Shown here: piece by piece, positions 1 to 64,000 of the stretch
Position numbering within the stretch: the stretch's first letter is position 1
Layout of the letters: each line of letters opens with the position of its first letter
From: Gautieria morchelliformis
Taxonomy: Eukaryota > Basidiomycota > Agaricomycetes > Gomphales > Gomphaceae
Direction: 5' to 3'
Length of the DNA: 64,000 bases
NCBI GenBank assembly: GCA_015179125.1
Contig: WHVA01000205.1
Span: 62,001-126,000 of the forward strand
Program-made: the position numbers and the translations under genes
The notes under the pieces: generated by a model
The model's database searches: none
Told to the model about the DNA's origin: nothing
What the model saw: the letters and a program-made list of their open reading frames with translations, nothing else

Positions 1-1810
1 AGAATGCTGAATTGTCCAGTAACACAAACCCTTTGCCGTCAGGACTCCATTTGACATTTCGTACTTCGAATTTCTCTGTAAAACCGATATTACACACATA
101 TAAAGGGTGTACAGGTAGCACTAAGTGGGTATCCCGACGCACTCCGCGATTTCAGTGAGGTTGTGCTCTGTCTTCCCATTCTGAATGCCAAGTGTGGACA
201 GCACGAGTCCCGCAACTAAGCAGAAGACTACCCGCTTGAACAGGGTTCCATCGCACGTCCAGGACGGCCTGATTGTGCAGAAGGATAGAGCGAAGACGCG
301 GGTTGAACGGTTCTGACAGAGTAGGGAAAGCATACACATGTAATGCCGTCGGCGCGTTTTCTAATCCCAGCATAGGTCACTCAGCATAAGAGTACGAGGC
401 GACCATGCCGTACCGAAACGCGCCATCAACAATGTGCCGTCCACATTCCATTCTAACTGAACTGCACCGCTCCTCGGGTCAGGCTTTTCTGGGTTAGTGC
501 GGATCAGGGATACGGATGCTACGCCCTGCACACGGTCATCTGCATTCAAGATAAGTTAGTTATGTCTTCACAAGATATGGCCAGACCTACATGGCTGAAA
601 GGCATAACCATGTGTTGACTCTAACCAGTTCAATGGTTCACGCCAAACATTCTGCGAAGCGAGATGATGTTGAATGTTTTAAAACGCACAATGACATACC
701 GTTCCTGCAGGGATCCGAGTATGGAGCTCAAGCGTCTTCACCGAGGTCCAACTAAGAGAGTTGAGGGTGTGGATCTACGGCAAGAGTTGTTCACAAGGAG
801 GCGTCAACGTCATGGAAGTGCACCTTGTCGTCATATCCGGCCACAGCTAGAAAGGAACCAGATGGATGCCAGACGACGCTGCGAACTCCAAGGGCAGGTT
901 CTTGTTCAGGAACAAATGTTGCCAGCAAGTGACCGGCAAGAGTCAGGATGTAAAGTTTGTACTACAGAAACAGTTCAGAGTGATAAAGACACGAGGAGAA
1001 AGCGGCTAACTCCAAAGGGCCCTCCCACACGGCAAGATGGTTGCCGGTAGGAGACAGGGATATTGAGGATAACGAAGACGAAGGTAAGAGTACATGCTGT
1101 ATGTTGCTATCAACTGACATGTGCACCAAAGACAAAAAGAAACGAAAGCTCACCCGGGCTAATTTGTATGAGTCGAGGGCGTCGTAAACACCAAGTGTGT
1201 CTTTCGACTTATGCCGCTCGGCAAGAACGAAATACCGACCGTCCTTACGAAAAGTATACCCTTTGTCTGTGTACTTGGGAAATTGTACATACGTGGCAGA
1301 GCCGGTCACCAGGGACCATATTGTCACTCGAAGCTACTTGCACTGAGCGATGTTCAGTAGGACAAGAGAAAGGCGCACCCCCCACTCAGAGAAACACAAG
1401 ACATGGCGACCGTCAGGGGCCCATTCAGCCTTCGCAAGGCCCTCCACTCCGGCCTCGATCTTTGCGTTCCAAGTATCATCTCGCATCTTGAAGACGTGAA
1501 CGACGCCGCGTTTAGCACAGGCGGCAAGAATATGTTCTGAATCAGCAGACCATCCCAGGTGGGTGATCCATCCTTCAGGCTCTACTGATTTTTTTAGTGG
1601 CTGTTTCCCTGCGGCAAGGATCCCGGACGAGGCGGAGTGTGCATTGTCCAGCAGCCAAGTCCTGGCGATCTGAAATGTATCCGACCGCCGCACGACGATT
1701 CTATCTTGGACAGCTGTGAGAATAAACTGGGTTCCTGGGCTGAAACAGACGTGATTATGGGTTTGACTGTAGATTTCCGTGAAATCATAGCCTATAGAGG
1801 CATGGGACAT
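1..1810 (-). CDS. WRAP73/WDR8-like WD40 protein (3' end off window)
   Basis: WD40-repeat protein of the WDR8/WRAP73 family, which acts at microtubule-organising centres and spindle poles (family knowledge). The start is the ATG at 1808-1810; the N-terminus has DFTEIYSQTHNHVCFSPGTQ, then IVVRRSDTFQIARTW, WSADSEHILAACAKRG and WAPDGRHVLCFSEW, in the family order. The next exons give MTIWSLVTGSATYVQFPKY, then YTFRKDGRYFVLAERHKSKD, then SLSPTGNHLAVWEGPLE. The C-terminal part shows LHNQAVLDVRWNPVQAGSLL and, at the window edge, VKWSPDGKGFVLLDN, so only a few terminal residues should be missing. Several short introns interrupt it. It is divergent from the glutaminase gene across a spacer of about 360 bp. 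Identity is well supported by motif order; exon borders were not all fixed. Confidence 0.85.
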
Positions 1811-2168
1811 GGCGTCCCGATATGGTGAAGGCCAATTCCTTTAAATTTATTTCTTAAATCTTCAGTGAGAACGCGTCAAGAACGCGTCCACATCCAAAGA
1901 ACAGGCCGCCTCCAACTCCGACTGGCTGTTTAATTATACAAATTGCCTTGATGGTAGGCCACCGCCTTCCCTAATGCCTGTGTAGATGGTGGACAAGCAG
2001 GCAGGAGAGCCTTTCCTGATAATCGATGATCTGTTGGCGTCTACAGTAGTCTTCTCATCATCTCAGTTCCGGATTGCATAAAACTTCCCCCCACTCGGAT
2101 GCAGTTTGCCTTTCTCCTTTCGACTTTGCCAGCAGAATCCTCTGGTGTGGTAGATCCCCAAACCCAAG
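1811..2168. other. Divergent intergenic region
   Basis: Spacer between the WRAP73-like start codon and the glutaminase start codon. It should hold both promoters and 5' UTRs. I see no repeat, RNA gene or convincing TATA box that can be assigned to one side. Confidence 0.5.
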
Positions 2169-5100
2169 ATGACACACTCTTTTCGTTTTCTATTAATCGT
2201 CACGGTGGCAGCTCAGGCCTTAAGGTGGACTGTTGCCCAAGTCGTAGGCCCGTCATGGACTGTGAGCGGTTTATTATATAACTACTGAACTAAACAGTTC
2301 AGTTGGACATCTAGGCATCGCCATTCCACCCGCATGCAATTCCTCTCGCTGTCCGCTCTCCCTACCTGAATTGCTGGGCAGCCGGCGGGAACGGCTCCCA
2401 ACCTATTTCTAACCAGTGGCCTACCCTATGGGACATGTCAGGAATACTAGGATGGGCGGTTTTCGTCCGAGTCGACGGCATTGCATACAGCATCCTAGGC
2501 CAGCCTCCCCTGACTCATGGCGCACAGCTCGCGAACCAGACCGGATTCTCCTTCTCTGCCACACAAAGCAAATTCGTTCACACGGCAGGAAATGTCATGG
2601 TCACCACCAATTTCATTAGTCCTATTGAGGTGTGTAGAGTTGTGCATTGGCACGCGTGTGAGGGAATGAATTGTTGTTGGTCACAGCCCACGAACCTTGT
2701 ACTTCAATCGCTGCCTGCGACTTATTTGACAATATCCACTCAATCGACAGATGGCCGTCAACACCGCATTCAAGTCTATTCTGATATCAGTGCTGGTATG
2801 TTGTCTAAGCGTTCTTTACTGTAATCACGCGTATAGTCTCACTGGCCTCGCGCGGCAGAATGGATCAGCGGTGATGACACATTGACGGCTGAGTGGAACA
2901 CAAATACAACTTCCTCATCTGTCATCCATAGCGTGCACCTCGGGATAACTCAACCATTCGCCGTCCTCAAAAATCACATCCAAGATGCTACAGCTTATTA
3001 TGGTACAATGAATGGCGGTGCCGTCACGTGGCAGACATCGGCTGTAAGTACTTGAAGTCCTAGCCCAGAAAATCGCTCGTTTACATTCTGTTTAGGGTGT
3101 GATTTCACGAAGTCAGTTCACGGGCTCAGGTCAGCTTACGAACACCAGTGACACAAATTTTCGGCCTGTTTCGCAGTAAAGACCATCACTTCAACCTTTC
3201 TTCTGTCTGATCATAATCTCCCGAAAGGAACTTTCCGGTGTTTGCCCTCTCAACGGACCTGGGCATGGTTGCTAACTCTAACGGCCCAGTGGTTTTCGCC
3301 TTGGGCCTGATCAGAGATCCCGCAATTCAAAGTCTCTCTGATACGGGGCAGCCGGAATGTTAGTAACTGAGCAATAGGTGTAACCTTGTCATGACTGAAA
3401 CTTGATCCAGCACGGTCCCTATATTTTTGGACAGAGTTCTCCACGGCCATCGATGCTGTGAGTCTCTAACTCAATCACAGCGTTGCTGGTAGTCGTTAAA
3501 CCCATGCTATCGGTCACATGTAGATGGCTCAATTTATTTCTGATTTCTCTCGTGCTGCTTCTGCGGCCAACAGCTTTGATTCCAATATTCGGAACGCGGC
3601 TATGGCTGTATCCAGTGATTACGCAGATCTTGTCGATCTGTCCACTCGTCAAGTATATGGCATGATCGAGATTACCGTAGGAAAAGATGCCAACGGGAAC
3701 TGGAATACAAGCGACATACAGGCATTTATGAATGATGCTGGTGGTGGGTCAGTGCTTTCCACACAAAAAATCAGGCTTGCACCGGTAATGGTTTCGATAT
3801 GTTTTCGTCAGTGTTAGCACGGTCGACATCATGTTTCCCGCCTTCCCGCTCTTTTTACAGACAAACCCTGTCATTGCTGGTGCCCTTTTGAAGCCATTGC
3901 TTCAATGGCAACAGGGGAATGGGTATCCGAATCCTTTTGCCGCTCATGATCTTGGTACTTCACTGCACGGGTCAGCGGCACATAAATGACAATTAACGTG
4001 TATGTTCCCAGGGACACTGTATCCAAATGCTGTGGGAGATCCGATGGACAATACTGTGATGCCCGTTGAGGAGTCTGCCAATATGCTCATTATGACACTA
4101 GCCCAGGTCAGGTTGAATGCATTCACGTTTTTCAAAAGCACCTTCGTTAACGTCGTTTAAACTTGTAGGCCCGTGCCTCTGGGGACGGAACGTTGGTGTC
4201 AAATTACGTAGGATTATCTTGAAGGATTGCATTGTCACTTGACCCTGAGACACTTCGATCACCAGTATAACGTTCTTGATAAGTGGGCCCAGTATTTGGT
4301 CTCCAACGCGATGAACCCCGGTGATCAGTATGTCGTTGATTTCTGTAGCCTATTGTCACCCACTAAACAATCACAACAGGGATTTCACAGATTCATTCCT
4401 TACCGGCTCAGTAGTGAATGACACTAATCTGGCTCTGAAAGGGATCTTAGGGATTCAGGTGGGTTCTTCCACCCCCTTGCCATTTAGTGGCACTGTTCAG
4501 TTCGGATTAGGCAATGGCTGGCATAGCAAGCGCCATGAATAATACTGATGCAGCAACTAACTATAGTGTATGTCTTCCTATATCTCCGTAAATGGAGGAT
4601 TTCATCCTCGGTGCTCTTGTTATCTAGAGCATAGCGTCTACTTTGCTGAATCAGTGGCAAAGCCTAGCATTCTCTCAGGACGGAAGCCACCTCGTCCTAG
4701 GATTCGGAAACATCTCCTCGTCGCTCAGTTTACCATACAATTTATACGCAGACAAGCTGCTCGGACTCAATTTAATTCCGCAGACTGTACGTTGTCGGGT
4801 GAGCACCCACCAGCCCCACTGACACCTTTCTGTAGGTGTACGATAAAGCAGCTGCGTTTCTGAAAACACAGACCCGTAAGATTCGGTTCCTGGTAAATTT
4901 ACAGAGCTCACCGACGGCGACATTTAATAGAAACGTATGGTGTGGCTCTCGACTCTCGTTCTGCCAACGCAAGCAAGACAGGTTCGTCGCTGACTTGTAC
5001 GATAACGTACGCCGCTGATCATGTATTAAGATTGGGCATTGTTTACGGCTGCTGCTTTGACAGACACAGATGCAAGGAACACACTCATTTCATCTGTCAG

Positions 5101-5564
5101 GAAATATGCAGCCAACCAGTTGGCTCACGTTCCATTCTCCGACTTTTATGATGTATCGCAAGGGACCCGCATATCATTTCAAGCACGTCCGGTTCAAGGC
5201 GCCATGTACTCTATCCTGGCCCTCCAGTAAGTAATGGCCAGAATTTCAGCGTCCTGCATTAGTATACATAATTTGGAATGGTTGATATAGAGCATCAACC
5301 AAACCCATCGTTATTCCCCCGCCATCACCATCGACGACTAGTCCTTCGTTACCCTCACCTTCATTAGGCCTATCTCCATCAGCCTCGCCGAGAAGTAAGT
5401 TGTTCGGTCTTGTGTTACATCTCCGAGTCCTCCGACGGACAACTGCTGATGAACTGCAACCAATAGATGCAGCTGCACGAACCCAGGTGGTGTCCCACAA
5501 TTTGGTCGGTGAAACCTGTTCCTGCGTGATAGTAACTGAACACAGTATATTTCATAGTTTATGA
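2169..5564 (+). CDS. Secreted glutaminase, GtaA type
   Basis: Extracellular glutaminase A family, which hydrolyses glutamine to glutamate and ammonia (family knowledge). The ATG at 2169 opens a signal peptide, MTHSFRFLLIVTVAAQAL. A phase-0 intron (GTAGGC...TCTAG, about 2242-2313) joins it to AIPLAVRSPYLNCWAAGG, the typical mature N-terminus. Later exons give SGILGWAVFVRVDG, AQFISDFSRAASAANSFDS, DLVDLSTRQVYGMIEITVG, PVEESANMLIMTLAQ, NDTNLALKGILGIQ and ARPVQGAMYSILALQ. Splicing at about 4979-5031 restores the expected T-D-W junction, so the gene looks intact although it has many introns. After the catalytic part there is a Pro/Ser-rich tail and a further segment ending at TGA 5562-5564; the tail splicing is uncertain (an alternative intron lies near 5396-5466). 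Tail boundaries are the weak point. Confidence 0.85.
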
Positions 5565-6537
5565 TGCTAACCATAGCACTCGGGATCACGGCGGGCGCTC
5601 TCTAAGTCTTTTATAGCGCAACTTGGCACATGTATGCTATATAGTCTTGAAGACGCTATATAATTATGGGTGGGAATCTTGTAATTCGTCAGGTCACTGT
5701 CCGAATTGTCAAACAGACTCAAAGAGACTGTGTCTGTGTTCCACTCATTCATATAGATCTTTGGGGAAATAGGTTGACAAGATACTGTAAAACATGGCGA
5801 TGTTAACTTCATGGTGGCAAGGAACAAGACAGTAGCATCAATTACCAATATAAATTTTGTACTCAGTCCAAGCCTTACCGGCAGTTCCTTTCTTTCACGT
5901 CATTGTACATTCCAAATAAACAGTATTAGATTTAAACCTGAAAATTTTAGTTTTGAAACTCCTTCAACAAGGGCTGCACCGGCAATGCCGGTCTCTAGTG
6001 ATTACTGCTGGGGACCAATCCCAGCAGATTCCCCGGTCACAACCAATCAGGATCCTTGCCCTCAACCGAGCCCACCAAATCCACCTCTGCCAACTGATCC
6101 CACTCCCCACCACCGGTACATGAAGAAAGATATTATGCTAGGAAAGGCTAAGGTCAGCTCCCATGCCAGCCTCCCCGCATCAGTGAAAGCCAATTGTTCC
6201 GCCTCCCCCTCTTCAACAAACACTTCAGCGTCGTCTCCACCACAGAGTGGGTTGTTCGTGTCTTCCCTTACATCTCTACTCACCAATATGTTGTCATAGA
6301 TGCTGCTGTAGCTGGGAGATTAACTACTTCAGTTAGTACAGTTAGGCCTGCCAACCCCTATAATATCTGATCACTGTGCTTGTGGTAGCTGTACACAATG
6401 GTCTCAGTTGCTTCTCTTATGGCAATAGGCTGGTTGGCCAACATACTATGATTTTTCACGGGGAGGAACTGCTTGGAATGTAGCCATGTTTTGGGTGAGA
6501 GTGCGCAACATGCGTGATAGATGTAATTACAGCATTG
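5565..6537. other. Intergenic DNA, no confident gene
   Basis: No recognisable protein. An ORF at 5567-5848 (minus, 93 codons) begins with a moderately hydrophobic stretch but has no family motif. A plus-strand Pro/Ser-rich ORF at 5811-6299 overlaps a minus ORF at 6062-6286, and neither is convincing. The region separates the 3' end of the glutaminase gene from the 3' end of the Crinkler-like pseudogene. Confidence 0.4.
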
Positions 6538-7784
6538 CTACGACACGGAATTAACCACTTGTGCTACATACGGAACATGATCAGCCAAGAAACCATTGAC
6601 ATCGTGGGGACAGCTGAATGTAGTGCAGTCTTCAGGGACAACAAAGATATAGTGCCAATTCGCTGGGGGTGGGAGATTGGAGAACCGCTTAAGAGTGGCC
6701 AAAAGACCGTGGTTGACACCGACGACCGTGCTGTATTCCACTGGTAAACTGAAACATATAGAGATGTTTGCCGTTGACGATGAACGAGTCGATTGCGACC
6801 TCGTTCGCAGCGAGCGGCACATAATAGACACTCTCCTCGATCTTAATGTTTAGTTCACTGTGATTGTATGTTCGAGAGCCTGACGGAACGATGGAAAGAC
6901 AAATAGGGGGAGGTCCGCCATTCAACGCTTCTTCCTGGGCTTTGCCCAACGCAGGCTTTGCCAAAAAGTCGCCAAACGTAGTGTGCCATCGAGAACGAGT
7001 GTTATTAGAGCGAAACATTGGCTTTGCCTCAATTTGGATATTAGCGGCGAATCGGCGTTGGTGCAGGGATTCTAAAACCAGGCCCCTCATCCCACCGGCA
7101 CGCGGGACATGAGAAAAGTGTTCTATCATGTTGACACAGTCTTGCTCTTTCCATTCCCAGAGTTGGGTAAGAAGTCGATGTCTTATGAATGCCGAAATAG
7201 GTCCGACGATGTATTGGCATCTTTCTGAATCCGAACGGCGGACCACACAGAGTTTGTAAGAGATATCGTCAATGCCATCAAGGAGGGCATTCAGCATGCC
7301 CTTGGTTGCATTGAGAGTGATCGCCCCTCCGGCTGAGCATAGAATTGCTGAATTTCGGTTGGTGAAAGTTCCAAGCACTGGTGCGCACTTGGGCCCGCAT
7401 TGTCAAAGCGTTTGAACATGTCATTAAGCTCACGGTGGGGATAGAGTCTCTTCGCTCTGCAGGATGGTGTCACATGAGCCTCTGCATCTCCAAATGCACA
7501 ACCACTCACACCTTTTCCAGCTCAGCCTTTGTCCATGGATCCATGATGACCAGCGAGGGCCGTCGTAGCTGACGGAGTTTTTTCCAGCGCTCTTGTTTCA
7601 GAGAGGTGACATAGACCGGGAAAAGGCTGTAAAGCGGGTGGTAAACCGTGGTGGGCAGTGGATCAGAATCGGCTGAATCCACAAAACACCATGTGTATGG
7701 GGCACATGAACTATTCTCTGGGTCATAAATCTCCACACCAGTGTCTGAGAATAAATAAAACACTTTGTTTAGGCACCAGATGAC
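6538..7784 (-). pseudogene. Crinkler-like P-loop NTPase, 3' part (split by element A)
   Basis: C-terminal part of a gene whose 5' part lies at 31303-32192. It continues the protein just after the Walker A exon, with FYLFSDTGVEIYDP, SLVIMDPWTKAELEKV, RLYPHRELNDMFKRFDNAG, LDGIDDISYKLCVVRRSDSE and WEWKEQDCVNMIEHFSHVPR. The last segment gives LPPPANWHYIFVVPED, the usual end of fungal Crinkler/RHS-type NTPases. The frame changes at about 6725-6740, between the IQHG and NHGLLATLKRF segments, without splice sites, so a small indel probably exists besides the retrotransposon. The break is exact: target duplication ATGAC at 7780-7784 and again at 31303-31307. Family assignment rests on architecture (ubiquitin-like header, SYFP motif, Walker A, this C-terminal module). 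Confidence 0.75.
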
Positions 7785-8274
7785 TGTAAGGGCAACCCTG
7801 GCTGGTTGTGGAGATCACACTACCACACAACTGACAAGGGGAAATCCAAAGTATGTATAAATGAATAGAGTATACGAGAAAGGGGATTCTCACCTGACAA
7901 GGGGAAATCCAAAGAGAAAAGTCTAAGGACCCCCAATGTCAGCGAGCCCGTATTATACTACGCTGCGCAGCCAGGGACAACACTTGGCACCCGCCATCAA
8001 CCCTGCATCCCCCTGACCTCCCTGACCCTTGATCGACCCTTGATGCCACCTATTATGCGAGTCGCTTGATTTCCAACACTGTTCCGAGAGTGGAAGTCGG
8101 AAATTGGAGTGGAACTGGCAAAGCGAACAGAACTGGTGGAAGTTCTCCCAGAAGCGGAATCAGTTCCAAAAGCGGAGGCGGAGATGGAATCGGAACCGGA
8201 AGCGGAGTCGGAAATAGAGTCGGAACTGGGTGTGGTGTCGGAACTGGAAATGGAAAACAGGGTGTCCCCTGACA
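7785..8274 (-). repeat. 3' LTR of element A
   Basis: 490 bp, starts TGTAAGGGCAACC and ends CCCCTGACA on the plus strand. It contains a duplicated motif near its outer end (GACAAGGGGAAATCCAAAG at two places about 60 bp apart) and a degenerate (GGAANC)n tract at about 8095-8255. The element's pol frame enters this LTR and stays open to 7997. Direct repeat of 30813-31302. Confidence 0.95.
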
Positions 8275-8478
8275 TCACCCCCCCTCTAGCGTGCTGCGTC
8301 CTCGAAGCACGGGACACGAGGGATTGAAATGCCAGTGAACGGATTCGGCGAGGGGCACCAGGGTGTGTCCTATAGAACTCGCAGAGTTTGTCCGGAGCGG
8401 AGACATCTTGCTCCGGGACCCACGAATTCTCCTCATACCCATACCCTTCCCATTTCATGAAGAATTGGAGTCGTCCTC
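7997..8478 (-). pseudogene. Element A pol 3' end: chromodomain plus LTR-encoded tail
   Basis: Terminal piece of A's integrase, separated from the rest (25656 onward) by element B. Residues LQFFMKWEGYGYEENSWVPE and LCEFYRTHPGAPRRI form the second half of a chromodomain, which in chromoviruses guides integration to particular chromatin (family knowledge). The frame does not stop at the LTR edge (8274) but runs on about 92 codons through the LTR as a Ser/Asp-rich segment with a basic end, stopping at 7997. At the junction with the upstream half (codon at 25659-25661) the frame has TGA where the chromodomain would need a residue, so this copy was truncated before or after B inserted. Confidence 0.8.
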
Positions 8479-8693
8479 TGTAAAGGATGTCGATCTTATG
8501 CCTTGTATCACAAGGGCACAACAGAACTTGACCAAGGTGTGGTATTCTGAATGCTACGTAGTGACAGTGTAAGGGTAAGATGCGATGGGGGCCGCTAGCC
8601 GGTTCCCACGCATAAACTATACAGTGGGTCCCTAAGGGGCCCACTGGGATTATGTAATAACTAATGTACATGTAGATACATGGGCTATTTACA
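8479..8693 (-). repeat. 3' LTR of element B
   Basis: 215 bp, TGTAAAGGATGTCG...GGGCTATTTACA on plus. It contains an inverted repeat, CAGTGGG with CCCACTG, around a short loop. Matches 25441-25655 apart from two transitions. The plus-strand CCCTCCCCCTCT after it is the polypurine tract of the minus-strand element. Confidence 0.95.
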
Positions 8694-8729
8694 CCCTCCC
8701 CCTCTATAGACCACTATAGGGGTTAACTC

Positions 8730-10712
8730 CTACTCATAGAGGTTGTCCATGAGGGAGTCCTCTAGAGTGGCCAATACGACGACGACGTCGTCGTACGGGG
8801 CCAGAGGAGCACGTGACTCCTCCGGGTGCACCTCCGCGTCATCGGTGGTGATCGGGTGAGGCTGGTCGGCCTCACCACTAGCGGCGGCCTCCGCTTGGGT
8901 GCTGGGGCCCGTGTCCTCGCGGAGCATGGCCTCAACGGCCGGGTCCTCAGTTTGAGGAGGGGGCCGGAAGCGCGCCAGCTCTCGGTCGAGCTGGGTGTGA
9001 GTGAGGGGTCGCGGTACCGCGGCCCTCACGTGGCTGGTCTCGATGACCTTTTGTTGGCCCTCGCGGGCGGCGGCACTGAATGCCGCGCCGGTGATGCTGC
9101 GTTGAACATAATGTTCAATGCGCGCCACTCGCTCACGAGTGACTCCCGCATAGCGGGCCAACCATCTCGCGATCTCCGCGAGTGGGGTGTCGGGGCCAGC
9201 TCGGCCCTCCACAGGGAATGGACCCGTGATTGAGAGCCGCAGGGTGGTGCTCTGTGGCGTCAGCACTTCCCTGGCATCGACGAGGCTCGACCATTGGTCC
9301 GTCGAGCCGAAGAGGTCGAGTAGCCTCGCCCTGAGTGGTGATGCGACCCCTTTGACCCGGGGTGCAAGGGCCTTCAACCACATCCAGACGTCCATGTCGT
9401 CTAGGTTGAAGGTGCCATCCGCGTTGTCACGGATGGCGGAGGGGATTCCTTCAGGGTTGTGTATCAAACCCTTTAGAATGGCCGTGATGTCGTGCGGGGT
9501 ACCGCCCGCTATCACGAGACAATCCCTTTTGGGATTGCGAGCACGTTGTTCGCGCTCGATGCGTTTGAATACGCCGATCATTTCGTGCATACGCGCGATC
9601 TGCGGCGTTTCTTTTGCCCGCGCTATGAGTTCGACGAAGCGGGGTTCGTCGAGCAGGCAGACGTCATACCATTGGGTGCGATGTTGTTGGGCCTTTCCTA
9701 CCGGTCATGGTAGGATGCCCATCTCGGAGATCGGTGGATCTCCGAGTGGGATGAGCCTTCCCTCCCCCGGGTAGGGAGGATGAACCGACTCAACTGTGCC
9801 CGCCGGCGGAGGTAGGGCCACGCCAGGCCCGATGTACTGGGCCTCGACCTGTGCTATCCGCCACTGAAGGGCGGGGTCATGGATGGTGTGCGACGATGAC
9901 GCCGCTAGGTAAGCGCTGATTGCGCTTTCCTTCGCAATGGCTAGCCCATTGACGGTGTGGAGGGAGCCGCACAATTTCTTGCACTTCTTCTTTGGCTGCT
10001 CTGCCAGCCGCTGTGCCCGTTCGGGGTCGTACGTCTTCCAGACGGACGAGTCGGACTCCCATCCATCTAGGACACCGTACGCAGAGTCGGAAGGTGCGCT
10101 CTGCCCTTCCGTTGTTGTCATGGTCGGCGTCGGCGCCGACAATCGGGACACGAGCCCCGATGTTGTGCGCGCCGGCAACGGCGCCGTCGCACGAGGTGAA
10201 GATGGCCCGGCCACTGGGTCTGTGGCTGGGCCATGTCGCAGCCTTTTTGAGGCAGCGTGGACCAGGGTAACCTGGAGCTGGGCTGCACTCAGCTGCTGCT
10301 CCAGCTCCTTGATCCTGGCGCGCTCGGTCATGAGCACATCGTCGTGGTCCTCGACCGCGCGTTCTAGCTCCTTGACCTCTTTTTTGAGGTCGTGGACGTC
10401 CCGGAGGGGCTCCTCTCGCGCGATGCCCCTTGGGAGCCATCCCCAAGCTGCATCGACGGCGTCGCCGATGTCTTCATCCCGCAACTTGACCTTGCGGGTG
10501 CCGGTCGCGGCCCTAAGGTGCACGGCGTAGTCCGTGCATGTCGCGCAATCGTCCGGGTGGACGATGGCGAGGGCGTCCTCCCATCCCACGATCGTCCAGT
10601 GCTCCTGGTCTATCGGAGCACGGAGAATGTCTGCGGCCCCTTGTCTCGGGGCCGTTGTTCACGTTGTGGACGTTGACGGGTCAATGTCCATCCCATCTTT
10701 GGGGGGCATCAT
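8730..10712 (-). pseudogene. Element B ORF3, accessory protein of unknown function
   Basis: A single reading frame of 661 codons lies between B's integrase and its 3' LTR, in the same direction as pol. The ATG at 10710-10712 gives MMPPKDGMDIDPS. The frame is open to 8730 except for two TGA codons (10659-10661, codon 18; 9705-9707, codon 336). Visible features: WTIVGWEDALAIVHPDD followed by a CATC motif; a strong heptad coiled coil (DLKKEVKELERAVEDHDD and ARIKELEQQLSAAQLQ); Ser/Pro-rich linkers; a K-rich patch PKKKCKKLCG; then a globular-looking half with YDVCLLDEPRFVELIARAK and a C-terminal acidic region. I do not recognise the family. Position suggests an envelope-site accessory gene, but I see no signal peptide or membrane segment. 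It may be spliced near its start. Confidence 0.65.
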
Positions 10713-11023
10713 CTTCGTGGGTAGATGATGGTGGTGGTTGCTTCCAAGAAGCGATGCGCCCGCGGAAAGATCCGAGGTGGAAATTTAACCGCGCCGTGGC
10801 CGGCGCGTCACATGGTCTGCACGTGACAGACGCGTCTAGCTGCGTCTGGGGAGGTCGCGTGGCTTGCCCACCCCCCAAAGCTCTAGATAGCTATCTAGGG
10901 CTTCAAGGTCCTTGCAGGACGACATGGGTTTCCATGTTACGTCGCCTAGGGTCCAACGGACCTGGAATTCCAGGTCCGTCGAGTTTATCCATCGATGTGC
11001 AATAATCTCGTTGACTAGCCACT
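10713..11023. other. Element B non-coding segment with tandem hairpins
   Basis: Lies between ORF3 and the element C insertion site. No ORF. It holds a run of inverted repeats: CTAGATAGCTATCTAG, GTCCTTGCAGGAC, ACATGG..CCATGT, and a perfect 24-bp palindrome at 10956-10979 centred on GAATTC. The CCACT at 11019-11023 is C's left target duplication. Confidence 0.7.
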
Positions 11024-11584
11024 TGTAAGGACCCGGCCTTTGGCCGGCTACTTACCGGTAGAACCTTCTTCCGAGCCCGAGCCTTGTGATATTCATGCCC
11101 GAGTACATATGATACTTATCCGTGCCCGAGCCCGATCTCGAGCTTGAACTCATATCCGACCTTGATCCTATGCCCGTATCCCCTTAGTTACTGATTCCGC
11201 TCCATCACACATCATTCGTATATTACCTCGCCCTGACCTCGGTCTCCTGACCTCGCCCTGACCTCCACTAATCTGTTCGCCCCTGACTGGCACCTCGTCC
11301 GTATATAACCCCCTTGTATGCATTCCTACTCCTCAGTCTGAAAATCAACTATCCTGTCCCTTCGATCCCTAGCTAGTTTCTACGCCTCGCCTCTTAAGCC
11401 AGAACCTCGCCTCTTATTCGTTTACCTCCGAAATTGGGACTCGTGCGTAGGGTCGGCGCAGCACATAAGCTGAAGCCAAGTCCCTCTCCGACTTCCCCAT
11501 CCAAACCTCGCCCCGTAACCTCGGACCTTGCCTCGGGTTTCGTCCCCGACCTCGGTCAACCTTACGACGGATCGTACCGTAACA
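11024..11584 (+). repeat. 5' LTR of element C
   Basis: 561 bp, TGTAAGGACCCGGCC...CCGTAACA. It contains a tandem of CCTGACCTCG(C/G) motifs at about 11230-11265. Promoter and transcript start signals are annotated separately. Identical to 17955-18515 except CACACATC versus CACGCATC. Confidence 0.96.
11302..11345 (+). promoter_or_regulatory. Element C promoter and transcript 5' end
   Basis: TATATAA at 11302-11308 is followed 33 bp later by AGTCTGAAAAT (11335-11345). That 11-mer is the exact reverse complement of the primer site just inside the LTR (11587-11597). In Tf1/sushi-type elements the transcript 5' end folds onto the primer site, so this spacing predicts transcription starting at about 11334-11336. 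Confidence 0.75.
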
Positions 11585-11586
11585 GT

Positions 11587-11597
11587 ATTTTCAGACT
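11587..11597 (+). promoter_or_regulatory. Element C self-primer binding site
   Basis: ATTTTCAGACT begins two bases after the 5' LTR end and pairs perfectly with AGTCTGAAAAT at 11335-11345 (12 bp if the flanking G/C is counted). This matches self-primed reverse transcription rather than tRNA priming. Confidence 0.75.
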
Positions 11598-11627
11598 GCT
11601 TACACCCTACGTATCCCTTTTTTCACG

Positions 11628-12860
11628 ATGTCCATGATAACTCGTTCTCGCACCCTTCGGGGTATCTCAGAACAGCGACGTTTCTCGGAAGCCCCCGATG
11701 ACTCACCCCCGTCCCCGGGGATACCCCTCGCAGACCCCGCCGAGCCTAGTAACAAAGGCAAAGGTAGGGCTAACCTCGGTGACCCTTCAGGTGATCCAGG
11801 TGATGGCTCTAGAAGTTCTGACAACGATCAGGACCTCCCCAACCTTCCGCCCGAGGACCTCGGTGACCTCGAGGACAACGAGCTTATGCGTCGAGTGTTC
11901 ATCAAACTCGCGAAACCTCGCGAATCCGAAGCACGAGCCAAGGTCAAGGAACCGGATAGTTATGACGGTACTGACCAAGCCAAGCTTCGCACTTTCTTCC
12001 TTCAATGTGTACTCAACTTCAGAGATCGCCCCACCGCGTTCAAGACTGGGGCCTCAAAGGTGCAGTATGCTATTTCTTACCTGTCCGGCTCGGCTCTGCA
12101 ATATTTCGAGCCGGCGATTCTCGGCGAAGTCCAACCCGAGCCAGATTGGCTCGAGGACTGGGACAGTTTCAAGGCCGAGCTCGAGCTTAACTTCGGCCCA
12201 TACGACAACGCGGCCCAAGCCGAGATTGACCTCGAGAAGATCGTTATGAAAGAGCACCACAAGGCCGCGCGATTCTTTATCGACTTCGCCCGAGCTTCGA
12301 CTCGGACTCAGTGGAACGACGCGGCCCTCCGACACGTTGCCTACAAGGGCTTGGCCAAACGGATCAAGGACGACTTACTTCACTTCCCTCGATTCCGCAG
12401 CCTCGCCGAGCTTAGGAACTTCGCGCTGGAATGCGATAGCCGTTACTGGGAGCGAAAGGAATACGACGCCATGATCACTGGTCGTAGCTCCCAGCCTGCA
12501 CGCACCACTAATCAGTCCAGTAGCAATGCCACTAACAACCACCAGTCTTCCAGTGGTTCCAATAACAATAAGAACCGCAACAAGACTAACAACAGCGGCA
12601 AGGGTTCCAACAACAACAACTCTTCGAACAACAAGAGCCAGCCCGACATTTCGAGCAAACTCGGGAAGGATGGCAAACTGCTTCCCGAGGAGCGCCAACG
12701 TCGGGTCGACCAAGGGCTTTGTCTGCTTTGCGGCACCAAAGGTCACGTCGTCAAGGACTGCCCGAAGAACAAGTCTACCAATAGTAGCGGTTCTAAAGGT
12801 CGGGCAACGAAGACCCCTAACGAGGGGACTTCAGCCTCCATTACGGAGGTGAAAAAATAG
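11628..12860 (+). CDS. Element C gag
   Basis: 410-residue Gag, the structural protein of the virus-like particle. The ATG at 11628 is the first in the transcript frame. The N-terminus is Pro/Ser/Asp-rich; the capsid region carries DGTDQAKLRTFFLQCVLNF, AISYLSGSALQYFEPAI and HKAARFFIDFARASTRTQW (about residues 110-230), typical of retrotransposon gag domains. An Asn/Ser-rich linker (about residues 285-340) precedes the CCHC knuckle CLLCGTKGHVVKDC (about residues 364-377), which binds RNA. It ends AAAAAATAG, a possible frameshift site into protease. The ORF is intact. Confidence 0.93.
   Translation: MSMITRSRTLRGISEQRRFSEAPDDSPPSPGIPLADPAEPSNKGKGRANLGDPSGDPGDGSRSSDNDQDLPNLPPEDLGDLEDNELMRRVFIKLAKPRESEARAKVKEPDSYDGTDQAKLRTFFLQCVLNFRDRPTAFKTGASKVQYAISYLSGSALQYFEPAILGEVQPEPDWLEDWDSFKAELELNFGPYDNAAQAEIDLEKIVMKEHHKAARFFIDFARASTRTQWNDAALRHVAYKGLAKRIKDDLLHFPRFRSLAELRNFALECDSRYWERKEYDAMITGRSSQPARTTNQSSSNATNNHQSSSGSNNNKNRNKTNNSGKGSNNNNSSNNKSQPDISSKLGKDGKLLPEERQRRVDQGLCLLCGTKGHVVKDCPKNKSTNSSGSKGRATKTPNEGTSASITEVKK
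12851..12860 (+). other. Candidate -1 frameshift site at the gag stop
   Basis: GAAAAAATAG: six A residues directly before the gag TAG. A slip of -1 here enters the frame that is open through 12861-13036 and contains the protease motif LVDCGSSD. No other way to link gag to protease is apparent. Inference from frame analysis; no downstream pseudoknot was modelled. Confidence 0.55.
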
Positions 12861-15800
12861 GTAGCAACCTCGGAACCACACGATCCGAGGATTGCGGTAA
12901 CCTCACCCGTGTGCTCAGACTCAGCGCCGCTTCTCATTCATTGTCCAAAGATTCCCTTAATGTAGATCTAACCTCGCCTTCGCTGCCCAACGTCGCTTTT
13001 GTTGCATTAGTTGACTGCGGGTCCTCAGACTGTTATTGAATCCAGATTTGTCCAGAAGTACTCCATGCCTGCTTATACTGTCTCTCCTATACCCTTGAAA
13101 CTATTTGACGGTAGTACTAACACTACCATTACCCAAGCTCTAGACCTCTGCATTTGCTTTCCGACCGGCGAACAACAATGGGTTACCTTCTACGTAACCT
13201 CGCTCGACTCGAGTTGCTCGATGGTACTTGGCCACAACTGGCTCACCCGCTACAATCCGTCGATTGACTGGGTATTGGGCAGTATTACTTTCAAGACCAT
13301 CGACCTAACAACGACTCCAGCGACCCCGGCGACGTCAGCCCGCTCAGCTTCGGCTACGACTTCGACCTCGCCTACGGCATCTTCGCCCCCGCCTCCGACC
13401 TCGCTTCCGAAGTTGCAAGCACCCCTCGTTTCCCTAATCAATGCACCCGCTTTCATACGCGCATCTAGATTGGAAGGGTCCGAAGTGTTTCAGCTCAATT
13501 TGGCTTCGCCTGAGCTCCTCGCCAGAGGGGCAACATCGGGAGGAAGCTCTTCCGAGCTTCCTGAGAACATTAAGAAACATGTTCCTGAAGAATACCACGA
13601 ATTTGCAGATGTGTTCAGCAAAGCACGCGCTGACACTCTAGCTCCCCACCGACCTCACGATATCAAAATCAACCTCGAAGAAGGGACCTCGCCACCGATC
13701 GGTCCCATCTACTCTCTCTCAGCTTCCGAACTCAAAGCACTTCGCGAGTTCATCGACGAGCATTTAAACATCGGCTTCATCCGACCTTCACGCTCGCCTC
13801 ATGGTGCACCGGTATTGTTCGTTCGCAAAAAAGATGGCTCACTTCGGTTGTGCGTCGACTTCCGAGGTTTGAACAAAATCTCAAAAAAAGATCGGTATCC
13901 ATTGCCATTGATTGCTGACTTACTTGATGCTCCAAAGAATGCTCGCACCTATACGAAAATTGACCTTCGTCACGCTTACCACCTCGTACGGGTGGCCGAG
14001 GGTGACGAATGGAAAACCGCCTTCAGGACTCGCTATGGGTCTTTTGAATGGTTGGTTATGCCATTTGGTCTCACTAATGGCCCTGCTGCCTTCCAGAGAT
14101 TCATGAACGAGGTGTTCGCCGACCTTTTGGACGTTTGTGTGGTGGTATACTTGGACGACATTCTAATCTACTCCAGTGACCCCTCCAAACATGTGGAACA
14201 TGTCAAGGAAGTCTTGCGACGACTACGACTCAACAACCTCTTCGCCAAAGAAGACAAATGCGAGTTCCATCGCGACTCGGTTGAATTCCTCGGCTACATA
14301 CTCTCTCCTGAGGGCCTCACTATGGCAGATGACAAGGTAAAGGTCATTCAAGACTGGCCTGAACCTCGCAAAGTTCGCGACATCCAATCCTTCCTCGGCT
14401 TCGCCAACTTCTACCGACGTTTCATTCACAACTACTCCGACATCACCATTCCTCTCACCCGACTTACCCGCAAGGGTACCCCTTGGAATTTTTCCGAGGA
14501 TTGTCGACGGGCTTTCAACCTGTTGAAGAGGGCGTTCACTACCGCTCCTATCCTTACTCACTGGATTCCTGACCTTCCACTGATCGTAGAGACTGATGCA
14601 TCAGATTATGCCTTAGCGGCAATCTTATCTCTACAAACCTCGGAAGGCGAACTTCATCCCATCGCTTTCCACTCCCGCACATTCACCTCTACCGAGCTCA
14701 ACTACGATGTTCACGACAAGGAGCTCCTCGCCATTTTTGAAGCCTTTCTACGCTGGCGACACTACCTAGAGGGCTCAGGCGAACCAGTTGACGTTATCAC
14801 CGATCACAAGAACCTCGAATACTTTTCAACTACGAAGCTCTTGACCCGTCGACAAGCTCGGTGGTCGGAATACCTTTCCCAGTTCAACCTCGCCATACGC
14901 TTCCGACCAGGTCGCCTCGGAACGAAGCCTGACTCTCTCACTAGACGATGGGACGTCTACCTTAAAGAGGGGAATAGCGACTATGCCACCATAAACCCGC
15001 AGAACCTACGGCCAGTGTTTACTCAGCACCAGCTGGCATCGTCCCTTAGAGCTACTAACCTCGCTCCCATCGTGCTCCGAGCCGCTTCACTGCTTGATAC
15101 CGAGCAGATCCGAGCTGACATACTAGCGAACCTCCCCTCGGACCCCATAGCCAAGTCGCACCTCGGCTTGGTTAATGACCCGAGGTGGACCACAGACCCC
15201 GAGGGTTTCCTCAAGCTTGACAACCGAACCTATGTTCCAGCGGCCCAAGACCTTCGACTTCGCATCCTGCAATACAAGCACGATCACATTCTCTCGGGAC
15301 ACTTCGGGGTCAACAAGACCTTGGAGCTGATCCGACGAGACTATACTTGGCCAGGGATTAGATCCTTTGTCAAGGAGTATTGCAAGACGTGTACCACTTG
15401 TATGCGAAGCAAGCCGCAACGTCACAAACCCTATGGTCTCCTCAAACAACTTCCTGTTCCCGAGAAACCTTGGAATTCCATATCTATGGATTTCATTGAG
15501 CAACTCCCCCCTTCGTCCGAGTTCACCTCCATCCTAGTGATTGTTGACCGCTTCACTAAGCAGGTTATCTTCATTCCAACCACAGACAAGATAACCTCGC
15601 AAGAGCTCGCTCACCTCTTCGTCCTTCATGTCTTTTCAAAGCATGGAGTTCCCTCGCACATCACCTCGGACAGGGGTTCCGAGTTCGTCTCGCATTTCTG
15701 GCGTTCTCTAGGGAAAGCCTTGGACATGCGGTTGCATTTCACCTCGGGATATCATCCCGAGGGTGACGGTCAGACCGAGCGTGCTAACCAAACTTTGGAA

Positions 15801-16568
15801 CAGTACCTCAGGATCTATTGCAACTATCAGCAGTCAAATTGGGCTTCGCTCCTTCCCCTAGCCGAGTTCGCTTACAACAACGCGCCTAGCGCAACCACCG
15901 GCATCTCCCCATTCTTTGCCAATAAAGGCTACCATCCGAACCTCGCAGTTCACCCCGAGCGCGACCTCGCCTCGGCACGAGCCCGAGACTTCGTGGTTGA
16001 CCTGGACGAGCTTCACCAAGAACTTCGCCACGCCATCCTCGAGGCTCAGAAAACTTACCAAGCCTCGGCCGATGTTCGTCGCAAGCCCGCTCCTGATTTC
16101 CAAGTAGGATCCCTCGCCTTTGTGAAGGCACAGTACTTTCGAACAACTCGGCCTACCAAGAAGCTCGCCGAGAAGTTCTTGGGTCCTTTTGAGATCATTT
16201 CCCGAGCGGGTACTCACTCCTTCACCCTTCGACTTCCAGAACACATGCATTCAGTCCATCCGGTCTTCCACGTATCTATGCTCGAACCAGCCTCGCCCAA
16301 CACCATACCAAACCGATTTCAGCCGCCTCCGCCCCCAGTCGTTATCGACGGCGAACCCGAGTTCGAGGTTTCCGAAATCCTCGACTCGAAGATCGATAAT
16401 AGACGCAAGAGCTGCAAATTACTCTACCTTGTTAGGTGGACTGGTTACGAAGGTACCGACGAAGAAACCTCGTGGATCCTCGCTTCCGAGCTTGATCATG
16501 CCTCGGAGCTGGTCACGGATTTCCATGACTCTTACCCGGGCAAGCCCGGCCCCTTGACTGCTCTATGA
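12861..16568 (+). CDS. Element C pol (protease, RT, RNase H, integrase, chromodomain)
   Basis: Polyprotein of a chromovirus-type Ty3/gypsy element. The protease motif ALVDCGSSD (about 13000-13030) is in the -1 frame relative to gag; the frame then changes at about 13028-13037 and stays open from 13011 to 16568 without an ATG, so initiation by frameshift is likely. Codons counted from 13011: RT with VYLDDILIYS (about 378-388); RNase H with ETDASDYALAAIL (about 526); integrase zinc finger HILSGHFG...CKTCTTC (about 756-800); DDE core with SMDFIEQL (about 823), TSDRGSEF (about 885) and DGQTERANQ (about 920); chromodomain with EVSEILDSK and LYLVRWTGYEG (about 1118-1160). All catalytic residues are present. 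The second frame change inside protease looks like a two-base loss and may inactivate this copy. Confidence 0.92.
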
Positions 16569-16671
16569 TCGTTTTCCCTGTTAATCCCCATGACCCCGGT
16601 AGTTAGATGACAAAAACCCTTCAAAACAAAATCGATAAAATCCAAGAAAAATCTATTATTCCATTTACTAG

Positions 16672-17782
16672 TTATTCCACCATCCTCATATCCTCTCCCT
16701 CGCTCTCCTCGCTCCCCTCGCCTGACTCCTCCTCATTACTGCTACTACTTCGCTCCACCAGACCCCCATGTCCCCCATAATCCGCCAAGTCTCTCGCCCC
16801 CTGCATCCGCTTCAAATAATTCCGCCTCCTCCTTATCCTCATGAACTCCACATCCGCCCTGTTCATCCTGTCATTCGCAGCCCTAAACTCCCCTAGCAAC
16901 TCGCACACCCTCTCCCCAACCTCGCCAACCTTCTGTCCCACATCCCTCACCGCCGTTATCAACTCCCTCATCTCCGCACTTCGCTCCGATCTTTTCGTCT
17001 TCTTGTCCTTTTTCGCCCTCCGACCTCCAACCTCGGTTTCCTCCCCCTCAGTCTGCCTCACTTCCCCAGTCTCCTTACCCTTCTCCTCGCTCAACCTCGC
17101 TTCCATCCGCTCTACCCTCATCTCGAGGTTCCTCTCGACCCAATCACTCGAGTCGTTGTCATCATCATCCACCTCGTCTCGAACCTTGGCCCCTTTCCTC
17201 GGCCTCGGTTCACCCTCGGCCTCCTCGCTCCTCGCTCGCTTCTTGCTCGCTACACCCACCTGACCTTTCCCTGGGGTCGCCTTGCTGCGGCGACCTTGGG
17301 CGATGCTACAGCCCAAGGAACGGGTCCTGCACCACACGCAAGCACCCTGGTCGGCGAGGCCGAAGTCGAGACTAACGGCCCGAAGGCACGTATAGTCGCG
17401 CTCTTCGCAGCGCGCGCACCTCGCCTCGGCCTTGGTCGCGAGCTGCCACTCGCGAGGTCCCCCGTCGGCGAGCTTGTACCCGTATAGGGACAAGTCAGTC
17501 GGGTGGTATGAAAACAACATGCGCTTATACTGTACAAATCAGCAGCGTCCATGACCAGCCAACAACGGTACTCACCTTTTTTCCATTCGGCCCTTCCTGC
17601 CACGGCTGCCGCATGTCAATGGCCCCCGTCTCATCAATTGGCAAGGTGCCAACCTCGGGTCGATCCTCGGGCACAACCTCGCCCGAGGCTCCGTTCGCCG
17701 CAGACAGCAATGTCTGGTCGAACACGTTGTTTGTGCTGTCCTCGTCGACGGCTGAGTTGAAGAGGGCTTGAGGGCGCACCAT
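16672..17782 (-). CDS. Element C antisense accessory ORF with one intron
   Basis: Gene on the opposite strand between pol and the 3' LTR. The ATG at 17780-17782 (MVRPQALFNSAVDEDS) is followed by exon 1 ending PNGKK; a 46-bp GT-AG intron (17530-17575) joins in phase 0 to YKRMLFSYHPTDLSLYGYKL. Exon 2 has two small Cys clusters, CARCEERDYTC and CVWCRTRSLGC (both C-x2-C-x6-C), then a Lys/Arg- and Glu-rich charged region, a coiled coil (ERVCELLGEFRAANDRMNRA), and an acidic Ser-rich end. The open frame and clean splice argue it is real. An in-frame upstream ATG at 17830 is possible. I do not recognise the family; the Cys spacing hints at a zinc-binding DNA-associated protein, but that is inference. 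Confidence 0.65.
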
Positions 17783-17941
17783 ATTCGTTGGCAATGGGGT
17801 TCGCTGCCTCCTACCCACCCTTTTATCCAACCTCGGCTACGATTTAAGCTTCGCCTTTCCGGCTACTTAACATCGGACCGAGATCTAGATTCAAGGATAG
17901 GCGAACCCTGTTCACATTACGGCCTCGAGGGTCTCGGCCAT

Positions 17942-17954
17942 GAGGGGGGAATAC
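17942..17954 (+). promoter_or_regulatory. Element C polypurine tract
   Basis: GAGGGGGGAATAC directly before the 3' LTR at 17955. Polypurine tracts prime plus-strand DNA synthesis in LTR elements; position and composition fit. Confidence 0.75.
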
Positions 17955-18515
17955 TGTAAGGACCCGGCCTTTGGCCGGCTACTTACCGGTAGAACCTTCT
18001 TCCGAGCCCGAGCCTTGTGATATTCATGCCCGAGTACATATGATACTTATCCGTGCCCGAGCCCGATCTCGAGCTTGAACTCATATCCGACCTTGATCCT
18101 ATGCCCGTATCCCCTTAGTTACTGATTCCGCTCCATCACGCATCATTCGTATATTACCTCGCCCTGACCTCGGTCTCCTGACCTCGCCCTGACCTCCACT
18201 AATCTGTTCGCCCCTGACTGGCACCTCGTCCGTATATAACCCCCTTGTATGCATTCCTACTCCTCAGTCTGAAAATCAACTATCCTGTCCCTTCGATCCC
18301 TAGCTAGTTTCTACGCCTCGCCTCTTAAGCCAGAACCTCGCCTCTTATTCGTTTACCTCCGAAATTGGGACTCGTGCGTAGGGTCGGCGCAGCACATAAG
18401 CTGAAGCCAAGTCCCTCTCCGACTTCCCCATCCAAACCTCGCCCCGTAACCTCGGACCTTGCCTCGGGTTTCGTCCCCGACCTCGGTCAACCTTACGACG
18501 GATCGTACCGTAACA
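17955..18515 (+). repeat. 3' LTR of element C
   Basis: 561-bp direct repeat of 11024-11584 with one visible difference. Followed by the target duplication CCACT (18516-18520). Confidence 0.96.
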
Positions 18516-20523
18516 CCACTCCTCGTCGTCGTTTGCTCCAAAGTCATAAAATGACTTGGCCTCACGACGAGGGAACAATTCGTCGTTGTTAGCCTCGTAT
18601 CGCCGTACGAGGCTGGAATGGAAGACCAGTGAAATGCGATGGCTTTTCAGTTCGTCAGGAAGATCAAGGGTCACCGTCGAGGCGTCGTTGTGAGCCTCGA
18701 CGATGCGGTACGGTCCGATGTACCCCGGGACTAGTTTTCTGGCTCTTCCTTTCGGGAGAGTTAGGTTTTGTGTCGAAAGGTAGACACAGTCGTTGGCCGC
18801 GTACCTGTCGCTCGCCATACGTTTCTTATTTGTGTGAAACGTTTGCGTCACTCGATGCTCTATGATTGCATCGTGTGCCGCCATCAGGTTCCATTTTGCC
18901 TGATGTGCGAACCGGGCCACCCCCTTGAACGGGGTGTCTGCGGCTATGGGGAGGTCTATCCGCGGCATATAGCCGTGGATCAGCTCGAAAGGTGCGAACC
19001 CTGTGGTCGCACTGACATTGCTGTTGAGGGCGACCTCAACCATTGGGCATTTCACTGCCCAATCCTTCTGATCGTCTCTGACGACCGCGCGCAATATCTG
19101 GCCAATCGAGCGGTTTGCCCGCTCGGTTGCTCCATCCGTTTGTGGATGGAAGGCAGTTGACATGAGGAGCTTAGTCCCCATGAGTCGCTGGAGTTCACGC
19201 CAGAAGATCGACGTGAACTTTGAGTCTCTGTCCGAGACGATGGAGTCGGGAACTCCGTGCAGTCGGATGACCTCTTTCAGAAACAGCCAGGCTACTCCCT
19301 TGGCTGACACGCTCGTCGTGGTTGGCACGAGGTGTACGAGCGATGTTAGTCGGTCGATGACTACCATCAGGTAGTCGCAGTCATTGGATTTGGGCAGGGG
19401 CCCCATGAAGTCAATGCCAATCGACTGCCACGGCCTATCCGGAATGGGTAGGCTGTGTAGTAGGCCTTTGGGCCGTTGTGGCCCGGTTTTCGTCATCTGG
19501 CACCTCGCGCACGATGTGCAGAATGCTTCTATGTCTGGGTTCATGCCCGGCCACCAATATGCTCTTCGAACGTAGTTCGAAGTCTTCAGATGGCCGTAGT
19601 GGCCGACTATCTGATGTGCCCGATCGATGATAATTTCGATCAGCTTCCTTCCCCCTTGAAGAACAGAGCGGGGGACGGCAATGACGTCTCTCTTGAGCTG
19701 ATTCTTAGTCCAGATCAGCCCGTCCCGGATCCCGAATCTCGGGTGCGCGTCCGGGTGCGCCATGATCTTTGTGAACATGGTGTCCCTATGGTACGCGTCT
19801 CGCAGGACCTTAGACAGGTCCATGCCTTGCTCAACGATCCGGCGCAGGGGTGCACCGTCGTTCCCTGCGGCGATGGCTCTGACGTCATCGTCATCATCGC
19901 TGGACGCGGCGACGTTCGCGGGCTCTGGTGAGCCCTCGTTTAATGCGGCGGCTTCCGTTACTCTCGCCTCTGTCTTCTCAGCGAGGCGTTTAGAGCGTCT
20001 TGTTGCCACTGTTCACAGCTCGACATACCGGTCGGTGGGCAATAACTCACCGTCCTAAACGCGCATCCGCGTTCACGAAGACGTGGTCCGGGTGATTGTC
20101 ATCACTCGTGTCGTTCTCGTAGTAGCGCGACAGGCAGTCCACTACCTTGTTCTCTACACCGTCAACATGAATGGTGTTGAAATTGAACCGGGAGAGAAAC
20201 TCCCACCATCTGACCTGTCGGTCAGATAGGCTCTTTTGGGTCTCGAAGTACTCGAGTCCCTTGTGGTCTGTGACGAGGGTGAACCTTCGCCCCAGCAGTT
20301 TGTCCTCCCATTTCATGAGAGCCTCAAGCACCGTGATAGTCTCGTGCTCGTGAGTCCGGTAGCGTTGCTGAGCAACGCTGAACTTCTTTGACAAGAAGCC
20401 GGCTGGTTGACAAGTTTTCCAGTCGGGACCTTGGCCGTAGACCGCACCGAAGCCGGCTTTTGATCTGTCGGTGATTACCCAGATCGGCTCTGGGCACCTT
20501 GCGTCTACTGGACGCAGGATCGG
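18516..20523 (-). pseudogene. Element B RNase H and integrase
   Basis: Part of B's pol downstream of the solo LTR. RNase H region: WVITDRSKAGFGAVYG, LVTDHKGLEYFETQKSLSDR and RWWEFLSRFNFNTIHVDG. Integrase region: zinc finger HYGHLKTSNY...CTSCARC; DDE core with GIDFMGPLPKS, IVSDRDSKFTSIFW and GATERANRS, all acidic residues kept. The end is cut within the C-terminal region (SFYDFGANDDEEW) by element C at 18515/18516. Between the two regions one extra G near 20053-20056 shifts the frame and a TGA at 20013-20015 follows, so the copy is dead. No chromodomain is visible after it. Confidence 0.88.
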
Positions 20524-21003
20524 TGTCAGGGGACACCCTGTTTTCCATTTCCAGTTCCGACACCACACCCAGTTCCGACTCCATTTCCGACTCCGCTTCC
20601 GGTTCCGATTCCATCTCCGCATCCGCTTTCGGGAACGATTCCGCTTCTGGGAGAACTTCCACCAGTTCCGTTCGCCTTGCCAGTTCCACTCCAATTTCCG
20701 ACTTCCGCCCCGGAACAGTGTCGGAAATCAAGCGACTCGCATAATAGGTGGCATCAAGGGTCGATCAAGGGTCAGGGGGATGCAGGGTTGATGGCGGGTG
20801 CCAAGCGTTGTCCCTGGCTGCGCAGCGTAGTATAATACGGGCTCGCTGACATTGGGGGTCCTTAGACTTTTCTCTTTGGATTTCCCCTTGTCAGGTGAGA
20901 ACCCCCTCTCTTGTATGCTCTGTTCATTTATACATACTTTGGATTTCCCCTTGTCAGTTGTGTGGTAGTGTGATCTCCACGACTAGCCAGGGTTGCCCTT
21001 ACA
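20524..21003 (+). repeat. Solo LTR of the element A family, inside element B
   Basis: 480 bp, TGTCAGGGGACACC...TTGCCCTTACA, the reverse complement of the A LTRs with small indels. Flanks ATCGG (20519-20523) and ATTGG (21004-21008) form an imperfect target duplication. Removing it joins B's RT to its RNase H in frame, so it arrived after B and its internal part was lost, presumably by LTR-LTR recombination. It is oriented opposite to A and to B's genes. Confidence 0.9.
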
Positions 21004-22097
21004 ATTGGGGCCTTACAGGCCAACGCCTTAATGCTTTGCCAGCATTTGTCGAGCAGTGGTGTCCATTCGAATGGACGGTTATTACGCGCACAGCCCGATA
21101 GCGGGGTGGTATATGTGCTAACATCCGGCATGTAGTGTGCCAGATACTGTACGAGCCCGAGGAAACGCTGGACGTCGTTGAACGTCCGTGGCCTGCGCCA
21201 CTCGCGGATGCGTTGCATCTTATCCTCGTCGGCATGTACCCCTCGGCCATCGATTATATGGCCAAGGCACTCCATTCGGATGGAGTAGAGGTCCACCTTT
21301 TTCTTGCTCAGAAAGAGGTGGTTCTTCCTCAGTCTGTCAAAGACGATATAGAGGTGTTCTTCATGCTCATGTATTGAGGGCGAGAATATGAAGATGTCGT
21401 CCATGTATACATGGACGAAGCGACCTATGCAGTCGCGGAAAATGGCTGTCATCAGCCGTTGGAATGTTGATGGGGCGTTACAGTCCCCCATCTGTATCAC
21501 CTGGCTCCTGAAGGTGCCGAGGATCGTGGCAAAGGCTGTCTTTGCTACGTGATCCGGATGGATCCGGATCTGCTCGTATGCTTCTGACATATCGAGTTTA
21601 GTTCGATATCGGCAGCGAGCCATGTCGCTGCGTATGATATCCTGATCCGGGAAGGGTGTGACGTCCTTCACCGTGTTTTCGTTCTGCTGGCGCAGATCGA
21701 AGACGGTTCTCAACATACCATTCTTCTTCGGCACACACAGCATGGGCACTGCCTGCTGCGCTACTGCCGGAATCCACCATGTTGCCATGGTGTATCGTTC
21801 TATCTTTGCCGACAGTTCCTCTCGGAAGTGTTTGGGGCATTTCGGTAGTCGATACCGCATGTGCTTGTTGGGATCGATGAGGTTGATCTCATGGTTGATC
21901 TCCCGCAGTGGCGGGAGTTCTAATGGAATTCCACTGACTAGGTCAGTGATTCTTTCCATCCATTCCTCGCGGAGGCGAGGAAGGTCATCATCTGTGAGGA
22001 TGATGGTAGTGGTTGGCTTAGATGCCATTAGGCGCTGTTGGCGTCTATTAGGTCCCGCGGCGCATGGGCCCGCTTTCCGCTTTCCCATCGCTTTCAC
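21004..22097 (-). pseudogene. Element B reverse transcriptase
   Basis: RT domain of B in one open frame. Visible motifs: ELPPLREINHEINLIDP, VPKKNGMLRTVFDLRQQNE, FATILGTFRSQVIQMGDCNA, and the catalytic HVYMDDIFIFS, a YMDD box rather than the YLDD of elements A and C. MECLGHIIDGRGVHADEDKM and FNDVQRFLGLVQYLAHYMPD follow, then the frame reaches the connection domain and is cut at the solo LTR. This part is intact in itself. It starts about 80 bp after the gag-protease ORF in the same frame register as 22176-23630, so it is probably expressed as a fusion. Confidence 0.9.
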
Positions 22098-22175
22098 CGT
22101 TAGGCGAGAGCGTCTCTCCCTACGACTGTAGGGTGAGTTCGAGGATGAGTCGACCCACGACTCGTCCTCCTGGCT

Positions 22176-25100
22176 TCAATGAGCCAGGTTCGGCGTCGGC
22201 GCTTGGGTGATCCTGCTCACCCGTGGCCCTTTGTCCTCGTTCTTCGATTCGTCGTCGTCAAATGAGACCTTGCCCGTGGGGATCACTTCGTTTCCCTTGC
22301 GGATCATCCCTGGGCTCGAGAAGTCCAGGGTTATGCCGAATCTCCTTAGGAACGGTGTCCCTAAGATCGCATCATAATATTCGACGTTTGCTACGTCGAA
22401 GTATTCGTCGTATGTCCCGCGACCAAACTTGATGGTCGTGTTCGTTCCATAGTTGATCATGGAACGGCTGCCTATGCAGGCTAGCTGCAGCGCGATTGGT
22501 TGCTCCAGGGAGAATGTCTTCATCCCTGTAGCTCGCGTGAATTCGGGGGACAGCAGTACCCCTTCGCTGCCGCTATCTAGCAGGCAGTGGGCTTTTACAC
22601 CATTTATTTCCCAGTACCCTGATAGGGTACGGTTCTCACTACGCGGACGCATTGGCCGCGTTCTGTGTTTGCTTCGGTGGTGATACACCGGCTCGGCCGC
22701 CTTGTCTGGCGTGACCGATGTGCGAACCGCCATGACTTTCGTGGCGGTTTCGTCCTCCAGCGCGAATCTGATCGCGCTGGACCTGTAGGTGGTGTCCTCC
22801 ACCTCTTCGTCCCATTCATAGTATTGGGACGGCTCAGGGTCCCACTCTTCAGCGGGCATGTCTCCGTTATCCGGAGTGTCGTTGGGTTGGGGATCACCCT
22901 CCCCCTCTTCATCAATCTGTTGAAGAGAGTTTCGATCGGGATCCATCTCCGGATCCTCGGCTTCACCGTCGTGCCTCACGGCCGCTGTCCTTATACCGGA
23001 CCTAAGCCGGGGGCATTCTGCCTTCTTGTGGCCAGGTTGGCCACATTCAAAGCATGTGGTGTTGCTTTGGCTGCCGCTGGGCCTCTCATTGGGCCGGCCC
23101 GACGTTTTCGTCGGTGGGGCAGGTCGCGGGGACGATCCTGACGCTTGAGGCTGTTTAGCTTCAGGCGGGCGTCCAGCTTGTGCTGGGCGTGAGGGCGGTA
23201 GCCGTTGACCTGTTCCACTTCTTGCGAACAGGCTGGGCCTGGTCAGGCCCGTTTGTGTCAACGGCTTGTTCCCTGTGAGCCGGGCGGCGCTTGCCATTGC
23301 TGCTGCACTTTCTGTGCGGCGCATCCCCATGTTGTATCGGGATGCCTCCTCGATCATTCGGGCCGTCTCGAAGAGTTGCTCTATTGAGCTGCTCTCGGCA
23401 TTATAGCCCTTTTTGAGGACTTCGTTGCGCAGCGTTTCGTGTAGCGCCGATACGAACCGTCTCCGGAACGTGTACTCGTCTGGCGGCTGTATCATACGTG
23501 CCGCGTATTTCGTGAGCTCGTTCAGCATCTCCTGAACGGTTTTCATGCCTTGCATGACCGCGTCGAATTTATTCGATGCGTGATGGTATGTCAGTGTGTG
23601 CAGGAACCTCTTTTGAAGGCCTTGCATCACTGATTCCAGCGTCCAGCTGCGGACCTGGCGATCGAAGCGTTCAACGTTTCAAAGGAACCACTCCTGGGCT
23701 TCACCGGTGAGGCGAGTGCCCACATAGCCGACCTGCGTGTCAATGCTGGTTGGCCCTAGGAGGCAATTCATTTTTAGCCATCGTAGGATGGCTGCCACGA
23801 AGACTTCAAACTCTCGAGGTCCGATCCCCCTGCATATGGCTCGGGGTGGGCCAATTTTACGCCGGCCTTCGCTAGCACAGACTTCTCCAGGTCTGTGTCC
23901 GCGGCGTCTGCCAACGCCTCGCGGATCATCCGTGTGATCCCGTCGTACGGCTCCATTGGTACGACGTCGGTCTGGTCAGGGATTCCCTGGCCTTCCGTTG
24001 GAGCCATGGATCGCTCGCGTGGTTGTGACGCCGCGCGGGGCAGGCTGTTATATGCCCTGACGGGCCCTGGGCCCGGTTGGGCTCGGGATCGGGAGCATTT
24101 TGTGCTCTCGGATCTGGGGGCGTTTTGTGCCTGGTGTCCCCAGTCAGTCCCGCGTTGCGGATCCGTAGCCTGCTGTTGTAGGCTGCACGCGCTTGCCGTG
24201 CGTCTTGGACGGCTTGCGTGAGCTGCTCGTCAGGTAGCTGAGCGGTGTGGCTGTGGGCCACCGTTTTCTTCAGCGTTCTTCGCTAGTAGCTCGAGTGCCC
24301 GTGTGTGGCGGCGCGCGGCTGCGGCTTCTTTACGCTGCCAGTGTGCGACTTCGAGCTCTAAGCTCTCGGTCGTCGTTTCAGAGTCAGGCTCTGAGGCGAC
24401 CTGATCCCTAACGATCTGTTGGATCGTTTTACAGCTGTCCGTTGGGGCAGCCAGTTGTTCCTGAGGCTCGTTCCCGAACCTTACGTCCTGTTCGACCGGG
24501 ATGCTGGCAGCGGCATTCGCTGCTTGTCTCGCTCCTTTCGGAGTGCGTCGCGACTGCGTTCGTTAGCTGCGGACTGTCGCGAGCTTGGACGAGTTGCGTC
24601 GCGTTCCCCGCGTGGGCGGAGTGCTTTCTGGACGTCCTCCAGCGTGTCTGCGTCTTGCAGCCTGATCTCCTCTGCCTGGTGGAGTTCTTTGCCGATTGCC
24701 ATTAGGGCGGCGGCGGCGTTGTCAAGCTGCGATGCCAGCTGATCGTGCTTGTGGCGCGTCAGTGTACTTCGGTGCAGCGCAGCCTGCACCTGTTTGTTCA
24801 GGGCTTCTGCCGTCTCGTGGTCGATGGCGTGAGCCCTCGAGCTCTTGCGACTAGAGCTCAAGTATTCCGAGTCCTGACCATCATCTGGGGCTCGTCTCTT
24901 TTGCCGTCGTCCTCTTTCAGGGACGATCGTCGTCGCTCTGCTTCATGAGCGTCGGTTCGAGTCGTGGCTTTGTGCCCATCTCGACGTTGTTGCTCTACCG
25001 TCTGACGACGGCGAGACTTCTCTGCCCTTTCCTTTGTCTTTGGGCAGAGAGAGATGGGGGGGCGGCGCCGGCTCGTTGCCCGGCGTCGTCTCTTCTTCGG

Positions 25101-25302
25101 CCACGCTCAACGAGACGTGGTCGGGATTTTCCTCATCCTCTACTGAGGGGACGAGGGTGGTGAGATCTACGATCTCTCCATCTTCTATTGTCCTGGTCTC
25201 TTGGTCCAGCATAGCGTCAGCCGTCGTGTCGCTGGGCTGCGCCTGGGGCGTGGACCTCGAGCTCTTCGCTTGTGTCCGTCTTCGACTGCGTGGAATCATC
25301 AC
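22176..25302 (-). pseudogene. Element B gag and protease
   Basis: Long Gag region. The first frame starts MMIPRSRRRTQAKSS (25302) and is Ser/Asp-rich; a TGA at 24943-24945 interrupts it, then the same frame continues with a helical, probably coiled-coil segment (ETAEALNKQVQAALHR, ALMAIGKELHQAEEIRLQDA) and with VAHWQRKEAAAARRHTRALE. Frameshifts near 24480, 24000 and 23640 lead to the capsid-like part (FDAVMQGMKTVQEMLNELTK, YTFRRRFVSALHETLRNEVL), the knuckle CFECGQPGHKKAEC and the protease motif CLLDSGSEGVLLSPEF. The reading frame then ends at 22176. Unusually long gag for this class, more than 900 codons if the breaks are ignored. Confidence 0.82.
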
Positions 25303-25440
25303 GCTCGCAGCCGACAGTAGAAGGTCTACTGGAGGGTGTCAACGATTGTTAGTCGTCGACGCAGCAATCTTTTTCAAGATTGCTTCGAATCCACTATCGG
25401 TTGGTCGCGTGGCGATCAACCGCAGGATAGTTCAAAAAGG

Positions 25441-25655
25441 TGTAAAGGATGTCGATCTTATGCCTTGTATCACAAGGGCACAACAGAACTTGACCAAGGT
25501 GTGGTATTCTGAATGCTACGTAGTGACAGTGTAAGGGTAAGATGCAATGGGGGCCGCTAGCCGGTTCCCACGCATAAACTATACAGTGGGTCCCTAAGGG
25601 GCCCACTGGGATTATGTAATAACTAATGTACATGTAGATACATGGGTTATTTACA
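25441..25655 (-). repeat. 5' LTR of element B
   Basis: 215-bp direct repeat of 8479-8693 with two transitions. Followed by target duplication TCCTC (25656-25660). The minus-strand sequence after it (toward 25420) does not pair with any part of the LTR, so a tRNA or another primer is likely. Confidence 0.95.
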
Positions 25656-28600
25656 TCCTCACACAAACCGGCTGTCCAGGATCCGTTCCACCACATAGTG
25701 CTCTTCCCCATCTACAATTTCCGGTGGAGGGGGCGGACGGGCCTTCCGACCTGGAATTGGGTCCTCAAGCATAGGGAGTAACTTCACCACGTTGAAGATG
25801 GGGTGGAGGCGGGACATGGACATCGGAAGTCGGAGGCGGTATGCATTCCGTCCAACCCTCCGCATCACTGTGAAGGGCCCAAGGTAGCGGTGGGAAAGCT
25901 TCTGCGAAGGGCGTGTGGTGCGGATGTCACTTGCATCTAGATTCACCTTGTCTCCAACTTGGTACTCCGGGGCAGGAACCCGGCGTTGGTTGTAGTACCT
26001 TGCCATGTCATCCTTGGCCTTTGCAAGGGCCGACTTGGCTTCCGAAAGGGTGGAGTCCATGTGGTCTCGGAACTCATTGACGGTCTCGAGTTGGGACTCT
26101 GCCTGGCGCGGCTCAAAGCCCATCCGTGGGTGTCGTCCAGAGTCAAGCATGAAGGGAGTTTGTTGTGTGGCGGAATGTACGTGGTTGTTGTATTGGAATT
26201 CCGCCAGTGGAAGTAACTCATCCCAGTCATCCTGCCTCTCATTGACAAAGAGGCGGAGATATTGCTCCAACTCCTGATTGACCTGTTCCGTCTGTCCGTC
26301 ACCCTGTGGATGGTATGCTGTGGTGGTAGCCAGCTTTATGCCGAGCAGGCAGTAGAGCTCCCGAGTCAGTTCCGCGATGAACTGCGGACCTCGGTCGAAA
26401 ATGACTTGCTTCGGGAGCCCATGCAACTTCCAGACATGCACAAGGAACAGGCGGGCCGCTCCGAGGGCTGTGATCGTCGTGTGCATCGGAATGAAGTGGG
26501 ACACCTTGCTTACCGAGTCCACGACATTCATGATCGCGTCGTAGCCATGGGACTCTGGGAGTTCAACGAGAAGTCGACACTGATGGTGTCCCAGCGGGAT
26601 TCTGGAATCGGGAGTGGAACAAGTTCTCCGACGGGCGGATGTCACTGTGCTTTGGTTCAGAGACAAAGGTCACATGTCTTCACGTACTGTCCAATGTAGC
26701 GGGACATCTGAGGCCACCAGTAGTTCTGAGCCACTAACTCCAGCATCTTCCACCTGCCAGCATGCCCAGCGACCTGTGTGTCATGGTGCTGGGACACAAT
26801 GCGGCGGTGGAGGCCCGCCCCACCTGGAACATAGACCTTGCCTCTGAAGTGGAGCAGTCCATCACGTTCCGACCATTCCGCTGCCCGTACAGACCGTGAG
26901 TGCCCTTTCCGAAGTTCCTCCACCGCCTTCACCACCGACTCCTCCTTCTCTCCATTCCGGTACTGTCTCCGGATGTCCCAGAGCATTTCCGCTTCCGCCC
27001 CAACTGCAGTCACTCCTTCTAGGGCGCGGATTGCAAAGAGACTTGGGCGGAGCAGTGTCATATCCGCGTTGTCTCCACTTCCGCTTCCATGATCCGCACG
27101 GCGGGATAGGGCATCGGGCTTGCCCATGGTGCGGCCGGGGCGGTGGTGGAGCATGAAGTCGAACCGGGACAGGTGTAGGGACCACCATGCTTGTCGTCGG
27201 TTCAACTTCTTAGACATGCGGAAATACTCGAGGTTCTTGTGGTCTGTCCAGATCTCAAAGGGGCATAGAGCACCCTCAAGGAAGTGTCGCCACTCCTCCA
27301 GCGCTCGGATGATTGCCAGCATCTCCTTGTCATGGATCTCATAGTTCCGCTCAACCGGACTAAGGCTCTTAGAGAAGAAGGCAATCGGATGCCACCCCCA
27401 CCATCTTCCGATGACTGTTGTGACGAGACCGCTCCGGTAGCTGTGTCGGAAGAATCCGCCTTGACTCGATAAGGGCGAGATTCATCGGGAAAGATCAGGA
27501 CCGGGGCAGAAGTGATCAGCTCTTTGAGTTTGTCAAAGGAGGCCTGTTCCGGCTCTCCCCACCGCCATCCAACCTCCTTCTTGGTGAGGTCGAAGGGCAC
27601 GGGCGTGGCAGGAGAAGTCCTTGATGAACTGCCGGTAGAAATTGACAAACCCAATGAAGGACTGGACCTCCTTCTTGTTCCACGGCACCGGCCAATCCGA
27701 TACACCGGAAACTTTGACTGGGTCCATTTCCACCTTTCCTTCCGACACAATCACCCCAAGATACTCTATCCGCGTCCGCTCAAATTCGCACTTTTCTGGC
27801 TTGAGACACAGGTTGTATTCCAGGAGCTGTTCCAGCACTCTCCGCACGACTTCCCGATGTTCTGACATTGTTTTTGTGAAGATGAGGATGTCATCGAGGT
27901 AGACGCAGACAACCCCTTCTGCTATCATGTCACGGAAAATGTCATTCATCATCGTCTGGAACGTGGCAGGACTGTTGGTGAGGCCAAAGAACATGACCTG
28001 CGGCTCAAAGAGTCCTTGGTTGGTGCGGAATGCGGCCTTCCACTCATCTCCCTCCCGGATCCGAACATTATTGAAGCCCCAGCGGACATCCAGCTTAGTG
28101 AAGTACCTCGCCCCGCGGAGTTGTGTGATCAGTTCAGAAATGAGTGGAATGGGGTACCGGTTCTTGATCAAAATAAAAAAAAAAAATTTTTTTTTTGTTT
28201 GACTAGCGGACCCCTTCTTATTTAATATTAAATGCTCATATTGATTTTGTCGTGATCGCATTCAAGGCCCGGTAATCCTGCACAAGTCTGAGTGAGCTGT
28301 CCTTCTTCTTGATGAAGAACACCGGAGATGCCATAGGTGACTTGGAGGGGCGGATCCTCCCTGTACAGAGGTTTTCCGCAAGGAATGCATCGAGCTCTAC
28401 CTGCTCCTTGGGTGACAGCGGGTAGACTTTGCAGTTGGTGGGCTTTGACCCAGGCTCCAACTCGATGGCGTGGTCCCACAGCTTCCGTGGAGGCAGGGCA
28501 GCAGGGCATCAAACGACTCCTTGGAAAAGACGTCCTCGAACTCCTGCAGGTACTCCGGAATTTCCACCTCCACTCTATCATGCTTCTTGGAGGCTTCAGC

Positions 28601-29464
28601 AAGGCGTTGCAAAATATTTCCGGTGGCGTGGATGTGTTCCGCTTCCAGTGGAAGGTTTACGTACAGCAAGCGCTCCCCTTCTGCCAGAGTGTCTTCCAGG
28701 CCGAGTCAGATGACGTCGGAGTCGGAATCGGGATCGGAGTTGGAAGTGGGATCCGGTTCAAATTCCACTTCCGAGTCTTCTTCTGCAAGCAGTGGATGGG
28801 GGCCAGAACGACATGTCTGTATGAGCTGTTCGGTCTTCCGCTGCTCCTGGCGCTCCTTCCGCACTTCCGACCGGCACATGTGACACTTGGCTGGGCATCG
28901 ACTCATCAGTACCTTCTGAGTCTGCCAATTGATCTCCGGGTTGTGCTCCTGAAGCCAGGTAAACCCGAGGATGATGTCTTGCTTCCCCAGGCTGGTGACT
29001 GCAAAGGAAGTGCGTTCTGAGTGTCCATCGTAGCAGAGAATTGTGTCTACTATCTCCGTGATGGACCCTGCCGCATTGGGGCTTCCATCCACATTGAACA
29101 CCGGGATTGCACGTTGCAACTTCTGCGTGGTCAGTCGGTTCCGTTCCACATAGTCCCGGTCTATGAACTGACCAGTGGCCCCGCAATCGACAAGGGCAGG
29201 TCCGGATTTGACTTCCGCCGTATCTGTCATCTGGATCTCCACCTTAATGACTAGTGACTTGGGGCCAGGGGCGGCAGCAACAACATAGCGCTTCGGAAGG
29301 TGTCTCTCCCAAGGGCGGATGCGGGATGGATGGGGTGTCGGATTTGGTTTTTGTATGACTTTATCCGGTGGGTCTGTACGAAGTGAGGGGAGTGGGGGCT
29401 TTTCATTCTCTACTTCAAGACAGGCAAACCGGTTATGTACAGGCAGCAGGGGCACACATCTCAC
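25656..29464 (-). pseudogene. Element A pol (protease to first half of chromodomain)
   Basis: Protease motif ALVDCGATGQFIDRDYVE near 29170. RT pieces: [14 protein letters not shown], then after an 82-bp insertion RYPIPLISELI, MFFGLTNSPATFQTMMND and CVYLDDILIFTKTM. RNase H pieces: RPYRVKADSSD and FEIWTDHKNLEYFRMSKKLN. Integrase: HHDTQVAGHAGRWK...CDLC zinc finger, VELPESHGYDAIMNVVDS, IFDRGPQFIAELTREL and GDGQTEQVNQELEQYLR. It ends VVERILDSRFV then TGA (25659-25661), where B is inserted; the rest of the chromodomain is at 8275-8478. Frameshifts occur near 27550, 27300 and 26650. Not functional. Confidence 0.88.
28166..28247. repeat. Short A/T-palindromic insertion in element A RT
   Basis: About 82 bp interrupt the conserved RT segment between AITTK and NRYPIP. 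The core is a run of about 12 A followed by about 12 T, then a unique stretch with TTTAATATTAAA. TTGAT occurs at both ends (28164-28168 and 28241-28245), like a 5-bp target duplication. No coding content. It could be a tiny mobile element remnant, or an assembly artefact at the homopolymers. Confidence 0.55.
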
Positions 29465-30626
29465 CCACTGCGCGTCACAAAATCCGAAGCATCTTCCACT
29501 TCCGATGCGCCATGTTCTGCATTTTTGGAAATTCCTTCCGCAGTGGGCACTCCGCTTATGTCTGCGAGTGCGAGGAACTCTGGAAGGAGCTCGAGTTTCT
29601 CCTCTGTGGTCATAAGCCGGATGTCAAAGGCTTGGGGGCACTCGCGGGCATAGTGGCCTGGTTGTCGGCATCGGAAGCAGGTGATGGTTTCGTGGTCTTT
29701 TCCACGCATGCGGTCAACATCCATCGTGGCAGGGCCACCCTTTGAGGGAGGGGGCTAGGGTTCCTAATAGGAGCAGGCGGAGCAAGCGTTGGAAATATTT
29801 TCCGTGTGGGAACGAATGCACTTCCGGGTTTTGGCACAGGTGGAGTAGGACGAGCGGAACTGCGTGTCATGTTCCGGTTTGTCTCCATGAAGGCTTCGTT
29901 TGCTTCCCTGTTTTGGGACACCCTCCGCGCAGCTTGGTACCACCCTTCCGGGTCATCGAAATCCGGAGCTCCATCCCCAAGCAGCGCAACTTGGTTCTGG
30001 AGTGTCGGATCAAGCCCTCATCGGAATTTGATGACGATTGTCTTGTTGTTGTCATACTCCGCAAGGTCGATGAGCTCCTGGAAGCGGTCGATGTAGTCAT
30101 CGACTGGATCCTTGGCCAGCTGGTCCCCTCAAGCTTCGTAAGGGCTGTGAGCTGCTCATTTTTCGGGCAGAACTGGTCGAAAATGTTTTCTCGAAGGCGT
30201 CCCAGTCCCGGAAGTAGTTCCCCTTGCCCTTTGCTTCATGTCGGATCACATTGTTTGCAAAACGGGCTGCGCGGTCCGACTTGAAAAAGGACAATGCCCA
30301 GTGAATCCAAGCCTGGTCGTTCGGAAAGAGGTCTCCGACAATTGCAAAGTAGATGCTGCATGTGTTGAAGAATGCGCATCCCTTCTCCCGATCTCCGTCA
30401 AAGTCCACCGGAGTTGCGGGTTTGACCTTTGCCAACTTCGCGGACATCCTCTCTCCCCTAGTTCCGCTTTTCTGAAATCCGGCTCATCCAGCATTGCATT
30501 TCCACCACTTTGTGGAATACCTAACTTAGCCAAAATCGTTTGTAAGGCTGTTTCAATCGCATCGGTCTTCATCCAGTTCCGCGTCAATTCCTCCTCCATA
30601 TTCTGAAGACGATCATCCGGATACAT
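29461..30626 (-). pseudogene. Element A gag
   Basis: Gag of A in several frames. Start MYPDDRLQNMEEELTRNW (30626); a frame change near 30450 leads to VKPATPVDFDGDREKGCAFF, SIYFAIVGDLFPNDQAWIHW and NVIRHEAKGKGNYFRDWDAF, a typical gypsy capsid region. Another change near 30110 precedes a Pro-rich linker and the knuckle TCFRCRQPGHYARECP (about 29660-29700). It ends next to protease. Inactive because of the frameshifts. Confidence 0.85.
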
Positions 30627-30800
30627 GTCAGAAGGGGAAATATGGGACGGGATTTCCGGGGTTGGGAGCTCGACGTAAGAAGAGGGGCTGTCGTATACCG
30701 TGTGCGCGGAAGAGGTTGCGATCTCCGAGTCGCTGTCTCCAATTCCGAACGCACCTATGGCAATGCAACGCGCAGTATGACCGCCGGTCCTCTAGGGGAG

Positions 30801-30810
30801 AGACTTTTCT
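30801..30810 (-). promoter_or_regulatory. Element A self-primer binding site
   Basis: On minus, AGAAAAGTCT lies two bases inside the 5' LTR edge and is the reverse complement of AGACTTTTCT within that LTR (30943-30952 on plus). A TATAATAC motif lies roughly 30 bp before the latter in coding direction. Same arrangement as in element C. Confidence 0.65.
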
Positions 30811-30812
30811 GC

Positions 30813-31302
30813 TGTAAGGGTAACCCTGGCTGGTTGTGGAGATCACACTACCACACAACTGACAAGGGGAAATCCAAAGTATGTATAAATGAATAGAGTA
30901 TACAAGAGAGGGGATTCTCACCTGACAAGGGGAAATCCAAAGAGAAAAGTCTAAGGACCCCCAATGTCAGCAAGCCCGTATTATACTACGCTGCGCAGCC
31001 AGGGACAATACTTGGCACCCGCCATCAACCCTGCATCCCCATGACCTCCCTGACCCTTGATCGACCCTTGATGCCACCTATTATGCGAGTCGCTTGATTT
31101 CCGACACTGTTCCGAGAGTGGAAGTCGGAAATTGGAGTGGAACTGGCAAAGCGAACAGAACTGGTGGAAGTTCTCCCAGAAGCGGAATCAGTTCCGAAAG
31201 CAGAGGCGGAGATGGAATCGGAACCGGAACCGGAGTCGGAAATGGAGTCGGAACTGGGTGTGGTGTCGGAACTGGAAATGGAAAACAGGGTGTCCCCTGA
31301 CA
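30813..31302 (-). repeat. 5' LTR of element A
   Basis: 490-bp direct repeat of 7785-8274, about 11 differences by eye, mostly transitions. Followed by target duplication ATGAC (31303-31307). The Ser-rich open frame seen in the 3' LTR is also open here (31025-31302). Confidence 0.95.
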
Positions 31303-32192
31303 ATGACTGGTTGCTTCTGTCCGAGGCAACGCCTCAATGCATAGTGAATCCATAAGGTTTTCCCTGCACACACAAGCCAGCAATTAGTCACAGAACCATA
31401 CAGCAGAGGATGTCACACCAATCCCTGGTTGTCCGGTTACCACCGCAAGGTGCGTGTGGTGGGATTCATCATATACTTTCTTGACCATATCGAAGACTTG
31501 AAGATATTCAACTCGAACTAAAATGGTGGTCCCCAAAGCATTCATGAGGAAAGGCTCGCTAGGTAGGATGTCACTACTCAGGTCATCAAGATCCATGTGC
31601 ATTGGGAGGGTTGTGAGGGTGGGTTCAAGAGGGATACCCCAGTGAGCGTCATGGAAGGCCGTTAAAAGTTGGAACGGCATTGACTGAGTATCGGTACTAT
31701 GTCGGGCACGCTTAGATGGAGGGCCTGGTTGCCATATGTTTCCCCCATGGTATCATAAAGGAGATGTTTACTCACATGATCGTTTGGACTTGATAGGACA
31801 TTGGAAAGCCCGTACTGAGCTGAATTACTGGGACTAATTTGTCCAAGTTTTGAGATCAGGTGGATTCTCCTGTTATTGTTGCCCTCAAACTTGTTTGGAA
31901 AGTAGCTGAAGATGGGCATTCTCGCATCTGCTTCGATCTTCTTTATTGGCACACCGTTGTACGTCGTGGCAGTTGTTGGGTCGAATGCGCATAGAGCACC
32001 TTCATCAAGGTATCTTTCAAGGACCCACACCTTGATCTCACTTCGGGGGGCCTCTCTGTAATGGGCATATTCCCTCTGCAGCTCAACTCGTAAGTGGTCG
32101 AGGAACCAGTGTGACTCTACATTGATGCCGACAGAGTGTTCAACATCCTGTCCTCCATCCAAAGCCAGGCAGAAGACGTGCAATTTGGCCAT
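31303..32192 (-). pseudogene. Crinkler-like P-loop NTPase, 5' part (split by element A)
   Basis: N-terminal part of the gene that continues at 7784-6538. The ATG at 32190-32192 gives MAKLHVFCLALDGGQDVEHS, like the ubiquitin-like header of Crinkler-type proteins; MPIFSYFPNKFEGNNNRRIH matches the SYFP-type junction after it. A later exon ends TGQPGIG and, after a 54-bp GT-AG intron, continues KTLWIHYALRRCLG, forming a complete Walker A (GxxGxGKT). The sequence then meets A's LTR at the ATGAC duplication. Between 31665 and 31690 the frame changes without evident splice sites, a likely extra indel. Crinkler-type proteins of fungi are proposed effectors or conflict proteins (family knowledge); the role here is unknown and the gene is broken. 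Confidence 0.75.
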
Positions 32193-32290
32193 TGCGCAAG
32201 GTCGTCAAGTGGCAAATGTGAGAGTGCGCAACAAGGCGGGTGATTACGTAAGTATTATGCAGTATTATGCAGTACAATCAGCGCTGCAGC

Positions 32291-33206
32291 TAGTGTCATG
32301 GGCAGAATGAAATTTATTCTGCCAATTGCCGGCAATGGCAGAAATGGCAAAAGGGGTATTCTGCCGAGTGTGGCAGAATACGGCAGAAAGTTTTTCATGC
32401 TAATTTTACATGTTAAGCCATTAGGAGACACCAGCCGCACTCATTACTGCCTCTGGATCCCACTCAGACACTGACCCATCCCTACTTCAGTGCATATGAA
32501 TATCTTCTTCATATGCATGTGGTGCTTGGCCTTGATCAACACGTTGAGTGCTTCAAGATCATATACCTGTGCCACTGTAATCTCATTCCTGTCCAGCTCA
32601 GGATCAATGATTGACAATCCAGCACCATGCCTCTCTAATTCATAAAAACCGGCCTCAATTTCATCCAGCAGAATAGATTCAGGGCCTTCCAGAGGTGCAG
32701 TCCAGTCCACTGCTGTTACAAACATGCCAAAGACAGTTATGGTCACGATGCTTCACAAGTGCTGCATTGCTGGGGCAGTGATTGCATCGCCATTTCCACC
32801 GATTAGAGTTATTGGAAAGTTTTTCAACCGGAGTGAAGTTCCTCTCAACGAAACCATTGGCACTGCGACCCTTTGGCTTCTGCTTAGGCTTCAAAAGTCC
32901 TCCGCATACTGGAGAAGACATGGAAAAGGGCACAATTCAAGCTAGCACAATTTATATTACATCAGACTAGTCAATACATGGAGCTTACTTAATTGAGAGT
33001 TGTGTCACTCCCAAATGCATTTATGCCCGCATACTTGATAGTACACTCTGGCAGTCAATTCACATAGCCTAAACAGAGCCTAGAGTAAGCTGTTCTTATT
33101 TCTGCCATATTCTGCCAACTCTATTCAAAGGCCTGCCATCTGCCATGGCAATTGCCGGTTGGCAGAATGGCATGGCAGAGTGTGGCAGGAGTTGCCAACA
33201 ACACTA
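32291..33206 (-). mobile_element. Non-autonomous hAT transposon, 916 bp
   Basis: Ends TAGTGT...ACACTA, flanked by an exact 8-bp duplication GCTGCAGC (32283-32290 and 33207-33214), the hAT hallmark. Many TTCTGCC/GGCAGAA motifs crowd both ends, as in hAT subterminal repeats. Inside on minus: a BED-type zinc-finger remnant (RWKWRCNHC then KHRDHNCLW, near 32750-32830) and a short acidic ORF at 32444-32746. No transposase catalytic domain, so it is an internally deleted derivative, inserted upstream of the Crinkler-like gene. Confidence 0.8.
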
Positions 33207-33266
33207 GCTGCAGCGCTGTTGCGTGAAGAAAATGAATATTTGTGTGGGAAATCACGTCTACTGTAA

Positions 33267-35484
33267 TTATCCGAAAGCTGCTATCGTGCCCCATACAGTG
33301 AAAACAGCAGACATTCCCAGTAGTATCCCGTCATACCATGAACATCTCCCCTGAATTGCGGCTTTCGCACATATAGGCCAAATAACACATAAGACAAATG
33401 TGGAAAACGATCCCAGGATGGCCATAACTGTCGAGAATTCAGGGACAAGAACCGAGACGCTGGCTGCCAATAGAACTAAGGCAACACGTTCGACGAAGAG
33501 CATGAAAGGGCGGTTGATCGATGTAGCTAGTGCAGCGGTCGACTTGGTCGTGGGTGACACGGAGCGTAAAGGAGGCTTGTCGATGCCGAACCATATTTCA
33601 AGCGTTACATTAAGCTTGCAAGACACTTGAGTAATATTGAGTACCAGAAGCTCACATCCTACTCACCGGCCTTGTGCACAGAGCGAATTTCGTTCTGAAA
33701 CATGACGTAATTTTAGTGCCGCTTTGCTAGTATCACGTAGCAATATAGGGAGCATACAGGGTTGCAAGTACCAACATCCAGACTGCAAGCTTGTTCAAGA
33801 AATCGTTGTAGCCTGGTGTCGCAAGTATGTCGTTGGTGACCTATACCCTACTCAGTCAGGCTAATAACGTGGTAAAAATATTGTTGCACCTCCTCGCTGA
33901 CAGTCTTGCCAAACATCAAATAACCAGCGCCTCCGATCATGCCATATATGACGGTGGCCACTGCCTACTAGATAGTTCATTCAGAACTAATTGACACGAG
34001 TGCGTCAACGCACGAAGGCCCGGTTGATCATGTGGTCAAACCAAGATGGATCTATCATGTCTCTGGCAAGACTGGGTATGACTCCATGGCCACCAAACTG
34101 AGATTAGGGTATCAATGTAAGATCAACGACTACAAAAGAAAATGGCTCACTCCTGCCATGAACAAACCGAAAGCGACTCCAAGCTTATTGGCGTCTTTCA
34201 CGCCCCAGTCGGTAGCGGCAGGTTGCCAGAGGCTCCCCGGAGCCTCGTGTTTAGACAGTCCGTCGATGAATATACAAGCTATGATCAAGATCGTTGATAG
34301 GATGCCAAGGATAGAAGCATAGGACAAGACAGAGAGTGGCATGAATACGGTAGGGATTATGCTAGAGATGTCATTGTAGAATATATGGGAAAAAATTTGG
34401 GGTCTGTACTTACATCAGTAATCCAAAAAACTTATACTGAGTTGAAGAAAACCCGGGCATGACGAGGTGCATAGAGTCGCCATACAGAGTGACAAGTACT
34501 ACACTGTAGGTAGGTAAGTAATATGGATGCAACCATACTGTGCATGGAGAACATCCCTCACAGCGAAGACTTCTAGACAGAAGAGAAGGCCAGTAAACAT
34601 GGTCGACCGTCGGCCAAAGGCTTTCTGTCCAATGTCCGCATACGTTCGGAGGGTTGGATCTACTGCGATTATACGCGCAAGAATCTTCGCTCTGTAAAAG
34701 CAAACATTTGAGATAATATGCAGGGCAAGAACACAGCTACACACGTGTAACATGTGATGAAGCCATACAAAACTATCAGTACTGTGCCCATTGCCCATCC
34801 GGCGTAAGCAAAGGCTAAAGGTTCACTAAGCATCCCGATTCCTAACAGTATGGCAGTTGAATTGAAAAGCTGTGAATCAAAAGGGACCATGAGGTATTAT
34901 CGCCTCACAATGGCGAAGGAACATACTGTTTGTCTGTATGTACTGTTGCCCCCACGATGATACTCTCGGTCCAGCGCTCTCTGGGACAACCTTCTTGTAA
35001 CTGCTGGTTTCCTATGCTCTGGTATAGTTTGTGGATGAGGTAATTCACGGCAGGATGCTCTTCTACCTGTGAGTAGAGGCGTTTGTTCGTTTGTTATTGA
35101 GCTAGCGTTTGGCATGCTGGAAGGCTGGAACTCCTCGTCCCAGAGGGGTTCAACAAACGGTGATATGCATGATATGTTTAATTCGTCTCGAGGTTCAATG
35201 GCTGCTGTGATCTCAATCGAATCTTCGTATTCGCGAGCCGCATCACGTTCCTCATCTCTGCGTTCCAAGTAGTCGGGAAATGCGTCATGGGTGGTAATAT
35301 TTGAACCACTGAGAAATGTCTGAGCCCGACGATCTTTTCAAGTCGGGCAAAGTGAAGTCATGATAAGAATTTTGCTCCAGCCCTCCAAGAGTTAAGGCTT
35401 ACAGGAAGCAACGATATCGCCAAATCTTGTAGAGGACGCCGGACTAACACTTGTAGGGAAATCGACAGGTAGCGTAGCAGCCAT
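33267..35484 (-). CDS. AVT1-like vacuolar amino-acid transporter
   Basis: Membrane transporter of the AA_trans family, moving amino acids across the vacuolar membrane with protons (family knowledge). Start at 35484 (MAATLPVDFPTSVSPAS); a GTAAGC intron joins in frame to RRAQTFLSGSNITTHDAFPD, then a long hydrophilic N-terminal tail with NEQTPLLTGRRAS, a likely dileucine-type sorting region. The family start of the membrane part is FNSTAILLGIGMLSEPLAF. Further segments: YADIGQKAFGRRSTMFTGLL, YASILGILSTILIIACIFID, DWGVKDANKLGVAFGLFMAG, VIYGMIGGAGYLMFG and a C-terminal pair ending MSAVFTVWGTIAAFG. Around 10-11 membrane segments. About eight short introns. The stop is at 33267-33269. Confidence 0.88.
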
Positions 35485-35785
35485 GAGAAAGGGACTGTGG
35501 CGATAGGACGAATTACCATCAGAGGGGACATACTTATGTCCACCGGACGCGTACGACCGTGAAATCACGTGATAATTTCCCATATAAAAATTTACTAGTG
35601 CTAGTACGGTATTAGAAAATTATCAAAACGTTGCATTTACGACGACGTGCAAGTACAGTTACCCCGGTATTGTAAAGACATGATATAGTAAAAACATCTA
35701 CCAAGCATACACCATACATAACAAGGGATGAATCGCAAACAAGAATGAGGGTGAGTGATAACTGAGACCGATTTGATGGAATAGA

Positions 35786-38700
35786 TCATGATGGGGCGCT
35801 GGGGGCTTTCTTATTCTGCCACAGCAGATAGGGCTCGTGGTGCCGCGCCGTCTCGGGAGTGGTTTTGCCACGGGTACTGCGACGGGCTTCTGGCAACTTG
35901 GCACTGATAGCTAGGTCCTGCGAGAGCCGAAATATAAGTCTGCGTTTCATGTGTCGGTCATGACTTACGGCTAGACGCTTGCGCATACCACCAGTAATGT
36001 GGTCAGCCCATTTAGTAAGGACCTCCTTGAGTTTGAGCTCGCGGTTTCCTTTGACATTCAGCCATGACATCAATTCCATAAACTGGGAAACAGGGTGTGA
36101 GGACGTTGCAAACAAGAGATTACATTGCATACCTGTTCAGGCTCGGAGTAATAAGCCCATGCTCCAACGCCAAGTATCCCTTCTACACCCTCCTGCTCTA
36201 GCCTACGCTCCCTGAGGTCAAAGGATGGATCGTCTCTCTGTTTGCGTTCCATTATCTCGAGATCTGATTCCGCTGGTCCTTGAATGAACAGTCGACCCGC
36301 TCCATACACGACTGTACCTCCGCTAGCGATCAGCGGCGAGCCACCAATGCCATCAAACCACCAGTATCGGTTATGGAATCGGTCCTTTCCTAGCGGCTTT
36401 AGCCGTACAACTCCAGACCACTTCCTAAATTCGCGCTCAATGCCTTCCGTTCTACGCTCAAGCTTGTTGTCTTCCTCATCGAGTCGACGGTGCTCTGCCT
36501 GGGCTTGTTTCGCAGAGGCAGTCTTAGCACGAGCGATTTCTCGCTGTTTGGCGTGAGCCTGGCCCTGTACCTTCACCCGTAGTGCCTTCTGGCGACTAGA
36601 TCCCGATCGACCCCTCTCTGCACCAGAAGCGGTCTCGGCGTCAGAACCTTCAATGTCCGAGAGTGGCATAATATCTGAGTCTACGTCGCTGAGTTCTGAC
36701 TCGACGTCGATATGGTCCTGTTCGCCATCTTGGGGTTCCTTCGACTCCTTGGATTCCTTGACATCAATTAACTCTTTGGTTCCATTATTTGGCGAATGAT
36801 CATCCTTGGCAATAGCGGTCATTTCTTCCTGACTGTGAAAGAGATCAAAACACTGCTGTAAAATATAAATGGAAAAGAAGGACTTGCATTCTTTTCCTTT
36901 CCTTTTTGACCTCGATTTTTTCTTTCCTCAACTGAGTCAGGTTGGCTTCGCAAGTCTCCATGTATGTGTGGATTTCTTTGTGAGATACCACAGCATCGCA
37001 GAGGAAAGCTAGGATTGCAATCTTATCCTCAGGAGGCAGAAGGTAATAGCGCTGGCTAGGGCTAACGCGACGGAGTGTGGGAGCGGTTATCGTAACACTC
37101 GTTGCCGACCCAGGTGTGGCGGAATCTGGGCCAGGAGGCTCCGGTGTATCAGGTTCAAACAAAAGTCTCGTCAAGACTCCTCTAAGTGTGGGAAAAGATG
37201 TCACCGTTGCTTGCTAACGGCGCACAAAATAATTAGGTAAAGCGACCCACAGCACGGCACTGATATTGACTTACATCCTTAATACACCCCACCATGGCTT
37301 CTTCCCAACCATATCTACCCTCATCTACTCTCAGAGGTTGCCTCTCCCAGTTATTACCAATCTCAGCTAAAGCATCTGTAAGAACTTCGGTGCCCACTCC
37401 GCGATTCATTTCCGTATTGTCTACTTCATCTAGAAGCGACAACACGGCTAGATGACGATGCGTTGAAAGCGCCCGCAGGGCGTATATGAGCGAACTATGG
37501 ATCTCTGCTATGAGAGCAACAGGTTGATCCGGATCAGAATGCCGTACTGCATTTTCCAGTTCATCCAAGGTGAATGAAGACAACTTTAGTGGAGCCCTAG
37601 GAGCCAGTGAGTCGAAGGCAATAGAAGTACACCTAATAAAACCTACCCGAAGGCAGTAAAGAAAGTCCAGGTCATCAGAAGGGATTCAAATACTGATGCC
37701 CCAGATGGAACATCTGTACTTGGGATGGGCCTGGTTGACTTCGCGTGCCCATTCGCAGCCATTCTCTTTGCTCTTTCCCTCTGTGACAAAACAACGTCTA
37801 AATCTTCTGTAGGATATTTGATGTATCTTTTCTTCGCTACTGTGGTGGCCTGTTCTTGTTGCTGTCTAATGGTCTCTTCCTTGATACGCTGCTCATCTTC
37901 GCTGCCCTTGACAACTTTAGCAGCTACAGAGGTTTACGGTTTAGGTCAGGCCACTGTGACTGCGGGAGCGCTTACCACGTTCTTCGAGCTTCTTCTGTTT
38001 TTTGGAAGGAGGGCCCTCCTTATCTTCCCAGACTTTCTTCCGCTTCTCGATCTCCTTATTCTTAACCTCCTGCACACCTTTCCTGGTCTCTTCAGGCATG
38101 ATGTTTTCAACGCCATATCTGTCTGCGATGGGTTTTTTGACCGTCCAAGGACTTGCCACTGCGGCATCACGATCAACACAATCTCTAATGAACCGACGAA
38201 GTATAGACTTTGAGAAGGAGAGACGGTCACGGCTGAAGCAAGGCAACAAACAATCAGGACAAACGGGTTGAGCAACTTGCGAACCAATTCACCTCATTGC
38301 TTCGCATTGCACTTCCATTAGGCTTCCGCCCCATTTTGGTGATGTTTTCCCCTTCCCTTTGATATCGGAATTCTCAGGATCACCGGTGGTACCCTCCTCG
38401 ATGAGCTGGACTTTATAGTAATAACTTTTCGGTTCGTCAATCGCGTTCAACTGTGCAATGGGTTGTTTCAGGTCGCCTGAGATTCGATGCGGCTCCATCT
38501 CATCATCTGATGGAGGTGATATGGAATCGCTGGTAGAGGACGATGCGCGTGTGCGAAGGGCTCGAGGTGGGTACACTTTCACAACGCGGGCCCAGTACCT
38601 TCCAGCACGACAGTTTTGAGACACAGAAATCGGCAATAATCATTCTCACCTGTCCCCTTGTACATCAATGTACACGCCTGCGTTACTCTACTGTTAGTCT

Positions 38701-39229
38701 TCTGGAAGGGACCAAAACCCAATGAGACGCACGTTCACCCTCGAAGTACCGGTCTTTGAAACGCTCATACACGGCCTCGACCAAGTGATCCAGCCTGCCG
38801 ATTACCTCTAAAGACGAAAGACATTTGATCAGGAACAGGGAACATCGGACAGAATCGTGACCCATGAGCTCACGCCATTGGACTGCACGGAGTACAGGCG
38901 CTTTGAGGGGTTGTGGAAACCGTGCATGCAGGGTTTTAGCTTCCTGTTGCTCGCTCTCCAGGGCTTGGAAGTAGTCTAGACCACTCTTGCCTGTTACCTC
39001 ACACTGAAACTGTTTTAGCTTGTAGAAGGAGAGGCGAGCGGCGTATGATCTGTAAAAATCATGAAAATCATGCTAGTAGGCGGGAAAATATACTGTACTC
39101 GTAGTCTGTGAAGATTTCCCCGGTCTGCTCCATATAGAAAACGGGCATAGAGGGGTCCCTCTGAGCATCTTCAAGTAGGGATGAAGTGAGCTCCTTGAGC
39201 ATCACCCTCTTGCGCCTGCAGGTTGGCAT
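35786..39229 (-). CDS. ITC1-like subunit of an ISWI remodelling complex
   Basis: Nuclear chromatin-remodelling subunit homologous to yeast Itc1 / animal ACF1. Start MPTCRRKRVMLKEL (39227-39229), with VFYMEQTGEIFTDYE and the WAC-domain segments LFLIKC and GRLDHLVEAVYERFKDRYFE. Middle: YWARVVKVYPPRALRTRAS, SPWTVKKPIADRYGVEN, then the DDT domain FTLDELENAVRHSDPDQPVA and HRHLAVLSLL. WHIM region: YYLLPPEDKIAILAFLCDAV and GKDRFHNRYWWFDGIGG, then WADHITGGMRKRLA near the end. Long acidic/Lys-rich linkers. It ends NKKAPSAPS at 35786. WAC, DDT and WHIM in this order are diagnostic. Many small introns. Confidence 0.88.
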
Positions 39230-40994
39230 GATGCCGGAGGGGGAGATCAATGAGGGTAAAGGTGGTTGCGCTGGAAGTAAGGGATGGACGGTGGCACTCG
39301 GAAGCACCCAGTGTTAGATTTGGCTGCCATTCCGTCGCCTGCCAGTTAGAGCGGAGCGCGAGACTAACTCCTTCCAATCTCCGCTTGAATTGCCTTGGAC
39401 GACAGCAAAGCAACGGCTGTTTCAAAAGGAACACTTTGCAGCTAGAAACAAGCTCGGATCAAACCAGACTTGCGTCACCATAATGTTCAGCTCATACACT
39501 GTGCTGAGGGAATATATGCTATCTCATTGGTATTCCAGGGATGACACTGGTGAGTTTGTGTGGAAAAAAAAACGTCAAGAACTCTGGCTGCGAGTATGGA
39601 TGCCTACAAACATTGTATGAAGAGAAGGAAGGTTTTTATGCCACGAGAGAACCACTGTGCCAGCTGGCGTCGAGGCGGTTCAGGTTGCGGCCGTAGTCTC
39701 CGCTTACACACAACGTCTTCCTTTTTGCTAGGTTCATTCGATGTGCCAGTCTACTCAATAGCATCACCATCTCATCATTTGGCTGCAGTTAGTTCCAACT
39801 TGAAGACCTCCTCGATGTAATACTCATATCTAAAAGTGAGACTTATATCCCTTGTCGACCTTACAAATATGTGGTGTTTCACAAACGGGTCAGAAAGTGT
39901 ACAGGCTGCCTGCCTTTGGGGACGGATACCTCAAGAACCGACGATGCGAAGACAGTTGCTGGTCCAGGTCCAAGAAAGGGACATGCCGCCCGACAGTCCG
40001 ACTTGCCCCAGTCTCAGACTAGCGATGCCCCTTGTTTCAGACAAGTTCTCGAGAATTATTCGACATGCAGGGTCACCGTTTGCGGATATCGGACGATCCG
40101 GAATTCGAAGCGATGAATTCAACCTTGAAAATGCGCTTACGCTTGTCACACTCTAGACCTACACTTGTTTATGTTTGTTGGGAAGTTGGCATCGCGGCCC
40201 TCAATAGCATCCGAGCGTTCAACGTTCAGGCCGCCTCAGGTATTGCTTGGCCCATGGGCATACGAGGAGCACCAGTTAGATGAAGGAACAAATAATCAAT
40301 GAACTTTGGCCCAAAGGGGCTATGCTCAATTTTCACTTCTCCGACGGCCAGGAATGTTCGCCAAAATATCGCATATCAGATACTTTTATATATGCACCGG
40401 AGCCACGCGTTACTTCTCAGAGCCAATGTGACGACTCGGAGAAGACGGTCATATCCCTTTGATAGTCTGTCATTTTCCCGTTGCCCGCTCCACTGTATAG
40501 CTTTCTTGTCGGCGCTTACATGTTTAACGTTTAGCAATGGAACCATTCCCAAATAATGGCTCATCGCACTGGGAAAACCGATGTGTCGAAACTGACGGGG
40601 TGTGATATTATAGGAAAGGAGTGACTTGATGAAAGAACTTAGGTGCCTTGGATACGTCCATACACTTGTGGTCGTGTAGTTTTGCAGGCTGAGCAACGGT
40701 ACTTCCCAGAAGCCTGAATCTCATGAACGAAAGCCGGTATCTGCTCGTTCGACATATCCCGAAGCATCTGGGTTTGACAGAATATGACAGCTCGAAAATA
40801 GCATGACACGAAACTTCTTTTAATTGTAAGGAAGTCACCGACGTCTTGGACTTTGACACGTGAGCGCCACAAGGAATACTGGCAAAATATCCAATAAGGA
40901 GAAGCGTGGCGGACTAATCTAGATCCTACCAGTACACTTTGTCGTAATATCTTAAGCGCCACAAAGTCGCCACAAACTGGCCCCCGTTGAATAC
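39230..40994. other. Long intergenic stretch, no confident gene
   Basis: No protein family recognised on either strand. ORFs at 39836-40156 (plus) and 40376-40998 (minus, several frames) lack motifs, and codon use looks random. Could hold UTRs of ITC1 and EMC7 and decayed sequence. No repeat or RNA gene seen. Confidence 0.4.
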
Positions 40995-42005
40995 TCATCG
41001 CTTTCTTGCCTTTCCCTTGCCTTTGCCTGACGTCGAAGCCGTCGCCGCTGTGGGCTTGGATGACTTGGTGCTGTTAGATTCCGCACCCAATAAGTTTGCG
41101 AGACTGGCGCCCCAATTCAATATTGGGTTATCCCCCGAGAAAAATAAACGCCGTACCCGTCAATATCCATGTTCTGGATTGAATTTTGAGCAGCAAGCAA
41201 TTTGTTTTGTCGTCCTTTAACTTCACTGAGTGCTTCCTGGTCCATGTTGGCCTGAGAAAGTATATGTTAAATAAAATATATATATTGCTGGCGACTTGAT
41301 GAGTGTTACACACCATTAAGTAGGGCGTCGCGAACAGCAAGCCACCTGTGACAAGCATCATCAGCATCATAGGGCTCTTGAGCATATCCAGGGGGTTGAA
41401 CGCTTCTCGTCGGGCAAAGTACGAGTTTCTGGCGCGAGCTGACAAGACAATGGGGTATATGAAGCTGACAGGAGGGGCTGGAAAGAGTGGCACCCCAGGA
41501 ACATAGGCGTGGACTGAGACGTGAGGCTCCGCGGTCGACACATCTATCCGAAGCTGACTCGGCAAAGATGCCCACCGTCAACCCTAGCACATCATGCCGA
41601 GTCTGGTCCACTGACCTGATCGAATTGGAAGTCATGCGAAACGACAGACAGGGTATACGTTCCCTCGTCGACGTTTGGACTGGACAGATGAATTTATTTT
41701 GAATTCGTGACACGTGCCAAAAGAAGCGACCTACATGGCAAACCGACCATCCCGGCGGACGTAACCAAACCATCGCCCATCATCTAAAACAACCCTGGCA
41801 TCTGGGATATCTTGATAGCCTGACATGAAGGATCAATGCCAACGCCGATGGCAAAGATGCAGAGGATGCCGCACCATGACAGATATCGTTCCATTTTATT
41901 CTGCCAGTTACATCAAAAGCGGCGACGAGGAGGGGGAGGAGAGGAAGACTATAGGCAAGTCAACACAGAGACTAGGTACCAGTGCGTTGAGTTGAGGCAC
42001 CTCAT
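40995..42005 (-). CDS. EMC7: ER membrane protein complex subunit 7
   Basis: EMC7/Sop4 homologue, a lumenal beta-sandwich plus one membrane segment in the EMC membrane-protein insertase. Exons read DVTGRIKWNDICHG, then after a 56-bp intron YQDIPDARVVLDDGRWFGYV, then NVDEGTYTLSVVSHDFQFDQ, LRIDVSTAEPHVSVHAYVPG, and the membrane part FNPLDMLKSPMMLMMLVTGG followed by ATPYLM and QEALSEVKGRQNKLLAAQNS. The C-terminus is Ser/Thr/Lys-rich, ending KGKGKARKR with TGA 40995-40997. The first exon is least certain: an ATG at 42003-42005 can give a Leu-rich signal peptide if a very short intron is removed. Confidence 0.85.
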
Positions 42006-43084
42006 GAACACACATGTTGCTGTGAAACGAACCATGCGGAAAAATTGTGACGACTGGGAGGCACCCACGAGGACCCATGTAATTACGGAAGTATCTCGCT
42101 TTCCTCTGGCACTTGGCATAGCTGCAAATCACACTAGATACCACCACAAATGAAAGCACACTATACCCGCGCGCCGCCGACTGCTTTCATCCCAATTCAT
42201 GCGAGGTTTGTATCCGCTCGGCTCGGCGCACAGTTGAACCGAATCCGAGTGTGTCGGCGCAGCAGTACTACTCTAAAGTGCAGTGCAGTCTGAATAAGAA
42301 ATATCTGTAATACGGAACCCCATTTTATTATATCAATATGATGCTATCTGACATTTACAGAGTGCCCACAAATCATTGTGGAGCTTGGGAGCTTGAAGCT
42401 TCGACTGGATATTTTTGTGGGCATCTTGCTGGACTTAGCGTTTCAGCTGCGACAGGGCTTCTCTTCTTCTTGCGCGTCTGTTTTCGTGCTTTTGGAATAT
42501 GCCGTGTGAGTTTTAGGCTTTTTTCGTGCACCCTTCATGTATTCACTACTGGGGTCTAGTCGAGCCACTATACCTTATAAGTAGGGATCAGAAAGCGTGT
42601 CACGAATGTCGAAAAGTGTTCTCTGTAGAATGGTTCCTGGTCATCGGCTCCAACAGATGAGTCGCCTAAGTGCCATTCTCTCCCTGCATTCAAATGAAGC
42701 CACTGCTGAAGTATGCTTTCGGCAAATTTATATACACAGAAAAATGTCAAATGTGGAGCGCCTGGCGGCCGTTTCCCTGGGATCGGGAAGCCTACGATTA
42801 GATCCTTTGTACAGACCCAGCAACGGCTTACTCCCTCCTGCCTTTCAAAAATGTGACGGGGTTACTGGATCTCGATTCCGCTTAACACTGTGGTTCTCTG
42901 ATCCTTGATCTATCCTTGGAATGGTCTTGACTTTTTAAAAAGCGTATGTTGGCCCCTCAAATTTGCCTTCGACTTTCGTCCCCTACTTGACATTGCCCGA
43001 CTTGCTGTGAGATTCTCTAAAGTGAGCCCGTCTACCGACATGCTACACTCGTATACTCATCCTCATTAATAACCAGAGTCCGCC
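42006..43084. other. Intergenic region between EMC7 and zinc-finger gene
   Basis: Divergent promoters of EMC7 and the zinc-finger gene should lie here. ORFs at 42338-42559 and 42597-42908 show no family features. Nothing else recognised. Confidence 0.4.
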
Positions 43085-44013
43085 ATGAGCTTCCCTTATA
43101 GTAATAGCTACACAGAGCTCGCACCGGCGTTTGTGTACTACGAGGACAGCCCAGCAATGGGTGAAGCAGATTTGTCTGGCCCTCAGCTCACACATGACAA
43201 CTCACTACCGCATCTACTGAGGCCATTCCCTCCCATACGCTCGTACGCTGCGGATCAGAGCCCCATACCCTGTCCTCTCCCCAACGAGCATTGCGTGTTC
43301 GACGAGTTCAACGGATTGTCCCCTGCTATGTGGGATGCACCGTCCGAGCAGGAGCATTTTTTCAATGGATCCCTCGTCCACTCGTTTCCCCCACCTGATT
43401 TTGGGTTTGCACCCGAGACGTTCTCCCCGGGACTTAATATCCCATACCCCGCCAACGACAATTCATACGCACGCATGTTTCGTGGTCGAAAGAGCAAGTC
43501 TGCGTCTGAGGTAGGCTCCCGGTCCTTACTGCTACGCCCCATCCGTCACTCACGTTTGATGTTTCGCCGTGCAGGTACTAGATGAACTACGCCCATATGC
43601 TTGTGATATTTGTCAGGCGGCATTTGCTCGATGTGAGTCACCATTCCTCTATCTACTATTGCTCGCACTCACGCCCCACTTATTAGCTCATGACCGTGAT
43701 CGTGAGTACGACGTACATCTACTGGGTTACACTCATTTAGCGCTTCGATTTTCCAGGCCATAAACGCTCGCACACGGGAGAAACCCCTATCGTTGTCACG
43801 GGTGCGGTACGGGATTCAAAAGGTATGCCTCGTTTCAAATATTTCTACGTAGAATGCTTATGATTTTGCCTCTCAAGACCTGATGCTCGTAAAAGGCACT
43901 GGGAGAGGGACCCAGTCTGTGCACAGGAAGACTGGCTTCGGGTTCGGCATACACCTGAAGGTGCAAAAAGGAGAGCTCGTGCCAAGACGAAGCCCATAAA
44001 GAAACAGATCTAA
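43085..44013 (+). CDS. C2H2 zinc-finger transcription factor
   Basis: Probable DNA-binding regulator. The ATG at 43085 opens a Pro/Ser/acidic N-terminal half without recognised domain (MSFPYSNSYTELAPAFVYY). Exon 1 ends SASE and joins in frame to VLDELRPYACDICQAAFAR. Small exons then give the rest of the first finger, the linker SHTGEKPYRC and a second finger HGCGTGFKR, followed by PDARKRHWERDPVC. The C-terminus is basic (AKRRARAKTKPIKKQI) and ends at TAA 44011-44013. At least four introns, one exon being only about 15 bp. Two tandem C2H2 fingers near the C-terminus are typical of fungal regulators; the target is unknown. Confidence 0.8.
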
Positions 44014-44223
44014 TCAAAAGTGAGAGAGGGGAGGCGCTAGAGTAACATGAACATAAGTATAATCCCGTCGATACTGTATCATAATGCACTCGACATTGAA
44101 CAGTGCCAGTTTTGGTTCCTCACTCATTTTCTGTGAACTTATCAGTCTTGATGCGTTTGGAATGCCGTGATCGTTACATATCCGCTACAAGAGGGAAAAT
44201 GCTGAGACTTGGTACCGTACAGG

Positions 44224-44541
44224 TTAACAGAGATAGCAACCAGATGAAATCGATCGGCACAACGGTTTCATTTTGCCCCCGCCGCGGTTGTCCGAGGAGC
44301 CCGAGTCCACGTGACCATCTTTCGACTCGCGGTGGATCTGCAGCAGTGCTTTCAGGACAGGGATCACGTATGCTATTACGTTTACCGCTGCCCTGTAGCA
44401 AGAAATTTGTGTTAGAGAACACAAGCCACTTGCGGCGTTGCGTCCGCGACACTTTTGACGTTTCGGCGCTGCCTGCGCAACCAGTACTTACGCGTAGTCA
44501 AAGGCTACAGGCTTGTGCGCTGTAGATTCGAAGACATCCAT
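44224..44541 (-). CDS. Possible small spliced gene of unknown function
   Basis: The ATG at 44539-44541 (MDVFESTAHKPVAFDYA) is followed by a GTAAGT donor and a TTGCTACAG acceptor about 97 bp later, joining in frame to AVNVIAYVIPVLKALLQIHR, a hydrophobic helix, and a Gly/Lys-rich end (TGA before 44224). About 70 residues. No family recognised. Good splice sites are the only support; the opposite strand has an overlapping ORF. Confidence 0.35.
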
Positions 44542-45884
44542 TTGTTGGCGCTCTCGACGTCATCATGGCGACCTAGTTGTCCCGCTAGCTGCAGGCGGAG
44601 TGTTATAATTGATTTGCCATTTACTTAAGGCTGGCCAGCCTCATTGCGGCTGCGGGAGTCATGTCGAATCAGCAGACTCACGATTGGTGGGCTACAGCTG
44701 TAGGGTGTACAGAAGTAAGCCAAGAGGCTGTACTTGTGCAGATCCTACATCGGGAGTAAGTGGCAAAACGACAACTTAAATGTCATTAGACATACACCAA
44801 GCCACGCATGTCTGAACTCGTGGATCTCCGCGACAGTGATGTATACTATATGGTGCAAGCCCCCTCCGACACATGCAGATACGACACGCGTGTGACGTGC
44901 CCATACCAAGGCGAACATGTTAGGTGGCTTGTGAAAAGGGCAACAACTGAAATTAATTCGATGAAAGATGTGCTATGAGAAGTCGTCGGAGTCAAGGAAA
45001 TCGCCGAAGCAGACGGAGCATTAGGGCAAGGCTGCCTAAAAGACCCCTGAGTTTCAGTGTAGTGTGGCCTGGTCATGCCAAGGTGAAGGTGGTGTGGTCT
45101 TAATGTTCCACGAGCATGCATATAACGATACCCAGCGAAGACCTCAAAATATCGGGAACATATTTTCAAGATGCTGGTAATGAGAGAACAGACGCTGCTC
45201 GGCGACCACTGTGCCGAATGAACATTTCAAGGGTGTGGCGTATCAGAAGGCGGAGCTGGGCAGCGATGCCTTCGCGATCAAGAAGTCCCTGAGATACTGA
45301 AGTGCAAGACGTTAACAATCATATCAAGACTGTGACAGACGTGCGGAGAAGAAATCGGGGGAATCATTCAAGTTCCTGATGGCGCCAGCGTAAGCAGGGG
45401 GGAAGTCACCCCTATAGACATGCACTCGATATAGGCGTGAGCATACAATGTCGCACTGATTACAGGCAGCCATGTCAGGACACCAGTAATCACGGACCGC
45501 GACCCGGAAGACCTGGCTGCAATTGGCTCCAAGTCAGGATGGAGACGTTACGCCAGGATCTTGGGAAGCTATTCCGGAAAGACTGCTGAACCAAGAACAA
45601 GGCCAGTGTAAGGCAAAACTCTTAGTCGACAGGCGGCAGGTTTGAAATAAGGGTGACGTTTTCAGCCGCAGCACACTAATGGTCAATATTGGTCATCAAA
45701 CTGATTCCTGATGACATGGAGTGGCGAGGTCAGTACAGGAGTAGCCGATTCATCTTCCTGTAGAGGGGCAGCAAGTCAAGTCTAATTATGGCCCGGAAGA
45801 GTATGGGTACATCTAGCACCAGATATGAATTGCGGGGGAGCAAGCAACCAGCATGAAGGGGTACTTCTGCATACATAAAATATG
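44542..45884. other. Intergenic, possible decayed small gene
   Basis: Mostly nothing recognisable. At 44661-44990 (plus) there is an ATG exon reading MSNQQTHDWWATAVGCTEVS ending at a GTAAGT donor, and beyond the next acceptor a segment MSELVDLRDSDVYYMVQAP, but the two do not join in one frame. 45170-45780 has no long ORF at all. Confidence 0.35.
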
Positions 45885-46548
45885 TCAGGGGGATAGCTCG
45901 TGCGGCGGTAGAGCTGCAGAGGGATGAGGGGGTGATGGCCTGGGAGACACTGTGTGTGCACTTGCGGGGGCTGACGGTGGCTGGAGTGAAGCCCCGGAAG
46001 GAAGCGGGTATTCAAGAGCCTTTCGCAACATTGAATTCCTGAGTGTGAAGAGTAAGGTGGCAGGCCTTCTCCAGCACCAGGTGACCTTACCGTTGCTTGA
46101 AGCCCGTCAACGAGGCCACAGGATGGAGGTCATCCGCAGCAGTCCTGCCAGATGTCAAGACGACATTCCAACGAGTGTGGAGGCAAGTCACTGACCCTTT
46201 CTCCGTCGGCGGATGTGCCACTGTTTCAAGGACGTACATTTTGGTGTTTTTCGGCTCTTCGTCTTCGGCCATGGACCCAACGCCGGGGGCATCGCTCACC
46301 TTTAGGGCGGTTATGGCGAGTTGCGGAGAGAGGCTCTGCACTCGCGCGAGTTCCGGTGATGCCGGGTCGTAGTCCATAACAAGGACATGAGCGTTATTTA
46401 GAGGGGACAACGGAGGGTCGTCGCGAAACTGATACCGAATGATAGGGTGCGTGAGCGTCGGTGTGTTGCTCACTGATGCGTGTGATGGCGACGAAGAGAG
46501 ATGAGAGTGTGCGAGCAGGACATAATGAGGTGGAGACGACTCGGACAT
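45885..46548 (-). CDS. Conserved basidiomycete-type protein of unknown function
   Basis: The likely start at 46548 gives MSESSPPHYVLLAHSHLSSS; the frame is open 24 codons further up to 46620, but the part from this Met looks like the conserved one. It continues IIRYQFRDDPPLSPL, AHVLVMDYDPASPEL and LAITALKVSDAPGVGSM, ending exon 1 at FKQR. A clean 52-bp intron (46039-46090) joins in frame to NSMLRKALEYPLPSG and a Pro/Ser-rich tail, stop at 45885-45887. I recall similar proteins in other basidiomycetes but know no function. It shares a short upstream region with the CAP gene. Confidence 0.7.
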
Positions 46549-46724
46549 GATGACTGACAGGATCAAGCCGGTGAGCAATGAGCAACCGGCTGCAGATAGA
46601 CGCCGTTCGGTTGCAGACAATGAGCTGAGGCTCTATTTAAGCTCCATTTCGTACCCTTCCTCTCCTCCTCCCTCTGTGGCCCCGCCGTATTCATTCTTTT
46701 GTCAACTCGCTCTTTACTTCTGAT

Positions 46725-48031
46725 ATGACTCTCTTCATCCTCGCAAGTTTCCTGGCACTCGCACTCGTCGTCCCCGGTGGACAGGCGACTCCCACTGGAA
46801 TCCGCGTTCGCGACACCGATATCACAAAATGCGTTGGCAAATGTCGTGCTAACTTTGGTTGGCCAGGATATCCATTTCCAAATAACCCTTGGGGTCTGGT
46901 CGTGGACCCCAAAATGGTGAGCAGCTTGAGCAGCTCGAGCAGCTCCGGAGATGGTGTCCAGGCTCCTGGGTATAGTTACCCCGTAGTCTCGTGCGTGATG
47001 CTATCCACTTTTCAGAAAGGCCTGTCACTTAAGCTGTATATAGCACGGTTGACCGAACTTGTTCGTCATCTGTCGCCGCCGCATCAGCTTCGTCGGGTGC
47101 GACCCCCCAAAATTCAACGGTCCCGTTAAATACCACATCCAGCTTCACACCTCCCGTGCCAACGAGTTCATCTGTGCCTCCGCCTCCGCCGCCACCCTCC
47201 TCCTCTCCCTCCCCCTCCTCATCGTCGTCGTCGTCTTCATCTTCATCCCCGTCCTCTTCTCCGCCCCCCAAGTCCTCCTCACCTCCCCCTCCGCCCGCAT
47301 CGACACCTTCGCCGTCTCCCTCGCCGTCTCCCTCGCCATCTCCCTCGCCATCTCCCTCGCCGTCTCCCTCGCCGTCTCCCTCGCCGTCTCCTTCCACCGA
47401 CCCCGGCGCCTCTACAGGCTCTGGTTCAACGAGCGGACCTACGTCCCAATCTGATATTCAAGCGTACCTCGCCGGGCATAACACTGTACGATCTCAGCAT
47501 GGTGCGGCCCCACTCACGTACTCCCAGGACCTCGCCGCCAAGGCACAGCAATGGGCCAACGGTTGCGTATTTCAACACAGCGGCGGAACACTAGGCCCCT
47601 TTGGAGAAAACCTCGCTGCAGGAACGGGTAGTGGATATGGCATACCCCAGGCCCTCCAGTCTTGGACTGATGAAGCTTGTGGGTGGCCTGTGCGGTTTCT
47701 GATATCACCGCTCTGACCCTCAGACTAGCGCAATTCAATTCTGGCGATCCCCAGCCATCCCATTTCACTCAGGTCGTCTGGAAGAGCACGACCCAGGTTG
47801 GGTGTGCCCTCCAGGATTGCGACGGAATATTCCCTGCCAGCTTTGGAGTCAGTCGCATACTTATCCTAGTTCTTGCGTTGGGCTAATATCTTTTCGCTAG
47901 AAAGCGCACTACTATGTCTGCGAGTACTCACCACAAGGAAACGTCATCGGGGAATTTGGGTGTGTTTGGTGTTCATTATGCTCTCCTCAATCGTGCTCAC
48001 CTGTTTGTTAAGTACCAATGTCCAAGCCTGA
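46725..48031 (+). CDS. Secreted CAP/PR-1 (SCP) protein with Ser/Pro stalk
   Basis: CAP-superfamily secreted protein; fungal members bind sterols or lipids (family knowledge). The ATG at 46725 opens a signal peptide, MTLFILASFLALALVVPGG. Next comes a short region with CVGKCRANFGWPGYPFPNNP, then a long low-complexity stalk of Ser/Pro repeats (about 47170-47400), including about nine tandem SPSP-type units encoded by CCCTCGCCGTCT-like 12-mers. The CAP domain follows: LAGHNTVRSQHGAAPLTYS, KAQQWANGCVFQHSGG, FGENLAAG, SHFTQVVWKSTTQVGCALQD, YYVCEYSPQGNVIGEFG, and the end TNVQA with TGA 48029-48031. Key CAP motifs are intact; four or more introns. Confidence 0.88.
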
Positions 48032-48388
48032 TGACGAGGCTCTGATCAGCAAGTCATACCCTTCAGTTATCCTTCTCATACCCTTCTCGCATCTGCCGTA
48101 TACTGCCGGCTCGTATCCGGTAGTTAGCATTTCCTCATTTCGGCCCGGCGCGCATATGTCGTCTTCAATTTTTGTTTCTTTCATTTGTTACCTCCATACG
48201 TATCTCAATGATCACAACCTTCTATCGAAGCGAGAATATGAGACCGGCGGGAGATCTTATCCACGCGAACCTGGTGTCGACCGTTTGTCCCCATATCAGT
48301 GACTCGACCAGGTCAATTTCGCTGATGCCACTGTCGACACCCAGCCCCTCAAGCAAGCAACTATGTAGCACTTAAAGGCAAACACAAA
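48032..48388. other. Convergent 3' intergenic region
   Basis: Between the stop codons of the CAP gene and eIF3k, which converge here. Expected 3' UTRs; no gene, RNA or repeat seen. Confidence 0.5.
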
Positions 48389-49390
48389 TTATGCTACCTG
48401 TGCATGTGCGATAATTTTGGACAGCTCTGTGCATTCTATTATGAGACGACCTCGATTGAAGCTTCATAAATGACTCACGTGGCAGCTGGATGTTTTCTCG
48501 TACAACCGTCGCTTCGATGCGATTGTCTGGATTCGCCGGAATAGCAACCACTCCGGTATTTGGATCTTGTGACCACCCCTGCCGTGAAATATACTCATCT
48601 AAAGCACCCCCTGACCATTCTCTTACGTGAGTACTGGTCCAACAGGTAATATAGAAGGACCTGCCTTCAAGATCCAGATAGCTACCAAGCCGCTGCCGAC
48701 CAATTCGCTGGAATGCGGCCCTTACAGCACGAATAGCTACCTCGCGCACCGCATCTTCAAATCCAACGCATTCAATGGTATAGTTGTCCCGTAAGGTTTC
48801 GAGGTCTTCGGAACGGAACAGAGACCAAAAAGCAGGGAAACGACATTGGTGGAGAAGGCTTGATAGGTGTGTCAGAAGAGGAAGAAGTACAGGGACAGCA
48901 TCTGGTTCGTCCTGACTGGCTAAATATGCCTGATTAAGCAGAGGATATGAGTCGGTGAGGGTGATACGGCTGATTACGACGCACGTCGCGTTCGCCCAGC
49001 AAGGCGAGACATAGATTAAAGTCTGGCTGTGGGGCGGCAGTAAGGGCCTTAATAAGGATGTTGACCACAACGTCGGGGTTGTACAAGTCGGGGTTGAACT
49101 GATACCTGTCGCATGGGATCAGCTGAATATGGAGCATTCAGTGAGGACAGCCTGATGAGGCAACTCACAACTTGAGAATGGCCAGATTAGCCATGCAATC
49201 ATATTCCTGGCTCCGAATCTGGTGGTACAGGTAATCCTCGAGAATTCCAATGTTTGATGGGTTGTATCGGTCTAAGTCATTTGCCAAAACATCAGGACTG
49301 CATATCTTCCCATAAAGGAGTATCCGCACCAACTCCAGATACAAGCATTTCGATGACTTCTGGTCTAGTAGCAGGTGGTAAGGCACTCAT
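48389..49390 (-). CDS. Translation initiation factor eIF3 subunit k
   Basis: eIF3k homologue of the eIF3 complex. Start at 49390 ([20 protein letters not shown]). Diagnostic segments in order: [100 protein letters not shown] and [20 protein letters not shown]. The last exon, after an intron starting CAC/GTGAGT, gives [11 protein letters not shown] and stops at 48389-48391. This is the HEAT plus winged-helix layout of eIF3k, close to the usual length. Three or four small introns. Confidence 0.9.
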
Positions 49391-49942
49391 TTTGGCTGTC
49401 GAGCAAAAGACGGAGATGGAAAATATACAAAGTGCTTACCAAGCAGTAAGTCGAAATTAAAATATAACTGATGCTTAAGTGGGAACACGACGAAGTCGTG
49501 TGTTTTTGTTTACTTGTAATTCTGGTTACATAAATAATTTAGATGGTCATGACTAAATTTCGCAGCTAGGTGTCTCAGCACCTTTTCATACTTTGCTTTG
49601 GTATCTTCCGGCACTAGCCCTGGTGTGACAGTTACAACAGGACGTTTCTTGTTTCAACATACAAATCCTAATTTGACACGGAGAAAAACTATCGGCAGGC
49701 ATGCGCTTCAACCTTCGATGTGGGCCTGGAGTACGGCGTGGCTAGACTCGCACGTTCGAACAGGGTACGCGTGACATTCTTCAACTTCTCTCACCACAGT
49801 GGCAACCCCTGCCCCTGGCTTCTATTTCTTGAAGCCAAAGTTGGCAGCAGACTCAGCCGCGATTTTTTCCGCATTTCTGAGAGTCCTTTGGACAGAATAT
49901 CGACACCGTTAGCTGACAATTCATTTGATTGTGGTGAAGACC
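49391..49942. other. Intergenic region between GST and eIF3k
   Basis: Upstream of eIF3k and downstream of the GST gene (tandem on minus). No ORF with family features; plus ORF 49720-49959 is antisense to the GST end and not credible. Confidence 0.45.
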
Positions 49943-51173
49943 TTACTCCTCGAGGTTAAACCGAGAAGGAACGCCAAGACCTTTGTATGTCTTGGGACGG
50001 GCTTGAATACGTTCAAGCCAGGCCTATATGAGAGTTCGTGCTTAACACTCGCTCGGATGGCTGTGTAGACTATAATAAAAGTCACCTGTATGTTTGGATA
50101 GGGTGCCATATCGATGCCAGACCAAGGACCAATCGCCACCCTGACACAGCACAGAATAATTCGCCTTGCGCATTTGCTAGTTAATAGGACAAACTAACCA
50201 AGGGCTTTCACAGACGTAAGTCGAAGTATAGTATGTAATATCTTCGAACGAGTGCTCACAAAGTCTTAATATCAGCGAGACCATAGTGAGGCCCCACTAA
50301 CCATTCCCGACCTTCAAGCCGTTTCTCGAGCACAGAGAAAAGACGTTTAGTTTCGTCCTTGATGTGATGTCAGGACATGCAGACAAGTGGCTTACCACGC
50401 ACCTGGTAACGTTTGATGCCATACTCAACCTTCTCCCGAGCGTAGCGGAAGAAATGGTTCCTACGAAATAGCTGAGTCCATGACAAGAGCTAAACTGGCC
50501 TCAAATTTGACTCACGCTTGGCCCTGCCTGTGGAATAAACCTGAGCTGCAGATTTCGGACATCGTAACCAAAAGTGCTTACATGGGACCGACACCTCCAT
50601 GCGCGAAAAGCATCCATTGTAATTCCTCGCTGTAAAGATTTGGCTCTGTTATAGGATCATATGAAATTCTGCGTTCGGGGTCGTAGTGCTGAGCGAGATC
50701 TAAAACGCCAATGTCAAAGACGGAATCGAGTCGGGCAAATATGGGTCTCGCAAAATTACACAATAAGATGGCGGAGGTTTCAAATACCGGGAAATCACCC
50801 TCCTTATTCTTGTGGTCCACAATGGCCGGGATACGACCTGCATTATAAAGAGGCTTTCATGAAGCTGACACAGACTCCTCATCTTCCTAGCTGACCGTTG
50901 GGATTTATTTTCAGAAACCAGTCGCTTTTCTGCTCTGTCTCTTTAAAGGAGATGGTCCTTAGTTTGTCTGCGTCAGGACGGCTTTCAATAACAGAGACAG
51001 GTAGTTAGTAGGCGAGAGGAGTACACACACGGTACCTCGAGCTCCTCCAGTGCGACAGCAATCGGGTAACCTGGTAAGCATACTGTGTATTAGCATGCAG
51101 TTTAACTGCCATACAATCTAGTCTGCGCACCATTCGCGGTTCCCACAGTGTAGAGTGTGATAGGCTCAGACAT
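49943..51173 (-). CDS. URE2-type glutathione S-transferase
   Basis: Cytosolic GST of the fungal Ure2p-like/GTT group. Start at 51173: [12 protein letters not shown]. Further exons: [18 protein letters not shown] thioredoxin-fold start, [36 protein letters not shown], then after an intron [63 protein letters not shown], and the C-terminal [14 protein letters not shown] and [10 protein letters not shown], stop at 49943-49945. Both the GSH-binding fold and the helical domain are present. At least seven introns. Confidence 0.88.
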
Positions 51174-51565
51174 TGGAAGGGACTAACTTTGGTCGCGAAA
51201 TGACGTGGTCTTTATATGCACCATATTTGGTCCGATGGTGCATATATAAGGAGCACGTCATTCCCAGTGGTTTATAATCACGGCTTTGTAAGTGGACGCG
51301 TGTAATCCAATTTCTCATCGTTTAGATGCCGAGTTGGGGGAAGCCCCTCTCGGGAGTCGGGGAGGTCGGCGAATGGTCGTCATCGTGCGCCTTGCCTTCC
51401 AAGATTTCCTACCCGAAAAAAATGTATAACATTATTGATTCATGTACCGTACGCTGAATCGGCGGTCAGCCGTTGTTCGGGGCTTCGACAATCATAACAC
51501 CGTGTGGACGGAGGCTCAACTTACATAATCTAAAAGTTCAGGATTTGCTCTATATCGTCTACAAG
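51174..51565. other. Divergent intergenic region GST / UTP23
   Basis: Spacer between the two start codons, about 390 bp. Contains the inverted repeat listed separately. A plus ORF entering from 51473 is in the UTP23 frame but the conserved start is the ATG at 51566. Confidence 0.5.
51201..51260. promoter_or_regulatory. Inverted-repeat promoter element (TGACGTG + TATA in both arms)
   Basis: Left arm 51201-51223 and right arm 51236-51260 are imperfect reverse complements (about 20 of 23 positions) around a 12-base loop. Each arm carries TGACGTG, a CRE/bZIP-type core, and an A/T box (TTTATATG / CATATATAAGG). It lies 28-87 bp upstream of the GST start codon. The binding protein is unknown; bZIP control is inference from the core. 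Confidence 0.5.
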
Positions 51566-52539
51566 ATGAGGCACAAACGGGCAAAAGCGTATAAAAGGCT
51601 GATGGCATTATACCACCTCTCATTCGGGTTCCGAGAGCCTTATCAAGTTCTCGGTAAGTTTGATTTCTCTGTATCATGCCTTTCTGACCGAGTTTACAGT
51701 GGATTCCGAGATGTGCTCTATCTCAACATCGCTCAAGATGGACTTGGTCAAGCAGTTTGCCATCGTTCTTCAGGGCAGCGTTAAACCAAGTGCGCTATTT
51801 GTCCTGTTCCCGAGGCATATCTCACGCTTGCGGCAGTGATTACACAATGTTCTATCGTTGAGTTGTATAAACTGGGACCTTCTGAACAGGCGGCCGTGGA
51901 GTTGGCAAAGACGTTTGAGCGCAGAAAGTGCAATCATAGGGAAGCTATTTCTGGTAATGAATGTATTGCCAGCGTCGTGGGTTGGTCCCAGATGGTTGTG
52001 ACATGGCCGCGACAGCTGATACTGAAACTCCCAGGTGACTCCAACAAGCATCGCTACGTCATTGCATGTCAGTCTCAGGTTATGAGAGCTAGCCTACGTG
52101 GTGTTCCAGGTGTACCGATAGTACACCTTAATCGGACGGTCATGGTCCTGGAGCCCCCTAGTGACGCAACAATACAGGCGAAACGACGGGTATGTACTTA
52201 TCATCAATTTCAGATAATATGTCGACGGTTGTACAGGCGGAAGAGAAAGCTCTGCTGCCCTCGGACCCAGAGCAGAAGCAAATTAAGACAGACGGTCCTG
52301 TAGATGTACCAAAGAGAAAGAAAGGGCCCAAGGCCCCCAATCCGCTTAGCGTGAAAAAGAAGAAGGTGAGAACTGATGATTCGAACCAGACGACGGGCCA
52401 GACGAAGGCAGGAGGGAAACGGAAGCTCGAGGAGGATGGCACTTCACGCCCTACCAGTGACATGCAAGACTCCGGAGATGATAAGCCAAGGCGTAAACGT
52501 CGCAGAAGAATAACAGTGACCGCCGAAGCCCCGGATTAA
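51566..52539 (+). CDS. UTP23: rRNA-processing protein UTP23
   Basis: Nucleolar PIN-like protein of the Fcf1/Utp23 family, needed for early 18S rRNA processing (family knowledge). The conserved start is the ATG at 51566: MRHKRAKAYKRLMALYHLSF, then GFREPYQVL, joined by an intron to VDSEMCSISTSLKMDLVKQF, TQCSIVELYKLGPSEQAAVE, FERRKCNHREAISGNECIAS, NKHRYVIACQSQVMRASLRG and VPGVPIVHLNRTVMVLEPPS. The Cys/His pattern (TQC..., CNH..., ECI) is the Utp23 zinc site. The C-terminal tail is very Lys/Arg-rich (KPRRKRRRRITV), as in orthologues. Stop at 52537-52539. Confidence 0.9.
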
Positions 52540-52560
52540 CTACTGTACGCTACATTGTAC

Positions 52561-52887
52561 TGTAGTCCGGCGATTTCGTCATGTATATCTTCATGTATGA
52601 TCGTGATAGCATCTACATTCTGTGGCAGACTAGAATACAAAACTGAAATGCAATCCAAATCAACAAGCCCCTCGTTAGATGCAGAACTAGATGCAAAGTC
52701 GACTCCTTCTCAAGGTTGTAACCAGAAAGCGTGCGCCCGTCTTCCAATTGCTTCCCGGCAAAGATCAGGCGCTGTACATAGTACTGTATGTAGTCCGGCG
52801 GTTTCGTCATGTATATCTTCATGTATGATCGTGATAGCATCTACATTCTGTGGCAGACTAGAATACAAAATTGAAACGCAATCCAAA
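52561..52887 (-). pseudogene. Truncated ubiquitin relic and duplicated 3' UTR
   Basis: Two copies of a segment beginning TGTAGTCCGGCG (plus) start at 52561 and 52789, exactly 228 bp apart, the length of one ubiquitin coding unit. The left copy includes a decayed C-terminal half of ubiquitin on minus ([20 protein letters not shown] then EKESTLHLV), followed by a frame-changed end. It lies after the stop of the functional gene, so it is not translated. Confidence 0.8.
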
Positions 52888-56176
<3,289 letters not shown>

Positions 56177-56640
56177 TCACCATGCTTCCTTGGCGAGTTC
56201 TTTAATACAGGATGTATCCTGAGGCATGTTCTGGCCTTCTCGTTGACCTTGCTTAATCTGTTTCCATGTTTCAATGTAGAACTCCGACAGAGATGTGGAG
56301 CGTACCTCCGTGACGGCTGAAACGCTGGTAACGTGTGGGTGCTGTTTCACAAGGTCATACGCCAGTTAATTGTGCTTCGGAATACGATGGTCTTGCGGGA
56401 AAAGCAGCGACAACCGTAATCCCTGCATCGGTATCTATACCAGTCACACCTGACCGCTCCATGGAGGAGTAATCATTCATTATCCTGCAAAGGTCACGGT
56501 GGAATAGAAGCTTGGCGTCCACCGATTGATACACCGGAATTAAGAGCCACCATCCCCAGCATGACTTCCATCCCAAACCAGTCCCCTGCTTGTCATATGA
56601 TCTCTCTGGTGAGTCCCAGGCCTGCCGTTTATGTAAATAT
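56177..56640 (-). pseudogene. Gene fragment of unknown family
   Basis: Coding-like sequence in two frames. The first frame has VDAKLLFHRDLCRIMNDYSS and GVTGIDTDAGITVVAAFPAR, the second YDLVKQHPHVTSVSAVTEVR, SLSEFYIETWKQIKQGQREG and CIKELAKEAW with TGA at 56177-56179. The frames change at about 56365 without splice sites. Amino-acid composition and continuity suggest the C-terminal 130-140 residues of a larger enzyme. I could not name the family; no upstream exons were found to the right. Confidence 0.4.
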
Positions 56641-57593
56641 ATAAGACTAAACATCAGCATCAAGTTTGTTTACTTCTGGGGTGACGATTGGTGTGAGGGG
56701 TGGTGATGATGAGAGGCGAAAGCGCACTGCATCAGGTGTTCACAGTCTACTGAGTCAGCTCGAGATGCCTAGGTGAGGAATAATAGTTAGTTCCTCACTG
56801 GCAGAGCATTGGGAGAGGGGGGGAGGAGGTTGACGCTTCGGTGCGGGGAAGTTAGCTAGGAATCGCAAGGAACGACGGGGGGTTCGGAGCAGTCGAGGCC
56901 ATGTAGCTAGCTTTCCTCCTTTCAATATTTATGCCTCTCCAGTGCTTCGACACTATCTCTCCTCTCTCTCTCCTCTCTTGGTAGCGTTACGCGCGCGGTG
57001 CATGCCGGCACGGTAGTACATCTAACAATGAACCAAGACTATTTACCGGCCAGGTTGCAAGCTGTTTATGTAGTCTCGTCAATTCCTTGCGTAATATTTG
57101 CGATGGCTGATTCTCTTGCGCTGCATCTTTCTCTAGATAACATATCTAACTGCCACTGAAGCCGAGCTCGACAATTGTAACCACGATGAAAACAATAGTA
57201 GCAGTGAGAGCTGTGTACCGAGTGGTATATATATATCATCGGTAGTCCCCCCAACAAATTAACCTCTACATCGCATATCTGGACTGAACCGAGGTTCCTT
57301 AGGTTGTCCAAGATCGAAAGCTTGACTACCAATCAGCGAATATGGGGGAGTTGATGTCGATATTAACAAGCGATCGCAGAAGAAGGAAAGGCAAGGCAGT
57401 ATGTGCAGCTCTTTATCGAACCGACTGGTAGGCGACTGCTTCATTATGGAAATTCGAGCCAACTTGCATCAACGAGTTTTGTTTTCAAATGGACGTAACG
57501 TGACAATCTAAGACTTGAAAAAACCATCAAACAAAGGTTGGTACATACGACAACAAAAAAAGTAGGCAGAGTATGTACATCCCGTTGATAATA
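56641..57593. other. Intergenic, no feature seen
   Basis: Contains a CT-rich tract (about 56955-56985, CTCTCTCCTCTC) and nothing else recognisable; small minus ORFs at 57066-57462 have no family features. Confidence 0.4.
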
Positions 57594-58138
57594 TCATGCT
57601 GTGTTTCGTAAAACTGTATCGCAGTTAGCTTGCAGAAACGGTAGTCAATGGGTGGGAACAGGCTCACTTAATATCACCGAATCACCTCTGTGCAATAAAT
57701 GTGTATGTTAGTCGCTGTGCCGTCAGATAATCGGGACAACAGACCTCAGAAACATTTTACTGATGAATCTATCCTTGTTCACGGGTTTCTTGTTCTTCCC
57801 TTTCGGCACCTCAGTCCACATCTATGGAAAAGGATTAACGGATTTCATTCACAGGAGGAATGGAAGGTCTACTTCTTTCACATTCTCCAATACCTGAGAA
57901 AACATACTGAGGATCGTCTCACGAGCACAAGCCGATTAAACGCACCATATTGCTATGTCTATCGAACGCTTTGACGCGAGCAAGCAGCTTTTTGTTGTTG
58001 CGAAGGGAAATGAGGATCTGGGTATGATTCCTCACGGATTGCTGTAAGACAGAGAGTGGACCTTGACTGATTTCATGTTCTTCCAGCTGGCGTAGCTGGG
58101 CCTCGTCGAGCTCAGATTTTGGGACATGCACGTATTGA
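57594..58138 (-). CDS. Small nuclear ribonucleoprotein Sm D2
   Basis: Core spliceosomal Sm protein. Exon reading [40 protein letters not shown] and [18 protein letters not shown] carries the Sm1 motif; a later exon has [20 protein letters not shown] and SKMFLR, and after an intron GDSVIL, and after another ILRNTA with TGA 57594-57596, completing Sm2. The last two introns restore the expected end exactly. The first exon with the initiator Met, upstream of the acceptor at 58138, was not resolved. Divergent from Pescadillo. Confidence 0.9.
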
Positions 58139-58303
58139 CTGTGTAAAGCAAATGAATATTAGTCGTATACGATTGATTCACTTCAAGACAAGCTTGTACT
58201 GGCCTCATCGTGCTGTGGCGTTGAACCTGGTCGTCGGACTTGCAAATTTCTAAAATTTACCGAGTACTTGTGTTACTCTCCTCTTGGCCAGTTCCATCAG
58301 CGA

Positions 58304-60435
58304 ATGGGTCGCGTAAAGCAAAAGGCAAGGCAGGTGCTGCCAAGGCATACGTGACACGTTCTGCAGCCGTCAAAAAATTGCAGTGTTCCCTTGCAGACTT
58401 CCGTAGGCTCTGTATTCTCAAAGGTCCGTTCACTGTCATTTCTCTCCCCAGTTTGGGAACAAACATCTATCCAGGTATCTTCCCGCGTGAACCTCGCCAT
58501 CGTAAGAAGGCGAATAAAGGTTCCAGCGCTCCTACGTCCTTCTACTACGCTAAGGACATCGCTTATCTCGCCCATGAACCCATCCTCAGGAAGCTGAGAG
58601 ACCATAAGGCCTTCGCTAAAAAGCTTTCCCGCGCTCTTGGACGAGGTGAATGGAGCAGTGCGAAGAGTTTGGAAGAACATAAACCTGTGTATACGTTGGA
58701 CCATATTATCAAAGAAAGGTCCGTTTCGATCGATGCATTCTAATTACGAATGAGTGTGGTATTGACGGCGTAAAGATATCCAACATTTGTGGACGCTGTG
58801 CGAGACATTGATGATGCTTTGTGTCTGATCTCCATTTTTGCCAACCTACCTTCGAACCCACGCATCCCTCCCTCGCTCATCGAGAATTGCACTCGTTTAT
58901 CAAATGAGTGGCAATTGTATGTCATGCGCTCCCAGTCGCTTCGCAAGGTTTTCCTTTCCATTAAGGGGGTGTATTATCAGGCCGAAGTTATGGGCCAGAC
59001 CGTCACATGGTTGGTGCCATACATGTTCACCCAGAACGTAAGTGCTTCATTGCTACTTATTTGTGTTTAATTTCAGTTGTATCGCTCAATAGATTCCGAC
59101 GGACGTAGATGTGCGGGTCATGCTTACCTTTTTAGAATTGTATCAAACTTTGCTTGGTTTTGTCTTCTTTAAGTTGTACACCGACCTCGCTTTGATATAC
59201 CCCCCCCCACTGGATGCGGCCAAGGATGAGGCTGCGGCGGGAGTGGGAGCATATAACTTACAGGAAAGGACCGTGATGCACCCTGGATCCGAAGCCAACG
59301 ACGGCGTGTCCCACAACATTGTTGACGTGACTGGGAAAAAGATATCTGCCAAGGATGTCCGACAAACCATCAAAAGCATTGCGGCGACTCAGGGAGACGT
59401 CATGGAAACTGCACCTGAGCCTCAGGCTGAAATAGTCGCTGAAGAAGAGGAAGACTTTGTAGCTCAACCTTCTACCTCTGACCCCTCATCGTCAACCAAT
59501 CTTCCCACACTAAAATCCCTCACGGCTTTACCATCATCCGTAAACACGCACCTTTTCGCGCCATATACTTTCTTCCTTTCGCGGGAGACGCCGCGGCCAC
59601 TATTTGAGTTTGTGCTGCGAGCATTTGGTGGTCGCGTTGGGTGGACGCCAACGCAGGGTGGGGGGAGTCCAATACAAGAAGACGACGAATCAATCACACA
59701 CGTCATCGTGGACCGGCCAACACAGGCGCAGAATTCAGATCAAGTCACTTCTGAGATAGGGAAGGAGAGTGAAGCTGTGAGGGACCTACGACGTAGGCGA
59801 AAATATGTCCAGCCACAATGGGTGGTGGACTGTGTTAATAAGGGTAAGGTGTTACTCGAGGGTCCATATGAAAGGGGGAAGACCCTCCCGCCACATCTAA
59901 GTCCATTTGGGGATGCGAATGGCGCATATGATCCAGAGGCGGCCATGGTGCTGGACCCTACGAGCAAAGATATGGAAGATGCCGACGAGGAAGAGAGTGC
60001 AGACGAAGAGGTTAGCGTGCCAGTCGCTGATCCGGAAGACCCAAGTGCTTTAAGGGCCGCCGAATTAGAGGCTGAGGCTGCTGGGGTGGATTTCGGCACC
60101 TTTGAGAAGGCGGTGAAGAAGCAAAACAGGAAGGCGGCACAAGGACCTTCCTTGGATGTGTATGTCTTTCTGTCCTTTCCCTCAGCCGCGGTACTAATAG
60201 ACCTCGCTATAGGGTGGATCGGGAGAGCGACATGAAGAAAATGATGCTGAGTCGCAAGAAACGAAAGCTCTACGAGAAGATGAAGTATACAGAGGAGAAA
60301 AAAGCTAGGGAGGTAAGTGCTTGATGTTGAACGTTGGACACGATGGTTGCATTTTCTGACGCTATGCCATAGAGAGACACTCTGCTTCGGCGCCGAGATA
60401 TTCTCATCAAGGAAAGAAAGGAGAAGAGGACTTAA
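58304..60435 (+). CDS. Pescadillo homologue (NOP7)
   Basis: Nucleolar PeBoW-complex protein required for 60S ribosome assembly (family knowledge). The ATG at 58304 ([20 protein letters not shown]) and [11 protein letters not shown], after an intron [15 protein letters not shown], then [34 protein letters not shown] junction, [40 protein letters not shown], and [24 protein letters not shown] domain at about 59550-59900: [51 protein letters not shown]. Acidic linker, then Lys-rich end [20 protein letters not shown] and [13 protein letters not shown]. Stop at 60433-60435. Around six short introns. Confidence 0.93.
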
Positions 60436-60595
60436 ATTATAAACTTGTAGTGTCTGTCCCAAAGTCGTGTGACGCGTGATCTTAGTCTACATAACGTAAT
60501 GCCCGGGTCCGTCGCTCGGACCTGTACTGTATACGACGACACTCACGACGGCAAGATAAGTTGAGTGACCTTTATTGCTCACTCACCCGCACTGG

Positions 60596-63500
60596 ATGGC
60601 GGGCCTGTTCGAGCTGCAGTTGCCCAACGGCTCTCGTCGGCGCATTTCTAATGACATTTCCGATCCCCGTCGCAGCACGGCCCGAGCTCGCTCCCCATCT
60701 CCAACTCCAGAAGTCGCTGCTAAGGAAATTGTGAGCCAACTTGTCGCAAAGCAACAAGCTGCAGCTGCGGCGCCTGTCAGCTCCAGTATCTTTCCGTGGA
60801 GGCGTAGGGCAGCTGGCGGTCCCGAATCTTCAAGGCAGTCGCATAGCTCTTCACGTCCCAGTGTTGATACCTCGGTCAGGAACTTGTCCCAGTCGCCAGA
60901 TGGAAAGAACCCCAGTGACAGGCTTACGCCTCAGCATTTGCCTGCAAGTGGCCCTGTGTCTCCATCATCAGCTCGCCCTTCCTCCTCAATCGATTTCACA
61001 CTAACACCATCAACACCCGGCGCGTCGTCTGTATCGCCTGCGAAGGAAGGGTCTATACCATCACCAAGTGCAACTTCGACCCTAGCTCAGGCTGGCCTGG
61101 GTTTAGGCCTTCCTCCTATCGCCTTTCCCGGTCCTTCATCTCTAGCCTCCAAGCATGCATCAGGGAAGCGGAAAACGGGACGCCCCGGTACTGCTCATGG
61201 GGATGAAGGTGCTTCACGTTCGAATTCCTCTCCTAACGTTGGCGCCGTTAGGCGTGTCAGAAGTTTCTCGAGGCACGAGGGGTCGGAAGGTGTCGGCCAG
61301 CGCAGTAGAACATCAGGACAGATGGTGAATAATTCAGGGGATGTGCTCGTATTCTCTCGAGAACGCGCGTTCTCAGCCGCTCCTCACGCTTATTCCATGC
61401 CGGAACATTCGTCCCCACACTCAACGTTACAAAAAGGTAAGGAACGAGAACGAATGTCCGACGTAGATGTTACACCGCCCCCCGAAAATATTGGCGTCAT
61501 TCGGGGACGACAGGCCACCAGCCCTTCTACGCGTATTGCGGATCGCGAGAAATCGGCAACCCGGCGTACCTCCTGGTGGCCTGGTCGTCGGCGAGTGGAC
61601 TCGTCGCCCAGTAACGCTCACCCGCCCGCTCTGCCCCCACCCCCAATTCCTATACGCTCTTCAGAGAGGCTGAGTTCATCTTCGGGAACGAACACACCCT
61701 CACTGCCCTCGTTTCGCCCGTTTTCACCGCTCATGGGCGATTTTCGAATGGACAGCCCGAAAACAATGGCGACATACCTTGAGGACCATGGCCAAAAAAT
61801 GCCGCATCCACTTGACGATGCCACTGCAAGTGTAAGCCAGGGCGAAAACGTGGTCCTTCGCCGGCGACATTCTTTGACCAGCCGTACCGGAAGAGCAAAT
61901 ACTAACATTTTAGCTGTGTCAAGTCAAGCCTCTAGCCGTCCGTCGTCTCAGACTCATTCTCCATCGCATAGATATTCTCATTCCTTCACCACCTCTGACC
62001 AGAACAGCCTTTTGAACACGCTACTCTCTTCGGGATCGTCACCTCATCCTCATTCTCATCCTGATGTAGCCATACGCCCAGTACCTACCCCCAGCTCCAA
62101 AACTACCGGTGCGACGACAAGGCAGCGATCAATGACAGTCAATTCTCCCCCTGTCTCACCCCCACCTCATCCTAATCGCGACACTCCCCTACTCCTTCGG
62201 CAACCAATCAACCGCCCAAGCTCCTCCACAGGGCCTATTGATCCGTTTCTGTCCGGTCGGGGAGCTAACACCAGCACTCATGTGAACCCTGACACCCCTT
62301 ACGAGGTCGCGACACATGCTGTAGACTCTGTCGACGTTGGGCCCGCGCCATCGACCCCATCGGGGTCTACATCTTCCCTCTCCCAGTCAGCACCTACGAC
62401 AAATCGTTTGCCGCGTCGTGCTGCTAACACACCACTTACCTCTCGAACGCTTACCGCGAGCAGCACGTCTTCGTCTCTTCCGCCCCCTACCTCCTCCAAC
62501 CGTTTACTCAGGCGACTCTCCTCGACGTTCTTTAGCTCTTCGTCAACAATGGTTTCGCCTGTTGACCCGCCTGCAACAGGTATAAACACAGCTGTCAATC
62601 CGTCCAACGTCTTAAATTCTGGTGCCGGAATTAGTCCCGCTGCGAGCAGCACATCCAGCCCTGGCCCGTCTAGAGAAAGCCTTACGGTTCCGGATGTATC
62701 TAGGACATCTATAGATGACTCCAAGCCAAAGTTTGGAAAACCGCCGATGAGGTTATCCGACGAGAGTCCACATGTATACCTGAGCAGATTGATTGAAGCG
62801 GTTAGCAAAGCTGAGGTTGCGCATGTTCTGGCCGCGAGGTGCGAGTTTCGATACAACCCGAAGTGTCAACGACTTCTGACCCTGCAGAATTACCAGTGGT
62901 GACGACTTCCATGCCCAGGCACTGCGCTCATACATTGGGCGGTTCAACTTCACGGATGACCCACTAGATGTAGCACTCCGTAAGCTACTGATGGAACTGG
63001 GTCTTCCTCGAGAAACCCAACAGATCGATAGGGTCATGGAAGCATTTGCGGCAAGGTATGTGGCGTGTAATTCGGGTCTATTTCTTAACGATGGTGAGTA
63101 ATGACTACATCACTCGCAAAAAACACTTGTCCCGTAACTTACAGTATTCGTAGATCATCCATACATTTTGGCGTTCAGCTTGATTATGTTGCACACGGAT
63201 GCCTTTAACAAGTCGAACAAAAATAAGATGACCAAAGCGGACTACGTTAAGAATACAAAGTTAGATGGAATCCCTCCGGAGATTCTCGAGGTATGGCTCC
63301 TCGTAGAAAGTATTCTTTGTACTGATCCCGCGCCGATAGTGTTTCTTTGACAATATTATCTTTGCGCCTTTCATTTTCATAGAGGATCCCATGGATGCAA
63401 AAGGTCATCTGCATGATGGCGGTTCGCGTCTTAACTCCATCAATGGACCTATCACTAGTAGTTCAGGCGTCGTTAATAACGCTGGCGGGTCCACTATCCT

Positions 63501-64000
63501 AGGTAAAGCTAACAAAATCGATCCATATTATCTTATCACTCAGGTATTCGCTGTCCTTTCAATATATACCAGTATTGATATTGACACCTTGATGTCAGAA
63601 TTTGTTAGGCCCTTTGCGTCCAGAAGTGCATTTACACATTCCGAAATTAAATCCCTTCTTGTACGAAGGCACAGACTGGCCGTGGGATACCCAACGATTG
63701 CACCATCTTTTTGCTCTAGCGCAACTTATACAGGTGCAGGTTGATGTGGGCGCCAATCCCTCCGTAAGCAATGGCACAAATTCTGCACTTTCTACTCCTT
63801 CAAGGCGCAAATCGATTGTGCTGCCATCGTTGACAGTGGGATATGGCCCATTCATGGGCTCTCCACCATTTAGTTCTGAAGGCTTGGCGTCACCGCCTCG
63901 GATACTCAATGGGACAACTTCGCATGCACAAGGTGTCCGCACCCTGAGAATTGCAAGGGCAGGGATTCTAGCACGCAAAGGTGATTGCTGTCACCCCATG
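60596..64000 (+). CDS. Sec7-domain ARF guanine-nucleotide exchange factor (5' part)
   Basis: Large ARF-GEF, 3' end off the window. The ATG at 60596 (MAGLFELQLPNGSRRRISND) is used, not the in-frame TTG at 60575. About 740 residues of Ser/Pro-rich, probably disordered and phosphorylated N-terminus precede the Sec7 domain: DDFHAQALRSYIGRFNFTDD, LDVALRKLLMELGLPRETQQ with the catalytic Glu, IDRVMEAFAARY, then after introns HPYILAFSLIMLHTDAFNKS and TKADYVKNTKLDGIPPEILE. IEDPMDAKG, KIDPYYLITQ and the following exons look like the start of a PH-containing region as in Syt1/Yel1-type fungal GEFs; that subtype is inference. Confidence 0.85.

Follow-up and report, generated by a model that had tools for sequence, protein, structure and literature searches.

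A stretch of 64,000 nucleotides from the fungus Gautieria morchelliformis (the window; positions below refer to it) contains a retrotransposon, element B, that appears to be packed with short perfect stem-loops, which raises the question of what put them there. A sequence-only reading of this DNA had described inverted repeats every 30-50 bp in all coding and non-coding parts of B and none by eye in the neighbouring elements A and C. It had offered two causes: selection for a densely folded genome or a mutational process that perfects hairpins. It had also proposed counting hairpins against shuffled sequences, scoring folding energy in windows and looking for compensatory substitutions.

B is a Ty3/Gypsy LTR retrotransposon on the minus strand, in a host that belongs to the Basidiomycota (Gomphales). 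It has the gag-protease-RT-RNase H-integrase order of Ty3/Gypsy elements, together with TG...CA LTRs and a short target-site duplication. Pfam matches above cut-off were obtained for the zinc knuckle, RT, RNase H, H2C2 and SH3_Tf2-1 domains, and the protease (25.3 of 28.2 bits) and integrase core (30.2 of 32.6 bits) fell below the curated cut-off. With its LTRs, B spans 8479-25655, which corrects the earlier span of 8694-25440 that left the LTRs out. The LTR pair is 98.6% identical over a 220-nt block. B is nested within element A (repeat D2) and is in turn split by element C (repeat D1). No Pfam match was found for ORF3 (8730-10658), and the search with its 9705-10658 stretch gave two related proteins among 5,297 candidates, both from Gautieria morchelliformis only. 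Named relatives of the B integrase, among the best 120 of 744 matches, come from Meripilus, Peniophora, Ceratobasidium and Agaricus. The 603-nt stretch at 20401-21003, between RT and RNase H, is carried by the window copy and two others (L002 and L003), three of the 29 B copies that have both flanks. The other 26 have 117-132 nt at this site, and these three are about 485 nt longer.

Table 1. Features of element B and its surroundings, with perfect inverted repeats (arm 6+, loop 0-15) as observed versus the mean of shuffled sequences.
Feature	Position	Strand	Inverted repeats, observed vs shuffled	Basis or remark
Target-site duplication TCCTC, left copy	8474-8478			matches 25656-25660; flank letters
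3' LTR of B (TG...CA)	8479-8693	-		direct repeat D3, ends read off
ORF3 of B, open stretches 8730-9704 and 9705-10658	8730-10658	-	19 and 20 vs 5.1 and 5.4 (codon shuffles)	one stop inside
Spacer of B	10659-11023	-	6 vs 1.2 (shuffles)	
Embedded element C, outside B	11024-18254	+		outermost 300-nt repeat blocks 11024-11323 and 17955-18254
Integrase stretch (H2C2, core, SH3_Tf2-1)	18345-20012	-	25 vs 7.5 (codon shuffles)	Pfam
RNase H stretch	20047-20727	-	9 vs 2.7 (codon shuffles)	Pfam
603-nt stretch carried by few B copies	20401-21003	-		copy comparison
Reverse transcriptase stretch	20928-22175	-	18 vs 5.0 (codon shuffles)	Pfam
Hairpin with kept GCAA loop and covarying apical pairs	21775-21792	-		copy comparison
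Gag (zinc knuckle) and protease-like stretch	22176-23678	-	26 vs 6.4 (codon shuffles)	Pfam
5' gag-side open stretches 23774-24229 and 24481-24942	23774-24942	-	6 vs 3.4 and 4 vs 2.1 (codon shuffles)	open frames
5' leader region of B	24943-25440	-	6 vs 1.6 (dinucleotide shuffles)	
5' LTR of B	25441-25655	-		direct repeat D3, ends read off
Target-site duplication TCCTC, right copy	25656-25660			flank letters

All 13 inverted repeats that had been listed for B were exact. Ten segments of B contained 8.7-21.0 perfect inverted repeats per kb (arm 6+, loop 0-15), which is 2.45-5.79 times the count in dinucleotide shuffles. The excess was found in gag, RT, integrase, ORF3 and spacer alike, as the sequence-only reading had it. 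We also compared the eight open-frame segments with shuffles made by synonymous codon swaps, which leave the protein, codon usage and dinucleotides unchanged (100 shuffles per segment). The segments held 1.77-4.07 times the shuffled count, and six of the eight lay above all 100 shuffles; the two 5' gag-side segments, 23774-24229 and 24481-24942, were inside the codon-shuffle range. Stems use all codon phases (registers 37/32/28), and the claim of action at the nucleotide level is borne out. The excess goes far beyond composition, codon usage and protein sequence, and it spans coding and non-coding parts.

Non-overlapping counts of perfect hairpins (arm 6+, loop 3-15; B without its 20401-21003 stretch) gave the same picture. 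Over 8,784 nt, B contained 117 hairpins, where dinucleotide shuffles gave 22.9 (sd 2.6); the spacing of one per 75 nt is sparser than first reported. Element A (16 in 5,151 nt vs 15.2, sd 3.5; 1.06 times chance) and host DNA (112 in 40,672 nt vs 96.6, sd 9.1; 1.16 times) were about at chance. The view that A and C are free of the property therefore holds for A but not for C, which had 36 hairpins in the 6,631 nt of 11324-17954 vs 13.8 (sd 3.5; 2.6 times chance). The excess in C is weaker and takes a less specific form, with 65 direct repeats vs 23.0 expected and 48 mirror repeats vs 28.5. B had 62 direct repeats where 37.0 were expected and 30 mirror repeats where 34.6 were expected; its strong excess is thus one of inverted repeats. 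Simple repeats were ruled out as its cause, since mirror repeats are at chance.

With the protein held fixed, codon choice alone gave B 3.94 times the expected hairpins. The protein sequence was itself biased to hairpins by a factor of 1.38 in B, 1.12 in C and 1.16 in A. The proteins of B are thus partly bent to hairpins, and the force is not purely synonymous. The 603-nt stretch contained four inverted repeats vs 1.9 in the window copy and seven vs 2.04 in L002, and it is ambiguous as a young control.

The typical B hairpin has an arm of mostly 5-8 bp and a loop of mostly 4-8 nt. Loops of 4-8 nt were found in 86 hairpins vs 8.7 expected and loops of 0-2 nt in 16 vs 6.5; loops above 20 nt were near chance, except for 26 vs 18.3 at 31-40. 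The ratio of observed to expected rose with arm length, from 1.14 (4 bp) and 1.72 (5) to 3.3 (6), 10.7 (7) and 14 (8). No perfect arm exceeded 10 bp, though very few would be expected, and imperfect arms reached 15 (up to two mismatches). The loops are rich in A on the sense strand (0.354 vs 0.256 for the whole of B). The 23 tetraloops inspected share no motif by eye, and Rfam gave no match in 8479-25660, which rules out known RNA families there. Stem ends show no preference for G-U pairs (27/238 vs an expected share of 0.114). A-C mismatches are in excess there (68/238 vs 0.206), perhaps from a sense-strand bias of G to A or T to C.

Folding energies agreed with the counts. In 120-nt windows, the mean z-score of B (n=116) was -2.52 on the sense and -2.15 on the antisense strand, with 59% of the sense windows below -2. 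C was intermediate (-0.83/-0.54), and A (-0.16/-0.12) and host DNA (-0.12/-0.14) were near zero, with folding-energy excesses of 1.5% and 1.6%. In 350-nt windows (n=27 for B, ten shuffles each), the folding-energy excess of B was 26.7% sense and 20.9% antisense vs 8.5% in C, 5.1% in A and 5.4% in host DNA (small sample). Against codon shuffles, all five B frames folded more strongly, with a sense excess of 17.9-38.0% (z -5.5 to -9.4) and a likewise strong antisense excess of 18.3-26.9%. The excess was -0.7 to 3.1% in three A frames and 10.0% in the C pol. The C gag showed a folding excess on the antisense (z -6.2), not the sense (z -1.0) strand. When the same perfect hairpins were planted in shuffled B, the excess was 13.4-15.6% vs 28.0-28.6% in real B; planted hairpins yield about half, so weaker pairing between and around the perfect hairpins contributes. 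The difference in energy between sense and antisense falls within a symmetric null and was dropped as evidence for a strand.

We then asked how far the trait extends. All 58 B-family loci (30 RT, 12 ORF3 and 16 integrase; the window accounts for two, and some loci share a copy) had a hairpin excess, at 3.17-7.50 times the shuffled count. Eight integrase-core loci, probably of Copia elements, showed no detectable similarity to A, B or C and ranged from 0.88 to 1.45 times. Among ten other Ty3-like loci, a copy of C (L040) reached 2.47 times and a mixed stretch (L041) 1.74 times, and the remaining eight lay at 0.58-1.28 times. L039 has an RT 64% identical to that of C, yet its hairpins were at only 0.62 times. 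The strong excess is thus found at every B-family locus in this set, whereas the other sampled elements show little or none of it. Because sampled elements such as L039 lack it, the extreme hairpin excess is a trait of the B family and not of the host genome. No separate, intermediate B-like family was clear among the matches listed for the same genome.

Some details of these loci stand apart. In the Ty3 elements L039 and L043-L046, hairpins are rarer than chance (0.58-0.80 times); L048, of the same kind, is at 1.09 times. Loops in the C copy L040 tend to 9-15 nt. Prokaryote genome contigs held only distant relatives of B (29-40% identical), and none were found in viral contigs. Eleven distant loci in MAG contigs, with the same range of identity, had 1.14-2.26 times the shuffled count. 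The distant Ty3-like locus L055, in a Dehalococcoidia MAG contig, had a folding excess of 13.1%. The MAG contigs with distant relatives, including that of L055, are presumably eukaryotic contamination.

Elsewhere in the window, a tandem repeat at 53235-54283 shows up as three almost identical open frames at 280-base offsets. On the host side, 32301-32381 contains two adjacent hairpins with a common GGCAGAAT/ATTCTGCC motif, which may belong to a small transposon.

Of the two causes first offered, selection for a folded genome fits these results better, and hairpin-perfecting mutation fits them less well. We think it probable, on counts and predicted folding, that the single-stranded genome of B folds nearly throughout into short hairpins as a result of long selection for base pairing. 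Over a long time, and mainly via synonymous choices, selection would have favoured pairing in the genomic RNA or in another single-stranded form; the RNA stage would be the target in the simplest version. With stems this short and dense, the RNA may escape hybridisation, long-duplex formation and RNA silencing; compaction for packaging may be an alternative benefit. In a fungus, the candidate sensor escaped by folding would be RNA silencing. In the Gautieria genome, three places match Piwi and two match RNase III.

We regard it as unlikely that the hairpins arose by mutation without benefit, with the nascent strand folding back during reverse transcription, one arm being copied onto the other, and only the proteins acting as a filter. 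Such a process suits an excess that is strand-symmetric within the power of the tests, the partial bending of the proteins, and some nearby double changes that retain pairing. It also suits the variability of stems, which is not lower than elsewhere: among B copies, 0.273 of stem columns and 0.275 of the others were variable. However, in each of the six classes into which the 1,379 variants among B copies fall, the mean effect was a loss of hairpins, which gives no sign of a hairpin-perfecting process at work today. Nor are stem codons less conserved than other codons. Residue conservation was 0.555 in stem vs 0.523 in other codons of B when pooled (p 0.27), 0.562 vs 0.479 in integrase (p 0.029) and 0.544 vs 0.580 in RT (p 0.48), and the two arms of integrase hairpins differed in conservation by 0.246 vs 0.233 for random placements. 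Conserved stem codons and equal arms are not as expected from arm-over-arm copying, although purifying selection could hide its trace. The absence of perfect arms above 10 bp, although few would be expected, and the half of the folding excess that lies outside perfect hairpins also speak against it.

Changes among the copies were profiled for traces of either process. In stem pairs, 65 of 68 double changes retain a Watson-Crick pair, but transitions on both sides would do so unaided, and 49 of the 68 are in one hairpin. The compensatory-substitution test, run between B copies, returned one clear hairpin and no general excess. In that hairpin (21775-21792), two apical pairs are changed in 23-25 of the 29 other copies, with pairing and the GCAA loop retained, and two copies have a U-G intermediate. 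Linked covariation in B stems was at control level (2 vs 1.67 for arms of 5+, 1 vs 0.82 for arms of 6+), and complementary linked transitions (28) were not above same-type ones (35). Variants present in four or more copies had a sense effect of -0.14 +- 0.10 and a sense minus antisense difference of -0.17 +- 0.08, and singletons had a sense effect of 0.02 +- 0.06 (all against a polarity-corrected null). Before allele polarity was allowed for, the allele-swap effect of variants in four or more copies was -0.74. The corrected values are a weak hint that such variants disturb sense folding slightly less than expected. B copies share 90-100% identity, and deamination at CpG after insertion is the probable source of much of their variation, which leaves tests on copy variation with little power.

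It is also rather improbable that selection acted on the minus-strand cDNA or an antisense transcript, or that the hairpins serve as Gag-type binding sites, instead of the bulk folding of sense RNA. The other strand is favoured by the A-C mismatches at stem ends, which would be G-U pairs in the antisense, and by the antisense folding excess over codon shuffles. The A-rich loops of the sense strand, the tetraloops without a shared motif and the absence of an Rfam match argue against this account. An artefact of GC-richness, codon bias, simple repeats or counting method is most improbable, even though B is GC-richer than the surrounding DNA and overlap had inflated one A segment (27533-28261, from 13 counts to three non-overlapping, one of them an A-run beside a T-run), because dinucleotide, phase-Markov and codon shuffles fail to reproduce the excess, folding energies against codon shuffles and non-overlapping counts (117 vs 22.9) rule out composition and codon usage, mirror repeats are at chance, and other elements of the same genome, C and its copy excepted, lie at 0.58-1.74 times.

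Long selection for pairing therefore remains our preferred reading, and it can be extended. Tentatively, and with more doubt than belief, we suggest that an LTR family evolved a genome-wide ordered RNA structure above that of the surveyed RNA viruses, tuning all its genes, as a passive shield against silencing or hybridisation in a host that carries RNAi genes, and that related elements in the same genome went the opposite way. If true, RNA folding can shape the codon choice of a mobile element and partly its proteins. A many-copy B beside unfolded elements under the same host defences makes a natural comparison, in which small RNAs, transcript stability, packaging and copy number could be compared between folded and unfolded families.

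B shares with yeast Ty3 and its fungal relatives the order of gag zinc knuckle, protease-like, RT, RNase H and integrase domains, the LTRs and a 5-bp duplication. Unlike yeast Ty3, B has an extra 3' ORF. The RNA of yeast Ty3, as probed by SHAPE, is described as A-rich (~36%) and mosaic in structure, with a well-folded core of ~20% (PMC11381356), whereas B is predicted to be folded nearly throughout. Element C resembles B as a Ty3/Gypsy element with excess hairpins and a folding excess in pol, but it is weaker, and direct and mirror repeats are also in excess. We found no report of genome-wide ordered RNA structure in an LTR retrotransposon in the open-licence literature, a scope that makes this weak evidence of novelty.

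Pervasive whole-genome folding has been described for RNA viruses, where its function is debated. Like viruses with GORS, B is predicted to be folded genome-wide, coding parts included, probably with short duplexes, and the trait is present in some lineages and absent in related ones (PMC3950689, PMC7642675). An excess over dinucleotide shuffles was found in ten of ten B segments, which matches the whole-genome spread of GORS. GORS duplexes are described as limited in length, never above 11 bp (PMC3950689). The GORS threshold, a folding-energy excess of more than 3% over sequence-order-randomised controls (PMC3950689), is exceeded by B (26.7%) but also by A (5.1%), C (8.5%) and host DNA (5.4%) in the small sample of 350-nt windows. 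Values given in PMC7642675, for 350-base fragments and dinucleotide-keeping controls, are ~15% for SARS-CoV-2, 7.5-10.7% for hepatitis C virus and 12.5% for human pegivirus, with 23.4% as the highest. The 26.7% of B is above this survey maximum, in a comparison that is approximate because B has fewer windows. Paired sites are reported to be less diverse in GORS viruses (PMC7642675); B stems are not, but their variation is probably mostly post-insertion, and this makes the comparison a weak one. GORS is also characterised by pairings that change quickly from one related genome to the next. GORS papers tie folding to escape from RNA sensing (PMC3950689). GORS belongs to the genomes of positive-strand RNA viruses, whereas B is an LTR retrotransposon with a reverse-transcribed DNA stage. 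Selection on folding, to a degree that equals or exceeds viral GORS, appears to be the best-supported account, and B would work like GORS, yet it falls outside that set of viruses.
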